A stretch of 64,000 nucleotides of DNA, taken from the NCBI GenBank assembly GCA_009843525.1, contig VYDH01000036.1, forward strand, positions 186,001 through 250,000, given 5' to 3'. Made by a program: the position numbers and the translations under genes. The stretch's first letter is position 1. Every line of letters begins with the position of its first letter. Below are positions 1 through 64,000 of the stretch, piece by piece. The stretch comes from Acidimicrobiales bacterium (GTDB lineage: Bacteria; Actinomycetota; Acidimicrobiia; Acidimicrobiales; Poriferisodalaceae). The notes beneath the pieces are model-generated. The model was not told the origin of the DNA, did no database searches, and was given only the letters and a program-made list of their open reading frames with translations.

Positions 1-273
1 GATCCGGCGATCTTCGATGCGCTGAACGTCATCCGGCACGTGCCTGATCCCGAGGCACGGCGCGCGGCTGCCGAGGCGATCAACCGATCGTTCGCCGAGA
101 ACGTCTGGAACCTGTGGACGTACTGGACCCTGTGGGGCGTCATCGCCAACCCGCGGGTGCAGAACATCACCGACCTTCCGATCCCCGACAATGCCGAGAA
201 CACCTTCCCGGTGATCTCGGGCAAGCACCACCTGACGCAGATCTGGTGCACAGACGGGAACTGCCAAGGCTGA
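1..273 (+). CDS. Peptide ABC transporter substrate-binding protein, C-terminal part (cut by window edge)
   Basis: The reading frame is open from base 1 and ends at TGA 271-273, so only the last 90 residues are visible. They align closely with the C-termini of the two full-length substrate-binding proteins that follow: the N-V-W-N-L-W block, the P-R-V-Q-N block and the closing I-W-C-x-D-G-x-C-Q motif are shared. It is therefore the first of three tandem paralogous family-5 (Opp/Dpp-type) solute-binding lipoproteins. The shared C-terminal cysteine pair may form a disulfide outside the membrane (inference). The next gene starts 30 bases downstream after a GGGGGAGG ribosome site. Confidence 0.9.
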   Translation, partial: DPAIFDALNVIRHVPDPEARRAAAEAINRSFAENVWNLWTYWTLWGVIANPRVQNITDLPIPDNAENTFPVISGKHHLTQIWCTDGNCQG

Positions 274-303
274 GAACCCGCAGAACGAAGGGGGAGGCGG
301 CAA

Positions 304-2244
304 TTGGCGCGAGCGCGTTCGCTGGCAGCAGCGGCAGCGTTCGCGCTGATTGCCGTCGCCTGCGCGGGCGGTGACGGGGACGGCTCAGGTGCTCAGCCTG
401 ACGCCGCCGATGCCGCTGCGCCTGCGCCGTCGACCACCTTGGGGGCGGCGCAGGCAGAAGTGGTCGAAGCTCGCGAGGCAGGCGAGGCCACGGGCGCGGA
501 CGTCCGAGAAGAGACGGCGGGGCCGGTCCATGGCGGCCGACTGGTGTACGCCATCGAGGCTGACACGGCGAATCCGTTCGCGCCGTACGCGGCGCTGTGC
601 GCGATCAGCTGCCGCATGATCATGCGTGCGATCACCGAGTCGATGTATGTCACCGATGCCAACGGCGACATCGTGCCTTATCTCGTCGAATCCGAGACTG
701 CCAGCGACGACTTCCTGACGTGGACGCTGACGATCCGCGACGGAATCAGGTTCCATGACGGGACGCCGCTGACCGGCGAGGCTGTCGCCTACAACATCAA
801 CCTGTGCCGTTTCAGTCAGCAGACCGGACCTGGCTACCTGGGCATCGAGAACGTCTGGGGCGAAGGCCAACTCGTCCACTACGAGACGTCCATCCCGTTC
901 GCGACAGGGCCAGGCCCGGCATCGAGGGAGCAGGGCTGCGGCTTCATGTTCTCCCCGGCATGGCTGGAGACGCTGCCGAACAATCCGATGTACATCTCGC
1001 CGTTCTCGCCCCTGTCGGCCGATGAGCGGGCTGCTGGCTTGGCCAGTGCCACGGGCGATCCGTCGGCACCGGTCGGACTCGGCGCGTTCAGGTTTGTGGA
1101 GTACACGCCCGGCAACGGCAACAGCTTCATTGCCGAGCGCAACCCGGATTACTGGCGTGGCCCCGATGGCATCACGGGCGAGAAGCTGCCGTACCTGGAC
1201 GAGATCGAGTTCGTGGTGTCCGTGGACATCACAGGCCGCTCGAACGGGTTGAGGGCGGGCCAGTTCCACGTCATCCACACCGACAACGCAGACGAGATCT
1301 CCAAGTACGAGAGCAACGACGACTTCGTGCTGCTGCAGGCCAACAACTTCGGCGAAACGCACTTCAGCTTCATGAATGTGGCATCGGGGACCAACCCGGT
1401 GCTCGCGGCCCAGCGCAGCCTCGACGAGCCGGTCCCCATGGACCCGCTGGGCCTCAACGCCGCGAACCCGTTGGTGCACCTGAGCTGCCGCAGGGCGCTG
1501 GCGCATGCATTCGACGGAGAGCGCTTCGTCAACGAGCGGTATCACGGCCTGGTCCAGGTGGCGAACGGGCCCTTTCCGCCGGGCAGCATGGGCCACCTGG
1601 CTGACTCGGGATACCCGTCCTACGACGTCGAGGCCGCCCGCGCAGAGTTCACCCAATGCAAGACCGACAGCGGCCAGAACCCGGTGACGTTCGGGTTCAA
1701 CAGCACCAACGACCCGTTCAATGTCGAGTCGAATGAGCTCATCGTGTCGATGTGGCGGGCTGCGTTCGGAGACGAGATCGCAGTGACGATCCAGCCCATC
1801 GAGCAGGGTCAGTACTTCGGCCTGGCGCTCGCGGGCCTCTATGAGATGATGGCCATGCGCAGCCACGGCGGGGTGGACCCGATCGAGCAGTGGCTGTGGT
1901 GGAACTCGGTGACCGCGCTGCCGATCGACCCCAGGGTGCCCGAGCTGGCGTCGAACGTGGGACGTTTCCAGGATCCCGCCATCGATGCGGCATACGACGT
2001 CATTCGCCACAATCCCGATCCCGTTGCCCGCCGCGAAGCTGCGGAAGAGGTCAACCGGGCATTCGGCCGCAACGTCTGGAATCTCTGGACGCACTGGACG
2101 CTGTGGGGCATCGTCGCCAGCCCGCGGGTGCAGAACCTCACCAACCTCTCCATACCGGGCAGCGAGATGGGAGCGTTTGCAGTGAACTCAGGTGCGCACC
2201 ATGTGGCCCAGATCTGGTGCATTGACGGAGACTGTCAAGAATGA
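304..2244 (+). CDS. Peptide ABC transporter substrate-binding lipoprotein (family 5)
   Basis: Extracytoplasmic binding protein of an Opp/Dpp/nickel-type importer, 646 aa. It begins at TTG 304, about 8 bases after a strong GGGGGAGG ribosome site. A signal peptide ends at Cys20 (context A-V-A-C), predicting a lipid anchor. A low-complexity Ala/Glu-rich linker to about residue 75 precedes the SBP_bac_5 fold; the family block around I-R-D-G-I-R-F-H-D-G-T-P-L is clear near residues 143-155. The C-terminus carries the I-W-C-x-D-G-x-C pair seen in its neighbours. It is the second of three tandem paralogues, and its stop overlaps the next start by 4 bases, so the two are probably translationally coupled. 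The substrate cannot be told from sequence; oligopeptide is the usual guess. Confidence 0.93.
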   Translation: MARARSLAAAAAFALIAVACAGGDGDGSGAQPDAADAAAPAPSTTLGAAQAEVVEAREAGEATGADVREETAGPVHGGRLVYAIEADTANPFAPYAALCAISCRMIMRAITESMYVTDANGDIVPYLVESETASDDFLTWTLTIRDGIRFHDGTPLTGEAVAYNINLCRFSQQTGPGYLGIENVWGEGQLVHYETSIPFATGPGPASREQGCGFMFSPAWLETLPNNPMYISPFSPLSADERAAGLASATGDPSAPVGLGAFRFVEYTPGNGNSFIAERNPDYWRGPDGITGEKLPYLDEIEFVVSVDITGRSNGLRAGQFHVIHTDNADEISKYESNDDFVLLQANNFGETHFSFMNVASGTNPVLAAQRSLDEPVPMDPLGLNAANPLVHLSCRRALAHAFDGERFVNERYHGLVQVANGPFPPGSMGHLADSGYPSYDVEAARAEFTQCKTDSGQNPVTFGFNSTNDPFNVESNELIVSMWRAAFGDEIAVTIQPIEQGQYFGLALAGLYEMMAMRSHGGVDPIEQWLWWNSVTALPIDPRVPELASNVGRFQDPAIDAAYDVIRHNPDPVARREAAEEVNRAFGRNVWNLWTHWTLWGIVASPRVQNLTNLSIPGSEMGAFAVNSGAHHVAQIWCIDGDCQE

Positions 2245-4232
2245 TCGGCGACGTCGGGGCCGACCGGGGGACCGGTGCGACGAAACCGTTGGAGCATTGC
2301 GCGCACCGCGGGGCTGCGGCGTGGGCCATCGTGATCTCGTTCGCTCTGATCGCATCGGCGTGCCGCAGTGACGCCGGCGAGGACACCGGAGCGAGCCCGG
2401 AACCGGCGGACACTACGGCATCAGGGCCGGCCACGTCGCTGTCGGAGGAGCAGGAAGCGGTTGTGGAGGCCCGCGAGGCCGGTGAGGCCTCGGGCGAGGA
2501 CACCCGTGACGAGATGGCGGGGCCAGTCCATGGCGGTCGATTGGTGTACGGGATCGAGGCCGACACGGCCAATCCGTTCGTGCACTATGCGTCGTCGTGC
2601 GCGATCAGCTGCCGCATGATCTTCCGCGCGATCAGCGACTCGCTGTACGTCACCGATGCCACGGGCGCGGTCGTGCCGTACTTGGTCGAGTCCGAAGCGC
2701 ACAACGAGGACTACACCGAATGGACCCTCCAGATTCGGGACGGCATCAGGTTCCACGATGGCACGCCGCTGACCGGCGAGGCAGTGGCCTACAACCTCAA
2801 TCTCTGCAAGATCGGCCAGCTCACCGGAACCGCGTTCTTGGGCATTGAGGAAATCACCGGTGAAGGTCAGACCGTCACGGTGAGGACTGCCTTGCCGTTT
2901 GCCATGGGATTCGGTCCCTACGGCAGGGCCGAGTCCTGCGGATTCATGTTCTCGCCTGCGTGGCTCGAGACGCTGCCCAACAATCCGCTGTATTCATCGC
3001 CTTTCTCGCCCCTGAGCCCGCAGGAACGGGCCGAAGGCATGGCTCGAGCCACTGGGAACCCCGCAGCGCCCGTGGGTCTGGGTGCCTTCAAGTTCGTGAG
3101 CTACACGCCGGGCAACGGGAACAGTTTCATCGCCGAGCGCAACCCGGACTACTGGCGAGGTGCCAATGGCATCACGGGCGAACAGCTCCCGTACCTCGAC
3201 GAGATCGAGTTCGTCGTGTCGGTCGACATCGTGGGCCGCTCCAGCGGCCTCAAGGCGGGCCAGTTCGACATCATCCACACCTCGAACGCGGACGAGATCG
3301 CCAAGTACGAGAGCAATCCCGACTTCGTCCTGCTGCAGGCCAACGACTACGGCGAGACCGGCTACAACATGGTGAATGTGGCAGCGGGCGCCAACCCAGT
3401 CTTGGCGACGACCAGGGGTGTGGATGAACCGGTGCCGATGGACCCGCTGGGCATCAACGCAGACAATCCGCTTGTGCATCTGAGCTGCCGCAAGGCCTTG
3501 GCCCACGCATTCGACGGCGAGCGCTACGTCGACGAGCTCTTCGGCGGGATCGTCCGGGCGGCCAATGGGCCGTTCCCACCCGGATCCATGGGCTATCTGG
3601 AAGACAGCGGCTATCCCGCCTACGACCCGGATGCCGCCGCCGTCGAATTCGCCCAGTGCAAGGCGGACAGCGGCCAGAATCCGGTCACGTTCTCGTTCAA
3701 CACCCCCAACGACCCGGCTGGCGTGGAATCGGTCGAGTACATGGTTGCCATGTGGCAGGAGGTCTTCGGCGACGAGCTGTCAGTGCTCATCCAGACCATC
3801 GAGCAGGGCCAGTTCATCGGCCTCATGCTGGCCGGGCACTACCAGCTGACGGGAATGCGAAACCACGGAGGCGTCGACCCCTCCGAGCAGTGGTTCTGGT
3901 GGCACTCCGCCTCGGCTGCGCCGGTCAACGAGATCGCTCTGAACATCGGACGGTTTCAGGACCCCGAGATCGACGCGCTGTACCAGATCATCCGCCACAA
4001 TCCGGATCCTGACGCCCGCCGCGAAGCAGCCGAGGAAGTGAATCGACAGTTCGGACGCAACGTCTGGAACTTGTGGGTCACCTGGACGCTGTGGGGGATC
4101 GTCGCGGATCCGCGCGTGCAGAACCTCACCAACCTGTCGATACCCGGCAATGACGCGCCCGTCTTCCCGGTGGTGACCGGCAAGCACCATCTGTCGCAGA
4201 TCTGGTGCATCGACGGCGACTGTCAGGGCTGA
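2241..4232 (+). CDS. Peptide ABC transporter substrate-binding lipoprotein (family 5), third paralogue
   Basis: 663 aa, start ATG 2241 overlapping the previous stop by 4 bases (ATGA). The N-terminus is longer than in its paralogue: about 24 polar residues precede the hydrophobic stretch, with the lipobox Cys at 41 (A-S-A-C). The rest is collinear with the gene upstream, including the H-D-G-T-P-L block and the C-terminal cysteine pair; divergence is concentrated in the loops between about residues 185-220 and in the last 30 residues before the motif. This suggests duplication followed by ligand-site change (inference). A permease gene follows after 27 bases. Confidence 0.93.
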   Translation: MIGDVGADRGTGATKPLEHCAHRGAAAWAIVISFALIASACRSDAGEDTGASPEPADTTASGPATSLSEEQEAVVEAREAGEASGEDTRDEMAGPVHGGRLVYGIEADTANPFVHYASSCAISCRMIFRAISDSLYVTDATGAVVPYLVESEAHNEDYTEWTLQIRDGIRFHDGTPLTGEAVAYNLNLCKIGQLTGTAFLGIEEITGEGQTVTVRTALPFAMGFGPYGRAESCGFMFSPAWLETLPNNPLYSSPFSPLSPQERAEGMARATGNPAAPVGLGAFKFVSYTPGNGNSFIAERNPDYWRGANGITGEQLPYLDEIEFVVSVDIVGRSSGLKAGQFDIIHTSNADEIAKYESNPDFVLLQANDYGETGYNMVNVAAGANPVLATTRGVDEPVPMDPLGINADNPLVHLSCRKALAHAFDGERYVDELFGGIVRAANGPFPPGSMGYLEDSGYPAYDPDAAAVEFAQCKADSGQNPVTFSFNTPNDPAGVESVEYMVAMWQEVFGDELSVLIQTIEQGQFIGLMLAGHYQLTGMRNHGGVDPSEQWFWWHSASAAPVNEIALNIGRFQDPEIDALYQIIRHNPDPDARREAAEEVNRQFGRNVWNLWVTWTLWGIVADPRVQNLTNLSIPGNDAPVFPVVTGKHHLSQIWCIDGDCQG

Positions 4233-4259
4233 GGCGATGAAGGCAACGAACGTGCGCCA

Positions 4260-5429
4260 TTGGGAGACAGCCGCAGGCAGGCGGTTGCGATGAAGCAGGC
4301 CGTCCGCGATCAGCTCGGCCGCATCGTCGCGGCGGCACTGCTGGCCACGATCGTGTGGGCGTGGATCTGGCGGCCCCCGTTCAGCTGGACCTTCGGCGTG
4401 CTGGTCGTCATCGGCACCGTCGGGGCCGGCATCGCCGACGGCCGCTACGCACTGCGGCGCATCGCAAGCGTGATCCCAGTGCTGGTCGGGGTGTCGTTCG
4501 TGGTGTTCGCGCTGATGGCAAGCCTGCCGGGCGATCCCGCCATCAACATCCTGGGCCCGGCCGCCACCGCAGATCAGATTGCGATCGTCCGCACCGAGCT
4601 GGGGCTCGACGAGCCGTTCTTCAATCGTTACGGCAATTGGCTGGGCGGCGTGCTGACGGGAGACCTCGGCACCTCGATCGTGCTGCGCGAGGACGTCGCC
4701 GACGGCATCTCGCGCTCGATGACCCCGACGCTGCAGATCATGGCGTACTCGGTGGTGCTGGCTCTCGGCTTCGCCATCCCGCTGGGCATCTGGGCCGGCT
4801 ACCGGCAGGGAACCAAGACTGACGGCACGATCAACAACGTGATGCTGGGATTCCTGGCCACGCCCAACTTCGTGCTCGCTGTCATGCTCGTGCTCTTCTT
4901 CGCGATCGGGGGGCTCAGCGTCGCCGGCAACGAGATCGGATTCCGCGCGCTCCCGGCGGCGCGCTATGTGCCGCTCGGCGAGGACGTGGTGCTGCACTTC
5001 AAGCACATGCTGTTGCCGTCGCTGGCCTTGGCGATGGGCCAGGCGGCCGTGTTCATGCGCTTGCTTCGATCGGACATGATCGCCACGCTGCGCCTGCCGT
5101 TCATCGACCTGGCTCGCAGCAAAGGGCTGCCGACGCGGCGCATCCTGTGGCGGCACGCGCTGCGGCCGTCGAGCTTCACGCTGCTGACGGTCGTGGGGCT
5201 GACCGTCGGCCTGCTCATCGGCGGCGCGCTGATCATCGAGTTCATCTTCACCATCCCGGGTGTGGGGGCGTACATCTTCTTGGGCGTGACCCAACGCGAC
5301 TTCATCGCGGTGCAGGGCGGTGTGCTGGTGATCTCGACGCTGTACATCGTGGTGCTCACCATGTCCGACTTCTTGTATCTGGCGCTCGACCCGCGACTGC
5401 GCGGCCGGGAGGTGGGCGCTCGTGCGTAA
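4260..5429 (+). CDS. ABC peptide transporter permease, DppB/OppB type, with two extra N-terminal membrane segments
   Basis: Inner-membrane permease, 389 aa from TTG 4260; an in-frame ATG at 4290 is an alternative start and neither has a strong ribosome site. Canonical DppB features begin near residue 66 (L-R-R-I, then a membrane helix, then P-G-D-P-A at 90-94) and include the EAA loop around A-R-S-K-G-L-P-T-R near residue 285, which docks on the ATPases. The first 64 residues add two hydrophobic segments (about 22-38 and 43-59) not found in ordinary DppB proteins. The stop overlaps the next gene by 8 bases. Confidence 0.92.
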   Translation: MGDSRRQAVAMKQAVRDQLGRIVAAALLATIVWAWIWRPPFSWTFGVLVVIGTVGAGIADGRYALRRIASVIPVLVGVSFVVFALMASLPGDPAINILGPAATADQIAIVRTELGLDEPFFNRYGNWLGGVLTGDLGTSIVLREDVADGISRSMTPTLQIMAYSVVLALGFAIPLGIWAGYRQGTKTDGTINNVMLGFLATPNFVLAVMLVLFFAIGGLSVAGNEIGFRALPAARYVPLGEDVVLHFKHMLLPSLALAMGQAAVFMRLLRSDMIATLRLPFIDLARSKGLPTRRILWRHALRPSSFTLLTVVGLTVGLLIGGALIIEFIFTIPGVGAYIFLGVTQRDFIAVQGGVLVISTLYIVVLTMSDFLYLALDPRLRGREVGARA

Positions 5430-6252
5430 GCGCCTGGGGTTCGTCTTCTGGTTGGCGGTGGTGTACCTCGTCGTGCTCGCCCTTGCCGCCGTGTTCGCCG
5501 ACGTCCTGCCAATCAAGGATCCTGCCGAGACGTTCCCAGGCACTTCGAAACAGGGCCCGAGCCTGTCGCACTGGTTCGGCAACGACGGCGTCGGTCGTGA
5601 CGTATTCAGCCGCGTGATCTACGGAGCGCAGGTGAGCCTGGTGATCTCCACCGTCGGCACGGTGCTGGCGCTGATCATCGGCGGCCTGCTGGGCATGGTC
5701 TCGGGGTACTACGGCAGCCGGGTCGATCGCTGGCTGACGGCCACGCTGAACGCGTCGCTGGTGATCCCGCCGCTGATCCTGTTTCTCGCTTTGGTGCTGT
5801 TCTTGGATTCCGAAGCGAAGCGGCGCATCTTCATCCTCGTGTTCACGTTCGTGCTGCTGTCGATCGCGCCGATCGCGCGAGTGGTGCGTGCTGCCACCTT
5901 GAGCTGGGCCGGGCAGGACTTCGTGCTTGCCGCCAGGACGCTGGGGGCCCGGGACGGCAGGGTGCTGTTCCGTGAGATCCTGCCGAATGTGGCGCCCTCG
6001 TTCGTCAGCTACTCGCTCATCATCATGGCGGGCCTGATCGTCGTGGAGGGCTCGGTGGCGTTCTTGGGCCTGAGCGTTCCGCCGCCGACACCCACTTGGG
6101 GCGACATGATCAACAAGGGGCGCACCAACCTCGACGTCGCCGCGCACATCAGCCTGATGCCCGCAATCGTCATGTTCGTGACGGTGCTGGCGCTCAACTT
6201 CGTGGGCGACAAACTGCAGCAGTACTTCGAGCCGCGGGAATCGGTCTTGTGA
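5422..6252 (+). CDS. ABC peptide transporter permease, DppC/OppC type
   Basis: 276 aa from GTG 5422, inside the end of the DppB-type gene. It has an N-terminal membrane anchor, then the DppC signature G-N-D-G-V-G-R-D-V-F-S-R near residues 53-64 and five further hydrophobic segments. The EAA coupling loop (A-A-R-T-L-G-A-R-D) is near residue 170. It pairs with the DppB-type permease to form the membrane channel of the importer. Length and order match the family; nothing unusual was seen. Confidence 0.94.
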   Translation: MRKRLGFVFWLAVVYLVVLALAAVFADVLPIKDPAETFPGTSKQGPSLSHWFGNDGVGRDVFSRVIYGAQVSLVISTVGTVLALIIGGLLGMVSGYYGSRVDRWLTATLNASLVIPPLILFLALVLFLDSEAKRRIFILVFTFVLLSIAPIARVVRAATLSWAGQDFVLAARTLGARDGRVLFREILPNVAPSFVSYSLIIMAGLIVVEGSVAFLGLSVPPPTPTWGDMINKGRTNLDVAAHISLMPAIVMFVTVLALNFVGDKLQQYFEPRESVL

Positions 6253-6265
6253 GGGCGGGTTTCTG

Positions 6266-7978
6266 ATGGCGGGCAGCGGCAACGCCCATCTGCGCCCGGA
6301 AGCGCTGCTGAGCGCGCGGGACCTGGTAGTGGAGTTCCCTGCGGCCGGCGGTCGCACGGTGCACGCGGTCTCGGGCGTGTCGCTCGACCTGGAGGAGGGC
6401 GAGACCCTCGGCTTGGTCGGGGAGTCGGGCTGCGGCAAGAGCACCACGGGACGGGCCATCCTGCAGCTCCCCCGGCCCACGTCGGGCACCGTGCAGCTCG
6501 ACGGCCAGGAGCTGACCGAGCTCGACGAGGACGCCATACGCGACGTGCGGCCCCGGCTGCAGATGATCTACCAGGATCCGATCTCGTCGCTGAACCCCCG
6601 GCGCCGGGTGCGCGACATCATCGCCGAACCGCTGTTCATTGCCCTCGAGAACGTGTCGAGACGAACCGCCATGGCAGTGTGGCAGGACCGCATCGGCGAG
6701 CTGCTGCAGAACATGCTGCGGCGAGCATCTGGAGTGATGCGCATCGTGGGCCTGCTGGCGTCGGTGGCGTTCGTGCTGTGGATCCTGTCGGAGACCGTCG
6801 AGGAGCGCGCTGCTGAGCCGTGGCTGGGGTGGACGCAGGTGCCAGCGGCGGTCATCGGCTTCCCGTCGCTTGCGCTGCTGCTGCTGGCCGCTGCGATCGC
6901 CCTCCTCTTGGGTTTGACCTGGGTACTGCTGGCCGTGATGCTGCCGTTCAGCTTGATGTCGCGTCAGTTCGGCGAGGTCTCCAGTGCTGTCGGGCTCGCG
7001 GGCGTGGTCGTCACCACCGGCGCCAGCGCGTTCTTGCTGTGGCGCACCTGGTCGAGTTTCGGCGGCTGGGCGCAGTGGCTGAACTCCGGCGGGCTGAGCC
7101 TGCTCACCGCCGTGCTGGCGGTGTGGCTCGTGCTGTCAATGGTGAAGCCAGAACGGGCCGGCGCCAGCGGGGTTGCCACGACGCTGAGCGCCATGGTGGT
7201 CCTGCAGGTCTTCTATGTCGCCGGTCTGGACGGAGGCATCAAGCTGGCGGTGCTGGTGGCATCAGCCGTCATCGACACCCTCTTGTTCCGGTGGGTGCTG
7301 CGGTGCTACCGCGCGAATCGCGACGCCGAGCGCGAACGGGCCGAGCCGCGTGTGCGGGAGGTGCTCGAATACGTCGGCATCAACCCCGATGACGCCTTGG
7401 ACCGACGCCCGTGGGAGTTCTCGGGCGGCCAGGCACAGCGGCTCTCGATCGCTCGAGCGTTGGTGAGCGTGCCGCAGGTGATCATCTGCGACGAGCCCGT
7501 CTCCTCGCTGGACGTCTCGGTGCAGGCGCAGATTCTCAACCTGCTTGAAGACCTCAAGAACCTGATGGGTCTGACGCTGGTCTTCATCGCGCATGACCTT
7601 GCCGTGGTCAAGAACGTGAGCGACCGGGTCGCCGTCATGTACTTGGGCAAGCTGTGCGAGGTCAGCGAGCCCGATGCAATGTTCGCCCAGCCTGCCCATC
7701 CGTACACCGAGCTGCTGCTGGCTGCGATACCGCAACCTGATCCCGAAGCGGAGTTGGGCACCGAACGCATCGGCGGGGAGCTGCCGTCACCGATGGATCC
7801 CCCGTCAGGATGCCGTTTCCGCACTCGCTGCCCGCTCGCGGCCGAGCGCTGTGCGGCTGAAGAGCCCGAGATGCGCGAGATAGCGCCCGGCCGTTTTGTG
7901 GCTTGCCACACGCCGCTCATCGGCGAGCCAGCCCCTGCGCGGGTCGATCTGGCGACGAATGCCGAGGGTGCGTCATGA
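6266..7978 (+). CDS. Opp/Dpp-type ABC ATPase with a large transmembrane insertion between Q-loop and signature motif
   Basis: 570 aa, against about 320-350 for an ordinary DppF/OppF ATPase. All nucleotide-binding motifs are present: Walker A G-E-S-G-C-G-K-S-T at 52-60, Q-loop Y-Q-D-P at 102-105, signature F-S-G-G-Q at 385-389, Walker B ending D-E-P at 409-411 and H-loop His443. The Opp/Dpp C-terminal tail with C-R-F-R-T-R-C-P follows at 516-523. Between about residues 125 and 358 sits extra sequence containing roughly six or seven hydrophobic segments (near 158-177, 200-230, 242-259, 277-293, 304-321 and 325-348). The family has no membrane segment here. Reading frame and codon use continue smoothly across the junctions, so this looks like a real fusion or insertion. 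The next ATPase overlaps by 4 bases. Confidence 0.9.
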   Translation: MAGSGNAHLRPEALLSARDLVVEFPAAGGRTVHAVSGVSLDLEEGETLGLVGESGCGKSTTGRAILQLPRPTSGTVQLDGQELTELDEDAIRDVRPRLQMIYQDPISSLNPRRRVRDIIAEPLFIALENVSRRTAMAVWQDRIGELLQNMLRRASGVMRIVGLLASVAFVLWILSETVEERAAEPWLGWTQVPAAVIGFPSLALLLLAAAIALLLGLTWVLLAVMLPFSLMSRQFGEVSSAVGLAGVVVTTGASAFLLWRTWSSFGGWAQWLNSGGLSLLTAVLAVWLVLSMVKPERAGASGVATTLSAMVVLQVFYVAGLDGGIKLAVLVASAVIDTLLFRWVLRCYRANRDAERERAEPRVREVLEYVGINPDDALDRRPWEFSGGQAQRLSIARALVSVPQVIICDEPVSSLDVSVQAQILNLLEDLKNLMGLTLVFIAHDLAVVKNVSDRVAVMYLGKLCEVSEPDAMFAQPAHPYTELLLAAIPQPDPEAELGTERIGGELPSPMDPPSGCRFRTRCPLAAERCAAEEPEMREIAPGRFVACHTPLIGEPAPARVDLATNAEGAS

Positions 7979-9129
7979 GCGAGACGGCAGCGCAGGGCTC
8001 CCCATGGGCTGGCGATCCGCCGCTGCTCGAGGTCGGCGACTTGCGGACGACCTTTCACACCCCGGTGGGACCGTTGGCAGCGGTCGACGGGGTCGAGTGG
8101 TCTCTGCGCCCCGGGGCCCGCCTCGGCGTGGTGGGGGAGTCCGGGTCGGGCAAGTCCGTGATGTCGCGCTCCATCATGCGGCTGCTGCCCAAGTCCCGGG
8201 TGACATCGACGGGCACGGTCAACTTCGACGGCGTCGACATGATGTCGCTGGGCCGCCGGGAACTGCTCGAGATGTGGGGTCCGCAGCTCTCGATGGTCTT
8301 CCAGGACCCGCTGGGCTCGCTGAATCCGGTGATGAAGATCGGCAAGCAAGTGGGCGAGGGCCTGCGTGTCCATCGAGATCTCTCGGCGCGTGCCGCACGC
8401 AGCGCTGCACTCGAGCTGCTGGAGGAGGTCGGCATCCCCGAGCCCCACCGACGCATCGACGAATACCCCCACCAGCTGTCGGGCGGCATGCGCCAGCGCA
8501 TCGTGATCGCCATCGCACTTGCCTGCAGCCCCCGCCTGCTCATTGCGGACGAGCCCACCACGGCACTGGACGTCACCGTCCAGGCACAGATTCTGGATCT
8601 CCTCGAGGCCGAGCGGGCAGAACGGGACATGTCGCTCGTCCTCATCACTCACGATCTTGGGATCGTGGCGGGACGCACCGACGAGATCATCGTGATGTAC
8701 GCGGGGCGCATCGTGGAGCGCGCCTCAACCAGGACGCTCTTTCGGGACATGAAGATGCCCTACACCGAGGCGCTGTTCCGGTCGATCCCGAAGGTCACCG
8801 ATGACAGCCATGCGCGTCTGGAAATCATCGGCGGCCAGCCGCCCCAGATGACCGACCTTCCGTCCGGCTGCAAGTTCGCCCCCCGCTGCAAGTACGCGCA
8901 GGACCTCTGCTACGCCGAAGAGCCGGCGCTCATCGAGGTGCCGACGGCGGTGCCCGCTCGCTCGAGCATCACCGACAGCATCGACGACGTGGAGTCCGAT
9001 CCCGCGGCGGGTGTGCACCTGTACCGCTGCTTCTACCCGGTCGGCACGCCCGAGGCAGCCGAGGCGTTCGAGCGCAACATCGCATCCGGCCGGGTCAGCG
9101 AAGCCGGGGTCGTGATCAACCCCACCTAG
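7975..9129 (+). CDS. ABC peptide transporter ATPase, DppD/OppD type
   Basis: 384 aa; the ATG at 7975 overlaps the upstream TGA (ATGA), which decides the start over in-frame sequence further upstream. Walker A G-E-S-G-S-G-K-S lies at 54-61, followed by a normal Q-loop (F-Q-D-P), the L-S-G-G-M-R-Q-R signature, Walker B A-D-E-P-T-T-A-L-D and H-loop T-H-D. The Opp/Dpp C-terminal cysteine cluster (C-K-F-A-P-R-C) is present. It has normal family length, unlike its partner, so the importer would pair one ordinary ATPase with one membrane-inserted one. It is the last gene of the operon; 54 bases separate it from the convergent next gene. Confidence 0.95.
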   Translation: MSETAAQGSPWAGDPPLLEVGDLRTTFHTPVGPLAAVDGVEWSLRPGARLGVVGESGSGKSVMSRSIMRLLPKSRVTSTGTVNFDGVDMMSLGRRELLEMWGPQLSMVFQDPLGSLNPVMKIGKQVGEGLRVHRDLSARAARSAALELLEEVGIPEPHRRIDEYPHQLSGGMRQRIVIAIALACSPRLLIADEPTTALDVTVQAQILDLLEAERAERDMSLVLITHDLGIVAGRTDEIIVMYAGRIVERASTRTLFRDMKMPYTEALFRSIPKVTDDSHARLEIIGGQPPQMTDLPSGCKFAPRCKYAQDLCYAEEPALIEVPTAVPARSSITDSIDDVESDPAAGVHLYRCFYPVGTPEAAEAFERNIASGRVSEAGVVINPT

Positions 9130-9183
9130 CTTCAACCCCGATGCGGCAAATGCCGGCCGACGCGGCCGAGCATCCCGAGGCAG

Positions 9184-9753
9184 TTACGACGGGATTTCTT
9201 CGTACCAGTCCTGGGCGTGGTGCAGCAGGTAGTCGCAGATCTTGGTGCACAGGTCGAAGGGTTCGCACATGTCGTCCTCGCCCCGCAGCAGTGCCTGCAG
9301 CGACAGGTCCTTGCGCGCCACGATCATCAACGTCCGTTTCGCTGCGTCGGTTACCGATGTGAGCGAATCGATGGCGGAAACCTCCACCGGCAGGGCCGTG
9401 CCGCCGAGGCCGGCCAGGTCGGTCGCCAGCACGAGCATGTCCGGGCTGCGATCCAGCGGCGGGAGCGCCCAAGTGAACATCAGCGGCAGCCAGAACTCAT
9501 CGGGAGGCAGTTCGTCCTCTGGTGTCGCCCACAGCACCTCCTCGAACGACAGCATGGTGCGCGGGTCGGCCTCCAGCGTGAGGTGCAGGTCGAGCGGACC
9601 GCCGCACGCCTCCGCCGGGTGCAGGTCGACCTCCCAGGTCTGGCGCAGGCTGTAGGTCTCGATGAACTGCCGCTCGTCGTGAATGTGAAAGCCGTGCGCA
9701 TGCGCATGGTCTTTCAGGCTCGCCATGTAGCCGGAGATGTCAATCGCTGCCAT
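9184..9753 (-). CDS. Conserved-looking protein of unknown function
   Basis: 189 aa from ATG 9753, preceded by GGGGAGC about 7 bases upstream; a longer frame to 9813 is possible but has no ribosome site. The protein is acidic and soluble with no signal peptide. Visible features are a His-rich N-terminal stretch (H-A-H-A-H-G-F-H-I-H), a central W-E-V-D-L-H segment and a C-terminal D-x-C-E-P-F-D-L-C-T-K-I-C-D block with three cysteines. I do not recognise the family. It lies convergent to the peptide importer and divergent from the inositol-phosphatase-like gene. Confidence 0.75.
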   Translation of the reverse strand: MAAIDISGYMASLKDHAHAHGFHIHDERQFIETYSLRQTWEVDLHPAEACGGPLDLHLTLEADPRTMLSFEEVLWATPEDELPPDEFWLPLMFTWALPPLDRSPDMLVLATDLAGLGGTALPVEVSAIDSLTSVTDAAKRTLMIVARKDLSLQALLRGEDDMCEPFDLCTKICDYLLHHAQDWYEEIPS

Positions 9754-9885
9754 CGGGATGCTCCCCACGGGGCGCTGAGGTGATGCGCGGAGGCTATAGC
9801 GCCGGTTGGCCAAGCTCGACAGAATTTGCTCGTAATTGCTGACTGCGCCGGAAGGGCTCAGCAGGCCGCAGGTAGTCTCCAGCCG

Positions 9886-10650
9886 ATGACGGCCGTCAGC
9901 GACTGGCTCGGCCTGCTGCGGAGCACCGCCGATGCGGTTGAGGCGGCGCTTGCCGGATTCGACCGTTGGCAGGACGGCGGGGAACGATCCGATCAGTACG
10001 CAGTCGATCAGGTGGCGGACGCTGCGGCACTCTCGGTGCTTGTCGAGACAGGCGTGGGCGTGCTGAGCGAGGAGTCCGGCCTGCGGGCTGGATCAGGCAG
10101 CGAGACCGTCATCGTGGACCCGGTGGACGGCTCCACCAACGCCTCGCGGGGCATCCCGCACTACTGCATCAGCCTCTGCGTCGTCGACGGGGTGGTGCCG
10201 GTCGCCGGGCTTGTGCGTCACCTCGTCTCGGGCGAGGAATTCACTGCTGCAGCCGGCGCGGGAGCGCACCGGAACGGCCAGCCGATAGCTCCAAGTGGGC
10301 GAGAGCGTGGTGCACGCGCGGTGATCGGCGTATCGGGGCGACCCGGCCTCGAGCTGCCGGTCTGGCAGGTACGGGTGCTCGGCTCAGCAGCGCTTGACCT
10401 CTGCGCCGTCGCTTGCGGTCGGCTCGACGCGTACCTGGACCTGAACTCGAACCACGGCGTCTGGGACTACGCCGCGGGCATCCTGATCTGCAGCGAAGCG
10501 GGCACATGGACCGGCGAGGCTGGCGGCAGAGACCTGTTTCACCTCAGCCACAGCGAGCGCCGGGGGCCCATCGCTGCCAGCACGCCCGAGCTGGCAGCAC
10601 TGCTCGGACACGCTCGGCAGCCGGGCTCCGGGTCAGGTGACGGCCGGTAG
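9886..10650 (+). CDS. Inositol monophosphatase family protein
   Basis: 254 aa from ATG 9886; a TTG further upstream at 9826 is less likely. Metal-site motif A D-P-V-D-G-S-T-N is at 78-85, the paired glutamates are at 62-63, and motif B W-D-Y-A-A-G is at 193-198, so the Mg2+-dependent phosphatase site is complete. Family substrates include inositol-1-phosphate, fructose-1,6-bisphosphate, histidinol phosphate and 3'-phosphoadenosine phosphate; which applies here cannot be decided from sequence. It stands alone, 20 bases before a tRNA gene. Confidence 0.9.
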   Translation: MTAVSDWLGLLRSTADAVEAALAGFDRWQDGGERSDQYAVDQVADAAALSVLVETGVGVLSEESGLRAGSGSETVIVDPVDGSTNASRGIPHYCISLCVVDGVVPVAGLVRHLVSGEEFTAAAGAGAHRNGQPIAPSGRERGARAVIGVSGRPGLELPVWQVRVLGSAALDLCAVACGRLDAYLDLNSNHGVWDYAAGILICSEAGTWTGEAGGRDLFHLSHSERRGPIAASTPELAALLGHARQPGSGSGDGR

Positions 10651-10670
10651 CCTGCGAAACCCGGCCGACC

Positions 10671-10744
10671 GGGCGCTTAGCTCAGCTGGCGAGAGCACCT
10701 CCCTTACAAGGAGGGGGTCGCAGGTTCGAGTCCTGCAGCGCCCA
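10671..10744 (+). tRNA. tRNA-Val (anticodon UAC)
   Basis: A full cloverleaf can be folded: acceptor arms GGGCGCT and AGCGCCC (10671-10677 and 10737-10743) with discriminator A, the D-arm around TAGCTCAGCTGG, an anticodon stem of CTCCC/GGGAG type with loop CTTACAA giving anticodon UAC, and the T-arm GCAGG-TTCGAGT-CCTGC. The 3' CCA is not encoded (ACCG follows). It lies between the phosphatase gene and the convergent reductase pair. No att-like duplication or integrase is nearby. Confidence 0.97.
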
Positions 10745-10789
10745 CCGACGTGCGCGGCGTCGCACGTGGGACCGGCTCGCAAGCCGGAG

Positions 10790-11923
10790 TCAGTAGATGC
10801 CCGGAACGATGCGATAGGGGACTCGCTCCCGGTACTCCGCCCATTTCTCGGGGCCGTACTTCTGCGCGCAGCGCTTGTCATCGTCCATCTGCCGGTAGCT
10901 GAACAGCGCGAAGACATAGATCAGGTAGAGCCACGCCCAGAGGTTGCCGAAGTGGCCCCAGGCCACGGCGAGGCCCAGCCCGTAGAACACTTCGCCCATG
11001 TAGTTGGGATGGCGGGATGCGCCCCAGAAGCCGCTGCAGAGGATCTTGCGCTCGCCGGCTTCGATGATCTGGGGCTTGATGCCCAGAAAGGTGCGCTCGG
11101 GCCATCGCTTGAACGTGTACTTCTGCATGTTGGCACCACGGCTGATGCACCAACCCGCCAGGTACAGCGCCGGTGCGCCGATCAGCCAGAGCGCGCGCCA
11201 GCCCCCTGAGTGGCCCGGATCCGGGTGCGCTGCCATGCCCCACATCGGGATGATGAACATCCAGCCGTAGACGAACAGGCCGCCCCAGAACATCTTGAAC
11301 CCGAGGCGCTCGTAGATGATGTCGAACGTGTAGAGCTGCACTCGCTCGAACACGAAGTAGTCGAAGACGTAGAGGGTGAAGAACGCTGCGAAGAGGTAGG
11401 CGCCCGGATTCGGGTTGTCGACGTTCTCGTAGTGCCAGACCGCGCCGGAGAAGGCGTTGAGCGACAGCATCGTGCCGCCCACCACGTAGAAGTACATCTT
11501 GAGATCGATGCGGTTGTTGAAGAACTGCATCTCCTGGGCGCGGCCGAACCAACATGCCAGGAACTTGTTCTTGACCTCGCCTTCGGGCTGGCTGAACACC
11601 GCAATCAGGGTCATGACGACGGCCAAGGCCGTTCCGCCGGCGACGGCGTAGAGCGATGAACGGTAGAACCAGTCGCGTGGCATGCCCGTCAGCTCGAACC
11701 ACCACAGCACCTGTGCCACGAGAAACACCAGCAGCCCGTTGAGGCGGTAGCTGCGGGGCTGGCCCGTCTTGGTGTCGATGACGTATCCAGGGACGCGCTT
11801 GCCGGGAATGACCATCTGCAGCACGAAGAATGCGGCCATCACGAACAGCGGTGTGAGAAATCCCAGTACCGCCTCGCCCGCGGTCAGCTCGACCAAGTGC
11901 CCGATGCCGAGGCGCTCGAACAT
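10790..11923 (-). CDS. ERG4/ERG24-like (sterol reductase family) membrane protein
   Basis: 377 aa, start ATG 11923 with GGAAGGGAGG 6 bases upstream. Polytopic membrane protein with about nine to ten hydrophobic segments. Family landmarks: N-G-L-L-V-F in the N-terminal third, F-F-N-N-R-I-D-L-K-M near 136-145, F-W-G-A-S-R-H-P-N-Y-M-G-E near the C-terminus, then K-Y-G-x-E-K-W-A-E-Y and the closing V-P-Y-R-I-V-P-G-I-Y. These match the NADPH-dependent sterol C14/C7/C24 reductase family. The substrate in this bacterium is unknown and no sterol-forming gene is visible here. It is the downstream member of a tandem pair of equal length, 39 bases after its paralogue. Confidence 0.82.
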   Translation of the reverse strand: MFERLGIGHLVELTAGEAVLGFLTPLFVMAAFFVLQMVIPGKRVPGYVIDTKTGQPRSYRLNGLLVFLVAQVLWWFELTGMPRDWFYRSSLYAVAGGTALAVVMTLIAVFSQPEGEVKNKFLACWFGRAQEMQFFNNRIDLKMYFYVVGGTMLSLNAFSGAVWHYENVDNPNPGAYLFAAFFTLYVFDYFVFERVQLYTFDIIYERLGFKMFWGGLFVYGWMFIIPMWGMAAHPDPGHSGGWRALWLIGAPALYLAGWCISRGANMQKYTFKRWPERTFLGIKPQIIEAGERKILCSGFWGASRHPNYMGEVFYGLGLAVAWGHFGNLWAWLYLIYVFALFSYRQMDDDKRCAQKYGPEKWAEYRERVPYRIVPGIY

Positions 11924-11962
11924 CAGCGGCCTCCCTTCCGATACCCCTGCAGCCGGCTGCCG

Positions 11963-13096
11963 CTAGAAGACGCCGGGGATGATCCGGTACGGCACCCGTG
12001 CCTGGTATTCGGCCCATTTCTCTTCGCCGTATTTCTCGGCGCAGACCTTGTCGTCTTCGAATTGGCGGGGCACGAAGAAGGTCACGATGAGGATCAAGTA
12101 GCTCCAGGCCCACAGGTTGGTGAAGTGCCCGAACACCAGCGCGTTGGACAGCCCGTAGAGGGCTTCGCCGGAGTAGCCGAAGTGCCTCGCCTTCCCCCAG
12201 AACCCGCTGCAGAGGATCTTGCGGTCGCCGGCCACGATGATCTCCGGCTTGATGCCGAGGAAGGGGCGATCGGGCCAGCGCTTGAAGGTGTACTTCTGCA
12301 TGTTGGAGCCACGTGAGATCACCCAGCCCGCCACGAACAGCACGGCGCTGCCGGTCAGCCAGAAGTACATCCAGCCGCCGACCCAGCCTGGGTCGGGATG
12401 TTTCGCCAAGCCCCACAGCGGCAGCACGAACATCCAGCCCCACACGAACGGTCCGCCCCAGACGAGCTTGAATCCGACGTTCTCGTGGATGAGGTCGTAG
12501 GTGTAGAGCTGCACCCGCTCCCACACGAAGTAGTCGAAGACGTAGAAGGAGTTGATGGCGACGTAGAGGATCAGGCCGGGGTTGACGTCATCGACGAAGT
12601 CGACATGCCATGCGAGTCCCGACCAGGCGTTGAGCGACAGCATCGTGCCGCCGACGATGTAGAAGTACATCTTGAGGTCGAAGCGGTTGTTGAAGAACTG
12701 CAGCTCCTGCGCACGGCCGAGATAGAACGCCTTGAGCGGGTTCGTGTGCTCGCCGGGGGGCTGGGTGAACACCACGAAGATCGTCGCGATGGCGGCGATG
12801 ATCACGCCGCCTGCTATCGCGTACATGGTCGACTCGTAGAACCACTCCCGCGGCAGGCCGAACAGCTCGAACGCCCAGATGATGTGCGCGAGCACGAATA
12901 CCAAGATGCCGTTGAGCCGGTAGCTCCGGGGTTCGCCGGTCTCGCGGTTGGTGGCGTATCCGGTCACGCGCTGGGCGGGCAGGATCATGTGCGCCACGAA
13001 TGCGAAAGCGCAGACGAACAGCGGTGTGAGGAACCCCAGCACCGCCTCACCGGCGGTCAGCTTGAACAGATGGTCGATGCCGAGCCAGTCGATCAT
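11963..13096 (-). CDS. ERG4/ERG24-like (sterol reductase family) membrane protein, paralogue
   Basis: 377 aa from ATG 13096. A second in-frame ATG 9 bases further upstream sits directly on the ribosome site GAGAAGGG, which therefore fits the inner start better; it also makes both paralogues exactly 377 aa. It shares the full set of landmarks with the gene downstream (L-N-G-I-L-V-F, F-F-N-N-R-F-D-L-K-M, S-G-F-W-G-K-A-R-H, K-Y-G-E-E-K-W and R-I-I-P-G-V-F) but differs at R-H-F-G-Y-S-G-E, where the paralogue has the family-typical R-H-P-N-Y-M-G-E. This may mean a shifted substrate or cofactor preference (inference). It diverges from the selenoprotein candidate. Confidence 0.82.
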   Translation of the reverse strand: MIDWLGIDHLFKLTAGEAVLGFLTPLFVCAFAFVAHMILPAQRVTGYATNRETGEPRSYRLNGILVFVLAHIIWAFELFGLPREWFYESTMYAIAGGVIIAAIATIFVVFTQPPGEHTNPLKAFYLGRAQELQFFNNRFDLKMYFYIVGGTMLSLNAWSGLAWHVDFVDDVNPGLILYVAINSFYVFDYFVWERVQLYTYDLIHENVGFKLVWGGPFVWGWMFVLPLWGLAKHPDPGWVGGWMYFWLTGSAVLFVAGWVISRGSNMQKYTFKRWPDRPFLGIKPEIIVAGDRKILCSGFWGKARHFGYSGEALYGLSNALVFGHFTNLWAWSYLILIVTFFVPRQFEDDKVCAEKYGEEKWAEYQARVPYRIIPGVF

Positions 13097-13225
13097 GAGG
13101 TGCATCCCTTCTCACGCATGTATGCGCCAACCGCCAGTATTGCCTTCAGCGGCGGGCACCTGAGGGACTCGACGGGGCATCCGGCGGTAGTGTCCGGCGG
13201 CACCGGCAGAAAGGTGAGGCAACCG

Positions 13226-13714
13226 ATGAAGCTCGACAGCGGAGACATGTTCCCCGAGCTCAGCCTGAGCGACCTTGAAGATGAGCAAGTCACGATCCCC
13301 GACGTCTTCGGTGACGGCTGGGGCGTGGTGCTGGTGTACCGGGGCCACTGGTGACCGTACTGCCGTCAACAGTTGGTTGACTTCGACGGGGCCGGATCGC
13401 TGCTCAAGACGCTCGGCGCCAGCGTCGTGGCGCTCTCAGTGGACGACAAGGACACCACGCAGCGGCTCTCAGACGGTTTGCAGCTGCGCACGGTGAAGAT
13501 GCTGCACAGCGCCGACATGGCCGAGGTGTCGTCGCTCACCGGGGCGTACACCGAGGAAGCGCGGGGCATCCTGCACGCCACCGGGTTCATTCTGGCGCCG
13601 GGCGGAAAGGTCGCCCAAGCGTGTTATTCGACCGGGCCCATCGGTCGGTTCACCGCGCTCGACACGATGCGCATCATCCGCTTCGTGCAGCAGATGCGGG
13701 CGCGGCAGGGCTAG
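13226..13714 (+). CDS. Peroxiredoxin-like (AhpC/TSA family) protein, probable selenoprotein with in-frame UGA (Sec43)
   Basis: Thioredoxin-fold peroxidase-like protein, 162 aa if the in-frame TGA at 13352-13354 is read as selenocysteine. The frame is open from ATG 13226 (ribosome site GAAAGGTGAGG) to that TGA and continues in the same frame to TAG 13712-13714. Homologues of this Prx-like family carry Y-R-G-x-W-C-P-Y-C at this point; here the sequence reads Y-R-G-H-W-U-P-Y-C (U43, C46), so UGA replaces exactly the catalytic cysteine. Downstream family features are intact, including the T-G-F-I-L-A-P-G-G-K segment and the S-T-G-P-I-G-R-F-T-A-L-D segment. A SECIS-like hairpin follows the UGA. 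Decoding needs selA, selB, selC and selD elsewhere in the genome. A nonsense mutation or base error is possible but less likely given the hairpin. Confidence 0.87.
13365..13381 (+). promoter_or_regulatory. Candidate bacterial SECIS hairpin downstream of in-frame UGA
   Basis: Directly seen: GTCAAC (13365-13370), loop AGTTG, GTTGAC (13376-13381), a perfect 6-bp stem. It starts 10 bases after the UGA at 13352-13354, and the apical loop begins 16 bases after it, with G at loop position 2. An outer CCGT/ACGG pairing (13355-13358 with 13385-13388) can extend it. Spacing, 17-base size and an early loop G match the known bacterial SECIS pattern recognised by SelB. Confidence 0.8.
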
Positions 13715-13716
13715 GG

Positions 13717-14067
13717 CTAACCACCCACGATGAACCGCTGGTGCGTGCCCTCAGAGATGAGCGTGTCACCGTGGGTGACCTTGATGTCGAAGACGAGGCG
13801 GCGGCGGTCGACTTCGCTGATCTCGCCCGACACCACGACGTCCTCGCCCGAGGACACAGCGGCTTGGTGGCTCACGCAGATGTGGATGCCGACGGTTGTC
13901 TGACCCTCGTCGAGGTGCGGCTGGACGCCGAACAGGCACGTGCCTTCGATCAGGCGGACCATGTCGGGCGTGGACAGCACCTTGTTGGGCAGGTGCGGCG
14001 GCGACATCTCGTCGGTGACCCGGTGGGTCTCGCTTGTGGTGAATCCGACTTCGATGGCTCCGCTCAT
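13717..14067 (-). CDS. FlK-like hotdog-fold thioesterase
   Basis: 116 aa, single hotdog domain, start ATG 14067. It resembles fluoroacetyl-CoA thioesterase FlK: S-T-P-D-M-V-R-L-I-E-G at 32-42, T-T-V-G-I-H-I-C-V-S-H at 57-67, and the closing G-T-H-Q-R-F-I-V. Residues matching the FlK triad are Thr33, Glu41 and His67. The family hydrolyses small acyl-CoA thioesters; the natural acyl group here is unknown and fluoroacetate need not be involved. It ends 2 bases after the peroxiredoxin-like gene on the other strand, so the two are convergent. Confidence 0.82.
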   Translation of the reverse strand: MSGAIEVGFTTSETHRVTDEMSPPHLPNKVLSTPDMVRLIEGTCLFGVQPHLDEGQTTVGIHICVSHQAAVSSGEDVVVSGEISEVDRRRLVFDIKVTHGDTLISEGTHQRFIVGG

Positions 14068-14131
14068 GGCGGCAGACCTTAGAGGTTGCGCTCTGGCGAA
14101 GTGTCAGGCGCCGCCCCAGTAGGTTGCGGGC

Positions 14132-14632
14132 ATGCCTGAGCTGCATCCGCAGTGCGAACCGCTCGCCCCGCTGCTGGGAACTTGGCAGGGCGGCGGTACC
14201 GGCCAGTACCCGACGATCGACGACTTCGCCTACACCGAAGAGTTGACGTTCGGCCACGTCGGCAAACCGTTCGTGTCGATGATCCAGCGCACGCGCAACC
14301 GCGATACCGGCGAGCCGCTGCACTCGGAGGCGGGCTACCTGCGCGCCCTGCCCGGGGGAGACTTGGAACTCGCGCTGGCGCAGCCGTCGGGTGTTGTCGA
14401 GATCTGCCTTGGCACGGTCCGCACTACCCCCGACGGCTTGGCGATCGAACTCCGCAGCTCCCAGGTCGGCCTCACGCCTAGCGCGAAAGAGGTGACCTCG
14501 GTACGGCGGGAGCTGAGCATTGTCGGGCTGGGGGCCGGTGGCGTCACGCTGATCTCCGAGCTCTGGATGGCCGCTGTGGGGCACCCCGAGCTCCTGCACC
14601 ACCTGCGCGGCGAGCTGACCAAACAGGCCTGA
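14132..14632 (+). CDS. Nitrobindin-like (THAP4 C-terminal/DUF1794) heme-binding beta-barrel protein
   Basis: 166 aa. The N-terminal signature G-T-W-Q-G-G-G-T-G-Q-Y-P-T at 16-28 is diagnostic of the nitrobindin barrel, and a C-terminal H-H-L-R-G-E-L segment supplies a candidate axial histidine (His157). Characterised relatives bind ferric heme and isomerise peroxynitrite to nitrate. A role in nitrogen-oxide stress would fit the nearby peroxidase-like gene, but there is no operon link since their strands and spacing differ. Confidence 0.85.
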   Translation: MPELHPQCEPLAPLLGTWQGGGTGQYPTIDDFAYTEELTFGHVGKPFVSMIQRTRNRDTGEPLHSEAGYLRALPGGDLELALAQPSGVVEICLGTVRTTPDGLAIELRSSQVGLTPSAKEVTSVRRELSIVGLGAGGVTLISELWMAAVGHPELLHHLRGELTKQA

Positions 14633-14744
14633 CACGGCCCCACCAGCCAGCACGCAGAGAGGTCGCGTCGACTCGGCGGCTGCGGCACACCGGGTCCGCT
14701 CCGGCGCAACGTCCTACGCTGGCCCTTGGGTCAGAGAGGGAGCG

Positions 14745-16874
14745 ATGTCAGACATGTCCAGAACCGATGCAGCAAACGGAGCCCATGCGGCCGACTACGG
14801 CGCTCCGACGGCGGCGGGCCGTCCGGATGTGGATGACGAGACGCTCGCTGCCGCTGTTGCGGTAGCGAATATCCCGACACTGCTGATGGTGCTGGTGCAG
14901 ATGACCGGCGAGCTGCACTGGCTCGACGATCCCTACCGTCCGAAGCGTCAGCCCGGGCTCGGCGACAACGACACGGGAGGCCTAGCTCCCGAGCATCAGC
15001 AAGAAGTGCGGGAAGCGGCGCTCGAGGCCATTGCCGCATGGCGGGACGGCCGCCCGATGGCGATCAGCGAGCCCGACGATGCGTTGATCGTGCGAATGCT
15101 CAGCACCGCGATGGGCGAGCACGTCCCCGACGAGTACGGCGCTTTCACCGCCGCACAGCTCGGCCTCGCCAAATTCCTCGACCACGACCCGATCAACGTG
15201 CCGCCCGGCTTCAAGGTGCTGGTCATCGGCGCAGGTGCTTCGGGGCTGTGCGCTGCGATCAACCTGCAGCAGGCTGGCGTGCCCTACGAGGTGGTGGAGC
15301 GCAACGGCACGGTCGGCGGCGTGTGGTGGGAGAACCGCTACCCGGGCGCCGGTGTCGACACGCCGAACCACCTGTACTCGTACTCGTTCGCTCCGCACGA
15401 CTGGAAGATGTATTTCTGCCTGCGCGACGAGCTGCACGGCTACCTCGAGAGGGTGGCCGACGAATTCGACGTGCGCGACCGCATCCGCTTCAACACCTCA
15501 GTGGAGCGCATCAGTTACGACGCCGAGCGGCAGGTCTGGCGGGCCGAGGTGCGTCACGTGGCCGACAACGAAGGCCGCTGGGAGACCGGACGGCTCGGCC
15601 TCAGTGCCACGCCCGACGAGACCGGACTGCGGCGCCGCGACGAAGGCGCGGCCACCGCACCGGACGCCAACGGCCACGCTCAGGGCGTTGACGGCCCCGC
15701 CGAGGTCATCGAGGCGAACGTCATCATCAGCGCTGCTGGCATCTTCAACCCGCCGATCCGCCCCAACATCGACGGCCTCGAATCCTGGAGCGGCGAGACA
15801 TGGCACACTGCTCGCTGGCCCGCCGATGCCGATGTCGCCGGCAAGCGCGTGGCGATCGTGGGCAATGGCGCGAGCTGCATGCAGACAGCCCCCGAGATCC
15901 AGCACGACGTGGAATCACTGGCGATCTACCAGCGGTCCAACCATTGGGCCGCGCCGTTCGATCAGTTCCGCAAGCCGGTTCCCGATGCCATGAGGACCCT
16001 GTTCGAGGCAGTGCCGCTGTACCGGGCCTGGTACCGGGTGCGGCTGGGCTGGACGTTCAACGACCGCATCCACACCGCCCTGCAGAGGGACCCCGACTGG
16101 GAGCACCCCGAACGGTCGCTCAACGCCCAGAATGACGCCCACCGGGCCTACTTCACGCGCTACGTGATCGACGAGCTGGGCGACCGGGCCGACGAGCTGC
16201 TGGACAAGGTGCTGCCCACCTACCCGCCGTTCGGCAAGCGCATGCTGATGGACAACGGCTGGTACCGGATGCTGCGCAATCCGAATGTGGAGCTGGTGGA
16301 TAATCCGATTGCCGAAATCTCAGGCCAGACCATCCGCACCGCGGACGGCACCGAGCGCGAAGCCGACGTGCTGGTGCTGGCCACCGGCTTCGACGTGCTG
16401 CGGTTCATCACCACCTACGAGGCAACCGGCCGCTCGGGTCGCAGCCTGCGCGAATCATGGGGCGACGACGACGCCAGTGCCTACCTGGGAACCGTCACAC
16501 CCGACTTCCCCAACTTCTTCACCTTGTACGGGCCGAATCTGCAGCCCGGCCACGGCGGCAGCCTGATCTTCGTGGTGGAGATGCAGGTGCGCTACGTCAT
16601 GGACATGATCGCCAAGATGTGCGCCGAGGGGCTCGGCTCGGTGGAAGTGCGGCGAGATGTCCACGACGAGTATCGCGACCGCGTGGACGATGCCCACGAG
16701 AACATGGTGTGGATGCATCCCGGCATGACCAGCTACTACCGCAACGAGGCCGGCCGCATCGTGGTCAACTCGCCATGGCGCAACGTCGACTACTTCGCCA
16801 TGACCTCCGAAGCCAACCTCGACGATTACGTCTGCGAGCCCCGAATCGCCGACCGCGAACTCATCGCCGACTGA
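14745..16874 (+). CDS. Baeyer-Villiger-type flavin monooxygenase, long N-terminal form (HAPMO-like)
   Basis: 709 aa from ATG 14745 (ribosome site AGAGGGAGCG). The FAD-binding Rossmann motif I-G-A-G-A-S-G is at 161-167, the Baeyer-Villiger fingerprint appears as W-S-G-E-T-W-H-T-A-R-W-P (Trp instead of the usual first Phe), and the NADPH motif V-G-N-G-A-S follows. Residues 1-150 form an extra N-terminal domain ahead of the core, as in 4-hydroxyacetophenone monooxygenase, and the length is close to that subgroup. Expected reaction: NADPH- and O2-dependent oxidation of a ketone to an ester. The substrate is not readable from sequence. It is convergent with the aldolase gene 14 bases on. Confidence 0.9.
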   Translation: MSDMSRTDAANGAHAADYGAPTAAGRPDVDDETLAAAVAVANIPTLLMVLVQMTGELHWLDDPYRPKRQPGLGDNDTGGLAPEHQQEVREAALEAIAAWRDGRPMAISEPDDALIVRMLSTAMGEHVPDEYGAFTAAQLGLAKFLDHDPINVPPGFKVLVIGAGASGLCAAINLQQAGVPYEVVERNGTVGGVWWENRYPGAGVDTPNHLYSYSFAPHDWKMYFCLRDELHGYLERVADEFDVRDRIRFNTSVERISYDAERQVWRAEVRHVADNEGRWETGRLGLSATPDETGLRRRDEGAATAPDANGHAQGVDGPAEVIEANVIISAAGIFNPPIRPNIDGLESWSGETWHTARWPADADVAGKRVAIVGNGASCMQTAPEIQHDVESLAIYQRSNHWAAPFDQFRKPVPDAMRTLFEAVPLYRAWYRVRLGWTFNDRIHTALQRDPDWEHPERSLNAQNDAHRAYFTRYVIDELGDRADELLDKVLPTYPPFGKRMLMDNGWYRMLRNPNVELVDNPIAEISGQTIRTADGTEREADVLVLATGFDVLRFITTYEATGRSGRSLRESWGDDDASAYLGTVTPDFPNFFTLYGPNLQPGHGGSLIFVVEMQVRYVMDMIAKMCAEGLGSVEVRRDVHDEYRDRVDDAHENMVWMHPGMTSYYRNEAGRIVVNSPWRNVDYFAMTSEANLDDYVCEPRIADRELIAD

Positions 16875-16888
16875 TCACGAAGCAGCCT

Positions 16889-17890
<1,002 letters not shown>

Positions 17891-17974
17891 CACGGGCGCA
17901 AGCCTGCCATGCGTTCTGCGGGTCACCACACCGGCGCCGGGTACCGCGCGTGTGCCGGCTGCAGCAGCCGGTGA

Positions 17975-19648
17975 TCAGCCCTTGCCGTTGCGCAGCAGCT
18001 TGCCCGGCAGTGGGCCGTGCGGATCGACCGCATCGGCGCCGTCGCGGCGGATGATCGTGCCATTCACCACGACTGCATCGATACCCGTCGCATCGGAGAT
18101 GAGCCGGTCTGCGCCGGCGGGCAGGTCGTACACCCGGCGCTTGCCCAGGTGGCCGACCTCGTCGGCGTCGAACACCACCACGTCGGCGGGCTTGCCTTCG
18201 GCGAGCGTGCCCCTGTCAGCGATGCCGAATACCTCGGCTGGCCGCTGGGTGAGCATGTGGACAGCGGTTTCCAAGTCGAAGCTCTGCCGGCCGCGCACGA
18301 AGGTCTGCAGGAACTCCGTCGAGTACTTGGCGTCGCAGAGCTGGCTGGCGTGCGCCCCGGCGTCGGACAGCCCGATCACTGTCGTCGGGTCGTGCAGCAG
18401 CTCGTCGATGTCGTCGGGATCGTGGTTGATCACGTCCTGAACGATGCGCATGTCCAAGTCGGCTTCGAGCGCCACGTCGAGCACCCAGTCCACCGGGTCT
18501 TGGCCGGCCTCGTCGGCCAGCTCCTGGACGTTGCAGCCCTCGAGCTCCGGGTTGTGGGGGAGCCAGCTGATTTCAGTGCGAGCCCACCGGTCGCCGATCT
18601 TGCCGCCGGTGCCGGCCTTTTCCTTGAACTCGGCTCGCCAGTCCGGGTCGGCGTAGTACTGCTTGCGGCCTTCGAGGTCGCTTTGGGACACCGGGGTGAA
18701 ACAGCGCAGCGCCTCGTAGATGAAGGGCGCCTTCCAGCTCATCTCGAACTGGATCGGCTGCACTGCGACCTGCGGGAACACGGGCAGGCCTCGGTCGGCG
18801 ATCTCACGGGCCCGTTCCAGCTCGGCACGGTGGCTGCCCGGGCCCCGAGCCGAGCCCAGCAAGGCGGTCCAGCTGACGTGTGCGCCGGTCGTCTCGGCGA
18901 TACGAGCGAATTCGTCGTGGCTGAGACCGCGTCCGACGGTGGCTTGCATCACGCCGCCCGCGTCACCCAGTGCCTGGGCGATCTCGACGATCTCGTCGGT
19001 GGTCGCGGCCCGGCTAGGCACGGGCCGTCCCTCGTAGCCCACATGGGTGGCGGCTTTGGAGGTGGCGAAGCCGAGCGCGCCGGCCCGCAGCGCCTCGGCC
19101 ACCAGATCGCGCTGGGCGGCGATCTCTTCGGGCGTGCCTTCACGCTCGGTGGCTTCCTCGCCCATGACATACATGCGGGCGGCAGTGTGGCCAATGAGGG
19201 CCGCCATGTTGACCGCAGCGCCGTTCGACTCGAGTGCGTCGAGGTATTGCGGGAAGGTCTCGAAGCCCCAGTCGCCGAGGCCGGCGCGCAGCGCATCGAC
19301 GCTCATGCCCTCCACGTTCTCGAGCGTGCGCATGATCAGGTCACGGTGCTCGGGCCGCGTGGGCGCAACCGAGAAGCCGCAGTTGCCCATCACGATGGTG
19401 GTCACGCCGTGCCAAGGCGAGCAGCTCACCAGCCGGTCCCACATGATCTGGGCGTCGTAGTGGGTGTGGATGTCCACGAACCCGGGGCACACGATGCGGC
19501 CAGTGGCGTCGATGGTTTGGGTGGCTTCGGCGGGCGCAGTGCCGAGCGCCACCACCTTGCCGTCGGAGATGCCGACGTCGCCGACGTAGCGGGGCGCTCC
19601 CGTCCCGTCGATGATCGTGCCGCCCGTGATCTTCAGGTCATACGCCAT
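17975..19648 (-). CDS. N-acyl-D-amino-acid deacylase (amidohydrolase family)
   Basis: 557 aa metal-dependent hydrolase. The beta-sandwich start (G-G-T-I-I-D-G-T-G) leads into [13 protein letters not shown] with metal ligands His61 and His63, and the D-aminoacylase hallmark [11 protein letters not shown] supplies the bridging cysteine. The C-terminus has G-L-S-D-A-G-A-H with the catalytic aspartate, then T-Q-R-P-A-E and the closing beta-sandwich strands. Likely reaction: hydrolysis of N-acyl-D-amino acids. Relatives also act on other cyclic or acylated amides, so substrate is open. Start ATG 19648. Confidence 0.9.
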
Positions 19649-19689
19649 GTCGCTGCCCCCGTGCTTGCCGTATAGGCGCTTATTGTCTC

Positions 19690-19705
19690 CGGATCGGTCA
19701 ATCCG
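19690..19705. promoter_or_regulatory. Inverted repeat in divergent intergenic region, possible operator
   Basis: CGGAT-CGGTCA-ATCCG has 5-bp perfect arms with a 6-base spacer, and lies between the divergent D-aminoacylase and flavin-reductase-like genes. On the minus strand it overlaps a TTGACC hexamer. Short arms in GC-rich DNA can arise by chance. Confidence 0.25.
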
Positions 19706-19797
19706 AAATGACTCAGTCCACGCTAGCCGCGCCTTGCTCGCCGGTCCCTGAGCACGGCAGTACCGGTCGACGGCGCTTCGATGCCTAGGGTGCGGGC

Positions 19798-20325
19798 ATG
19801 AGCGAAACGGATCTGCCCGACGAACTGGTCAACCGGGTGACGTGGAAGATCCCCAATGCGCTGGCGCTGGTGGGGTCAAGAGCTGGCGACGAGCGCAACG
19901 CCATGACGACCAGTTGGATCACTCAGCTCTCGATGGAGCCGGTCATCATCGGCATCGGCGTCGAGAACACCGCGGTCACCCACCGGCTGATCACCGACGG
20001 AGGCTCGTTCACCGTGAACCTGTGGGACGCCGAGAACACCCGGCCGTTCGTGAAGTTCTCCAAGCCCGCTGCATACGAAGCCGCTGCCGATGGCACCGGC
20101 ACCGGCGCCCTCAACGGCTGGTCGGTGTATGAAGCAGCGACCGGCGCACCCGTGTTCATCGATTCGGCTGCATGGATGGACTGCGAGGTGCGCCACAGCG
20201 TGAACCTGGGCACCCACACGCTGTTCATGGGCGAATTGGTGGCGGCCGGTATCAACAACGACGACGTTCGGCTCGCCTCCATGTCCGACACCCGCATGAA
20301 GTACGGCGGTGTCAAGCGCCACTGA
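19798..20325 (+). CDS. Flavin reductase-like (FMN-binding split barrel) protein
   Basis: 175 aa. It shows the flavin-reductase-like pattern: an opening A-L-A-L-V-G-S-R strand, N-A-M-T-T-S-W-I-T-Q segment for FMN phosphate contact, F-T-V-N-L-W strand and the C-terminal tail ending K-Y-G-G-V-K-R-H. Members reduce flavin with NAD(P)H, often feeding two-component monooxygenases, or use bound FMN themselves. No partner oxygenase is adjacent, so the role is open. It diverges from the D-aminoacylase gene. Confidence 0.85.
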   Translation: MSETDLPDELVNRVTWKIPNALALVGSRAGDERNAMTTSWITQLSMEPVIIGIGVENTAVTHRLITDGGSFTVNLWDAENTRPFVKFSKPAAYEAAADGTGTGALNGWSVYEAATGAPVFIDSAAWMDCEVRHSVNLGTHTLFMGELVAAGINNDDVRLASMSDTRMKYGGVKRH

Positions 20326-20331
20326 ATCCGC

Positions 20332-20380
20332 TCGAACCGTCCTCCGACGTGTCCAAACGGATGTCTCGCTGACGGTTCGA
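20332..20380 (+). terminator. Long-loop inverted repeat between flavin reductase-like gene and infA
   Basis: TCGAACCGTC (20332-20341) and GACGGTTCGA (20371-20380) are perfect 10-bp complements separated by 29 bases. It begins 7 bases after the upstream stop codon, so a transcript-end or processing structure is possible, but there is no U-tract and the loop is long. It could equally belong to the infA leader. Confidence 0.4.
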
Positions 20381-20410
20381 AGGCCGCTCGGCTAGCATGG
20401 AATGCCTTGC

Positions 20411-20432
20411 GGACTCCACCGGGGTGGAGTCC
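20411..20432 (+). promoter_or_regulatory. Strong hairpin in infA leader
   Basis: GGACTCCACC and GGTGGAGTCC are exact 10-bp complements with only GG between them (realistically a 9-bp stem with a CGGG loop). It lies 30 bases upstream of the infA GTG start. There is no following U-tract. It could act as an attenuator or translational control hairpin; function is inferred only from position. Confidence 0.45.
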
Positions 20433-20461
20433 CACTCCTGCCCGCCGATCAGGGATACCAC

Positions 20462-20686
20462 GTGCCGAAAGTCAAAGACGACGCCATCTTGCTCGAAGGA
20501 AAGACCGTCGAAGCGCTCAAGGGCGGACACTTCCGCATCGAGCTCGACAACGGCCACGAGGTGCTCGGGCACCTGAGCGGCAAGATGCGCAAGCACCACA
20601 TCCGGATCCTTCCCGGCGACCGGGTGCAGGTGGAAGTCTCGGCATACGACCTCAGCCGCGGGCGCATCACCTACCGCTACAAGTAG
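20462..20686 (+). CDS. infA: Translation initiation factor IF-1
   Basis: 74 aa from GTG 20462 (AGGGAT about 8 bases upstream). A single OB-fold S1-type domain: D-A-I-L-L-E-G near the start, then [21 protein letters not shown] and the closing R-G-I-T-Y-R-Y-K end with one extra residue (R-G-R-I-T-Y-R-Y-K). IF-1 occupies the ribosomal A site during initiation. Unusually for many actinomycetes it is not beside rpmJ/rpsM here but stands alone between metabolic genes; a second infA copy may exist elsewhere. Confidence 0.96.
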
Positions 20687-20797
20687 CCCCGCGCGCGTCG
20701 GCGATCGATTCGCCAGCGCTGCATCCGGTCTAAGCGGCGTTCTACGCTCCGCATGCAGCCGCCGTCGCGGCGGTGCGAATCCGCGAAGGGAACTGAC

Positions 20798-21643
20798 ATG
20801 AGCAGCACGGCTCAACCGTCGAACGGGACGGTCAGCTACAGCGTGGAACGGGATGCCGCAGGCGACGTGGCGACCGTCACGCTCAATCGCCCCGAGACGC
20901 TGAACTCCATGAACGACGAATTCATGAACGACATCACCGAGGCTTTCGGCATGGTGGCGGCCGACGGGAACGTTCGGGCCGTCGTGCTGACGGGCGCCGG
21001 ACGCGGGTTCTGCTCGGGCGCTGACCTGCGCAACGCCGCCGCCGGAGACGCTGAAGGGTTCGATGCCGCAGCGGCCGGCGAGGCCACCACCGACTCGATG
21101 GACAACGCATTCCATCCAGCCATTCGGGCAGTAGCCGAGTGCCCCGTGCCGACCGTCGCCCGCATCAACGGAGTCACCGCGGGCGGCGGCATCGGTCTGG
21201 CGCTGTCATGCGATGTCGCCATTGCTGCCCGTTCGGCCTTCTTCGTGGCCACGTTCGGGCCCCGCCTGGGCATCGTCCCGGACTTGGGCACCACGTGGCA
21301 GCTCCCCATGCGGGTCGGCCGGGCGCGGGCGCTCGGCATGTCGCTGCTCGGCGAGCGCGTGACCGCTGACCAGGCCGCCGAATGGGGCCTGGTGTGGAAG
21401 ACGGTTGATGACGCCGAGCTCGATGGTGCCGTGGCCCAGGTGGTCGACGTGCTCCGGCGTAGCTCGCCGGCAGCCATGGCGCGGATCCGATCCGCCATCG
21501 ACGGTGCGATGCAGCGTGACCTCTCAGATCAGCTTGATGTCGAGATGGGGCACCAGGCCGTGCTCATTCCCCAGAACATGGCCCATGGTGCAGAGGCGTT
21601 CTTGGCCAAGACCGACCCCTCGTTCCCGGGCAACCGCTACTGA
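20798..21643 (+). CDS. Enoyl-CoA hydratase/isomerase family protein
   Basis: 281 aa from ATG 20798 (GAAGGG 8 bases upstream). Crotonase fold: G-A-G-R-G-F-C-S-G-A-D-L forms the first oxyanion loop and G-V-T-A-G-G-G-I-G-L-A-L the second; the G-I-V-P-D-L-G-T-T-W segment has Asp at the position used by PaaG-type epoxy-CoA isomerases rather than the Glu of hydratases. PaaG-like or fatty-acid isomerase activity is therefore plausible, though no paa cluster is visible. An acyl-CoA dehydrogenase follows 79 bases on, same strand. Confidence 0.88.
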   Translation: MSSTAQPSNGTVSYSVERDAAGDVATVTLNRPETLNSMNDEFMNDITEAFGMVAADGNVRAVVLTGAGRGFCSGADLRNAAAGDAEGFDAAAAGEATTDSMDNAFHPAIRAVAECPVPTVARINGVTAGGGIGLALSCDVAIAARSAFFVATFGPRLGIVPDLGTTWQLPMRVGRARALGMSLLGERVTADQAAEWGLVWKTVDDAELDGAVAQVVDVLRRSSPAAMARIRSAIDGAMQRDLSDQLDVEMGHQAVLIPQNMAHGAEAFLAKTDPSFPGNRY

Positions 21644-21722
21644 CCGAGCCCTGCGCCGAGCGCTGCGCTGAGCCCGACGGTGCACAGCGCCGAGCGCTGT
21701 GCACTGCTGGCAGACTGGCGCC

Positions 21723-22952
21723 ATGACCGACACGCTTGAAGCTCCTGCCGCAGTCGAACCGGGTGCAGCACACGTGGATGCGGCCATCGACGGGTTGCTG
21801 GCTGCACACGACCCCAAGAAGCTGAGCTACGCCGAGTTCCGCGGTGCACAGTTCGATGCCGGCTTGGCGTGGGTGCACTTCGATGAGGGTCACGGGGGCC
21901 TCGGCGTGAGCCCCAAGCTGCAACGCCGGGTCGAGGAGCGGTTGCGGGCTGCCGGCGCTCGGCCTATGAAGCCGGTGACCTTCTTCATGCATCTTGCTGG
22001 GCCGACCATCCACACCCACGGCAGCGAAGAGGTCAAGCAGCGCTTCCTGCGGCCCATGTTCACCGGCGAGGAGCTGTGGTGCCAGCTGTTCAGCGAGCCC
22101 GGTGCCGGCAGCGACTTCGCCGGTTTGGCGACCAAGGCGGTTGCCGACGGCGATGAGTGGGTGGTGAACGGCCAGAAGGTCTGGAACACGCTGGCCCACC
22201 TCGGCGACTTCGGGATGCTGGTGACCCGCACCAATCCTGAGGTGCCCAAGCACCGCGGGCTCACCTACTTCGCGCTCGACATGAAGTCCCCGGGCGTGGA
22301 GGTGCGCCCGCTGCGTCAGATCACCGGCGAGGCCGAGTTCAACGAGGTCTACATGACCGACGCGCGTGTGCCTGATGCCCATCGCATCGGCGACGTCGGC
22401 GACGGCTGGCGGGTATCGCTCACCACCCTCATGAACGAGCGCAACGCCATCGGCGCGGGCGGCGCAGGCCCGCCCAAGCGGGGCAGCGGGCCTATCTCGG
22501 TGCTGGTGAAGCTGTGGGAGCAGCGGGACGAGGCCGAACGCGACGACGTCACCAAGGATCGCCTGACGCAGCTGTGGACCCGCGCCGAGGTGCTGCGGCT
22601 CACGAACATGCGAGCCGGAGCCAACCGGCGCATGGGCAATCCCGGGCCGGAGATGTCGATCGCCAAGCTGGCGTTCGCCGAGCTCAACCAGGCGCTCATG
22701 ACCTGCGCGGTCGACATGATGGGCGCCGACGGGCTCGTCGGGTACGACTACACCTTCCGCCGTCCCGGTGACCTGTCCGTGGACGGCTCCGACGGCGCTG
22801 TCCAGCACGGGTTCCTGCGTGTGCGCGCCAACTCCATCGAGGGCGGCACGTCGGAGATCATGCGGAACATCCTGGGCGAGCAGGTGCTCGGCCTGCCGGG
22901 GGAGCCGCGGGTGGACAAGGACGTGCCCTGGGTGGACGTGCCCCGCAACTGA
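21723..22952 (+). CDS. Acyl-CoA dehydrogenase family protein
   Basis: 409 aa from ATG 21723. FAD-dependent alpha,beta-dehydrogenation of an acyl-CoA thioester. Visible landmarks: L-F-S-E-P-G-A-G-S-D-F-A-G-L flavin/substrate segment, W-V-V-N-G-Q-K-V-W-N strand, and the C-terminal I-E-G-G-T-S-E-I-M-R-N-I-L-G-E tail typical of the family. Between about 245 and 300 there is a long charged linker. Probably co-transcribed with the upstream enoyl-CoA hydratase, which would supply two consecutive beta-oxidation-type steps; the acyl chain is unknown. Confidence 0.9.
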   Translation: MTDTLEAPAAVEPGAAHVDAAIDGLLAAHDPKKLSYAEFRGAQFDAGLAWVHFDEGHGGLGVSPKLQRRVEERLRAAGARPMKPVTFFMHLAGPTIHTHGSEEVKQRFLRPMFTGEELWCQLFSEPGAGSDFAGLATKAVADGDEWVVNGQKVWNTLAHLGDFGMLVTRTNPEVPKHRGLTYFALDMKSPGVEVRPLRQITGEAEFNEVYMTDARVPDAHRIGDVGDGWRVSLTTLMNERNAIGAGGAGPPKRGSGPISVLVKLWEQRDEAERDDVTKDRLTQLWTRAEVLRLTNMRAGANRRMGNPGPEMSIAKLAFAELNQALMTCAVDMMGADGLVGYDYTFRRPGDLSVDGSDGAVQHGFLRVRANSIEGGTSEIMRNILGEQVLGLPGEPRVDKDVPWVDVPRN

Positions 22953-22993
22953 GACACGCCCACCCAGCGGGCCCCCATCTCAGCTCCCCAGTC

Positions 22994-24133
22994 TCAGCTC
23001 TTGGCCTCGGTCAGCATGTCCTGGACGATCAGGCCCAGGTCGCCCATCTGCGGGATCAGCTCCAGACGCTCGTACACATCCGGCGGCGGGTAGATGCCCG
23101 GGTCCTCCAGGATCTCGTCGAGGATGTACGGCGTGGCCGCCTCGTTCGGGCTGCCGTAGTACGTGTAGTTGGTGAGCGCAGCGCCGTTCTCGGCGTCGAG
23201 CAGGAAGTCGATCATGGCGTGGGCCGAGCACACGTTGTCGGCGTTGTGCGGGATGGCCATGGTGTCCACCCAGCGCACGCCGCCCTCCACCGGGATCGTG
23301 TACACGTGGGTCTCGTACGCGTCGGTCTCGAAGAACGCCTGGGCGAAGCCGCCGCTCCAGCCGTGGGCCACGTCGACCTCGCCGTTGACCAGGTCGTCGC
23401 CGTAGGTCACCGAGTCGTACTTGACCAGCCGGTCGTTGGTGGCCTTCAGCAAGGCGCCCGCCTCGCGGATGGCGTCCTCGTTGCCTGACTCGATGGTCTC
23501 GGTGATGCTGTAGCCCAAGTACTTGAGCGCCGCTGACACGGCCTCGGGAGCGTCGTCGAGCATCGAGATGCCTCCGGGCACCTGGGCTGCGGTGTCGGCA
23601 TCGAAGATGACCGCCCACGACGATTCGCCTCCGATCGCATCGAGCGCGTCGTAGGTCATGCCGATGCCGGTGGTGCCCCACTGGTACGCCACGTGATACT
23701 GGTGCTCGGGGTCGAATGGCGGGTTGTCCCACGCGTCGTCGAGGTTGGCGACGTTCGGGAGAGCGTCGTAGTTGAGCGGCAGCAACAGTTCCTCTTCGAT
23801 CATCAGCGCCACCATGTAGTCCGACGGCACAACCAAGTCGTAGATGGCCGCCTCGGACTCGACTTGGCTGAGCATCTGCTCGTTCGACTCATAGACCGTG
23901 TAGTCGATGCTGATGCCGGTCTCTTCCTCGAAGGCCAACAGCAGCTCCTCATCCATGTAGTCGGCCCAGTTGTAGAAGGCCAGGTCGCCGTCGGTCTCGC
24001 CGGGTTCGCAGTCATCGGCGGCGTTGTCGCTGCCCCCGCCGCCGCATGCGGCCAGCAGCAGTGCCGCCGTGGCGGCAAGTGCCAGCCATCGGTACCGGCG
24101 CAGCCGCCCCCTGGTCTGAGATGTGATGGACAT
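22994..24133 (-). CDS. potD: Polyamine (spermidine/putrescine) ABC transporter binding lipoprotein
   Basis: 379 aa from ATG 24133 (AGGGGAG upstream). Lipoprotein signal L-L-L-A-A-C with Cys30, followed by a Gly/Ser linker. The PotD/PotF fold starts with L-A-F-Y-N-W-A-D-Y-M, and the P-S-D-Y-M-V, W-G-T-T-G-I-G and L-D-A-E-N-G segments match the family; acidic and aromatic residues around these line the polyamine site in known relatives. It is last in the operon, 29 bases after potC. Confidence 0.93.
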   Translation of the reverse strand: MSITSQTRGRLRRYRWLALAATAALLLAACGGGGSDNAADDCEPGETDGDLAFYNWADYMDEELLLAFEEETGISIDYTVYESNEQMLSQVESEAAIYDLVVPSDYMVALMIEEELLLPLNYDALPNVANLDDAWDNPPFDPEHQYHVAYQWGTTGIGMTYDALDAIGGESSWAVIFDADTAAQVPGGISMLDDAPEAVSAALKYLGYSITETIESGNEDAIREAGALLKATNDRLVKYDSVTYGDDLVNGEVDVAHGWSGGFAQAFFETDAYETHVYTIPVEGGVRWVDTMAIPHNADNVCSAHAMIDFLLDAENGAALTNYTYYGSPNEAATPYILDEILEDPGIYPPPDVYERLELIPQMGDLGLIVQDMLTEAKS

Positions 24134-24162
24134 TGTTTCTCCCCTTGTCGAGATGGTCGAAT

Positions 24163-24999
24163 TCAAGGCGTCGTGCTCCTGGGGCGCTGCAGGGCCAGCG
24201 ATGCCACCACCAGCGTGATCGAGGCGGCCAGCATCAGCGTGGAGATGGCGTTCAGCTCCGGTGTCACGCCTTGGCGGATGGTGCTGAAGACGTACACCGG
24301 CAGGGTTGTGGCACCGGGGCCGGCGGTAAAGGCCGAGATGACGACATCGTCGAGCGACAGCGCCAGCGCCAGCAGCGCGCCTGCGGCAATTCCCGGTGCG
24401 ATCAGCGGCAGCGTCACCCTTCTGAACGTACCCCATGGCGTGGCGTACAGATCACGTGCCGCCTCTTCGAGGGTGCGATCGAACTGGTCCAGCCGTGCGC
24501 GCACCACCACCGCGACAAACGAGATGTTGAACGCGATATGGCTGAGCGCAACGGTGGTGACGCCGAGGGTGAGCCGCGGTCCGAAGGTGTCGATGAGCTT
24601 GAACGCCTCGGCGAAGAAGACCAGCAGCATGACGGCCATGGTGATGTCGGGAATGACGATGGGCAGGTACACGGTGCCGTCCAGTGCACGCCGGCCCTTG
24701 AAGCGGTAGCGGTCGAGGGCGAGCGCCACCGCGGTGCCGAGCACCGTGGAGACGATGGTCGAGCTGATGGCGACGATCAGCGACACCCGCAGCGCGCTGA
24801 TGATCTGCGTGTTGCCGAGTGCTTCGCCATACCAGCGAGGGGACAGGCCTTGCCACACATTGACCCGCTCGGAGTCGTTGAAGGAGAAGACCACCAGCAC
24901 GACGATCGGGACATAGAGAAAAGCGAATACGAACCAGGCGTTCGCCTTGAGCAGGCGCCGGGCCGAGGCTTTGGCGCCCGCAGTGCCGAGGCTGCTCAT
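24163..24999 (-). CDS. potC: Polyamine ABC transporter permease PotC
   Basis: 278 aa, about six membrane helices. N-terminal L-Y-V-P-I-V-V-L-V-V-F-S-F-N is typical of PotC/PotI, and the coupling EAA loop E-E-A-A-R-D-L-Y-A-T-P-W is near residue 192. Its ATG at 24999 overlaps the stop of potB by 4 bases. It forms the channel with PotB. Confidence 0.94.
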   Translation of the reverse strand: MSSLGTAGAKASARRLLKANAWFVFAFLYVPIVVLVVFSFNDSERVNVWQGLSPRWYGEALGNTQIISALRVSLIVAISSTIVSTVLGTAVALALDRYRFKGRRALDGTVYLPIVIPDITMAVMLLVFFAEAFKLIDTFGPRLTLGVTTVALSHIAFNISFVAVVVRARLDQFDRTLEEAARDLYATPWGTFRRVTLPLIAPGIAAGALLALALSLDDVVISAFTAGPGATTLPVYVFSTIRQGVTPELNAISTLMLAASITLVVASLALQRPRSTTP

Positions 25000-25961
25000 G
25001 GCGCACCGGCCCCGGTGCGTTCGGCATTGGCTGAGTTCCGCTGGTTGACGGCCACCGCAACGAGCATTGCCACGATGATGAGCACGCTCAGCGAGGCGCC
25101 TAGCGGCCAGTTGCGCGCCGCCTGGAACTGGCGCGCCACGTACGAGCCGATGAGCAGCGTCTTGGCCCCGCCCAGGATCTCCGGCACCACGTATGAGCCG
25201 AAGCTGGGCACGAACACCAGCACACAGCCCGCCACGATGCCCGACCGGGTGAGGGGCACCGTCACCCTCCAGAAGGCCTTCGCTCCGCTGGCGTACAGGT
25301 CACGGGCGGCCTCCACCAGGCGCCAGTCCATTCGTTCGAGCGCCACATACAGCGGCAGCACCATGAAGGTCAGAAAGCCGTACACCATGCCCAGCACCAC
25401 GGCCGTGGGCGTGAACAGGATGCGGAACGTGCCGAAGCCCATGGCTTCGCTGAGTGCAGAGGCGGGGCCGTTCGAGCCGAGCAGGAAGCGAATTGCGAAG
25501 ACCCGCACGAGCCCGTTGGTCCAGAACGGGATCATCACCAGCACGAGCAGTCGGGCCCGCAGCCGGGGCGGACGGGTGGCGAGGTAGTAGGCGAAGGGGT
25601 ACGCCACGATCAGGCACAGCACGGTGGTGAGGAAGGCCAGCCACGCCGAGCGGGCGATGATGCCCAGGATCACGTCGTCGGCGATGCGCTCGTAGGAGTC
25701 GAGGTTCCACCCGCTGAGCGAGGTGCGGCCCGTCGACGTGCGGGTCGCGAACGAGTACACGGTGATGAGCCCCAGGGGGACCATGAAGAAGATGAGCAGG
25801 TACAGCGCACCGGGCGTGGCGATGAGCGTGCCGGTGCGCCGGGCTCTGCGCTGCGTGTCGAGCTCGGCAGGTGTCTGTGGGGCGGCGGCCGGTGCTGGCT
25901 CGTCGGGTCGGGCAGCGGTCTGCTGCGCCGCCTCAGGCTTGACGCGACGCAGCCACGGCAT
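24996..25961 (-). CDS. potB: Polyamine ABC transporter permease PotB
   Basis: 321 aa. A hydrophilic, Ala/Pro-rich N-terminal tail of about 48 residues, longer than usual, precedes six membrane segments. The EAA loop V-E-A-A-R-D-L-Y-A-S-G-A-K-A is near residue 213. The start codon shares one base with the potA stop, and the gene's own stop overlaps potC, so the transporter genes are tightly coupled. Confidence 0.93.
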   Translation of the reverse strand: MPWLRRVKPEAAQQTAARPDEPAPAAAPQTPAELDTQRRARRTGTLIATPGALYLLIFFMVPLGLITVYSFATRTSTGRTSLSGWNLDSYERIADDVILGIIARSAWLAFLTTVLCLIVAYPFAYYLATRPPRLRARLLVLVMIPFWTNGLVRVFAIRFLLGSNGPASALSEAMGFGTFRILFTPTAVVLGMVYGFLTFMVLPLYVALERMDWRLVEAARDLYASGAKAFWRVTVPLTRSGIVAGCVLVFVPSFGSYVVPEILGGAKTLLIGSYVARQFQAARNWPLGASLSVLIIVAMLVAVAVNQRNSANAERTGAGAP

Positions 25962-27115
25962 CAGTCCGCGACCACCGTCGTCGTCGCAGGCAACCAGCTG
26001 GCCGAGACAGGTTCGCCGACTGCCAGAGCGGCGGAACCGGTCTCGGCGCGCACGGTGATGGTGGTCGCGCCGTCGCCTGACCCGCCGATCGACACCGTGT
26101 ACACGAATGCGTGGCCGAGGTAGGTGGCGTCACCGATCACCCCGTCGAGGCACGGCGCCCCCTGGGGTGTCTCGCCTCGGCCGTGAAGCCGCACCTGTTC
26201 GGGCCGCACGCTGAGGGCCGCCGGAGTTCCTGCGGCCAGATCGGTTTCGGCTGCGACGACCGCTCCGGCATGGAGGCGCAGCGTCGTGCTGCTCTCCACG
26301 ACGCCTTCGAGCAGGTTCGTCCGCCCTATGAAGTCGGCCACGAAGCGGTTGGCGGGGTGCTCGTACACCTGCGCCGGAGTCCCGACCTGCAGGAGGCGTC
26401 CCTCGGACATGACGCCTACCCGGTCGCTCATGGCCAAGGCTTCTTCCTGGTCGTGCGTCACGAAGATGAAGGTGATGCCGACCTCGCGCTGGAGCGCCTT
26501 GAGCTCGGTTTGCATCTCCTGGCGCAGCTTCAGGTCGAGTGCACCCAGCGGCTCGTCCAGCAGCAGCACCTTGGGATGGTTCACGAGCGCTCGGGCCAGG
26601 GCGACACGCTGCTGCTGGCCACCTGAGAGCTGCGAGGGCCTGCGCTGCTCCATGCCTTCCAGGCGCACCAGCGCTGTCGCCTCGGCAACCTGCCGGTCGG
26701 CCTCAGCGCCCCGGATGCCGCGCATCTGCAGGCCGAATGCGATGTTCTGGGCGACCGTCATGTGGGGGAACAGCGCATAGGCTTGGAAGACGGTGTTGAC
26801 CGGCCGGCGGTCGGGCGGCCACGAGGCGACTTCCTCGCCGAAGATCGCCAGCCTTCCCTCGCTCGGGATGTCCAAGCCGGCGATCATGCGCAGCGTTGTG
26901 GTCTTCCCGCAGCCGGATGGCCCCAGCAGGGCGAAGAATTCGCCGTCGCCTATCTCCAAATCGACTTCGTCGACGGCGACCACGTCGCCGAAGCGTTTGG
27001 AGATGCCGTGCATCTCCACGGCCGGCACGCCTGTGCGGTCCTCAGCGCCCGGCCCGTGCGCCACTCCGCCATCGCGTTCGGCTGTCGGCCCGGCCACCGC
27101 GCCGTCGCCGTTCAT
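25961..27115 (-). CDS. potA: Polyamine ABC transporter ATPase PotA
   Basis: 384 aa. Walker A G-P-S-G-C-G-K-T at 65-72, Q-loop F-Q-A-Y-A-L-F-P, signature L-S-G-G-Q-Q-Q-R at 163-170, Walker B L-L-L-D-E-P from 184 and H-loop T-H-D, followed by a C-terminal TOBE regulatory domain containing the S-V-R-P-E-Q-V segment. Motifs and length are normal for the PotA/UgpC class. Four-base overlap with the agmatinase gene upstream ties uptake to polyamine metabolism. Confidence 0.95.
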   Translation of the reverse strand: MNGDGAVAGPTAERDGGVAHGPGAEDRTGVPAVEMHGISKRFGDVVAVDEVDLEIGDGEFFALLGPSGCGKTTTLRMIAGLDIPSEGRLAIFGEEVASWPPDRRPVNTVFQAYALFPHMTVAQNIAFGLQMRGIRGAEADRQVAEATALVRLEGMEQRRPSQLSGGQQQRVALARALVNHPKVLLLDEPLGALDLKLRQEMQTELKALQREVGITFIFVTHDQEEALAMSDRVGVMSEGRLLQVGTPAQVYEHPANRFVADFIGRTNLLEGVVESSTTLRLHAGAVVAAETDLAAGTPAALSVRPEQVRLHGRGETPQGAPCLDGVIGDATYLGHAFVYTVSIGGSGDGATTITVRAETGSAALAVGEPVSASWLPATTTVVAD

Positions 27116-28137
27116 GTGAGCCCGAGGGGGCTGGCCGGCGCGCCAGCCCGCACGGCCTGCGTGCAGATGAAGTCGTGGGCGAGGGTGGCGGCCGCCAACG
27201 CCGTGATCTCAGAGACGTCGTAGGCCGACGCAACCTCCACCACGTCCATGCCGACGATGTCGAAGGGCGCGAGGCCGCGCACGATCTCCAGTGCTTGTGC
27301 CGTGGTCAGCCCGCCTGCAACCGGGGTGCCCGTGCCGGGTGCGAAGGCAGGGTCGAGGCAGTCGATGTCGAAAGTCACGTACGCCCGCCGGTCCGCGACC
27401 TGCTCACGCACGACCTCGAGCACTGCCGCGGGCCCGTTGCGATGCACCCATGGCGCGCCCAGCACCGTGAATCCGTAGTCGTCGTCGTTGTGGGTGCGGA
27501 TGCCGATCTGGACAGACGCTGACGGATCGATGATCCCCTCCTGCAGCGCTCGCAGGAACATCGAGCCGTGGTCCAGGCGACCCTCGTCGTCGGGCCAGGT
27601 GTCGGGGTGTGCGTCGAAGTGGATGAGCGCCAGCGGGCCGTGCTTGGCCGCGTGAGCACGCAGGATCGGGTAGGTGACGAAGTGGTCGCCGCCGAAGGTC
27701 ACCATCTGGGCATCGTGGGCGAGGATCTCGGCGCAGTGAGCTTCGATTCGCTCGACAGCGTCGGTGGGATGGCCGTAGTCGATGAAGCAGTCGCCGTAGT
27801 CGACCACGGCGAGGTAGGCGAACGGGTCGAAGCCGAAGGGGTAGGCGTCGAGCTCGGCAAGACCCGTCGACGCCGCCCGGATGGCGCGTGGGCCGAGACG
27901 TGCGCCGGGCCGGTTCGACGTCGCCATGTCGAACGGGATGCCCGACACGACGATGTCGGCATCGGCGATGTCGCGGGTGTAGCGGCGCCGCAGGAACGAC
28001 AGCGCGCCGCCGTAGGTCATCTCGGGCTTGCGACCGTGCAGGTCCTCCGAGCGGAATGCCTGGTCACCGAGGGTTTCGGCATCGGAGCCGGCGATCAGGC
28101 CCCCGCCGCCCGCCGCGGATTCGGCGCTGTCACTCAC
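27112..28137 (-). CDS. speB: Agmatinase family ureohydrolase
   Basis: 341 aa Mn2+-dependent ureohydrolase. Binuclear-metal ligands are intact: G-G-D-H (His152), D-A-H-P-D (Asp175, His177, Asp179) and F-D-I-D-C-L-D-P (Asp257, Asp259). Within the family, agmatinase (agmatine to putrescine and urea), guanidinobutyrase and proclavaminate amidinohydrolase share these motifs; polyamine transport genes directly downstream favour agmatinase or a related guanidino-compound hydrolase. It overlaps the GNAT gene upstream and potA downstream by 4 bases each. Confidence 0.9.
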   Translation of the reverse strand: MSDSAESAAGGGGLIAGSDAETLGDQAFRSEDLHGRKPEMTYGGALSFLRRRYTRDIADADIVVSGIPFDMATSNRPGARLGPRAIRAASTGLAELDAYPFGFDPFAYLAVVDYGDCFIDYGHPTDAVERIEAHCAEILAHDAQMVTFGGDHFVTYPILRAHAAKHGPLALIHFDAHPDTWPDDEGRLDHGSMFLRALQEGIIDPSASVQIGIRTHNDDDYGFTVLGAPWVHRNGPAAVLEVVREQVADRRAYVTFDIDCLDPAFAPGTGTPVAGGLTTAQALEIVRGLAPFDIVGMDVVEVASAYDVSEITALAAATLAHDFICTQAVRAGAPASPLGLT

Positions 28138-28814
28138 GAGCGGTCTTCCGAGGGGCCGCGCAGCTCGGGGTTACGCCACACGATCAGCGCCGCCCAGCTG
28201 TCCGTGGCCGGATCGGCGATGTAGTTCGGCAGGCCGCACACTGCCTCGAACCCGTTCTCGATCTGAAAGCTCAGCGTCCGGTCGTAAAGCCGGCCTTCGC
28301 GGACTTCGGCGATGTACTCATCAGCCGTCATGTCGTCTTTGTGCTCGGCGTATCCCGGAATGACACCGCCCGCCACGATCCCGTCCAGCCCCAGGTCGAT
28401 GCAGACCTGCTTGCGCAGCACGTAGAGCTCGGCACCGATGCCGCGGCGGCGGTGGGAGAGCCGGGTGGCAATGCTGGTGCCGTAGTACCAGCGGCCGTCA
28501 GAGACATGGCCGCTGCCGCTGTGGTCTTCGGGGACGAGGTCGGCGATGGTGTGAATCGGGTTCGCCATGTCGAAATCGCAGCGAATGCCGACCCCCATGG
28601 CCACCAGCTCGTCGCCGTCGAATCCTGCGAAACAGCCCTCAGGGAAGTCGTGCGCCAGTTGTTCGAAGCCTTGGGCGTCATAGAGATCATTGCGATCGGC
28701 CGTGGGGTGGGAGGCCAGCTCCAGCGCCTCCAGTTCCCGAGCCCACTCCGGGAGAATGCGGGCGTATCGCAGGCCCGAGCGCTCGCCGACTGACACGGCG
28801 TCGATCTCACGCAT
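28134..28814 (-). CDS. GNAT-family N-acetyltransferase, first gene of the polyamine operon
   Basis: 226 aa from ATG 28814, with a GGGGGG-rich ribosome site; a start at 28865 is possible but poorer. The acetyl-CoA loop is seen as H-R-R-R-G-I-G-A-E-L, with the preceding A-T-R-L-S strand. The acceptor is unknown; because it is translationally coupled to agmatinase and the Pot transporter, an amine acceptor such as a polyamine or agmatine is a reasonable guess (inference). Confidence 0.83.
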   Translation of the reverse strand: MREIDAVSVGERSGLRYARILPEWARELEALELASHPTADRNDLYDAQGFEQLAHDFPEGCFAGFDGDELVAMGVGIRCDFDMANPIHTIADLVPEDHSGSGHVSDGRWYYGTSIATRLSHRRRGIGAELYVLRKQVCIDLGLDGIVAGGVIPGYAEHKDDMTADEYIAEVREGRLYDRTLSFQIENGFEAVCGLPNYIADPATDSWAALIVWRNPELRGPSEDRS

Positions 28815-28917
28815 TGCAGACCCCCCGGACGGGCGCATGCGGCGCCCAGCTGCCGCGCGAGACATTACTGCTGGGCCGCGGAGCGGCCGGTCGCAGCCAC
28901 ATCTGCCACAGCATGGC

Positions 28918-28947
28918 TGGTGCGCCCATCGGCGGCCAGGCGCACCA
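28918..28947. promoter_or_regulatory. 9-bp inverted repeat upstream of amine oxidase gene, possible operator or hairpin
   Basis: TGGTGCGCC (28918-28926) and GGCGCACCA (28939-28947) are exact complements separated by 12 bases, lying 15 bases before the amine-oxidase-like start and in the region shared with the divergent polyamine operon. Position fits a repressor site or a leader hairpin; no regulator gene is visible nearby. Confidence 0.4.
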
Positions 28948-28961
28948 CTAGCGTCCGCGAC

Positions 28962-30413
28962 ATGGCTGCCGCCGTCGACTCCGATCCATGGTCGCTGGAG
29001 ACGGCATCAACGACGCCGCTGTGGATCGACCGGCTGGAACCGCCCATCGCGCCGCGGCCCGCAGTCGAGGGCGACCTCGACGTCGATGTCGCCATCGTCG
29101 GCGGCGGGTTCAGCGGCCTGTGGACCGCGTACTACCTGCGCCGGCTCGAGCCGTCGCTGCGTGTGGCCGTGCTGGAGCGCCACTACTGCGGTTTCGGAGC
29201 CTCGGGACGCAACGGTGGCTGGGCAGTAGGGGAGCTGGCGGGTTCCTTCGATGACTACGCGCGGCGCGCCAGTCCGACCGAGTCGCTCCGTTTGGTGCGA
29301 GCCGTCTTCGACGCGGTGGACGAGATCGGGCGCGTCACCCAAGCCGAGGGGATCGATTGCGATTACGCCCGGGGCGGCACGATCCGGGTGGCGCGTACCG
29401 CTCCGCAGGCCGAACGGCAGGCTGCCGAGATCGCCGAAGCTCGCGAGATCGGGCTGACCGAGGACGAGCTGCGCCTGCTCGACGCGGAGGAGGCCCGCGA
29501 TCAGCTCAACGCCACTGAGGTACGCAGCGGCTTGCTGCTGGGGCCATCCGCAGTGGTTGATCCGGCGAAGCTCGTGACGGGACTCGCCTGCGCGGTCGAA
29601 GCCTCCGGTGTGGAGGTCTACGAGCAGACTCGTGCCACGGCCATCGAGGGCGGCGCCGTGCAGATCGGCGCAGCGGGTGCTCGCGGCTCGCCGATGAGCC
29701 GCGGCCGTTGCGAGGTCCGGGCACCTGTGATCGTGCGTGCCACTGAGGCCTATACCCGGGATCTGCGCGGGCTGCGGCGGGACATCCTGCCGGTGTACTC
29801 GCGCATGATTGCCACCGAACCGCTGCCCGATGCAGCATTCGACGAGATCGGCCTGGCCAATCGTCCGAGCTTCGCCGACGACCGCCGCATGGTCACCTAC
29901 GGCCAGCGCACCGCCGACAACCGGATCGCGTTCGGCGCAACGGGAATGCCCTACAGCTTCGGTTCGCGCATCGTGCCGTCAACCGAATCCCACATGGGGA
30001 TGCATCGCCGAATCTGGCGTGTGCTCACCGACATGCTCCCTCAGGTCGCCGATGCCCGCATCACTCACCGCTGGGGTGGCGTGCTCGGCATCCCGCGCAA
30101 CTGGCTGCCCGGTGTCCGCTTCGACCCGCGGACGGGCGAGGGCGTGCTGGGCGGCTACGTGGGGGAGGGCGTTGCGGCGTCCAACCTGGCGGGGCACACG
30201 ATGGCCGAGCTGATCTGCGAGCGAGCTACTGAGCGCACGAGCTTGCCGTGGGTGGGCGTCAGCTCCCGGCAGTGGGAGCCCGAGCCGCTGCGCTGGCTGG
30301 GGGTGCGTGCCAGCCGCGCGCTGCTCGGCGTGGCCGACCACCGAGAGCTGCGGACGAATCGTCGCGAGCGGGTGGCCTCAGGGATCGCGAAGCTCCTGCG
30401 CGGCGGCCACTAG
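28962..30413 (+). CDS. FAD-dependent amine oxidase-like protein (DAO family, PuuB-like)
   Basis: 483 aa from ATG 28962. N-terminal Rossmann motif I-V-G-G-G-F-S-G-L-W at 45-54, then the family segment G-A-S-G-R-N-G-G-W near 83-91, which in PuuB and relatives contacts the flavin, and a C-terminal G-G-Y-V-G-E-G-V-A-A-S-N-L-A-G flavin-closing motif. Family members include gamma-glutamylputrescine oxidase and D-amino-acid oxidases. Its divergent position next to the polyamine uptake and agmatinase operon supports oxidation of a polyamine derivative (inference). Confidence 0.88.
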   Translation: MAAAVDSDPWSLETASTTPLWIDRLEPPIAPRPAVEGDLDVDVAIVGGGFSGLWTAYYLRRLEPSLRVAVLERHYCGFGASGRNGGWAVGELAGSFDDYARRASPTESLRLVRAVFDAVDEIGRVTQAEGIDCDYARGGTIRVARTAPQAERQAAEIAEAREIGLTEDELRLLDAEEARDQLNATEVRSGLLLGPSAVVDPAKLVTGLACAVEASGVEVYEQTRATAIEGGAVQIGAAGARGSPMSRGRCEVRAPVIVRATEAYTRDLRGLRRDILPVYSRMIATEPLPDAAFDEIGLANRPSFADDRRMVTYGQRTADNRIAFGATGMPYSFGSRIVPSTESHMGMHRRIWRVLTDMLPQVADARITHRWGGVLGIPRNWLPGVRFDPRTGEGVLGGYVGEGVAASNLAGHTMAELICERATERTSLPWVGVSSRQWEPEPLRWLGVRASRALLGVADHRELRTNRRERVASGIAKLLRGGH

Positions 30414-30441
30414 CACTGGGCGGCCCGGATCGGGCGAAGTG

Positions 30442-31347
30442 TCAGTCGCAGTCGAGGCGGTAGGCACCCTGGTGGGGGACCAGGATGCCTGCAGTGGGCC
30501 CCCCGAAGTGGGTGCCGATCACCAGGGTCTCGCCGTCGGCCCAGTCGCCGAATGCCTCGTGGCGGGTGCGGCGAGCCTCGTCGGGGTCGGTGTCGAACAT
30601 CGAGCTGAGGTCGGGGTCGGCGAGCTGCATCGGGGTGTGCGCCATGTCGCCGGTGATGATCGCCCGCTTGCCGCCGTCCTGGATCACGACGGACAGGTGG
30701 CCTGGTGTGTGGCCCGGTGTCGACTGGAACGAGACCTCCGAGCAGATGCTGTCGACTGCCTCGACCATGTTGGCTCGGTCCGCGGCGGCGATGGGCGCAA
30801 CGGAGTCCTCGAACACCGCGTCGCCGAACAGGTCCTCGTGGTTGGCCCAGTAGTCGTATTCGGGTGCGCAGAACAGATAGTCCGCATTGGGGAACGTCGG
30901 CACCCATTCGCCGTCGGCGCTCAAGCAGGTGTTCCAGCCCACGTGGTCGACGTGCAGGTGGGTGCACACCACATGGGTGATGGACTCGGGCGGGAAGCCT
31001 GCTGCGGTCATGTCGTCGAGGAACGGGCCCTGCTGCTCATGCCAGAGGGGGTTGGAACGCTGCTTGTCGTTGCCGACGCAGGTGTCCACCGCAATGCGGT
31101 GCTCTCCGGCGGAGACCACGCAGGTGTGGATGCGCTGCAGCAGGTAGCCGTCGTCGCTGACGAAATGCGGGCGCAGCCACGGAGCGGCCTCTGCGCGGGC
31201 CAGCACCCCGCCCTTGCTGACCCCGTCATAGAGGAACCGTGGCGACGTGGGCGTAGCGGTTTCCGAGACTGACGTGATGGTGACGTCGCCGATCTGCCAG
31301 CGCTGCGGCTCGGGGCGCTCGTCGGGCGTGGCTGCCGGCGGGCTCAC
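30442..31347 (-). CDS. MBL-fold metallohydrolase (lactonase-like)
   Basis: 301 aa. Metal motif T-H-L-H-V-D-H-V-G with His130, His132, Asp134 and His135; further ligands occur in P-G-H-T-P-G-H, in G-D-M-A-H-T-P and in the C-terminal G-T-H-F. The layout resembles AHL-lactonase-like and related secondary-metabolite hydrolases; the substrate is unknown. Its ATG overlaps the stop of the DinB-like gene upstream by 4 bases. Confidence 0.88.
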   Translation of the reverse strand: MSPPAATPDERPEPQRWQIGDVTITSVSETATPTSPRFLYDGVSKGGVLARAEAAPWLRPHFVSDDGYLLQRIHTCVVSAGEHRIAVDTCVGNDKQRSNPLWHEQQGPFLDDMTAAGFPPESITHVVCTHLHVDHVGWNTCLSADGEWVPTFPNADYLFCAPEYDYWANHEDLFGDAVFEDSVAPIAAADRANMVEAVDSICSEVSFQSTPGHTPGHLSVVIQDGGKRAIITGDMAHTPMQLADPDLSSMFDTDPDEARRTRHEAFGDWADGETLVIGTHFGGPTAGILVPHQGAYRLDCD

Positions 31348-31895
31348 GGCTGGCGCCCGACGTATGCCAGGTAGCGCTGAGCTGCGGTTGCGCCGTCGGG
31401 CGCAGGCACCTCGTCAGAGATGAGCTTCCACTTGCGAGGTATGTCGCCGAGCGACTTGACGCGGGCGAGGCTGCTCTCGCACAGATCCTCGGGCAGCTCC
31501 ACCGCGACGCCTGCGGACTGGCCGAGATCCCATGCATGGGTCAGCGGGTCCCACTGCACCATGCCCACAAGATCCTCGAAGCTCATGGGACCGAACCAGT
31601 ACTGGCCCTCAGCGGACAGGTCGGCACCGTTGAGCGCGGCGGTGAGCCCGTCTCGGGTTTCTGCCCAGCGGGCCGCAGGATCGTCGGTCTCGTCGGCCAT
31701 CTGCGGCAGGTTCACCTCGCCGGTGCGGGCAATGTCGGCCAGTGCGTCGAGCACACCGCACTGGTGGCGAACCAGCTCTGTGGCGTCCCATGCATCGCAC
31801 GGCGTGGAGTTGCCCCACGCATCGGCGGGCACCTCGGCCACCACCGCGTCGAACAAGGCGACGGCCCTGTGGAAGTTGTCAATGGTCTCGCTCAT
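31344..31895 (-). CDS. TIGR03086-type metal-binding (DinB/mycothiol-dependent) protein
   Basis: 183 aa from ATG 31895, with GAGAGG 10 bases upstream; a GTG two codons earlier is closer to that site than usual. Four-helix-bundle pattern: W-x-x-x-T-P-C-D-A-W-D-A-T-E-L-V-R-H near residues 27-44 with a conserved metal-ligand His, and D-P-L-T-H-A-W-D-L-G in the third helix. The family is typical of actinomycetes and related to mycothiol-dependent isomerases, but most members have no assigned reaction. Overlaps the lactonase-like gene. Confidence 0.85.
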   Translation of the reverse strand: MSETIDNFHRAVALFDAVVAEVPADAWGNSTPCDAWDATELVRHQCGVLDALADIARTGEVNLPQMADETDDPAARWAETRDGLTAALNGADLSAEGQYWFGPMSFEDLVGMVQWDPLTHAWDLGQSAGVAVELPEDLCESSLARVKSLGDIPRKWKLISDEVPAPDGATAAQRYLAYVGRQP

Positions 31896-31982
31896 CGGCA
31901 CTGGCCTCTCGCTCTTGTCGCCGCGTCGCGACGAACCGCGGCGGACGCCGATGGTAGGCCGAGTCGCGCCGGCGAGGCGGGG

Positions 31983-32768
31983 TCAGTCGGCGTCGACGAG
32001 GTTGACCCGCAGGCCGGCGAGCGCTACCTGGCTGTCGTTGACGTAGCAGTCCCGGGTGCGGGCCGCTGTCAGCACCCCGTCACGATCCGCGGTCGTGACA
32101 TCGATGCCGCCCAGGCCCTCGCCGCGCCCGTCGGCCTCGGGCACGAAGCGCAGCGTGGCGTTGTCGAGCTGGATCGTGGGGTGGCCGTCGGCGTCGGTGC
32201 CCAGATCGATCTGCGCGATCTGGCTCCAGCGCTCGGCCAGCCGCTGCGGATCGGGGCTCTGCAACTCGGCCGCGGCGATGCTGCTCACCCTGTCGGTGCA
32301 CACATAGGGCTCCCAGTTGGAGCCCGCAGGCGTCCAGGAGCCCCCGACTTCGTTGCCGGTTGGTCCGGTCATCTGGTCCATCTCGAAGAACGCGCCGCCG
32401 GTGTCGGCCGGGTGCAGCTGCATGCCGACGTGGCCCTCTTCGGGGAAGTTCATCTCGAATGCGATCCGGATGCCCAGCTCGTCGACGTGGGCGCGGCGTG
32501 CAGCAACGTCGCTGACCTGGGTGATGACCATGTAGCCGGTGTCCCCGCCGCGCCGCTGCTGGTACCGGCCGGCGGCAGTGTCTTGCTGGATTGGCGTGAC
32601 GCATTCGAGGAACTGAGTGCCCACGGGCCACAGCACGTTCTTGAGGCCGAAGATGCCGACACCCGGATCGGTGAAGCACGGCTCGACGCCGAGGACGCAC
32701 TGAATGTCCGCCGAGGTCTGGGCCAGGTCGGCAGTAGTCACAGCGATTTGACGAAGGCGAATCCACAT
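31983..32768 (-). CDS. VOC-superfamily (glyoxalase-like) protein
   Basis: 261 aa from ATG 32768 (AGGG 8 bases upstream). Two glyoxalase-like beta-alpha-beta modules can be followed, the first opening L-R-Q-I-A-V-T-T-A-D-L and carrying F-L-E-C-V-T-P, with a H-P-A-D-T-G-G-A-F-F-E-M-D segment that could supply metal ligands, the second more degenerate. No specific reaction can be assigned. Possibly first gene of a short minus-strand unit with the DinB-like and lactonase-like genes (87-base gap). Confidence 0.78.
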   Translation of the reverse strand: MWIRLRQIAVTTADLAQTSADIQCVLGVEPCFTDPGVGIFGLKNVLWPVGTQFLECVTPIQQDTAAGRYQQRRGGDTGYMVITQVSDVAARRAHVDELGIRIAFEMNFPEEGHVGMQLHPADTGGAFFEMDQMTGPTGNEVGGSWTPAGSNWEPYVCTDRVSSIAAAELQSPDPQRLAERWSQIAQIDLGTDADGHPTIQLDNATLRFVPEADGRGEGLGGIDVTTADRDGVLTAARTRDCYVNDSQVALAGLRVNLVDAD

Positions 32769-33084
32769 GCGCGTCACCCTACGACGCCCCGCCGCAGCGT
32801 GTTCGCCGCCATGACTCGGGGCTACGTCTCAGACGCCTTCCGTGGACGTCTGCCTTCGGAGCGGACAGCCCGCGACGGGTCCGCCTGATCGGCCTCAATC
32901 TGTGACACCAACTCGGGGTTCCTCAACAGCGCAGCCTCGTGTGCCGAGATCACAACAGCACGCGGGCCCTCATTGGTCCCGTCATCCACGCACGAGGGAT
33001 TGCCATGGCTCCTGGCGTGGAGAAATCTGCACACCGTGCACTGGGCCGACTGTCGTGTCGCACCCTCGCAGTAGCTTCGCCGTC
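32769..33084. other. 316-base intergenic region before the McrBC genes
   Basis: No complete gene fits here. On the minus strand a short open stretch (32822-32977) resembles the end of an antitoxin and is listed separately. Base composition is slightly less GC-rich and less codon-structured than flanking genes. The mcrB promoter must lie here, but I see no convincing -35/-10 pair. Confidence 0.6.
32822..32977 (-). pseudogene. Possible remnant of a Phd/YefM-like antitoxin
   Basis: Fifty-one codons ending at TAG read as a compact acidic tail including A-V-V-I-S-A-H-E-A-A-L-L and N-P-E-L-V-S-Q-I-E-A-D, which resembles the C-terminal half of Phd/YefM-type antitoxins. The DNA-binding N-terminal half and a toxin gene are missing, so if real it is a fragment. 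The similarity is by eye and weak. Confidence 0.25.
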
Positions 33085-35916
33085 ATGGACAAAGAGCAGT
33101 ACTGGGCGCAGCGTCTTGAAGAGTTCCTCGACTACGTGAGGAGCACCACGAGCGCAACGGACCCGACCAATGCTGTTGCGAATCTCCGAACCGTCGTGAG
33201 CCGCTGGATCGGTCACGCGCTCGAGCGGCAGGCACATCCTGGTGAACGAAACGAGGAACTCCTGAGCGAGTGGGTCACGAACGTGCTGGTTCTAGACGTC
33301 AGACCTCAGGGGGATTATCGCTCTCGTGTCGGGCGGTGGTGGAATTGGATTCAAAACCAGCCGATATCAGTAGAGGCTGATGTCGTGGGTCAAGACCCGT
33401 CGGAGCGGCTCGCACGACTTGTCGCCGAGTTCCGCAGACACGGCAACGACTCGGCGATCGCCGTAGCAGATGGCGTAGCCACAGAAGGCGGGAGTGTCGG
33501 CGGCTACTCCTTGGCTGACCAGGACGTACATCTGCGAGCACGCGAGCGCTTCGAAGAGATATTGCGTCGGCTGCCGACGATGCCGCATCCTGAGCGGCAG
33601 CAGCTCAAGGAGGTCTGGCGTCCGAAGGGGCAAGGCAGCTACGGCGGCGTTGGCCAGATCGTTCAGCTCGGCTCGTTCATTGACCGAGCGAGCGAGGCGG
33701 AGTGGGAGAGACTAAGCGGGCAGCTGGTTGCGCTTTGCTTCGGAGAGGATGACCTTGCCGACCGGTTGCAAACAGCCTTCGACGAAATCTATGGCCTGGG
33801 GTGGGCCAGCGCGACCCGCGTAGTAGCTGTCATTGATCCACAACGAGTAATCCCCAACTACTCGTTGGATCACGCAGGGCGCTGGGCGGGCAAGCTCGTC
33901 TGTTTGCAACTGCTCATAGACGAGGGGCTGCTTGATTCCGAAACGCGGCACCGTGCAGAGACCGTGCTGCGGGAGCACCCGCGCAGCAAGCCGTCGGGCC
34001 GGGCGGTCGTCGAGTCGAACGATCTGCTGCTGGAGATCCTCCGTCCGCACTTCACCGACGGCGATTCTGTGGACACCTGGGGCATGCGGACGTTTCTGTA
34101 CTGGCTCAGCGAGCGCGTCATGGAGCGCCAGGAAATGGACGGCCGTGTCGGGGGTAGTGACGGCAAGAAACTCGACTTGTCCACGCTTGTGGCTGAGTTC
34201 CGGGCCACCGGCTACCCCAGCGATGACGATCACCAGCATGAGTTAGCGCGAGTCGGGTTTGAGCAGATTCTGAGGTCATTGCCAGAGATCGCTCATGAAG
34301 ATCGCGAGGCGGTCAAGGCAGTATGGAATCCTGCCGAGTTCGACTACGGCAGCGTGGGGTACGCAGGCGCGGGCGCCAATAAGCTCGTCAACAAAGCGTC
34401 GGCGCGGGACTGGATGCAGATTCGCGATGAGTTGGCCGAGGTGTGTTTCGGCAGCGATGGCGAGGTGACACGACTTGATCGAGCCGCCGCGTCTGGAGTC
34501 CTGAGCGGCGTGCGGTACGTGGCCGGGACGCGCTTGCTCGCAATCTGTCAGCCGCACAACATCATCCCGATCTACCTGTTGCGTATGAGCCGCAAGTACC
34601 CAGGAGCGATCGACATGATCGATCTCCTCAACCAATTGGATCTCATAAGCGAAAACGGTCGGCAGAGCGCTAGAGAGCTGGGCTCACTCTCAGATTCGGA
34701 TCTGAACTCGGGGACGGTGGTGATGCAGGCCAACGACCTGCTACTGGAGACGCTCCGGCCACATTTCTCTGACGACGGCGAAGTCGACACGTGGGGCATG
34801 TCAAAGTTTCTCTACTGGCTGATGGATCAGCACGGTAAAGACGACGGTGTGTCGGACATCGAGGATGAAGGCGAGGGCCAAGAGGCTGGCTCGGCAGACG
34901 AACGACTCTCCATCGCCCTGCGGGAGGCACAGAAGGATCTGCACTGCGGAGTGGATTTCCTCAACAATGTCGTGGATCTCTTGGAGGACAAGGGACAGGT
35001 GATCCTGTACGGGCCACCTGGTACCGGCAAGACCCACTTTGCTCAACGGCTCTCTCTAGCGCTCGTCGGTGCCAGCCAACGCGAGGCTCCCGCAGGCGAG
35101 GGCGAAGATGCCGCTGAGTCCGACGCCTTCTCGTTGGTGCAGTTCCATCCGGCGTATTCGTATGAGGACTTCTTCGAGGGGTACCGACCTCAAGTCGATG
35201 GCCAGGGGCAGATGACCTACCGGCTCACGCCCGGACCGTTGCTGACGATCGCGAAGAAGGCGCGAGCCAACCCAAGTCAGCGTCACGTGATGGTCATCGA
35301 TGAGATCAACCGGGCGAACCTGCCTCGGGTGCTGGGCGAGTTGCTGTTCCTCTTGGAGTACCGAGACAAAGGCATTCACACGCAGTACCGCCCTGAGCAG
35401 AAGTTCAAGTTGCCCGAAAATCTGTGGTTCATCGGGACGATGAACACGGCCGATCGGTCAATTGCGCTCATTGACGCCGCAATGCGTCGGCGGTTTCACT
35501 TCGTGCCGTTCTTCCCTAACCGCTCGCCCGTTCAGGGTCTGCTGCGTCGGTGGACGCAGAAGAATGCGCGAGGCCAAGGGCACGTCGCCCACCTGCTCGA
35601 TGAGGTCAACAAGGAGCTCGTAGAAGCACTGAGCGGCGACCATCTGCTGATCGGGCCGAGCCACTTCATGAAGACAGGACTGACAGACGAGGCAGTGGAA
35701 CGAATCTGGCGGTACAACATCGAGCCGCTGATCGAGGACCAATTCTTCGGTCAGCAGGACGTGATCAACAGGTTCCGGTTTGATCAGGTCTGGGAACGTC
35801 ACGGACCCAAAGCGGCCGCACGGGAATCAGAATCGGGAACGCCGGACGTAGCCGTCGACGACATTGAGCATGTGGCCACCCCCGCTGAGGATTCCGCAGG
35901 TCACGGCGGCGAGTGA
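33085..35916 (+). CDS. mcrB: McrB-type AAA+ GTPase with duplicated N-terminal module
   Basis: 943 aa from ATG 33085; upstream codons in the same frame look non-coding. The motor domain is classic McrB: Walker A G-P-P-G-T-G-K-T at 643-650, F-H-P-A-Y-S-Y-E-D-F-F-E-G-Y, Walker B V-I-D-E-I-N at 737-742, and the McrB signature M-N-T-A-D-R-S-I at 786-793 followed by M-R-R-R-F. The N-terminal part holds two related modules, about 107-345 and 365-580, each opening L-V-A-E-F-R and ending N-D-L-L-L-E, L-R-P-H-F, D-T-W-G-M and F-L-Y-W-L. McrB N-termini recognise modified DNA; a duplicated module is unusual. mcrC follows with no gap. Role: modification-dependent restriction (type IV) against phage or foreign DNA. 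Confidence 0.93.
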   Translation: MDKEQYWAQRLEEFLDYVRSTTSATDPTNAVANLRTVVSRWIGHALERQAHPGERNEELLSEWVTNVLVLDVRPQGDYRSRVGRWWNWIQNQPISVEADVVGQDPSERLARLVAEFRRHGNDSAIAVADGVATEGGSVGGYSLADQDVHLRARERFEEILRRLPTMPHPERQQLKEVWRPKGQGSYGGVGQIVQLGSFIDRASEAEWERLSGQLVALCFGEDDLADRLQTAFDEIYGLGWASATRVVAVIDPQRVIPNYSLDHAGRWAGKLVCLQLLIDEGLLDSETRHRAETVLREHPRSKPSGRAVVESNDLLLEILRPHFTDGDSVDTWGMRTFLYWLSERVMERQEMDGRVGGSDGKKLDLSTLVAEFRATGYPSDDDHQHELARVGFEQILRSLPEIAHEDREAVKAVWNPAEFDYGSVGYAGAGANKLVNKASARDWMQIRDELAEVCFGSDGEVTRLDRAAASGVLSGVRYVAGTRLLAICQPHNIIPIYLLRMSRKYPGAIDMIDLLNQLDLISENGRQSARELGSLSDSDLNSGTVVMQANDLLLETLRPHFSDDGEVDTWGMSKFLYWLMDQHGKDDGVSDIEDEGEGQEAGSADERLSIALREAQKDLHCGVDFLNNVVDLLEDKGQVILYGPPGTGKTHFAQRLSLALVGASQREAPAGEGEDAAESDAFSLVQFHPAYSYEDFFEGYRPQVDGQGQMTYRLTPGPLLTIAKKARANPSQRHVMVIDEINRANLPRVLGELLFLLEYRDKGIHTQYRPEQKFKLPENLWFIGTMNTADRSIALIDAAMRRRFHFVPFFPNRSPVQGLLRRWTQKNARGQGHVAHLLDEVNKELVEALSGDHLLIGPSHFMKTGLTDEAVERIWRYNIEPLIEDQFFGQQDVINRFRFDQVWERHGPKAAARESESGTPDVAVDDIEHVATPAEDSAGHGGE

Positions 35917-37344
35917 ATGTCATTCGTAGATGCGGCGGCTGAGGCTGACCTCACCGAGTTCGATGGTGTCCCTGGCGAGGGCCAGCGGCTCGTGCTCCGT
36001 GAGTGGACGCCCTGTCCGATAGACCTGACGCTCGACCAGGCGGAGGCGTTGCGTGATGTCGGCAGCGGAGGACAGAGCTGGCTGCGTGTAGAGCGAGCAC
36101 GCAGCCGCGCCAAGGGCGACAACCAGAGCTACAAGGTGACGCCCCGGCACTTCGTTGGGTCATTCTCAGCCGCCGGGTTCACGGTCATCGTGCGGCCGAA
36201 GATCAAGCCCGAGAACCTGTTCTTGCTGCTGGAAGTGGGGTTGTCGCCTGAGGCGTGGCAGGCCGAGGCCATCGATTACGCCGAGAGCAATGAGCTGCTG
36301 CCGACGCTGGTGTCGTTCTTTGCGCGCACCGCCGAGACCACGCTGGCGCGTGGGTTGTTCCACCACTACCGGCACGAAGAGGACGACCTGCTCGCGCTTC
36401 GAGGTCGTAGCGACTTCGTGCGGCAGTTCCGTCGGGGCGGGGTGCTGGTACCGATGGCGTGTTCGTGGGACGACTTCACCGCGGACGTCGACGAAAACCG
36501 CTGCCTTACCGCGGCGATCCGGCTGGCGCTACGCGTGCCCGACGTGCCACCCGACGATCGGCGGCGGCTCAGGAGGCTGCTAGCGGCGCTGGACGGCGTG
36601 GCTGAGCCCACAGCGTTGGTGGCGTTGGGATGCATCGACCGTCTCGACCGCTCGGGCTACACCCGACTCAACGAGCACTACCGCCCTGCACTCCGGTTGG
36701 CTCGGCTGATCTTGGCCAACTACACCTTGCAGGACCAGCACGGCGATACGGCTGCGTCAGCGTTCATGGTGGACATGAACCAGCTCTTCGAAGATTTCGT
36801 GACTGCCCGACTTCAGCGAGCGCTGCGCAGTCGTCTGCATGTTCGAGCACAGACGCAGCCGTACCTCGATGACAAGCGTCGCGTCCGGATCCAACCCGAT
36901 CTCGCGTTTGAGCATCAGGGCAGAAACGTGGGCTGCGCCGATCTCAAGTACAAACTCGCCGACAGCGACACGGATGCCGTCGGGCCGCTCGCGCGGCACG
37001 GCGACTACTACCAGCTGCTGGCCTACACCACAGCACTCAACCTGAGCGAAGGCACGCTTATCTACTGCGCCGATGTCAATCGCAATGAGATCGGTGACCC
37101 CGACGGCTCCGCTGGCCTGGACCGGATGACTGATGCTGCAGGCGAAGACTCGGGCCACGATGGCGCAGTTGCCACCTTGGCCAAGTCAACGATCACCGTT
37201 CAGCATGTGGGAACGAAACTCCACGCCGTCGCCATTGACCTTTCGGGCACCCCAAGCGACATCGAAACTCAGATCACCGCCCTTGCCGATCACCTGAAGA
37301 GATCGACGGAAGGCACAGCCGCCTCTGAGCCTGCGTCGGGATAA
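35917..37344 (+). CDS. mcrC: McrC endonuclease subunit
   Basis: 475 aa, ATG immediately after the mcrB stop. The N-terminal half has the McrC pattern around V-T-P-R-H-F-V-G and V-R-P-K-I; the C-terminal PD-(D/E)XK nuclease site reads Q-P-D (Asp328), then C-A-D-L-K-Y-K (Asp342, Lys344), followed by Y-Y-Q-L-L-A-Y. All catalytic positions are intact, so the nuclease should be active. It works with the McrB GTPase ring to cut DNA near modified bases. Confidence 0.94.
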   Translation: MSFVDAAAEADLTEFDGVPGEGQRLVLREWTPCPIDLTLDQAEALRDVGSGGQSWLRVERARSRAKGDNQSYKVTPRHFVGSFSAAGFTVIVRPKIKPENLFLLLEVGLSPEAWQAEAIDYAESNELLPTLVSFFARTAETTLARGLFHHYRHEEDDLLALRGRSDFVRQFRRGGVLVPMACSWDDFTADVDENRCLTAAIRLALRVPDVPPDDRRRLRRLLAALDGVAEPTALVALGCIDRLDRSGYTRLNEHYRPALRLARLILANYTLQDQHGDTAASAFMVDMNQLFEDFVTARLQRALRSRLHVRAQTQPYLDDKRRVRIQPDLAFEHQGRNVGCADLKYKLADSDTDAVGPLARHGDYYQLLAYTTALNLSEGTLIYCADVNRNEIGDPDGSAGLDRMTDAAGEDSGHDGAVATLAKSTITVQHVGTKLHAVAIDLSGTPSDIETQITALADHLKRSTEGTAASEPASG

Positions 37345-37484
37345 GCCGCTCGCCCGATCGGTCGTGCGCGCCAGCGGCCGAGGTACCGGAACCGCAGCTC
37401 AGCAGGCGGGCGTCAATCCCGTGATGCCCTGAGTCAGACCCAGGCCTGAACCAAAGCCCCGGAATCTTTGATGTCACACCCCAT

Positions 37485-37500
37485 TCGTACGGTTGTTCTA
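37485..37500 (+). promoter_or_regulatory. LexA/SOS-like box overlapping the HNH nuclease start
   Basis: TCGTAC-GGTT-GTTCTA matches 10 of 12 arm positions of the actinobacterial LexA box TCGAAC-N4-GTTCGA and overlaps the first base of the ATG. SOS control of 13E12/DUF222 genes is known in Mycobacterium tuberculosis. It is inferred here by motif only. Confidence 0.5.
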
Positions 37501-38780
37501 TGGCAAGCGATAGCGAACCGGCTTCCGGCAGCGCTCAGGCCACGAACGCCGTTCCGGCCGACGGCGCGACCGGCGTATTTGCGTCGGGCGGGGTGCGTGT
37601 GGATGCGGCTGACGTGTCGGTGCTGTGTGGGGCGGGGTTGCGGGCTCGGTTGGGTGAGATAGCGCGGGCGGAATCGCGGCTGGCTGCGATGAAGGCCGAC
37701 ACTCTGGGTGAGATAGCGCGTCGCAGCGGCGACGGCGCGGCTGCGCATGCAGCGACCAACGAGATGTCAGTGTCGGGCCGGAAGGCTCGCAGCGATGTGC
37801 GCGACGCGGTGCGACTCGGCGATCTGGATGCGACCCGGGATGGGCTCGCTGCGGGTTCGGTGCCGGTGGGTCACGCGCAGATAATCGCTCGCGCTGCCGG
37901 CGACGCTCCGGTTGACGAGCGGTATCTGGCCCAACGGGCGGCCCATGAGGGCTATGACGAGTTCCGCCGCACTGTGGCGCGCCATGTGGCCGACGTCAGC
38001 GAGGACGACGGCGTGTCGGTGCTGGAACGGCAGCGCCAGGCGCGCTCGGGCACCATCGTGACCAGAGGCAGCGACGGCATGATGGTGCTGCATCTGGAGG
38101 TTGACCCGGTCACCGGTGCCCGGCTCGGCAGCGCGGTCGCTGCTGTGGAGCGGCGCCTGTTCAGCGACGAAGGCCCCGATGCGCGGCGCACGCCGCTACA
38201 GCGTGCAGCGGACGCGATCTGCCAACTCATCCTCGAACCCGACGCGAAGCGTCCTGCGGGGACGTCGCTGATCGTGGTGGCTGACTACGACCTGGTCAAC
38301 CACCAGCTCACCAACGGACGTCTCGCTGATGGCACTCCGGTACCCATTGGTGAGATCGCACGCATCGCCGTCGATGCCGAGGTGCTGCCGACGATCTTCG
38401 AAGCCGCCACTGGCGATTTGCGTATGGGACGCAGCCGCCGCACCGCCACCGAGCTCCAACGAGCCGCGCTCGCCCTGCGCGACAAGGGCTGCGTGGGCTG
38501 CGGCATGTCGCCCGAACGTTGCCAGCACCACCACATCGACCACTGGCAATACGGCGGGCCCACCGACTATGAGAACCTCCTCACTGTCTGCCCCAACTGC
38601 CACAACGACAAAATCCACCAACACGGCTTCACTGCCCAATGGCACCCCGGCCACACCACCAGACACGGCCAACCGGCCAACCCCGGCTACTACGAGCTAC
38701 AGCCGCCTGGCACTCCGGCTGACAACACCAGCTGCCAACGCACTGACGGCCAAACCGGCCCGCGAGCGCCCCCACGCTGA
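37500..38780 (+). CDS. DUF222/13E12-type HNH endonuclease
   Basis: 426 aa from ATG 37500. The long N-terminal DUF222 helical region (about 30-320) leads into a C-terminal HNH site: C-V-G-C, then H-H-H-I-D-H-W, E-N-L-L-T-V-C-P-N-C and H-N-D-K-I-H, with two zinc cysteine pairs and intact His/Asn/His. Such genes occur in many copies in actinomycete genomes and behave like mobile or self-amplifying elements; function is unsettled. It sits 155 bases after mcrC on the same strand and has a LexA-like box at its start. Residues after the HNH site are low-complexity. Confidence 0.9.
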   Translation: MASDSEPASGSAQATNAVPADGATGVFASGGVRVDAADVSVLCGAGLRARLGEIARAESRLAAMKADTLGEIARRSGDGAAAHAATNEMSVSGRKARSDVRDAVRLGDLDATRDGLAAGSVPVGHAQIIARAAGDAPVDERYLAQRAAHEGYDEFRRTVARHVADVSEDDGVSVLERQRQARSGTIVTRGSDGMMVLHLEVDPVTGARLGSAVAAVERRLFSDEGPDARRTPLQRAADAICQLILEPDAKRPAGTSLIVVADYDLVNHQLTNGRLADGTPVPIGEIARIAVDAEVLPTIFEAATGDLRMGRSRRTATELQRAALALRDKGCVGCGMSPERCQHHHIDHWQYGGPTDYENLLTVCPNCHNDKIHQHGFTAQWHPGHTTRHGQPANPGYYELQPPGTPADNTSCQRTDGQTGPRAPPR

Positions 38781-38909
38781 GGGTCGCGGGGCAACCCGCA
38801 GCCGGGTGCCTGCTTGCCATCGCCTGGACGCCGCGGCTACTCGGGGCAGGCGAACCCCCCGCCGCGATCAACCTGCCCGGCAGTTCGCCGAATCCGGCAC
38901 CGGGAGGCC

Positions 38910-38965
38910 GACACATGGAGGCCAGCACATGGGGATCTGCACATAGAGACCAGCACGTGGAGGTC
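38910..38965. repeat. Four tandem 14-bp repeats
   Basis: Four consecutive 14-base units (38910, 38924, 38938, 38952) follow the pattern R/T-RCACATGGAGRYC, for example AGCACATGGGGATC and AGCACGTGGAGGTC. The array lies in the 236-base gap between the convergent HNH and YihY genes. Outside it I see no gene in that gap. Confidence 0.75.
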
Positions 38966-39016
38966 GGCGCGAGGGTGCAGGCCTTCGGCGGACGCTTCGC
39001 AGCTACGGCGGCTGAG

Positions 39017-39946
39017 TCAGCTAGCTGAGGAGCGCAGGGGTGGGCGGTGGCGGTCCAGCAGGCTGTTGAGCTCGGCGCCGGCGAGCAGTCCCATCGCCAG
39101 CAGGTACAACCACAGCAGCAAGCTGATGGCGCCACCCAGCAAGCCGAAGACCGCGTTGACGCCGCCCGAAGCCAGGCTGAGGTATGCGCCGAAGCCACCC
39201 GACACGGCGAGCCACCACGCGGTCGCCAGCAGTGCGCCGGGCACTTCTCGCCGCCACCGCAGCTTGTGGAGCGGTGCGACCCGGTACACGGTGGCCGCCC
39301 AGGCGACCACCGTGATGACGACGACGGGCCAGCGCAGCCAGTCCCATGCCGTGCTGAATGAGCTTCCCGCACCCAGGCGATCCGCCAGCTCAGAACCGCC
39401 ACCGAACAGCGGCCCGACGACCACCATGGCGGCCACCGCCACGGCGACCGTCAGGGTGAAGAACGTCAGGGCGAACCCGACCAGTCGAGTTGACAGCCAA
39501 CCGCGCGTGCCCTGGTGCCCGCGGCAGACGTTCAGCGCGCGCACGACGGCGATGAAGCCTCTCGACGCGGCATAGGCGGCGACGGCGATGCCGACAGTGA
39601 CCACGCGAGCGTCGGAGCGGTCGAACAGATCTGCGACCGTGGCGTCAAGTGTGTTCTGGTCACCGAACGTGTTGCTGATCTGCTCGAGCAGCCAGTCCTC
39701 GGTGCCGGATGCCGCGCTCTGGCCGATCAGCACGTCGAGCGAGCCCAGCAGCGCAGCGAACACGATGATGGCAGGGAACAACCCAAGGAGTGCGAAGAAG
39801 GCGATCTCGGCTGACAGGCCGGCGATTCGCTTGGTCGCCCAGTCCCGCCGGACCTCGTCGGCAATCTTCAGTGCGTTGCGTGTCAGCGTGCGGGGCGGCG
39901 TTGTGCCTTGTGCTGGACCATCCGCAGCGGGGCGCTCGCTGTTCAG
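39017..39946 (-). CDS. YihY/BrkB-family membrane protein, probable CTG start
   Basis: Polytopic inner-membrane protein with about six helices. The conserved N-terminal region (R-R-D-W, then A-E-I-A-F-F-A-L-L-G-L-F-P) lies upstream of the first TTG at 39781, so the gene must start further back. No ATG, GTG or TTG exists in that stretch before an in-frame stop at 39953. The best choice is CTG 39946, which overlaps the upstream stop as CTGA and has GAAGG 10 bases before it; this gives 309 aa, normal for the family. An ATT at 39952 is the alternative. Once called a ribonuclease, the family is now seen as a putative transporter of unknown substrate. Confidence 0.8.
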   Translation of the reverse strand: MNSERPAADGPAQGTTPPRTLTRNALKIADEVRRDWATKRIAGLSAEIAFFALLGLFPAIIVFAALLGSLDVLIGQSAASGTEDWLLEQISNTFGDQNTLDATVADLFDRSDARVVTVGIAVAAYAASRGFIAVVRALNVCRGHQGTRGWLSTRLVGFALTFFTLTVAVAVAAMVVVGPLFGGGSELADRLGAGSSFSTAWDWLRWPVVVITVVAWAATVYRVAPLHKLRWRREVPGALLATAWWLAVSGGFGAYLSLASGGVNAVFGLLGGAISLLLWLYLLAMGLLAGAELNSLLDRHRPPLRSSAS

Positions 39947-41445
39947 GGCAATTCAGCCTTCGCAAGCTTGGCCGCGCGGGCGACGAGCCCGTTGCGGTCG
40001 ATCTTCGCCGTCGAAGCCAGCGGGATCTCGTCGACGATCCAGACGCGGCGGGGATGTGCATATGCGGGGCCGTTCGCGAGCGCGTACTGCTTGACCTCGT
40101 CGGCCGTGAGCGTGTGGCCGGGCTCGGCACGCACGAAGGCAGCCGGCAGCTGGCCTTTCAGCTCGTCGGGCACCGGGACCACCACGGCCTGATGCACTCC
40201 AGGGTGCTTTTCGAGCATCTGCTCGACGGCGTCGGGGTAGATGTTCTCGCCGGCGCACACGAACATGTCGTCCACGCGGCCCACGAAGTAGTACCAGCCG
40301 TCTTCGTCACGGGTCATGAGATCGCCCGTGTGGTACCAGCCGTCGGTGAGGCGCTCGGCAGTGACGTCGGGCAGGTTGTGGTAGCCGGTCATGACGCCGG
40401 GCGAGCGCACCCACAGCTCGCCGGCATCGGAATCCTCGCCGGTGTCGGGGTCGACCAGCCGCAGCTCCACCTTCGGGTGCTGATGACCCACTGAGATCTT
40501 GGGCCTCGGCTTGCCCTCGGGGTGGGGTCCGAATTCCAGCACCGCTTCGGTGGTGCCGTAACCGTTGGAGACGACCGCCTGAGGGAGCAGTCGCTGCACA
40601 TCGTCGTACAGGGCTTCGGTGAGCGGTGCCGAGCCGATGAAGGCACGCTGCACCGAGGACAGATCGGGAATCTCATGGCCTGCTGCGACGCGGGAAGCGA
40701 TCTCGGCGGTGACGAGCGCAAACATCGTCGGCACGCCCGAGCACATCGTCACACGGTGCTCGGTGATGGCCTCGATGTAGCCCGAAGCGGTGAATCCCCC
40801 GAGGAGCACCACGGTGCCCCCGTTTGCGAACGCCAGCTTGGACGACATCGAGGCGTTCTTGTGGTACAGCGGGGCCGAGACCAGCATCACCTCGCCAGGC
40901 ATTGCCGCGCCGTATTCAAGGACGGTAAAGGTGACGTTGCGGTGGGTCAGCAGCACGCCCTTGGGCCGCCCTGTCGAACCCGAGGTGTAGATCTGCACCG
41001 CGATGTCGTTGTCGTCAACGGCGGCTGCTTCGCTCAGCGGCTCATGAGCCACCAAGTCGTCCCATTCGGCGGTGCCGATGACGATGTGCGGCATGTCCGG
41101 CGGCACCAGCGGCGCGTACTCAGCATCGGAGATAACGAGCTGCACGTGGGCGTCCTCGAGGATGTACGCCTGCGTCTCGGCGGGAAGCCGGGTGTTGAGC
41201 GGCACGAACACCAGCCCCGCCGCAGGTGCTCCGAACATCACGTCGTAGTACTGGCCGCAGTTCGCAGCGAGCAAGCCGATGCGGGTGAACGGTGCCAGGC
41301 CGCGGGCGGCGAGACCTGCCCCGCAGCGCAGCGCCCGTTCGCGCAGGGCAGATGCGGTGACCTGCTCGGGCGGCGTGGCTGAGCGATCGACAAGCACGAC
41401 GACGTCGTCGCGAGGGAATCGCTCGAGCAGCTCAGCGACGTTCAT
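39943..41445 (-). CDS. Acyl-CoA ligase (ANL superfamily)
   Basis: 500 aa. AMP-forming ligase with the P-loop Y-T-S-G-S-T-G-R-P-K-G-V near residue 162, N-G-Y-G-T-T-E near 295, G-W-Y-H-T-G-D-L hinge region and the C-terminal S-T-A-K-I-D-R-N containing the catalytic lysine. It activates a carboxylic acid to acyl-CoA via acyl-adenylate; chain length cannot be told. It starts 12 bases... downstream of the molybdopterin oxidoreductase end, and its stop overlaps the probable CTG start of the YihY-type gene. Confidence 0.9.
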   Translation of the reverse strand: MNVAELLERFPRDDVVVLVDRSATPPEQVTASALRERALRCGAGLAARGLAPFTRIGLLAANCGQYYDVMFGAPAAGLVFVPLNTRLPAETQAYILEDAHVQLVISDAEYAPLVPPDMPHIVIGTAEWDDLVAHEPLSEAAAVDDNDIAVQIYTSGSTGRPKGVLLTHRNVTFTVLEYGAAMPGEVMLVSAPLYHKNASMSSKLAFANGGTVVLLGGFTASGYIEAITEHRVTMCSGVPTMFALVTAEIASRVAAGHEIPDLSSVQRAFIGSAPLTEALYDDVQRLLPQAVVSNGYGTTEAVLEFGPHPEGKPRPKISVGHQHPKVELRLVDPDTGEDSDAGELWVRSPGVMTGYHNLPDVTAERLTDGWYHTGDLMTRDEDGWYYFVGRVDDMFVCAGENIYPDAVEQMLEKHPGVHQAVVVPVPDELKGQLPAAFVRAEPGHTLTADEVKQYALANGPAYAHPRRVWIVDEIPLASTAKIDRNGLVARAAKLAKAELP

Positions 41446-41457
41446 CGCCGTTGCAGG

Positions 41458-43554
41458 CTACGACGATGGGCCATCGGCTGTTTGCCGTGTGCCCGGGGCA
41501 GGCTCCACCTCGACGAGGGTGTCGTGAAATGCGGCCGAACCGACATCGGAGTCATGGCCGCCGACTGCCGCATTGGTGAGCACGTTGACGGTGCGCCCGT
41601 CGGCGCTGCCCGCCCACCAGCCGAAGGGCATCGTCACCAGACCGGGCTGGAGGCGATCCGATACAGCGGCCGTGACGAACAGTGCGCCGCGGTGGTTGAA
41701 CACACGCACCCGTTCGCCGTCGGCGATGCCGCGTGCCGCTGCGTCGGCGGCACCGATCTCGAGCTGCGGTCGAGGCGGATCGGGCAGGTGGTGCTCGAAC
41801 CCGCCGTAGTGGCTGTTGAGGAATCGCTGGTGCTGCTTGAGCGACATGAGCGCGAGCGGGTAGCGCTCTGCGAGTTCGGCACTGCCGTCGGCGGACTCAG
41901 TAGCGGGCCGGTACTGCAGAGCTCCGAGCCGCATCGGGCCAAGCTGACGTCTGCGGGCGATCCCGAGCCCACCACCATCCGAGGACGGCGGAAGGGGAAC
42001 CTCCCGCTCTTCGAGCGCCGACCAGCCCGGAGGCACTGCCAGCCGTGCCCAGCCGTCGCGCTGGAGCCGTTCGTAGGTGATGCCGTCGAGCCAGGGGTGA
42101 CCGCTCGCCAGCAAGTCCCGCGCTATCTGCTCATCGCTGTCGGCAAGTCCGGATGCGTCGAGCGACAGTGCGCTGGCCAGCCGGCGGAAGATCTCGGTGT
42201 TCGGCATGCACTCGCCGAGCGGCTCGATCGCCGGCAGGTTCAGCGACACGTAGAGGTGGCCCCACGCGTTCATCAGGTCGAGATGCTCGATCTGGGTGGT
42301 GGTAGGCAGCACGATGTCGGCATAGCGAGCCGTGTCGGTCATGAACTGCTCGATCACCACCGTGAACAGGTCGTCGCGTTCAAGACCGGCGACCACCCGG
42401 TTCTGGTCCGGCGTGATGGCAGCAGGGTTGCAGCCGTAGTTCATCAGCACCGTGACCGGCGGCTCCAGGTCGGGGTCGGTGAGCACCTCGCCGAGGACCG
42501 ACATGTTGACGACACGCTGCGGCCCCGGCGGTGGCACGATGTCCGCGAACGCCGTGTCGAAATAGACCTGCGTGGAGCGCATGTACCCCGAGCCCGACAC
42601 GGCGGCCAGGGCTGCAACGGCTCGGTGGATGTCCTGGCCGCGCTCGCGGTGTTCCATACCGATGAGCGCACGCAACACCGCGGGTTGGTGATGTGCGATG
42701 CGATGGGCCAGCGAGATGATGTCGGCGCTCTCGATACCGGTGATCGAAGCGGCACCGTCGAGGCCGAGCGCTCTCGCTTCGGCTCGCAGTTCGGGCCAGC
42801 CCGACGTTGTTGCGCTCAGACGTTCGGGGTCGATGAGGTCATCGCGGTCCAGCACTCCGATGATTCCCAGCACGAGCGCGACGTCGGTGCCGGGGCGCGG
42901 CTGGACATGCCAGTCGGACCGTCGAGCAGTCATCGTCGAGACCGGGTCGACGACGATGACGCTGGCGCCGTTGCGATGCGCCTCCTCCACATAGGGCCAC
43001 AGGTGGCGGTTGGTGAGCAGTGTGTTGGTGCCCCACAGCACGATGGTGCGGGCGCTCGCAATCTCGGTGGGGTCCGCTCCGAGCGGCATGCCGAGCACGT
43101 CGGCGGCGCCATGCCAGGCGGTCACACCGCAGATGTGCCGGTTCAGCTGCGTAGCCCCGAGCGCTGCGAAGAACCGATCGGCCAGCACGCCTTTCTGCAC
43201 GAGCCCCTGAGTGCCGTCGAGCGAGTACGGCAGCACCGTCTCACCGCCGCGCTGCGAGACGGCAGTGCCGATCCGCTCGGCGATCTCAGCGATCGCGGCA
43301 TCCCAGCCGATTGGCTCGAACCGGCCCTCGCCCTTGGGCCCGGTTCGCCGGAGCGGCTGCAGCAGCCGGTCGGGGTGATAGACGCGGTCGAGGAAGGGAT
43401 TCACCTTGGGGCAGAGCTGGCCGTCGGTGAACGGGTGTGTGGGATCGCCCCGCAGCTGCACCGCCACACCGCCACGGACCGTCACCTCCCAGGCGCAGGT
43501 GTCGGGACAGTCGTGATGGCAGGCCCCGCGCACGACGGTCGGCGCGTCGCTCAT
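41458..43554 (-). CDS. Molybdopterin-dependent oxidoreductase (bis-MGD family)
   Basis: 698 aa from ATG 43554; open frame further upstream reads as non-coding. The N-terminal 4Fe-4S site is C-H-H-D-C-P-D-T-C with the fourth Cys in Q-L-C-P-K-V (Cys12, 16, 20 and 48), followed by the molybdopterin domains and a C-terminal MoCo-binding barrel with L-K-Q-H-Q-R-F-L-N-S and V-F-N-H-R-G segments. There is no twin-arginine signal, so it should be cytoplasmic. Relatives include formate-dehydrogenase-like and other uncharacterised oxidoreductases. No partner subunit is adjacent. It diverges from the MFS gene. Confidence 0.88.
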   Translation of the reverse strand: MSDAPTVVRGACHHDCPDTCAWEVTVRGGVAVQLRGDPTHPFTDGQLCPKVNPFLDRVYHPDRLLQPLRRTGPKGEGRFEPIGWDAAIAEIAERIGTAVSQRGGETVLPYSLDGTQGLVQKGVLADRFFAALGATQLNRHICGVTAWHGAADVLGMPLGADPTEIASARTIVLWGTNTLLTNRHLWPYVEEAHRNGASVIVVDPVSTMTARRSDWHVQPRPGTDVALVLGIIGVLDRDDLIDPERLSATTSGWPELRAEARALGLDGAASITGIESADIISLAHRIAHHQPAVLRALIGMEHRERGQDIHRAVAALAAVSGSGYMRSTQVYFDTAFADIVPPPGPQRVVNMSVLGEVLTDPDLEPPVTVLMNYGCNPAAITPDQNRVVAGLERDDLFTVVIEQFMTDTARYADIVLPTTTQIEHLDLMNAWGHLYVSLNLPAIEPLGECMPNTEIFRRLASALSLDASGLADSDEQIARDLLASGHPWLDGITYERLQRDGWARLAVPPGWSALEEREVPLPPSSDGGGLGIARRRQLGPMRLGALQYRPATESADGSAELAERYPLALMSLKQHQRFLNSHYGGFEHHLPDPPRPQLEIGAADAAARGIADGERVRVFNHRGALFVTAAVSDRLQPGLVTMPFGWWAGSADGRTVNVLTNAAVGGHDSDVGSAAFHDTLVEVEPAPGTRQTADGPSS

Positions 43555-43662
43555 CGGCCGAAATCTCCCGGCGGCGTCTGGGGCATCACCCCTAGCATGG
43601 CGTACCGGAACCCGCTCGCCCGCATTGAATTCCGGGCAGAGCGTGAACGAGGCCATCGCCCT

Positions 43663-45078
43663 ATGTCCCAGACGACGATCCCGGCGACGCCAGTCGCTGC
43701 GCTGCCCTTTGGCGAGCCGTCGCGCCTGTTCAGCGTTCCGTTCCTCGTCCTGAACCTCAGCGCGCTGCTCTCGGCAGTGTCGTTCTCGGCGCTCCTGCCC
43801 CTGATCTCGCGGCTGGTCACCGAGCAGACCGGTGGCGGAGACGTTGCGGTGGGGTTCGCCATCAGCGTCTTTGCGGTCACCGCCATCGCAGCTCGGCCGG
43901 CCATCGGCCGGCTCGGCGACGAGCGGGGACGCCGGTTTCTCGTGGTGTCGGGCTGTTTCCTGACCGCCCTGACCATTTTCGGCCATGTCTGGGCTGACAC
44001 GTACGCAGTCATCCTGGTCATGAGGCTGCTGATCGGGGGGTTCCAGGGCGCCTTCTTCGTCGGCAGCGCAGCGATGGTGAGCGACTTGGCCCCCGAAGAT
44101 CGCCGGGGCGAGGCCCTGAATTGGTTCTCGGTCTCCATCTATCTCGGCATGGCCCTCGGGCCCTGGATGGGCGAGGCCACGAAAGCCTGGGGAGACTCGT
44201 CGCTCCCGCTCGACGGTTTCGACACCGCCTTCGTTGCTGCGGGCTTGCTGATGGCCGGCGCAGCGCTCGTTGGCATCTGGCTGCCCCCCGATGTGCCGGG
44301 CTTGGCAGCCCCCGCTCCACCAGTTGCCGCTGATCGTGCGAACGGTGTGCCGCAACGCCCTCTCGGAAGCGCGCAGGCTCGCCTCGTGCAGGCGGCGCGC
44401 CCGCTGGTATTCGAGCTCGTCGGCCAGCGGGACGGCGGCAACCCGCAGCCGCTGGCTGCCAGCGAGCACGCAGAGCAGAGCGCGAAGACGACCTCGAACG
44501 CCGGCCGGATCTTCTACAGGTCGGCACTATGGCCGGGGACCATCCTCGCCATGGGCATCATCATCTTCCCGGCGTTGTACGGCTTCCTTCCCAAGCTCGC
44601 CACCGAGCGCGACCTCGGCGACATCGGCCCGGTGTTCGCGGTGTACGGGCTGCTCGTGCTGGTGCTGCGAGTCGTCGGGCGGAAACTGCCCGACACCATG
44701 GGCACCAAGCGCACGGCAACCCTTGCGCTCATCGGCGCATCAGCCGGCATGGCGGTGATGGGCACCTTCGTGACACCGCTCGGCCTCTACGCGGGTGTGG
44801 TGATCATGGCGCTCGGCGGATCTCTGCTGTACCCATCGTTGATGCTGGCGGCCGTTGACGGTGTGCCGCCCAACGAACGCGCCCGCGCCGTGAGCACCTT
44901 CACTATGTTCTTCGAGCTGTCGGCGGGGATCGGCGGGCCGATCCTCGGCGTGACTGCGTGGCTCGTCGGCGCAACAGTCGGTGCCTTCTATGCGTCGGCC
45001 ACGCTGTCGGCGATAGGCATCGTGCTGCTGTGGATCTGGCAGCGCGACCCCTCGCTACCGGGGAACCAGCCGCGCTGA
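43663..45078 (+). CDS. MFS transporter
   Basis: 471 aa from ATG 43663 (GAACGAGG 10 bases upstream). About twelve hydrophobic segments in two halves, with the MFS motif around G-R-L-G-D-E-R-G-R-R in the loop after helix 2 and a central hydrophilic linker of roughly 80 residues (about 215-290), longer than usual. N-terminal residues before the first helix are polar. Substrate unknown; drug or organic-acid efflux is possible. Convergent with the metalloprotease gene. Confidence 0.88.
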   Translation: MSQTTIPATPVAALPFGEPSRLFSVPFLVLNLSALLSAVSFSALLPLISRLVTEQTGGGDVAVGFAISVFAVTAIAARPAIGRLGDERGRRFLVVSGCFLTALTIFGHVWADTYAVILVMRLLIGGFQGAFFVGSAAMVSDLAPEDRRGEALNWFSVSIYLGMALGPWMGEATKAWGDSSLPLDGFDTAFVAAGLLMAGAALVGIWLPPDVPGLAAPAPPVAADRANGVPQRPLGSAQARLVQAARPLVFELVGQRDGGNPQPLAASEHAEQSAKTTSNAGRIFYRSALWPGTILAMGIIIFPALYGFLPKLATERDLGDIGPVFAVYGLLVLVLRVVGRKLPDTMGTKRTATLALIGASAGMAVMGTFVTPLGLYAGVVIMALGGSLLYPSLMLAAVDGVPPNERARAVSTFTMFFELSAGIGGPILGVTAWLVGATVGAFYASATLSAIGIVLLWIWQRDPSLPGNQPR

Positions 45079-45099
45079 GACCTGCTCTGAGTCGGGTTC

Positions 45100-48000
45100 T
45101 CAGTCGTTCTTGCGGATCGAGACCCGGTGCTGTGAACCCGTGTCCGCGACGACGGTGATGGTGTAGCCGGCCACTCTCACCGACTCGCCGACATCCAGCA
45201 ACGGGAACCTGGAGAGGTTGCCGCGCCCGTCATCGTGCGCAAGCGAGGCCGGGTGGTCTGAGAGCTGGGTGTTGACCGTATAGACGAGGACGCCTTCGGT
45301 CAGATAGCTCTGGTCGAGGACGCCGGCCGCGACGCTGTCGTAGAAGAAATCCGACGGCGTGTCGAAGCCCAGCAACCGCCGGCTCTCGACGACGATCACG
45401 CCGTGAGCGGATATCTGTACGGCTGCCATCGCGGTACCAGCGCCCGGGTCCGCTATTGGCGAGAGCTGGACGTCAGCAGCAGGGCCGCGGATGCACTCGA
45501 CCTGAGTTGAGTCGAGCCAACCGAGCTGCCAGCGACTCCATGCGAGCATCTCCGGACGTTCGTCGCGAAGGCCAAGCCCCGTCACCTGAGCGCGACCGTT
45601 CAGATCCATCGACCCGAATGAGACCGTGGCCCAACTGTCCCCCTCAGGAACGGGCGGGGGAGCGTTCGGATGACCGATCGGCCACAGAATGAACCCCACG
45701 AGGTGATTCCAGCGCAAGTCGAGCAGACCGAGACTGTGCAGGATCTCGTGGGCCGCCGTGGGGCCCCAGACCGTAACGCTGGTAGACGGCTCGTAGCCGG
45801 GACGCCCCGCGCCCTCCGGTCTGTGGTTGATCCGGATGGAGCGCATGGTGTTGCCGTCGGCAGACACGTTGTCGCCTTCGTTGCCCCCGCCGCCGAAGTG
45901 GCTGCTCGGCATGATCGTCATGACGACATCGATGCCGGAGAAGTCGAACCCGTCGCGGTCAGCCAGCTCGACAGCGTGCTCGCCGATCGGCTGCCACAGG
46001 AGTTCCCCCCACTGGGAATCGCCGAGATAGTGGGTATGGGCATGCTCAGCGCGCAGCCACGTGTCGTGCCGTACGAGCTCGACGTCGAGCTGGCCGTAGC
46101 TCATCGTCTCGAGGTAGCTCTCGATGTGGTGCGTTGACGGGGAGGTCTCAGTCCATGTGCTGCGGTTCGCTACCGCGTCCGGAAAGTCGACAAACAGCAG
46201 AGCGACCCGAAGCACACCCGTCGACGACCTCGCCCAGGTGGGCAGCGGGAATCCCACGGTGTGCCGTTCTGTGCCCGAACGTGGCTTGCAGGTGGTGACG
46301 AACGTCGACGCCTGCTGTGGCGCCGCCATCAGCTGCATCCAGTTCTCCGCGGGAAGCTGGTAGCGCCACGGGTACTCGCCAGCGTTGTGAAAGATCAGCC
46401 GACGCCCGTCAGGCGACCACTGGGGTGCCCTGTTGGGAAAGAAGCGCTCGCGCAGCAGGGCATCGTCGAGAGGCAAGAGCTGTTCGCCGAGACCTACCAG
46501 GTCGACGACGACGATCCCGTTCTCTCCGAAATCGTTGCCGTGTCCCCGGAGGTTCCGATATGCAGCAAGACGCGTGCCATCGGGCGACCAGTTGGCACCA
46601 CGCGGGGAGTCTGCGGCGGTCAAGTACCGGCGCTCAGTGCCGTCCGCCTCCATGACCCAGATCGAGCCGTGAGAGCCGTCGCCAGAGCCGTAGGCGATCT
46701 GGCTGCCATCGGGCGACCATGCCGGTGCCACCTCGTGGGCTCCTCCTTGGAGCAACGGGGTTTCCTGTCCGGTTTCGACGTCGACGATGACGAGGAAACG
46801 ATCGAACATGCGTCGGTCGCTCGTCGTGTCGGGGATCTCGACTGAACGGGTGATGGCGAGCCGGGTGCCGTCGGGCGACCACGACGGGCCGCCAGTCGCA
46901 AAGGCATGCGGGATCGTCAGTACGGTTCCGCTGCCGTCGGTGTTGGCCACGACGACGTACCACTGCGCATCAGAGCCAACCCCGACCACCGCTGTGAATG
47001 CAACGCGAGTGCTGTCGGGCGACAAGGTCGGCCACCCCGATTTGGAGAATTCGCCCGGCAATTGCCTGGCCTCGGTTCCGTCACCGTTCGCGACCCATAG
47101 TTCGCGGTCGGTGTTGGTCCAGACCATCCGGCTGCAATCACGATTCCACGAGACGTGGAAGATGAGGTCGGTGACTTCCAGGTCGATTCGGTCCAAGTGG
47201 TCGCTCCCGCATCCCGATGGAGAGAGCCCGGCTTGCTGCCCTGTCGGCGTCGACCCGCCGAAGTACGCGCGGACGACGCTGGCCGAGACCGCCGCCTGGC
47301 CGCCGAAGACGTGGATCTGGAGGGCACCGGCGTTTGAGACCGCTGCTGTGTCGGCAGCGGTGTCCAGGTAACTCTGAGTCGCGGAGTCTGTCGTGAGCGG
47401 ATCGGTCAACACCAACGACGCGCACCGGTGGGCCAACAAGGGGCCAGCACTGAATGAATCGAATGGCACACGTGCCCGTGCCAGACCGATTTCCGTGTCT
47501 GTGAAACAAGCGCGGCCGCCTGCGTCGACGTAACGCTCGTGCGCGAGTTCGGCCAACAGGACTGCGGTATCGAATCTCGTTGCACCCGCCAGCCGGGTCA
47601 CGTCGAGTCCAAGGTCGTCCAAAGCCCGTTCCACCCGGCGTCCCAGCGCTGCGGTGCCGCCCATCAGCACGACGTGCTCGACGCCGGCGTCGACCAGATA
47701 GTCGGCCACGTCGGTGTCGAGATGCTGCGGCGCCGTCAGCAGCACCGGATGCTCCCCGTAGGCGCTCACCGGGCCCGAGACCAGTGCGTCGGCAAACACC
47801 TCGCTGCTGGCCACGATCGCCGTGGAGCCGAACCCCGGCATCGCCCCGACGCTTGCCGTCGTGCCCGAACGATCTCGGAGGATCTCGCCCAGCCGCTCGG
47901 CGACAGCGACGCTTGTCTCGCTGCGATCGCTGCCGACCACCCGCTCGACGGTGTAGCCGCCTGACACCAGTTCCGCGACGACGTCGTTGCTGATTCCCGG

Positions 48001-48420
48001 CAATTCCGGCGACCCCACCACGAGGATCTTCGAGATCTCCGCCATCCAGAGAAAATCGGAGGCTTCTTCGAGCAGTTCGTCGGGGGGCGAGAGCAGAACC
48101 GGCGCGTCGAGAGCACCGGCCAACGACGCGGCCACGACGGCATCGGGCCAACTGTGCCCTGACGCTATGACCGCCCATTCCAAGGCGCCTTCGCGTTCAA
48201 CCAGAAGGGTCTGCGCGACGGCCAGTGATGTGGCGTAGCGGTCTTCACCAGCGTACCGGGTGACGTCAGCTGAAATGGGTGACGACTGGGCATGTGCGGC
48301 CGGAATTCCCGCGAGGGTCGACGAGGCAGCCAGGGCGGCGGCTGCCACTGCGAGAGCCATTGCACGCCGCGATCGACGCGACCGAGATCGGTCGCCCAAG
48401 AACCGACCCTGCAGGTGCAT
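45100..48420 (-). CDS. Large secreted metalloprotease with cell-wall-binding repeats and beta-propeller
   Basis: About 1106 aa from ATG 48420 (a GTG five codons earlier is possible). Numbered from that GTG: a signal peptide with an Arg-rich start ends near A-H-A at 47-49; residues about 55-395 hold three cell-wall-binding-2-type repeats (R-Y-A-G-E-D-R-Y-A-T-S, V-G-S-D-R-S-E-T-S, L-A-G-A-T-R-F-D-T); about 415-690 hold repeated W-S-P-D-G-T-R-type (PD40/TolB-like) propeller blades; and about 740-1050 hold a zinc-protease domain with H-E-I-L-H at 896-900 and a following G-L-L-D, as in M6-like peptidases. Expected to sit in or on the cell wall and digest protein outside the cell. The combination of all three modules is uncommon. 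Confidence 0.85.
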   Translation of the reverse strand: MHLQGRFLGDRSRSRRSRRAMALAVAAAALAASSTLAGIPAAHAQSSPISADVTRYAGEDRYATSLAVAQTLLVEREGALEWAVIASGHSWPDAVVAASLAGALDAPVLLSPPDELLEEASDFLWMAEISKILVVGSPELPGISNDVVAELVSGGYTVERVVGSDRSETSVAVAERLGEILRDRSGTTASVGAMPGFGSTAIVASSEVFADALVSGPVSAYGEHPVLLTAPQHLDTDVADYLVDAGVEHVVLMGGTAALGRRVERALDDLGLDVTRLAGATRFDTAVLLAELAHERYVDAGGRACFTDTEIGLARARVPFDSFSAGPLLAHRCASLVLTDPLTTDSATQSYLDTAADTAAVSNAGALQIHVFGGQAAVSASVVRAYFGGSTPTGQQAGLSPSGCGSDHLDRIDLEVTDLIFHVSWNRDCSRMVWTNTDRELWVANGDGTEARQLPGEFSKSGWPTLSPDSTRVAFTAVVGVGSDAQWYVVVANTDGSGTVLTIPHAFATGGPSWSPDGTRLAITRSVEIPDTTSDRRMFDRFLVIVDVETGQETPLLQGGAHEVAPAWSPDGSQIAYGSGDGSHGSIWVMEADGTERRYLTAADSPRGANWSPDGTRLAAYRNLRGHGNDFGENGIVVVDLVGLGEQLLPLDDALLRERFFPNRAPQWSPDGRRLIFHNAGEYPWRYQLPAENWMQLMAAPQQASTFVTTCKPRSGTERHTVGFPLPTWARSSTGVLRVALLFVDFPDAVANRSTWTETSPSTHHIESYLETMSYGQLDVELVRHDTWLRAEHAHTHYLGDSQWGELLWQPIGEHAVELADRDGFDFSGIDVVMTIMPSSHFGGGGNEGDNVSADGNTMRSIRINHRPEGAGRPGYEPSTSVTVWGPTAAHEILHSLGLLDLRWNHLVGFILWPIGHPNAPPPVPEGDSWATVSFGSMDLNGRAQVTGLGLRDERPEMLAWSRWQLGWLDSTQVECIRGPAADVQLSPIADPGAGTAMAAVQISAHGVIVVESRRLLGFDTPSDFFYDSVAAGVLDQSYLTEGVLVYTVNTQLSDHPASLAHDDGRGNLSRFPLLDVGESVRVAGYTITVVADTGSQHRVSIRKND

Positions 48421-48477
48421 AGCTGCCAGTCTCACACGGGTCCGGCGGACCGGTCTGCAGATCGGCTCGTGGTTGGC

Positions 48478-49431
48478 TCAGCTTGTGCCGAGCAGGATCA
48501 TGGTGGCGACGTAGATGGCGAGCAGGGCGACGCCGTCGATGCGCCCGGCACGTTTGCCCACCAAGGCGCCCAGGTAGGCCAGCAGCACCACCGCCATCAT
48601 CGCCCCTATGCCGAGGCCGGTCAGCGACGGGTCGTCGATCGCCCCGGCCCCCACGAGGCCCATAGCCCCGCCCACAGCGAGACTGTTGAAGACGTTGGAG
48701 CCGAACAGGTTGCCCACGATCAGCTCGGTGTGGCCCTTGCGGGCGGCGGCTACCACTGTTGCCACCTCCGGCAGCGACGTGCCGAGGGCCACGATCGAGA
48801 AGCCGATGAAGCCGCCGCTCAGATTCCAGTGCTTGGCCAGGGCGATGGCACCTTCCACGGCGAGCTGAGCGCCGAGGATCACGCCGCACAAGCCCAGGAC
48901 CGCTCGCACCAGATTGCGCCATGCGGCCCCGGCATCACGTGCCGTCGTGCCGGGAGCGCCGCCTGCATCGGGCAGCCGCTCGTCATCACGCGACGTGCGG
49001 ATCAGCCATGCCAGCGTGATCGCCATCAGCGCCGCCAGCAACCCGCCTTCGAGGCGGCTGAGATGGTCATCCATCACCAGCACGGCGAAGACGGCGGCGG
49101 TCGCTACCGACCATGGGACGTCTCGGCGCAGCGCGATGTTGGAGAACGGGATCGGCATCAGCAACGCCGCCAAACCGAGTCCGAGGCTCAGGTTCGCCAC
49201 GTTCGAGCCCACGATGTTGCCCACACCCAGCGCCGGGTTGTCATTGATCGACGCCAGCGCGGACACGACCATCTCGGGAGCGGATGTGCCGAAGCCCAGC
49301 ACCACCGCGCCGATCACTGCGGGGCGCATGCGCAGCGCGGTCGCAAGGCGCGATGCTCCCGCGACGAAGTGGTCTCCGGCCACCACTAGCAGCACGAGAC
49401 CTGCCAGCAGCGCCAGCAGTGCCCAGATCAT
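48478..49431 (-). CDS. Sodium/calcium exchanger family protein (CaCA)
   Basis: 317 aa membrane antiporter. Two alpha-repeats are plain: G-F-G-T-S-A-P-E-M with G-N-I-V-G-S-N-V-A-N in the first half, and A-L-G-T-S-L-P-E-V with G-N-L-F-G-S-N-V-F-N in the second, including the ion-binding glutamates and asparagines. About ten helices with a central acidic loop near 150-170. It would expel Ca2+ in exchange for Na+ or H+. Not in an obvious operon. Confidence 0.92.
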   Translation of the reverse strand: MIWALLALLAGLVLLVVAGDHFVAGASRLATALRMRPAVIGAVVLGFGTSAPEMVVSALASINDNPALGVGNIVGSNVANLSLGLGLAALLMPIPFSNIALRRDVPWSVATAAVFAVLVMDDHLSRLEGGLLAALMAITLAWLIRTSRDDERLPDAGGAPGTTARDAGAAWRNLVRAVLGLCGVILGAQLAVEGAIALAKHWNLSGGFIGFSIVALGTSLPEVATVVAAARKGHTELIVGNLFGSNVFNSLAVGGAMGLVGAGAIDDPSLTGLGIGAMMAVVLLAYLGALVGKRAGRIDGVALLAIYVATMILLGTS

Positions 49432-49473
49432 CGCTGAGGCGTCCGGGGCTCGTTGAGCGCCGTCAACCGGCTG

Positions 49474-51336
49474 TTAATGGTTGTGCCGGGGTGTGCCATG
49501 GGTCCGAGCAGTGTCCCGGTATTTGACCGCCGGACGCAGCACCATGCCCTCGTCGAATTGGGTGACGATCGATCGCTGGATCTCCTGCCAAGGGGTGTGC
49601 GACGGGGGCACCGGATAGCCGCCGGCGTCGTCCAGCTCAGCACGTCGGCGAGCCAGCTCATCGTCGGCCACCAGCATGTCGGCGCTGCCGCGCCGCAGAT
49701 CGATCCGGACACGGTCGCCGGTGCGCAGCAGCGCCAAGCCGCCGCCCACGGCTGCCTCGGGGGCTGCGTTCAGGATCGAGGGCGACCCCGAGGTGCCCGA
49801 CTGGCGACCGTCGCCGATGCACGGCAGCGAGTGGACGCCCCGCACCAGCAGTGCCGCCGGCGGCTGCATGTTGACCACTTCGGCGCCGCCGGGGTAGCCC
49901 ACTGGGCCCGTCCCGCGCACGAACAGCATGCAGTGCTCGTCGATGTCGAGCTCAGGATCGTCGATGCGCGCCCGGTATTCCTCCGGCCCGTCGAAGACGA
50001 TGGCACGGCCCTCGAATGCGTCAGGGTCATCGGGATCGGACAGGTAGCGCTGGCGGAACTCGTCGGAGATGACGCTGGTCTTCATGATGGCGCTGTCGAA
50101 GAGGTTTCCCGACAGGTTGATGAAGCCCGCATCCGCGAGCAGCGGGTCGCCGACGCTGAGAATTACATCAGCGTCCATGATCTCGGCATCGGCACAGTTG
50201 TCCCCGATGCTGCGGCCGTTGGCCGTCAGCGCCTCAGGGTGAGGCAGCAATCCGGCTCGCATCAGCTCGCCGACAACGGCGGGCACACCGCCGGCGTGGT
50301 GGTAGTCCTCGCCGAGATACTCCCCGGCAGGCATCAGGTTCACCAGCAGCGGAACCGCGTAGCCATGCTTCTGCCAGTCGTCGTTGTCGAGCGGCACGCC
50401 CAGGTGAGCGGCGATCGCATTCAGGTGGATGGGGGCGTTGGTGGACCCGCCGATAGCGGAGTTGACCACGATGGCGTTCTCGAACGCCTCGCGGGTCATG
50501 ATGTCGGAGGGTCGAAGGTCTTCCCGCACCATCCCGACGATGCGCAGCCCGGTGCGGTACGCCACCTGCGCTCGCTCCCTGTAGGGGGCGGGAATCGCAG
50601 CGGAGCCCGGCAGCTGCATGCCCAAGGCTTCGGCCAGCGAGTTCATGGTGGTGGCGGTGCCCATAGTGGAGCAGTAGCCGACTGACGGAGCCGAGGACGC
50701 GACCAAGTCGATGAACCCTGCATCGTCGATCTCGCCGGCCGCGTACAGCTCGCGCGCCTTCCACACGACGGTTCCCGATCCGGTCCGGCGGCCCTCGTGC
50801 CAGCCGTTCAGCATCGGCCCGACCGACAGGGCGATTGCCGGCAGGTTCACCGTCGCGGCCGCCATCAGGCATGCGGGGGTGGTCTTGTCGCAGCCGATCG
50901 TGAGCACGACGCCGTCGAGCGGGTACCCCTGCAGCACTTCGACAAGGCCCAGATACGCGAGGTTGCGGTCGAGCGCAGCCGTGGGACGCTTGCCGGTCTC
51001 CTGGATGGGATGCACGCCGAACTCGAAGGCGATGCCGCCGGCCTCCCGGATGCCCTCGCGCACCCGCTTTGCCAGCTCGAGGTGGTGCCGGTTGCACGGC
51101 GACAGGTCTGAGCCGGTCTGGGCGATGCCGATGATCGGCTTGCCCGACTGGAGCTCCTCGCGTGTCAACCCGTAGTTGGCGTAGCGCTCGAGGTACAGCG
51201 CCGACATGAGCGGGTCGCCCTCGATGTCGAACCAGGCCGCTGAGCGCAGACCGCCACGCCCGATGCCGGGATCGGGGCCGCTGGGATGAATCGAACGCGG
51301 TTCAGAGGTCGGAGGTGCATCTGGTTCGGGTGCCAC
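49474..51336 (-). CDS. IlvD/Edd-family dehydratase (probable sugar-acid dehydratase)
   Basis: 620 aa from GTG 51336 (AGGGTG upstream). The three family Fe-S cysteines are present (Cys81 in S-P-C-N, Cys149 in G-C-D-K-T-T-P-A-C, Cys222 in Y-C-S-T-M-G). The opening R-S-A-A-W-F is typical of aldonate dehydratases (arabonate, xylonate) rather than housekeeping dihydroxy-acid dehydratase, so dehydration of a sugar acid to a 2-keto-3-deoxy acid is likely. No sugar-pathway partner lies beside it. Divergent from the acetoin-dehydrogenase-type cluster. Confidence 0.87.
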
Positions 51337-51479
51337 TGCGCCACCCTACGCGTCACCTGTGGCAGCCACGGAGTCGCCGACCCCGTGATGACGACAGGCG
51401 GGCCCAGCGCAGCCGTGATCGGCGCACAGGCCCAGAACTAGGGTGAGGCGCGCTGGAGCCGTGCCACGAGGGGGTTCGC

Positions 51480-52472
51480 ATGGATCCGAGTCCAGAGACA
51501 TTGCTGGATCTGCACCGGCGCATGGTGCGGATCCGCCACTTCGAGGAAGCCGCGGGCCGGCTCGCAGAGCAGAACCGGCTGCCTGGGTTCCTGCACCTGT
51601 ACGTGGGAGAGGAGGCCGTAGCCGCCGGGGTGTGCGCCAACCTCGACGATGACGACCAGATCAGCTCGACCCACCGGGGCCATGGGCACCTGGTGGCCAA
51701 GGGAGGCGACTACAGCGGGATGATGGCCGAGCTGATGGGCAAGGCCACCGGCTACTGCGGGGGCAAGGGCGGCTCCATGCACATCTGCGACCTCGACTTG
51801 GGAATGCTCGGCGCGAACGGCATCGTGGGCGGCGGCGTGCCGATCGCCGTAGGCGCCGGGTTCGCCAACAAGTACCGGGGCAGCGACCGAGTCTCGGTGG
51901 TGTTCTTCGGCGACGGCGCCTCGAACATCGGCGCCTTCCATGAAGCTGCGAACATGGCGGCTGCGCTGTCGCTGCCGGTGCTGTTCGTCTGCGAGAACAA
52001 CGAGTACGGCGAGTTCACGCCACGCGACCGCACCATGGCCATCACCGACGTGGTGGACCGCGCAGCCGGCTACGGCATGCCCGGGGCGATCGTGGACGGC
52101 ATGGACGTGGTGGCCGTGTGGGAAGCAGCCAACGAGGCCGTCAGCCGGGCCCGCCGGGGCGAGGGGCCCTCGTTCATCGAGGCCAAGACCTACCGCTTCT
52201 ACAACCACCATGGCGTGCAGACCCTCGGCATGAAGTACCGCTCCGACGACGAACTCGAGCAGTGGAAGCAACGGGACCCGATCGAGCTGTTCGAGGATCG
52301 GCTGGCGACCGCCGGCGTGCTCGACGCCGATGGCGCCCAAGCGGCGCATGACGCAGCGGAGGCAGACATCGAAGCGGCGATTGCGTTCGCCGAGGAGAGT
52401 CCGCTGCCCGATCCCGACAACCTGCTGGTCGACGTCTACACGCCGGCCGCGTACTCAGGAGCCATCTCATGA
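51480..52472 (+). CDS. acoA: 2-oxo acid/acetoin dehydrogenase E1 alpha subunit
   Basis: 330 aa, first gene of a four-gene unit (ribosome site GAGGGGG). Thiamine-diphosphate motif G-D-G-A-S-N at 144-149 ending with N-N at 173-174. With E1 beta it decarboxylates the substrate and passes the acyl unit to E2. The presence of an AcoX gene in the same operon points to acetoin dehydrogenase rather than pyruvate dehydrogenase. The stop overlaps the next gene by 4 bases. Confidence 0.9.
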   Translation: MDPSPETLLDLHRRMVRIRHFEEAAGRLAEQNRLPGFLHLYVGEEAVAAGVCANLDDDDQISSTHRGHGHLVAKGGDYSGMMAELMGKATGYCGGKGGSMHICDLDLGMLGANGIVGGGVPIAVGAGFANKYRGSDRVSVVFFGDGASNIGAFHEAANMAAALSLPVLFVCENNEYGEFTPRDRTMAITDVVDRAAGYGMPGAIVDGMDVVAVWEAANEAVSRARRGEGPSFIEAKTYRFYNHHGVQTLGMKYRSDDELEQWKQRDPIELFEDRLATAGVLDADGAQAAHDAAEADIEAAIAFAEESPLPDPDNLLVDVYTPAAYSGAIS

Positions 52473-53470
52473 CACCCCCAGCCGACACTGACGCGCGCCG
52501 CATCGCCTACGGAGCCGCCTTCACCGAGGGGCTGGCGCAGATGATGGACGCCGATCCGAACGTTTTTGTGGCGGGCGAGGACGTGGGCCGAGCCGGGGGA
52601 GTGTTTGGTTCGTTCCGCGGTCTGAACGAGCGCTTCGGCGACATGCGAGTGGTGGACACGCCGATCAGCGAGCAGGCCATCGTGGGTCTGGGCACCGGGG
52701 CGGCAGTGAGCGGCCTGCGCCCAGTCGTCGACGTGATGTTCATGGACTTCATGCTCGTGGCCATGGACCAGATCGTGAACCAGGCGGCAAAGCTGAAGTA
52801 CATGTTCGGCGGCAAGGCCACGCTGCCGATGACGATCACCACGAGCGCCGGTGCTGGGCTGTCAGCGGCGGCCCAGCACAGCCAGAGCCTCGAGGCGATG
52901 CTGTGCCACATTCCGGGGCTCAAGGTGGTTATGCCGTCGAACCCGTATGACGCGAAGGGTCTGCTCATCTCGTGCATTCGCGACGACAACCCCACCGTGT
53001 TCGTCAAGCACAAGCGCCTGCTGGGACTGAAGGGCGACGTTCCCGAGGACCTGTATGAGATTCCCTTGGGCACGGCGCAAGTTGTGCGACCGGGCGACGA
53101 CGTCACGGTGGTGACCTACGGCCGCATGGTGCACGAGGCGACGTCGGCGGCAGATGCGCTGGCCGCAGAAGGCATCGAGTGCGATGTCATCGATCTGCGC
53201 AGCCTCCAGCCGCTGGACATGGACACTGTGGTCCAATCAGCGCAGCGAACCAGCCGGGTCGCCGTGGTGCACGAAGCCGTGCGGTTCGGCGGCTTCGGCG
53301 GAGAGATCGCTTCCCAGATCGCTGAGGAAGCCTTCGACTATCTGGATGCTCCGATCGAGCGCGTCGGCGCGCCATTCAGCCCGGTGCCGTTCAGCCCCGT
53401 GCTCGAGAAGGAATGGGTTCCCAACGCCGAGATGATCGGCGAACGGATCCGGGCACTAGCGGCGGCGTGA
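52469..53470 (+). CDS. acoB: 2-oxo acid/acetoin dehydrogenase E1 beta subunit
   Basis: 333 aa transketolase-like subunit. G-E-D-V-G lies near residue 36, followed by the P-I-S-E-Q-A-I-V-G segment with the cofactor-activating Glu, and later the G-L-K-V-V-M-P-S-N-P and V-I-D-L-R-S-L-Q-P-L-D blocks of the family. Start ATG overlaps E1 alpha; stop overlaps the AcoX-type gene. It completes the alpha2beta2 E1 enzyme. Confidence 0.92.
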   Translation: MTPPADTDARRIAYGAAFTEGLAQMMDADPNVFVAGEDVGRAGGVFGSFRGLNERFGDMRVVDTPISEQAIVGLGTGAAVSGLRPVVDVMFMDFMLVAMDQIVNQAAKLKYMFGGKATLPMTITTSAGAGLSAAAQHSQSLEAMLCHIPGLKVVMPSNPYDAKGLLISCIRDDNPTVFVKHKRLLGLKGDVPEDLYEIPLGTAQVVRPGDDVTVVTYGRMVHEATSAADALAAEGIECDVIDLRSLQPLDMDTVVQSAQRTSRVAVVHEAVRFGGFGGEIASQIAEEAFDYLDAPIERVGAPFSPVPFSPVLEKEWVPNAEMIGERIRALAAA

Positions 53471-54519
53471 GCCAAGCTGCCGACCCGGCGGCCGGCCCGG
53501 CAGTCGGAATCGTCGCCAACCCGCTCGCCGGCAAAGACATCAGGCGGTTGACCTCGGGGGCAACCCCGATATCAGACGCCGTCAAGATCGGCGCGATACG
53601 GCGCGCCGTGGTGGGTGCGATCGAGGGCGGCGCCGAGCGTGTGCTGATCAGTGGCGACCGGGCACGGCTGGGGGAACGTGCGCTGGCGGGATGGGAAGTG
53701 CCCGGATCGGTGGAGGTGGCCGAACCGCACGGCTGGCACACCGGGCGTGACTCGCAGCTGGCCGCCGCGCAGTTTCGTGACGAGGGCGTGGGGGCCATCG
53801 TTGCGCTCGGCGGCGATGGCACCCAGCGTGATGTCGCGACGGGTTGGCGCGAAGCACCGCTGGTGCCGCTGGCGGTCGGCACCAACAACGTCTTCCCAAT
53901 CCAGACAGAGGCCACTGTCGCCGGCTTCGCTGCGGGAGCCGTGGCGAGCGGCCATGCCGATGCGGCCGAGGTGACGTGGCAGGCGAAGATCATCGACATC
54001 ACGACGGAGGGAATCCAGCGTGCGGAGATGGCGCTCGTCGACGTGTGCCTCGTGAGGGGCGCGTTCGTGGGAGCACGCGCCATTTGGGATCTGGGGTCGG
54101 TGAGCGAGATCGTGGCTGCCATCGCCGAGCCCGACTCGGTTGGACTCGCCGCCATCGCTGCAGCCGTTGCACCCGTGGGCAGGATGGAATCCGGCGGGGT
54201 GCATGTCGGCTTGGGGTGCGCGTCCGCGAATGCACGGGATGTACAGAGCTGCAGACATATCCGAGCAGCTGTGATGCCCGGTGCCTACTCCGACATCGAC
54301 ATCGCGCACTGCGAGCGGCTGCGCTTCGGCCAGCCGGTCACTCTGTCGGGTCCCGGCGTGCTGACCCTCGACGGAGAACGCGAGATTGTGCTGGGCCGGG
54401 GCGAGAGGGCGGATGCCACCGTCAATCCGGATGGTCCGTACGTGATCGACGTGGGTGCTGCGGTTGCGGCAGCACAGCAACGGCGCTACCCCTTCGGCTC
54501 TGCGGTTGCGGGTCGCTGA
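53467..54519 (+). CDS. acoX: AcoX-type ATP-NAD kinase-like protein of acetoin cluster
   Basis: 350 aa from GTG 53467, overlapping the E1 beta stop as GTGA. N-terminal I-V-A-N-P-L-A-G-K-D-I-R-R-L is the AcoX signature, and G-G-D-G-T at 115-119 is the NAD-kinase-type nucleotide motif. AcoX proteins occur in acetoin dehydrogenase operons; their exact reaction is unsettled. It is the best evidence that this cluster serves acetoin catabolism. Confidence 0.87.
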   Translation: MSQAADPAAGPAVGIVANPLAGKDIRRLTSGATPISDAVKIGAIRRAVVGAIEGGAERVLISGDRARLGERALAGWEVPGSVEVAEPHGWHTGRDSQLAAAQFRDEGVGAIVALGGDGTQRDVATGWREAPLVPLAVGTNNVFPIQTEATVAGFAAGAVASGHADAAEVTWQAKIIDITTEGIQRAEMALVDVCLVRGAFVGARAIWDLGSVSEIVAAIAEPDSVGLAAIAAAVAPVGRMESGGVHVGLGCASANARDVQSCRHIRAAVMPGAYSDIDIAHCERLRFGQPVTLSGPGVLTLDGEREIVLGRGERADATVNPDGPYVIDVGAAVAAAQQRRYPFGSAVAGR

Positions 54520-54533
54520 GCAAAGGGACGCCG

Positions 54534-56078
54534 ATGGCCATCGAGTTTGCAATGCCGAAGCTGGGCCTGACGATGGAGTCGGGGACGATCCTGCGCTGGC
54601 TCGTGCCTGACGGTGCCGAGGTCACCGCAGGGCAGGCAGTGCTGTTGGTGGAGACTGACAAGGTCGAGACCGAGATTGAGGCCTCGGGCAGCGGTGTGCT
54701 TGCTCAGACCGGCGAGATCGGCGTGGAATACCCCTGCGGCGTGCGGATCGGCTGGTTCCTGGAAACCGGCGAGGAATCTCCGGCGCCGGCCGATGTCGCG
54801 CCCGCCGCGGCGCAGGTGCAAGCGGCGGCGGTCCCTGCATCTCAGCCCTCCCCGCTGCCTGTGCCCACAGTGCCGGTTCGTGCGCCGGGCGAGCGCATCC
54901 TGGCGTCGCCGGCGGCCAAGCGGCTGGCCCGAGAGCTTGGCGTCGAGATCGCAGCGGTTGCCGGAAGCGGCCCCAAGGGCCGCATCACCGAGCGAGATGT
55001 GCGAGCCGTGAGCGAGGCTCTGGCGGCACTGCCTGCAGCCGAGCCGGCTCGCATCAGCGGATCCACGACGCCCGAGCCAGGTGCGTCGGTGCAGCCGCCG
55101 GCAACCCTCGCAGCTCGTCAACTCGCCGATCTGCTCGGTGTGGACCTTCGCTCCGTTCAGGCCAGCGCCGTCGATGGCCGCATCTCGCGCACCGATGTAG
55201 CAGCGTATGTCCGCACGTTGCTGGCCGGCCTCAGCTCACGAGCCGCCGGCGAAGACTCGGCTTCGTCCGCCAGATCGCTTCCGGCCCAGGTTGCAACCGT
55301 TGCAACAGCAGCCGCGGCAGACGCATCGACGAGGTCTGCCACGCCTGCGCCGCCCTTGTCGCAGACCCCGGTCGAAGAGATTCCTATGCGGGGGATGCGC
55401 GGTGTGATCGCCGAGCGCATGAGTGCGTCGCTCCGCTCGATGGCCCAGCTCACACTCACGATGGATGTCGACATGAGCGCCGTGGTGGCCGAACGGGCTG
55501 CACTCGTCGAAGCCGCTCGTGGAGATGACGCCGACGAGCGTGATGGGGACGCAGATGCTGTCGCAGCGGTGGTGCCGGGCTACACGGATTATGTGATCGC
55601 TGCGGCGGCGGCTGCGCTCGGCAGGCACCCGCGGGTGAATTCTCAGGTCACCGACGATGCGGTGGCGCTCTTGGGCGACATTCATGTCGGGCATGCTGTC
55701 GCTCTTGACGATGGGTTGCTCGTGCCGGTTGTCCGCCACGCCGACCGGCTCAGTCTCGATGAGATCGCCTCGGAGACCACGCGCCTCGCCGCTGGGGCCC
55801 GCGACGGCACACTCCAATACGACGACTACCAGGGCGCCACGTTTACCGTGACGGCCTTGGGCATGTTCGGCGTCGATGCCTTCACGCCGATCATCAACTC
55901 GCCCAATACGGCGATCCTGGGTGTGGGCCGCATCCGCGACGAGACTGATTGGTCGGCGGATGTTCCGGCTGCACTCCCGACGCTCACGCTGTCGCTGACG
56001 TGGGACCACCGGGCCTTCGACGGCGCGCCGGCTGCCCGATTTGCGGGCGCCGTACGGGATTGGCTCGAGTCCCGTTAG
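54534..56078 (+). CDS. acoC: Dihydrolipoamide acyltransferase (E2) with two peripheral-subunit-binding domains
   Basis: 514 aa from ATG 54534 (AAAGGGA upstream). One lipoyl domain with the E-T-D-K-V-E-T-E lysine (Lys43), then two peripheral-subunit-binding domains (about 122-156 and 190-225), each showing the A-x-x-L-A-x-x-L-G-V and G-R-I-x-x-x-D-V pattern, a flexible Ala-rich linker, and the catalytic domain 283-514 with His492, Asp496 and Gly497 in the D-H-R-A-F-D-G motif. Most bacterial E2 proteins have one such binding domain. The E3 (lipoamide dehydrogenase) gene is not in the window and must be shared or elsewhere. Confidence 0.9.
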   Translation: MAIEFAMPKLGLTMESGTILRWLVPDGAEVTAGQAVLLVETDKVETEIEASGSGVLAQTGEIGVEYPCGVRIGWFLETGEESPAPADVAPAAAQVQAAAVPASQPSPLPVPTVPVRAPGERILASPAAKRLARELGVEIAAVAGSGPKGRITERDVRAVSEALAALPAAEPARISGSTTPEPGASVQPPATLAARQLADLLGVDLRSVQASAVDGRISRTDVAAYVRTLLAGLSSRAAGEDSASSARSLPAQVATVATAAAADASTRSATPAPPLSQTPVEEIPMRGMRGVIAERMSASLRSMAQLTLTMDVDMSAVVAERAALVEAARGDDADERDGDADAVAAVVPGYTDYVIAAAAAALGRHPRVNSQVTDDAVALLGDIHVGHAVALDDGLLVPVVRHADRLSLDEIASETTRLAAGARDGTLQYDDYQGATFTVTALGMFGVDAFTPIINSPNTAILGVGRIRDETDWSADVPAALPTLTLSLTWDHRAFDGAPAARFAGAVRDWLESR

Positions 56079-56126
56079 TCAGCTTCCCCCAAGCCAGCGT
56101 TATTGGGCCTCAGCCCCTCGGCCGGC

Positions 56127-57290
56127 TCAGACGTCGACGTAGCTGCGCTTGGCGACTTCTTCGAGCATGACCTCGGTGGCGCCACCGCCGATGGGCAGGA
56201 GGCGGGCGTCGCGGCACATTCGCTCGATCGTCGATTCGCGCATGTAGCCGATGCCGCCGTGGAACTGCATGCAGTCGTACATCACCTGATTCACGACCTC
56301 GGCGCCGAACGCCTTGACGCCGGACATCTCCTTGATGGCGTCGATGCCCTGTTCCTTGAGCCATGCGGCGTGGTACATCGAGGCTCGCACGGCGTCCACC
56401 TTGGCCTGATTCATCGCCATGCGCTGGCGGATGGCCCCCAAGTCGTACAGCGAGCCGTCGAAGGCCTTGCGCTGCTGGGTGTAGGCGTTGGTCAGATCGA
56501 TAGCCACTTGTGCCGCTCCGATGCCCATCCCCACGATCACCATGCGCTCGTTCTGAAAGTTCTGCATGGTGGCGTAGAAGCCACGGTGCAGCTCCCCGAG
56601 CAGGTGGTCGTCACCCAGCCACACGTCGCGCAGCACCAATTCGGCGGTGTCCGAGCAGCGCCAGCCGTGTTTGTCGAGCTTGCGCGCCACCTCGAAGCCC
56701 TCTGTCTGGGCCGGTACCAGGAACATCGAGATCCCGTACCGGTTGTCCGGATCGGTACGAGCAGCCAGCACCGTCATGTCGCCGTATACGGCCCCGGTGA
56801 TGAAGGTCTTGGCGCCGTTCAGCCGCCAGCCGTCGCCGTCGCGCACGGCAGTCGTGCGGAGGCCTGCCACGTCGGATCCGGCATCGGGCTCGGTGACGCC
56901 GATGGACAGCATCGTGTCGCCAGACTGGATCGACGGCAACCAGCGTTCGAGCTGCGCGTCGGTGCCTGCATTGAGCAGGTGCGGCAACGCCATGTCGGTA
57001 TGCACCAAGATGTTCGCCTCGAAGCCCGCGTACGTCGACGTGCCCAATGCCTCAGCAAAGGCAGCCGAGGCGAGCGGTCCGAGGCCCAGTCCGTCCCAGC
57101 GCTCGGGCACGCGCAGCGAGAACATTCCCAGTTCGCCCATCCGCTTGTAGATCTCGCGGGGGACCTGGCCCGTCTCCTCCCACACGTCGCCCACCGGGGT
57201 TACCTCGTTGGCGACGAACGCGGCAGTCTGGTCGTAGATCGCCTGCAGCTCGTCGGTCATGTAGACGTTGCGGTGGACGGTGTTGCTCAC
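56127..57290 (-). CDS. Acyl-CoA dehydrogenase family protein
   Basis: 387 aa from GTG 57290, chosen because GGAGG lies 6 bases upstream; an ATG 14 codons later is possible. Landmarks include I-G-V-T-E-P-D-A-G-S-D-V-A-G flavin segment, F-I-T-G-A strand, R-x-A-F-D helix and the C-terminal Q-F-H-G-G-I-G-Y-M-R-E-S. The catalytic base cannot be fixed without alignment. The VOC gene upstream is 22 bases away on the same strand, suggesting one unit. Convergent with the E2 gene. Confidence 0.9.
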   Translation of the reverse strand: MSNTVHRNVYMTDELQAIYDQTAAFVANEVTPVGDVWEETGQVPREIYKRMGELGMFSLRVPERWDGLGLGPLASAAFAEALGTSTYAGFEANILVHTDMALPHLLNAGTDAQLERWLPSIQSGDTMLSIGVTEPDAGSDVAGLRTTAVRDGDGWRLNGAKTFITGAVYGDMTVLAARTDPDNRYGISMFLVPAQTEGFEVARKLDKHGWRCSDTAELVLRDVWLGDDHLLGELHRGFYATMQNFQNERMVIVGMGIGAAQVAIDLTNAYTQQRKAFDGSLYDLGAIRQRMAMNQAKVDAVRASMYHAAWLKEQGIDAIKEMSGVKAFGAEVVNQVMYDCMQFHGGIGYMRESTIERMCRDARLLPIGGGATEVMLEEVAKRSYVDV

Positions 57291-57312
57291 TGGATGCCTC
57301 CGGGAGGGGGGT

Positions 57313-57870
57313 TTAAGCAGCCGGAGCTGAGCCTTGCTGCACCAACTCAGCGAGCGGGTCGCCGCGTCGGAACCGCTCAAGCAGCACATCGGCGTCGAAC
57401 AGCACGCCGATGGGGTTCTCTGCGAAGACCGGCCCGTTCATGAACTCGATGCACTCGGCCATCGTCGCGAAATTCTCGACCTGGAACTCAACGCCGTTGC
57501 CATCGGGATCGGCGTAGTACATGGAGGTGGTCGGCCCATGGTTGATGGTGCGCACCGGCAGGATGCCATCCGCACGCAACCGCTCGTAGTGGTCCATGAG
57601 GTCGCCGAATGTGCCCATGGTGTAAGCGATGTGCTCCAGAGTGCCCTTGCGCGACTCGTAGCGACCCGGCTGGCCCCGGTTGACGAAGGCCATGCGGTGG
57701 TGCTCATCGTCATAGGAGATGAAGCAGATGAACTCGTTCTCGTGAACCACCTGCGCACCCAGCACGGTGCACCACCAATCGCGCACCGCTGCGATGTCGT
57801 CAGTGCGGAATACGCAATGAGCCATCTTGGTCGGCAGGCGGACTTGGGGAATGTTGGCTTGCGACGCCAT
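57313..57870 (-). CDS. VOC-superfamily dioxygenase-like protein
   Basis: 185 aa from ATG 57870 (GAGGAG upstream). Glyoxalase/extradiol-dioxygenase fold with candidate metal ligands in M-A-H-C-V-F-R (His), in L-E-H-I-A-Y (His) and in G-V-E-F-Q-V-E (Glu), the usual 2-His-1-Glu set. This keeps an Fe2+- or Mn2+-dependent oxygenase or isomerase role possible; substrate unknown. Likely co-transcribed with the acyl-CoA dehydrogenase downstream. Confidence 0.82.
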   Translation of the reverse strand: MASQANIPQVRLPTKMAHCVFRTDDIAAVRDWWCTVLGAQVVHENEFICFISYDDEHHRMAFVNRGQPGRYESRKGTLEHIAYTMGTFGDLMDHYERLRADGILPVRTINHGPTTSMYYADPDGNGVEFQVENFATMAECIEFMNGPVFAENPIGVLFDADVLLERFRRGDPLAELVQQGSAPAA

Positions 57871-57998
57871 GACAACTCCTCGGGCAACCCTTCCGGACAA
57901 CCTCTCCGGTACGGCCGTCAGCGGCGATGGCGGCCGCCCGGCCTCAACAGTATCGGGCGTTCGGAGATCTGCTCCGGGGCGGTGGACTCCCGACGTGC

Positions 57999-59879
57999 TC
58001 AGCTCAGGTCGATGCCTTCCAGCCGACCGGTGGAGCGCCACTCGTCCAGCATGCGGAAGAACTTGATCGGGCCGGCGCCGTACATCGCGGAGAAGAATCC
58101 GTTGGGATTCCCGAGCTTGCCCTCGTTGTTGTAGTAGCCGGGGGTGCACGCCTCGTAGAACTGCACACCGAGACGAGCCTTGTCGGCCATCTCGTCCTGC
58201 CACCACTGTTCGGCCTCGATCGTGGGCTCGATGCGGGTGCATCCCCGATCAGCAGCCTCATTGAGCATGTACACGACGTGTGCGGCCTGCTCGCCCAGCG
58301 CATGCGGAACGTTGACGGTCACAGCGCTCTGGGTGAAGCCGAGGAAGAAGCAGTTCGGGAAGCCGTGGCTGGTCAGGCCGTGGAAGGTCTTGACCCCGTC
58401 GGACCACTTGTCCGACAGCGTCTGGCCGCCCCGTCCGACGATGTCGTATCCGGCTCGCCGGGTGTAGGTCGTGCCCACCTCGAAACCGGTCGCGAAGACG
58501 ATGCAGTCAACCTCGTACTCCGTGCCGCCGACCACGACGCCCCGCGGGGTGATGCGCTCCACGCCGCGGCCATCGGTGTCGACCAGATGCACGTTGGGCA
58601 GGTTGAACGTCGGCAAGTACTCGTCGTGGAAGCAGGGCCGCTTGCAGAACTGCCGGTACCAGGGCTGCAGTGCCTCCGCGGTCTCGGTGTCTTCGACCAC
58701 TTCGGCGGCCCGCGAGCGCACCGAGTTCATCTTCTGGAAGTCGGCTAGCTCCATAAGGCGGCCCTTCTCGGACCCGGTGAGGCGGCGCCCGAGTCGGCGA
58801 GCGGCTGTCTTGGCTGCGATGCCGGTGAGGTTGCGGAAGATGTCGGTCCAGCCGTCGGAGACCAAGTCCACGTCCTGATCCCCGCCGCTCACGAGGATGT
58901 TGAAGTTCTCCATGCGGCGGCGCTGCCAGCCGGGCTCCAGCGACGCGGCCCATTCGGGGTCTGTCTCGCGATTGGCGCGCACATCGATCGATGACGGCGT
59001 GCGCTGGAACACGAACAGTTCTTTGGCCGACTCACCGAGGTGGGGTATGCACTGCACCGCAGTGGCGCCGGTGCCGATGATGCCCACTCGCTTGTCGGCG
59101 AGCTTGGCGAGACCGCCCTCGGAGTTGCCTCCCGTGTAGTAGTAGTCCCACCGGCTGGTGTGGAAGGTGTGCCCCTCGTAAGAGTCGATGCCGGGGATTC
59201 CAGGCAGCTTGGGCCGGTTGAGCGGGCCGTTGGCCATCGCCACGAAGCGAGCGCGCATCCGGTCGCCCCGGTCAGTGGAGATGATCCACTGGGCCTGGTC
59301 GTCATCCCAGCGCATCTCGACTACCGAGGTGTGCAGGCATGCGTTGTCGTACAGCCCGAAATGGCGGGCGATGGCCTTGGAGTGCTCGAAGATCTCGGGA
59401 GCGAATGAGTACTTGTGCTTCGGCATGTATGCCAGCTCTTCGAGCAGCGGCAAGTAGCAGTACGACTCGACGTCGCACATCGCGCCCGGGTAGCGATTCC
59501 AATACCACGTGCCTCCGAAGTCGCCTGCCTTCTCGATGACCCGGATGCTCTCGTAGCCCGCCTTGCGCAGCTCGGCGCCCATCAGCAGTCCGCCGAAGCC
59601 GCCGCCGATGATGGCGACGTCCACCTCGTCGAAGAACGGCTCTCGCTCGACACGTTCGGTGTATGGGTCGTCGACGTAGTTGGAGAAGTCGCCGACCACT
59701 TCGACGTACTGCTCGTTGCCGTCGTCGCGCAGCCGCTTGTCGCGTTCGGCCCGGTAACGATCGCGCAGCTCGTCGGGATCGAAGTCGATATCGGGCAGGA
59801 ATGCCTCTTCCAGCGTCGCCGGTTCGCCTGCCGCGGCGCTGGCAGTCACTGGGGTCGGGCTCATGGTGCTGCTGCTCAT
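57999..59879 (-). CDS. Baeyer-Villiger-type flavin monooxygenase
   Basis: 626 aa. FAD Rossmann motif I-G-G-G-F-G-G at 91-97, Baeyer-Villiger fingerprint Y-E-G-H-T-F-H-T-S-R-W-D and second nucleotide motif I-G-T-G-A-T-A. The first 85 residues are a charged extension. Unlike the other monooxygenase in the window, the fingerprint ends in W-D, as in cyclic-ketone, phenylacetone and steroid monooxygenases. NADPH-dependent oxidation of ketones is expected; substrate unknown. Divergent from the ThrH gene across an AT-rich gap. Confidence 0.9.
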   Translation of the reverse strand: MSSSTMSPTPVTASAAAGEPATLEEAFLPDIDFDPDELRDRYRAERDKRLRDDGNEQYVEVVGDFSNYVDDPYTERVEREPFFDEVDVAIIGGGFGGLLMGAELRKAGYESIRVIEKAGDFGGTWYWNRYPGAMCDVESYCYLPLLEELAYMPKHKYSFAPEIFEHSKAIARHFGLYDNACLHTSVVEMRWDDDQAQWIISTDRGDRMRARFVAMANGPLNRPKLPGIPGIDSYEGHTFHTSRWDYYYTGGNSEGGLAKLADKRVGIIGTGATAVQCIPHLGESAKELFVFQRTPSSIDVRANRETDPEWAASLEPGWQRRRMENFNILVSGGDQDVDLVSDGWTDIFRNLTGIAAKTAARRLGRRLTGSEKGRLMELADFQKMNSVRSRAAEVVEDTETAEALQPWYRQFCKRPCFHDEYLPTFNLPNVHLVDTDGRGVERITPRGVVVGGTEYEVDCIVFATGFEVGTTYTRRAGYDIVGRGGQTLSDKWSDGVKTFHGLTSHGFPNCFFLGFTQSAVTVNVPHALGEQAAHVVYMLNEAADRGCTRIEPTIEAEQWWQDEMADKARLGVQFYEACTPGYYNNEGKLGNPNGFFSAMYGAGPIKFFRMLDEWRSTGRLEGIDLS

Positions 59880-59925
59880 GCGAGCCTCGCTCCTGTGTCG
59901 TGCGCCGCCGGGGCGAGCGGCAATA

Positions 59926-59941
59926 TCTAATCAATCTTAGA
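59926..59941. promoter_or_regulatory. Inverted repeat TCTAA-N6-TTAGA in divergent gap, possible operator
   Basis: TCTAA and TTAGA are 5-bp perfect arms with spacer TCAATC, in an AT-rich patch that stands out from the GC-rich surroundings between the divergent monooxygenase and ThrH genes. It may mark a promoter or regulator site; no regulator gene is near. Confidence 0.3.
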
Positions 59942-60000
59942 AAGAACAGCGTGTCGTTCGGAGACGTGTGCCTGCGGTGTGCGTGACAGAATCGGCGCTC

Positions 60001-60615
60001 GTGCAGAGGGTCATCGCATTGGACATGGAGGGCGTCTTGACGCCCGAGATCTGGATAGCGGTGGCCCAGCGCACCGGCATCGACGAGCTGCGACGTACGA
60101 CCCGTGACGAGCCGGACTACGACGCACTGATGCGGTACCGGATCGATGTGCTCAACACCCACGGCGTGTCGCTCAAGCAGATCCGCGAGGTGATCGCCGA
60201 GTTGCCCCTGCTGGAGGGGGCTCGAGAGTTTCTCGACGAGCTCCGGCGGCGCTGGGTCGTGGTGCTGCTGTCTGACACGTTCGAGCAATTCGACGATCAC
60301 TTCCTGGAGCTGATGGGCTACCCGCACCTGCTCTGCCACCGTCTCGACGTGGCCGAGGGGCGCTTGGCGGGGTGGAGACGTCGGGTGGACGATGCGAAGC
60401 GGTGCGCCGTCGAGGCGTACCGCGCACTGAACTACCACGTCACCGCCATCGGCGACTCCTACAACGATCTCACGATGTTGAGGGCGGCTGACGCGGCGAG
60501 CCTGTTCCGATGTCCCGAGGCGGTGGCCGCAGCCAATCCGGACCTGCCGTCGGTGTCGACCTACCGCGAGCTGCTGCGCTGGATCGACAGCGTGCAGGTG
60601 CCGGCCACCCGCTGA
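60001..60615 (+). CDS. thrH: ThrH-type phosphoserine phosphatase/homoserine phosphotransferase
   Basis: 204 aa from GTG 60001; an earlier GTG at 59968 would add 11 residues. HAD-superfamily landmarks: L-D-M-E-G-V-L-T-P-E-I-W (variant D-x-E-G motif I typical of ThrH), L-S-D-T-F motif II, and G-D-S-Y-N-D motif IV. The T-T-R-D-E-P-D-Y-D segment is the ThrH cap. It should dephosphorylate phosphoserine in serine synthesis. Confidence 0.9.
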   Translation: MQRVIALDMEGVLTPEIWIAVAQRTGIDELRRTTRDEPDYDALMRYRIDVLNTHGVSLKQIREVIAELPLLEGAREFLDELRRRWVVVLLSDTFEQFDDHFLELMGYPHLLCHRLDVAEGRLAGWRRRVDDAKRCAVEAYRALNYHVTAIGDSYNDLTMLRAADAASLFRCPEAVAAANPDLPSVSTYRELLRWIDSVQVPATR

Positions 60616-60689
60616 GCCCCGGGGTTCGGGCGCCGGATACGCTGCGAGCCACATGTTCCCCACACAACGAGCAGGGACGGAGCGAAGCA

Positions 60690-61172
60690 ATGGCGATTGA
60701 GGTCGGCGACCAGATTCCCGATGTGACACTGCGAGTACTGGACGAGGGCGGCATGCCTGCGCCCGTGCAGTCCGGCGAGATGCTGGGCAGCGGCAAGGTG
60801 GTGCTGTTCGCAGTGCCGGGCGCATTCACCCCAGGCTGCAGCAACGTCCACCTCCCGGGGTACATCGAAGGTGCGTCCGAGCTTGCGGGCAAGGGTGTCG
60901 CCAAGATCGTCTGCGTCTCGGTCAACGACGCGTGGACCATGAACGCCTGGGCGCAGGCCCAAGGCGCAGAAGGCATCGAGATGGCTGCGGACGGCAACGG
61001 CGACTTCGCCGAGGCCATGGGCTTGGTCATGGATGGCTCGGGCTTCGGCCTGGGTTCTCGCTCCCGGCGCTATGCGGCGGTCATCGAGGACGGGACCGTG
61101 ACTGCGCTCGAGGTCGAGCCGGCCGGTGCCGTCGACGTGTCGAGCTGCGCCTCGATTCTGGGCAAGCTCTGA
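60690..61172 (+). CDS. Prx5-type peroxiredoxin
   Basis: 160 aa from ATG 60690. The peroxidatic motif P-G-A-F-T-P-G-C-S places the active cysteine at 50, followed by N-V-H-L-P-G-Y, as in the Prx5/AhpE-like redoxin group; a C-terminal S-S-C (Cys153) may act as resolving cysteine. It reduces peroxides using thiol reductants. It uses an ordinary cysteine, in contrast to the UGA-containing peroxiredoxin-like gene at 13226. Confidence 0.92.
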   Translation: MAIEVGDQIPDVTLRVLDEGGMPAPVQSGEMLGSGKVVLFAVPGAFTPGCSNVHLPGYIEGASELAGKGVAKIVCVSVNDAWTMNAWAQAQGAEGIEMAADGNGDFAEAMGLVMDGSGFGLGSRSRRYAAVIEDGTVTALEVEPAGAVDVSSCASILGKL

Positions 61173-61224
61173 TCCGAGCCCGGAAGCTGGGCCGCGACGC
61201 CTCGGGGCGGGCGTCCCTGCGCTC

Positions 61225-62232
61225 ATGACAATCAGTACGCCGGGGATAGCCGACGTGGCTCGCGACGCGACATCGGCTGTGCACATCGGCTTCGATGTCG
61301 GCGGCACGAAGATCTTCGGCGTGGTGACCGATCACGACGGTGCCGTGCAGCGGACCTTGCGTGAGCCGACGCCCGACGGCGCGGCGCCCCTCATGGCTGC
61401 CCTGGCGGATATGACGGCGCGCCTCGGCTCCGGATCGCGCCCGGTTTCCGTCGGCGTCGGGATGGCTGGCTTGATCACGCTCGACGGTCGCGTGACGGTC
61501 TCGCCCAACCTGACCGATGTCGACGGCGCGGATATCGGGTCAGGGCTCAGCGAGCTGCTGGACATGCCGGTGTTCCTTGACAACGAGGTGAACTGTGCCG
61601 CCCGGTGGGAGATGTCCGCTGGTGCCGCGCGTGGCGTTCGCAACGGTGTCATGGTGTCGCTCGGTACGGGCATCGGGGGAGCGTTCATGCTGAACGGCGA
61701 GGTGCTGCGTGGCTCAGGAGGGCTGGCGGGGGAGCCCGGGCACATGATCGTTGAGGCGGGGGGTCGCCAGTGTGCCTGCGGGCGACGGGGCTGCTGGGAG
61801 ATGTACGCATCCGGATCTGCGCTGGACCGGATGGCTGTCGAGCGACTCGGCGACGCATTCCGCGGGCCAGAGGTGACTGCCGCGGCACGCCAAGGCGATG
61901 CTGCGGCGCTTGGAGTGCTGGATGAGTTCGCGTACTGGCTCGCGCTGGGCATCTCGAATCTGTGCATCCTGACCGACCCCGAAATGGTGGTGATCGGCGG
62001 TGGACTCAGCGAGGACTGGGATCTGTTGGCGCGGTCCACCGACGAACATGTGACAGCGCTGCTCATCGGCCGATCAGCCGAATCCCACCCCAGGATCGTG
62101 CCCTCCGAAGCCGGCGAACTGTCAGCCGCCCTCGGCGCCGCATTAGGCGGCGTGCAGAGTCACGGCGCCGCATTAGGCGGCGTGCAGAGTCACAGTGCCG
62201 CATTAGGCGGCGCTTCTAGTCGAGTGACGTGA
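61225..62232 (+). CDS. ROK-family sugar kinase-like protein with repeat tail
   Basis: 335 aa from ATG 61225. ATP-binding D-V-G-G-T-K at 24-29, catalytic Asp119 in L-D-N-E, G-T-G-I-G-G at 148-153, and the ROK zinc site from His173 with Cys183, Cys185 and Cys190 in C-A-C-G-R-R-G-C-W-E. There is no N-terminal DNA-binding domain, so a glucokinase-type kinase rather than a repressor is likely. The C-terminus carries three repeats of A-A-L-G-G-V-Q-S-H encoded by a 30-bp tandem repeat. The stop overlaps the next gene. Confidence 0.88.
   Translation: MTISTPGIADVARDATSAVHIGFDVGGTKIFGVVTDHDGAVQRTLREPTPDGAAPLMAALADMTARLGSGSRPVSVGVGMAGLITLDGRVTVSPNLTDVDGADIGSGLSELLDMPVFLDNEVNCAARWEMSAGAARGVRNGVMVSLGTGIGGAFMLNGEVLRGSGGLAGEPGHMIVEAGGRQCACGRRGCWEMYASGSALDRMAVERLGDAFRGPEVTAAARQGDAAALGVLDEFAYWLALGISNLCILTDPEMVVIGGGLSEDWDLLARSTDEHVTALLIGRSAESHPRIVPSEAGELSAALGAALGGVQSHGAALGGVQSHSAALGGASSRVT
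62137..62211 (+). repeat. 30-bp tandem repeat, hairpin-forming, in ROK gene 3' end
   Basis: Units start at 62137, 62167 and 62197 (third partial). Each begins GCCGC-ATTAG-GCGGC, a 5-bp-arm hairpin, followed by a 15-base spacer. The unit length is a multiple of three, so it adds decapeptides to the protein without breaking the frame. Confidence 0.85.
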
Positions 62233-63701
62233 GACCGCTGCGCACGGCCGTGCTGGCGTTGTTGACGGCAGCGGCCGGCCTGCTGCCCACGGTGGCAGCC
62301 GTGCGCATGAATTCCTCGGCCGATGATGCGGCAGCGCACGCAGCCTCGCTCCGCACTCCCGTCTTGGCCTCCACGCTCGATGAGCCTGCGCCCGACGGTG
62401 CAGCCGGGACTGGAGCAGCGGCGTCGACGCTGCCGCTGCTTCGGGCCGAGCGTGCACCCGATGCGCTGTGGCGGGCGGCACAGCAGCACCACATCGGCAC
62501 TGAGATGACCGCGTTCAGTTCCGACTGGCCCGAGCCGCACTGCCTCGCGATCTGGATCGACGGCGTCGAAGCGTTCTCCAGCAATCCCGATCCGGTGATC
62601 CCCGCATCCGTGCAGAAGCTCGTAACGGCTGCAGCAGCGCTGGCCGTGGTCGATGCCGATGAGCGGCTGGTCACTCGAGTGCTGACCGATACGGAGATCG
62701 TCGACGGCGTCCTTGACGGCACTGTCTGGGTCGTCGGCGGCGGTGATCCGCTGATCATGACGCAGTCCTACGCAGATTCGCACCGGCGCCAGCCGCAGCT
62801 GCGCACGCCTATGGAACACCTCGCTGATGACCTCGTCGCGCTTGGTATCGAAACGCTGCGGGGCAATCTCATTGCCGACGAGTCTCGCTATGACACAACG
62901 CGATTTCCCGAGACGTGGCCGCAGCGGTACATCACGCAGCTCAACAGCGGCCCGCTGTCCGCGCTGAATTTGAACGACGGCATCACGGGCTTCACGACAA
63001 CTCTGTCGGCGGCCGAGCACCCGGCGCGCTGGTTCGTGTCCACGCTGGCGGACCTGCTGCGAGTCCGAGGCGTTGCGGTGGACGTTGAGATTGATGTGTC
63101 AGCGGCGCCCAGCGGCCTGAGCGAGATCGCTCGTCTCGCATCGCCCCCGCTGGTGGAGATCATCCAGCAGATGCTGCGCGAGAGCGACAACACCACAGCG
63201 GAGATGATGCTGCGCGAGATCGGTCTGCGCAGTGCGGGGGCAGGTTCCACGCCGGCCGGTGCCGCGGCCGCCGAGCGGATCGTGTCGGATCTGCTGCCCG
63301 ATCAATCCCGGCCTGCAGTTGTGGATGGTTCGGGGCTCGACCGCCAGAACATGGTCACGTGCAGCTTCCTCGCCGCGTTGCTGGATCACTACGGCCCTGA
63401 GAGTGCGTTCGCGGCAGGGTTGCCGGTAGCGGCCCGCACGGGAACGCTCTCACACCGGTTCGCCGAACATCCCGCAGCGGGTCGGCTCCGCGCCAAGACC
63501 GGCCTGCTCACCGGCGTGAACGCCCTCGCCGGATTCATCGAGACCGACAGCGGGACGGTGACGTTCGCGCAGATGCTGAACGGCGTGCCGCCTGAAGGCC
63601 GCCTCGGCCTGGAACTGCAGGAGTCATTGGCCGGACAGCTCCTGCGGTACCCCGTGGGCGACGCTCTCGCCCTGCGAGGATTGACCCGTGCAGCCGCCTG
63701 A
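62229..63701 (+). CDS. dacB: D-alanyl-D-alanine carboxypeptidase/endopeptidase (PBP4, S13 family)
   Basis: 490 aa from GTG 62229, overlapping the ROK stop as GTGA. N-terminal signal-like helix, then the three penicillin-binding motifs: S-V-Q-K with Ser127 and Lys130, S-D-N at 319-321, and K-T-G at 423-425. The large insertion between the first two motifs is typical of the S13 family. It trims or cleaves peptidoglycan cross-links outside the membrane and should bind beta-lactams. Confidence 0.9.
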   Translation: MRPLRTAVLALLTAAAGLLPTVAAVRMNSSADDAAAHAASLRTPVLASTLDEPAPDGAAGTGAAASTLPLLRAERAPDALWRAAQQHHIGTEMTAFSSDWPEPHCLAIWIDGVEAFSSNPDPVIPASVQKLVTAAAALAVVDADERLVTRVLTDTEIVDGVLDGTVWVVGGGDPLIMTQSYADSHRRQPQLRTPMEHLADDLVALGIETLRGNLIADESRYDTTRFPETWPQRYITQLNSGPLSALNLNDGITGFTTTLSAAEHPARWFVSTLADLLRVRGVAVDVEIDVSAAPSGLSEIARLASPPLVEIIQQMLRESDNTTAEMMLREIGLRSAGAGSTPAGAAAAERIVSDLLPDQSRPAVVDGSGLDRQNMVTCSFLAALLDHYGPESAFAAGLPVAARTGTLSHRFAEHPAAGRLRAKTGLLTGVNALAGFIETDSGTVTFAQMLNGVPPEGRLGLELQESLAGQLLRYPVGDALALRGLTRAAA

Positions 63702-64000
63702 GATTCGACCCATGTTCCCGCTCGGATCGCCGCTGCTGCCTGGCGCTGTGCTGCCACTGCACATCTTCGAGCCTCGGTACCGGGCGCTCGCCCGGCGATG
63801 CACCAGCAACGATGACCCATTCGGCGTCGTGATGATCGAGCGCGGCAGCGAGGTCGGCGGTGGCGATGTGCGCGCCGACATAGGTTGCCTGGCCAACATT
63901 GCCCAACACCAGGAACTGCCCGACGGACGCTGGGTGATGCTGGCCACCGGCGATCGGCGGATCAGGATCGTCGAGTGGCTGGTCGACGACCCTTACCCCC
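63688..64000 (+). CDS. LON substrate-binding-domain protein, N-terminal part (cut by window edge)
   Basis: The frame opens at GTG 63688, inside the end of the carboxypeptidase gene (14-base overlap), or at ATG 63712, and runs off the window. The first residues read M-F-P-L-G-S-P-L-L-P-G-A-V-L-P-L-H-I-F-E, then P-R-Y-R-A-L, the plain signature of the LON N-terminal (PUA-like) domain. Stand-alone LON-domain proteins of about 200 aa are common in actinomycetes; whether an ATPase follows cannot be seen. Confidence 0.85.
   Translation, partial: MQPPEIRPMFPLGSPLLPGAVLPLHIFEPRYRALARRCTSNDDPFGVVMIERGSEVGGGDVRADIGCLANIAQHQELPDGRWVMLATGDRRIRIVEWLVDDPYP

Follow-up and report, generated by a model that had tools for sequence, protein, structure and literature searches.

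The locus

The DNA analysed here, referred to as the window, is a 64,000-nucleotide stretch of an Acidimicrobiales genome whose assembly comprises 3.34 Mb and is 93.8% complete. A single reading frame spans positions 13226-13714 and ends in TAG. Its only interruption is a TGA at codon 43 (13352-13354), so that the frame is otherwise open across this codon, as the original prediction had it. With TGA read as selenocysteine (Sec), the product has 162 residues. The features of the locus are as follows:

10790-11923 and 11963-13105, minus strand: two tandem look-alike genes; the second matches ERG4/ERG24 sterol reductase (125.6 bits, a score for the second only)
13210-13219, plus strand: ribosome-binding-like sequence AAAGGTGAGG, 6 nt before ATG 13226, recognized from the sequence
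13226-13714, plus strand: putative selenoprotein gene, peroxiredoxin (Prx)-like with an AhpC/TSA fold, 162 aa, TGA as Sec, stop TAG (evidence: PF00578, 16-row alignment)
13352-13354, plus strand: TGA, candidate Sec codon 43, in W-U-P-Y-C
13361-13363, plus strand: TGC, Cys46, putative Sec partner in UxxC; its aligned counterpart in peroxiredoxins is the peroxidatic Cys, and it is invariant in 16 rows
13365-13381, plus strand: candidate SECIS hairpin, GTCAAC - loop AGTTG - GTTGAC, 16 nt from TGA to loop (evidence: recoding, codon constraint, model criteria)
13371-13382, plus strand: alternative apical hairpin AGTT - GGTT - GACT, mutually exclusive with the preceding one; part of the minimum free energy (MFE) fold with 13363-13367/13385-13389
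13717-14067, minus strand: protein matching the fluoroacetyl-CoA-specific thioesterase family FlK (96.3 bits), convergent, ending 3 bases from the selenoprotein stop
14132-14632, plus strand: THAP4-like heme-binding beta-barrel protein (137.8 bits), possibly a redox-related neighbour
60702-61058, plus strand: redoxin with P-G-A-F-T-P-G-C and no stop inside

The gene appears to stand alone, since its upstream ERG4/ERG24-type and downstream thioesterase neighbours lie on the other strand. A promoter and terminator scan found none. The sequence AAGGTG occurs at the same upstream place in eight of nine public relatives, locus L030 being the exception. The neighbourhood is also kept: across the nine public loci, both ERG4/ERG24-type genes are present in all nine, the thioesterase and the THAP4-type gene in eight each, and a monooxygenase in seven. 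L031 is cut by a contig end, and L025 (thioesterase) and L030 (monooxygenase) lack a match although they are longer.

The translated product matches PF00578 (AhpC-TSA) at 59.6 bits (E 3.9e-16; cut-off 26). No NCBIfam model reached its cut-off on this protein; the best, PrxQ, scored 30.9 against a cut-off of 260, and PrxU scored 20.4 bits against 270. Among PDB sequences, the top match is a Bcp-type thiol peroxidase. The redox motif reads Y-R-G-H-W-U-P-Y-C, and a gene caller that treats TGA as a stop would be expected to lose this active site or to shorten the product.

A hairpin under codon-level constraint

Ten bases separate the TGA from a perfect 6-bp stem (arms GTCAAC 13365-13370 and GTTGAC 13376-13381) with the loop AGTTG, which is the hairpin with a loop G that had been predicted. 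When the amino acids were held fixed in 20,000 synonymous recodings, with codons drawn by the usage of eight window open reading frames (ORFs), a Watson-Crick stem of at least 6 bp with a 4-6 nt loop and SECIS-like spacing had p = 0.0003. For a loop starting RGTY, the same test printed 0.0000 (20,000 trials). The region comprises codons 47-53 (U+4 to U+10; CGT CAA CAG TTG GTT GAC TTC), and the hairpin is built of rare codons, CGT, CAA, TTG and GTT making up 0.09, 0.09, 0.06 and 0.04 of their sets in the eight window ORFs.

Comparison among relatives locates the constraint in the same place. In ten close rows, synonymous variation touched none of the seven columns in codons 47-53 and 94 of 147 elsewhere. 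Across 19 Sec rows of the order (L048 standing for the genus of the window; L049-L055 and L068 dropped), codon identity given the same residue was 0.954 (95.4%) in U+4 to U+10 versus 0.437 (43.7%) elsewhere. This stretch ranks top of 146 seven-codon windows, and none of the 121 counted columns outside it reached 85%. The predicted SECIS of the family is unusually well conserved.

The published bacterial SECIS (bSECIS) model, in the available text of PMC13188914, has an apical loop of 3-9 nt, an upper stem of 4-16 bp, 16-37 nt from UGA to loop, a G at loop position 1 or 2 that in most cases has G or U after it, and an MFE of at most -7.5 kcal/mol. The hairpin agrees with this in its 5-nt loop, its 6-bp stem and a loop G with U after it (AGUUG), and its spacing of 16 nt, with the loop starting at the 17th base, lies at the lower limit. 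The 49-nt region has an MFE of -13.7 kcal/mol, a value obtained with the alternative hairpin in the fold; on its own, the 6-bp stem gives -6.9. Total folding energy across 13352-13400 is ordinary (z 0.14; equalled or bettered by 98 of 200 shuffles).

Two mutually exclusive structures are candidates for the fold that SelB would recognize. An outer pairing had been expected to extend the 6-bp hairpin, but CCGTC 13363-13367 and GACGG 13385-13389 compete with it, since they share bases 13365-13367, and they form part of the competing fold. In the window, the 6-bp stem has a fold probability of 0.33 versus 0.65 for the competitor, and six of the 18 other Sec rows adopt another fold as their 45-nt MFE structure. 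All 19 rows are able to form the 4-bp AGUU/GACU hairpin, which never varies but is weak by itself (-0.4 kcal/mol). The 6-bp stem is stronger (-6.9 kcal/mol) and is paired in 95.6% of cells (all but 5 of 114), and the paralogue L047 presents an AGTTG loop at an equal distance on a 6-bp stem of different sequence. For these reasons we prefer the 6-bp stem over the 4-bp hairpin as the SelB element. Its covariation is weak, with one both-sided change and a score reached by 60 of 500 shuffles, because the element hardly varies. Where codon 48 is CAC (L022, L063, L067 and L071), the predicted fold shifts register, keeps the loop AGUU and bulges one base.

In the Ktedonobacter and Dictyobacter rows the same RQQL residues are encoded mostly by other codons (one of six shared in each of three), and no RGTY-loop stem forms. 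Such a stem was found in none of 11 Cys or Thr controls; one of them (L043) has a 4-bp any-loop stem (p 0.039).

Selenocysteine machinery

The search for selA, selB, selD and a tRNA-Sec gene, proposed together with the original prediction, located all four in the genome, each over its cut-off. The selA (381 bits) and selB (277 bits) genes adjoin on contig 32, and selD scores 352 bits. The tRNA-Sec scores 66.3 bits against a gathering score of 47 (RF01852), and ARAGORN calls it tRNA-SeC with anticodon tca. Control genomes, too, give hits to the RF01852, selB and selD models, for the most part under cut-off, and one tRNA-Ser in the genome studied here exceeds the RF01852 cut-off; the weight therefore rests on the ARAGORN anticodon and on the over-cut-off scores. 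In the class-wide sample, selA is over cut-off in 256 of 395 genomes. Since selA is this common in the class, its co-occurrence with the TGA is by itself a modest argument.

Distribution and selection

A scan of public genomes gave 12 loci, nine actinobacterial and three from Ktedonobacter and Dictyobacter (Chloroflexota; L033-L035). Codon 43 is TGA in all nine actinobacterial loci, which stand in metagenome-assembled genomes titled Acidimicrobiia, Acidimicrobiaceae or Microthrixaceae, and TGT (Cys) in all three Ktedonobacteria loci. In the class-wide sample, 4 of 395 genomes, the gene's own included, held a relative at E 1e-10 or better. A 16-row profile at 1e-15 or better recovered a relative in 39 of 397 genomes sampled across the order, and loci were obtained for 30 of these 39 matches. 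Exactly one TGA interrupts the relative in 31 genomes of eight families, eight relatives have no stop, and none has TAA or TAG. The gene is patchy; nine listed genomes of its own family but other genera had no match in the order-wide sample. The relative in G530 matches weakly (8.3e-16) and is possibly a different paralogue. A pattern scan of viral contigs matched no stretch.

The site was inspected in 27 of the 31 TGA rows, the window gene included, and is always W-U-x-x-C; in the two of eight no-stop rows inspected (G256 and G468) it is Cys. The in-frame TGA aligns with Cys in homologues, as known for bacterial selenoproteins. The readthrough product, for which an alignment with homologues had been suggested as a check, matches the AhpC/TSA domain, and Cys stands at the Sec column in the inspected relatives without TGA. 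Of the 31 TGA genomes, 30 have a selA match, in one case a below-cut-off fragment, and the genome that lacks it, G656, is 73% complete. Among genomes whose relative has no stop, five of eight have a selA match. The three Ktedonobacter and Dictyobacter genomes all have selA, yet their protein has Cys, so possession of the Sec machinery need not entail the Sec form. Several of the public loci and order genomes share selA contig positions (e.g. G398 and G460), so the two sets are not independent.

In a tree of 32 rows, one branch with 100/99 support divides 27 Sec rows from 5 Cys rows. The close copies L024-L030 and L032, the duplicates L049 and L023, L065 and L068 (missed by the pattern) and the nine order matches without loci were left out of it. 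Rooting is by midpoint only, and the split carries no direction of change between Sec and Cys. With 31 genomes carrying TGA and eight without a stop, the family offers natural Sec/Cys comparisons at a single column.

Selection acts on both sides of the TGA. In ten close rows, dN/dS was 0.23 before the TGA and 0.12 after it. The window gene and L022 give an upstream dN/dS of 1.29, a value from a diverged pair over a short stretch.

These data bear on whether the TGA could be a plain nonsense mutation in the gene of a Cys protein, through pseudogene formation or sequencing error. A single substitution would indeed turn TGT or TGC into TGA. The same TGA, however, recurs in all nine public actinobacterial loci and in 31 of the 39 relatives from the order (overlapping sets), TAA and TAG are absent, purifying selection holds on both sides, and the neighbourhood is kept. 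Inactivating changes in relatives had been named as a ground for doubt; the TGA proved conserved, and no other stops were present inside the gene. Pseudogene and sequencing error are accordingly rejected, and we assign them next to no probability.

It is very improbable that the UGA is read through by a near-cognate tRNA as another residue, or that a functional 42-aa peptide is made and an internal TTG serves as start codon for the remainder. TTG 13373 does open a mechanical ORF of 113 aa. Against both versions stand the Sec machinery, the SECIS-type hairpin and the Sec/Cys exchange column, and a product made in two pieces would be broken at its redox motif. We also considered a generally altered code and rejected it, given that the gene's final stop is itself TGA in L030, L032 and L022, besides the TGA at the Sec site.

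The gene at 13226-13714 thus very probably encodes a selenoprotein, which its motif and fold suggest to be a peroxiredoxin-like, thioredoxin-fold oxidoreductase. The TGA is conserved, Sec and Cys exchange at its column, the genome holds the machinery genes, and the hairpin is constrained at the nucleotide level; from these observations we infer Sec insertion. A ribosome reaching the UGA at 13352-13354 would meet SelB carrying Sec-tRNA(Sec) and attached to the hairpin at 13365-13381, and SelB would insert Sec at residue 43. Translation would then continue to the TAG, giving a product with the W-U-P-Y-C site.

Redox chemistry

A Sec-dependent peroxidase had been predicted, with the TGA placed exactly at the active cysteine of the family. 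The selenoprotein part of this proposal is supported. The position needs restating: codon 43 corresponds to the first Cys of the subfamily CxxC, but in true peroxiredoxins this is the Thr/Ser position, and their peroxidatic Cys aligns with Cys46. In the alignment to the structurally characterized Bcp-type peroxidase, Sec43 falls on the Ser of SxxC and Cys46 on the peroxidatic Cys; Ala118 occupies the Arg column. Two ordinary peroxiredoxins of the same genome have Thr at Sec43, Cys at Cys46 and Pro at Arg39, and the Arg of one of them falls on His117. The window also holds an ordinary Cys peroxiredoxin, as stated in the original prediction (the redoxin at 60702-61058).

A catalytic Arg is a feature of true peroxiredoxins. 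In the window protein its column holds Ala118 or His117, as judged by sequence alignment, and the stretch R39-G-H-W-U43-P-Y-C46 departs from the true-peroxiredoxin site PxxxTxxC/U. With Sec at the Thr/Ser of TxxC and the peroxiredoxin Arg missing, the name peroxidase is unproven.

The main rival reading is that the protein is a selenoprotein and also a true peroxidase, in which Sec43 (or Cys46) would act as the peroxidatic residue in the reduction of H2O2 or organic hydroperoxides. Membership in PF00578, PrxQ as the best NCBIfam model (though far below cut-off) and the Bcp-type thiol peroxidase as best PDB match all point that way, and Sec peroxiredoxins with TxxU exist (PMC13188914, available text). 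We nevertheless consider this unlikely, given that Sec takes the T rather than the C of TxxC, Arg39 occupies the Pro column, the catalytic-Arg column holds other residues, and the Sec peroxiredoxins described in the available text of PMC13188914 and PMC1088965 are TxxU.

A Sec/Cys thiol-disulfide enzyme appears to fit the motif better. The protein combines an AhpC/TSA domain with the UxxC motif U43-P-Y-C46, as do Prx-like UxxC thiol:disulfide oxidoreductases, and the published grouping into TxxU and UxxC together with the alignments favours a Sec43/Cys46 pair that exchanges with disulfides. In the catalytic cycle that we infer, Sec43 and Cys46 would probably form a selenol/thiol pair engaged in disulfide exchange, and the resulting selenenylsulfide would be reset by a thioredoxin-type reductant.

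Relation to known selenoproteins

By 2005, Prx-like UxxC selenoproteins had been recognized as a family (PMC1088965), and a UGC-containing Prx-like class was known in 2008 (PMC2398784). The published grouping, in the text and tables available, sets TxxU peroxiredoxins apart from the UxxC 'Prx-like' proteins, which later tables name thiol:disulfide oxidoreductases. The window protein resembles these Prx-like selenoproteins (PF00578, UxxC/UxxU) in its AhpC/TSA fold and in a UxxC with Sec first (PMC1088965, PMC2398784 and PMC13188914, as far as their available text goes). They correspond to the Sargasso Sea 'Prx-like' and GOS 'Prx-like 1' families, with which the comparison is by published description. 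Unlike them, the branch studied here stands in Acidimicrobiia-type actinobacteria, has the motif Y/F-R-G-x-W-U-x-x-C and a nearly invariant SECIS, and reaches the cut-off of no NCBIfam model. Its motif and fold place the window gene's group as a further branch of the published Prx-like UxxC class.

Other known proteins are more distant. The peroxiredoxin-like cd02970/AhpC-TSA_2 selenoprotein is likewise of AhpC/TSA type with Sec first in its motif, but the motif, in the part of the listing available, is UxxS rather than UxxC. Sec peroxiredoxins and NCBIfam PrxU belong to the same superfamily and carry Sec last in TxxU, whereas Sec in the window protein occupies the Thr column. The CPYC protein of Ktedonobacter and Dictyobacter is 38-41% identical to the window protein and shares YRGHW-C-PYCRQQL, but has Cys (TGT) for Sec and lacks an RGTY-loop stem. 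Among the open-access titles and abstract openings listed, none reported the actinobacterial branch described here; the string 'Acidimicrobi' is absent from the text of PMC13188914, PMC9312934, PMC5029168 and PMC12013277.

Further selenoprotein candidates in the genome

The genome has 12 AhpC-TSA matches, all over cut-off. Six of the 12 contain one TGA and none contains TAA or TAG. Each TGA directly follows a Trp, in WUPYC (the window gene), WUPPC (two), WUGC, WUPAC and WUPNC. The five further candidates with an AhpC/TSA fold, which have W-U-x-x-C or W-U-G-C inside the Pfam match, are:

L037, contig 23, minus strand
L038, contig 2, plus strand
L044, contig 18, minus strand
L046, contig 18, plus strand
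L047, contig 21, minus strand

By its motif, L038 would belong to the UGC-containing Prx-like class. In L037 the frame continues into an additional region.

SelD (L020, C5:68078-69031) carries one in-frame TGA and is likely a selenoprotein itself; the TGA, seen by eye, lies in G-A-G-U-A-C-K-L, the usual SelD Sec/Cys site. Loops can be drawn after the other five AhpC/TSA TGAs (GGTCG, GGTCT, GGTC, GGTC and AGTTG) and after that of SelD (GGTTC). All start R-G-U-Y, each having been picked from several hairpins, among which longer ones are listed in L038, L044 and SelD and equal-length ones in L046 and L047. Shuffling gave p values for an any-loop stem of 0.18 (L037), 0.27 (L038), 0.62 (L044), 0.55 (L046), 0.10 (L047) and 0.12 (SelD), and for an RGTY loop of 0.04, 0.06, 0.06, 0.06, 0.005 and 0.02 in the same order. 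Individually, these hairpins are weak evidence.

A formate-dehydrogenase-type protein (L076, C19:155223-157091) has a TGA in S-C-N-R-T-U-H and scores 622 bits, under its cut-off of 666. The candidates in the genome thus number at least eight: six AhpC/TSA proteins, SelD and the formate-dehydrogenase-type protein. Organisms with at least six selenoproteins are termed selenoprotein-rich in the available text of PMC5029168. An earlier survey (PMC1794560, 2006; available text) describes Actinobacteria as rich in selenoprotein families (12), with Symbiobacterium the one selenoprotein-rich organism listed for them.

We tentatively suggest, as a possibility short of an expectation, that an Acidimicrobiia-type lineage has converted much of its AhpC/TSA redox set to Sec (6 of 12, in one genome) and so become selenoprotein-rich. 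Sec would stand beside the ancestral peroxidatic Cys position, in an enzyme distinct from Sec peroxiredoxins and with a SECIS nearly frozen across eight families of the order. In L076, a GGTCT stretch follows the TGA, and the part that corresponds to model positions 1-50 is located about 2.6 kb beyond.
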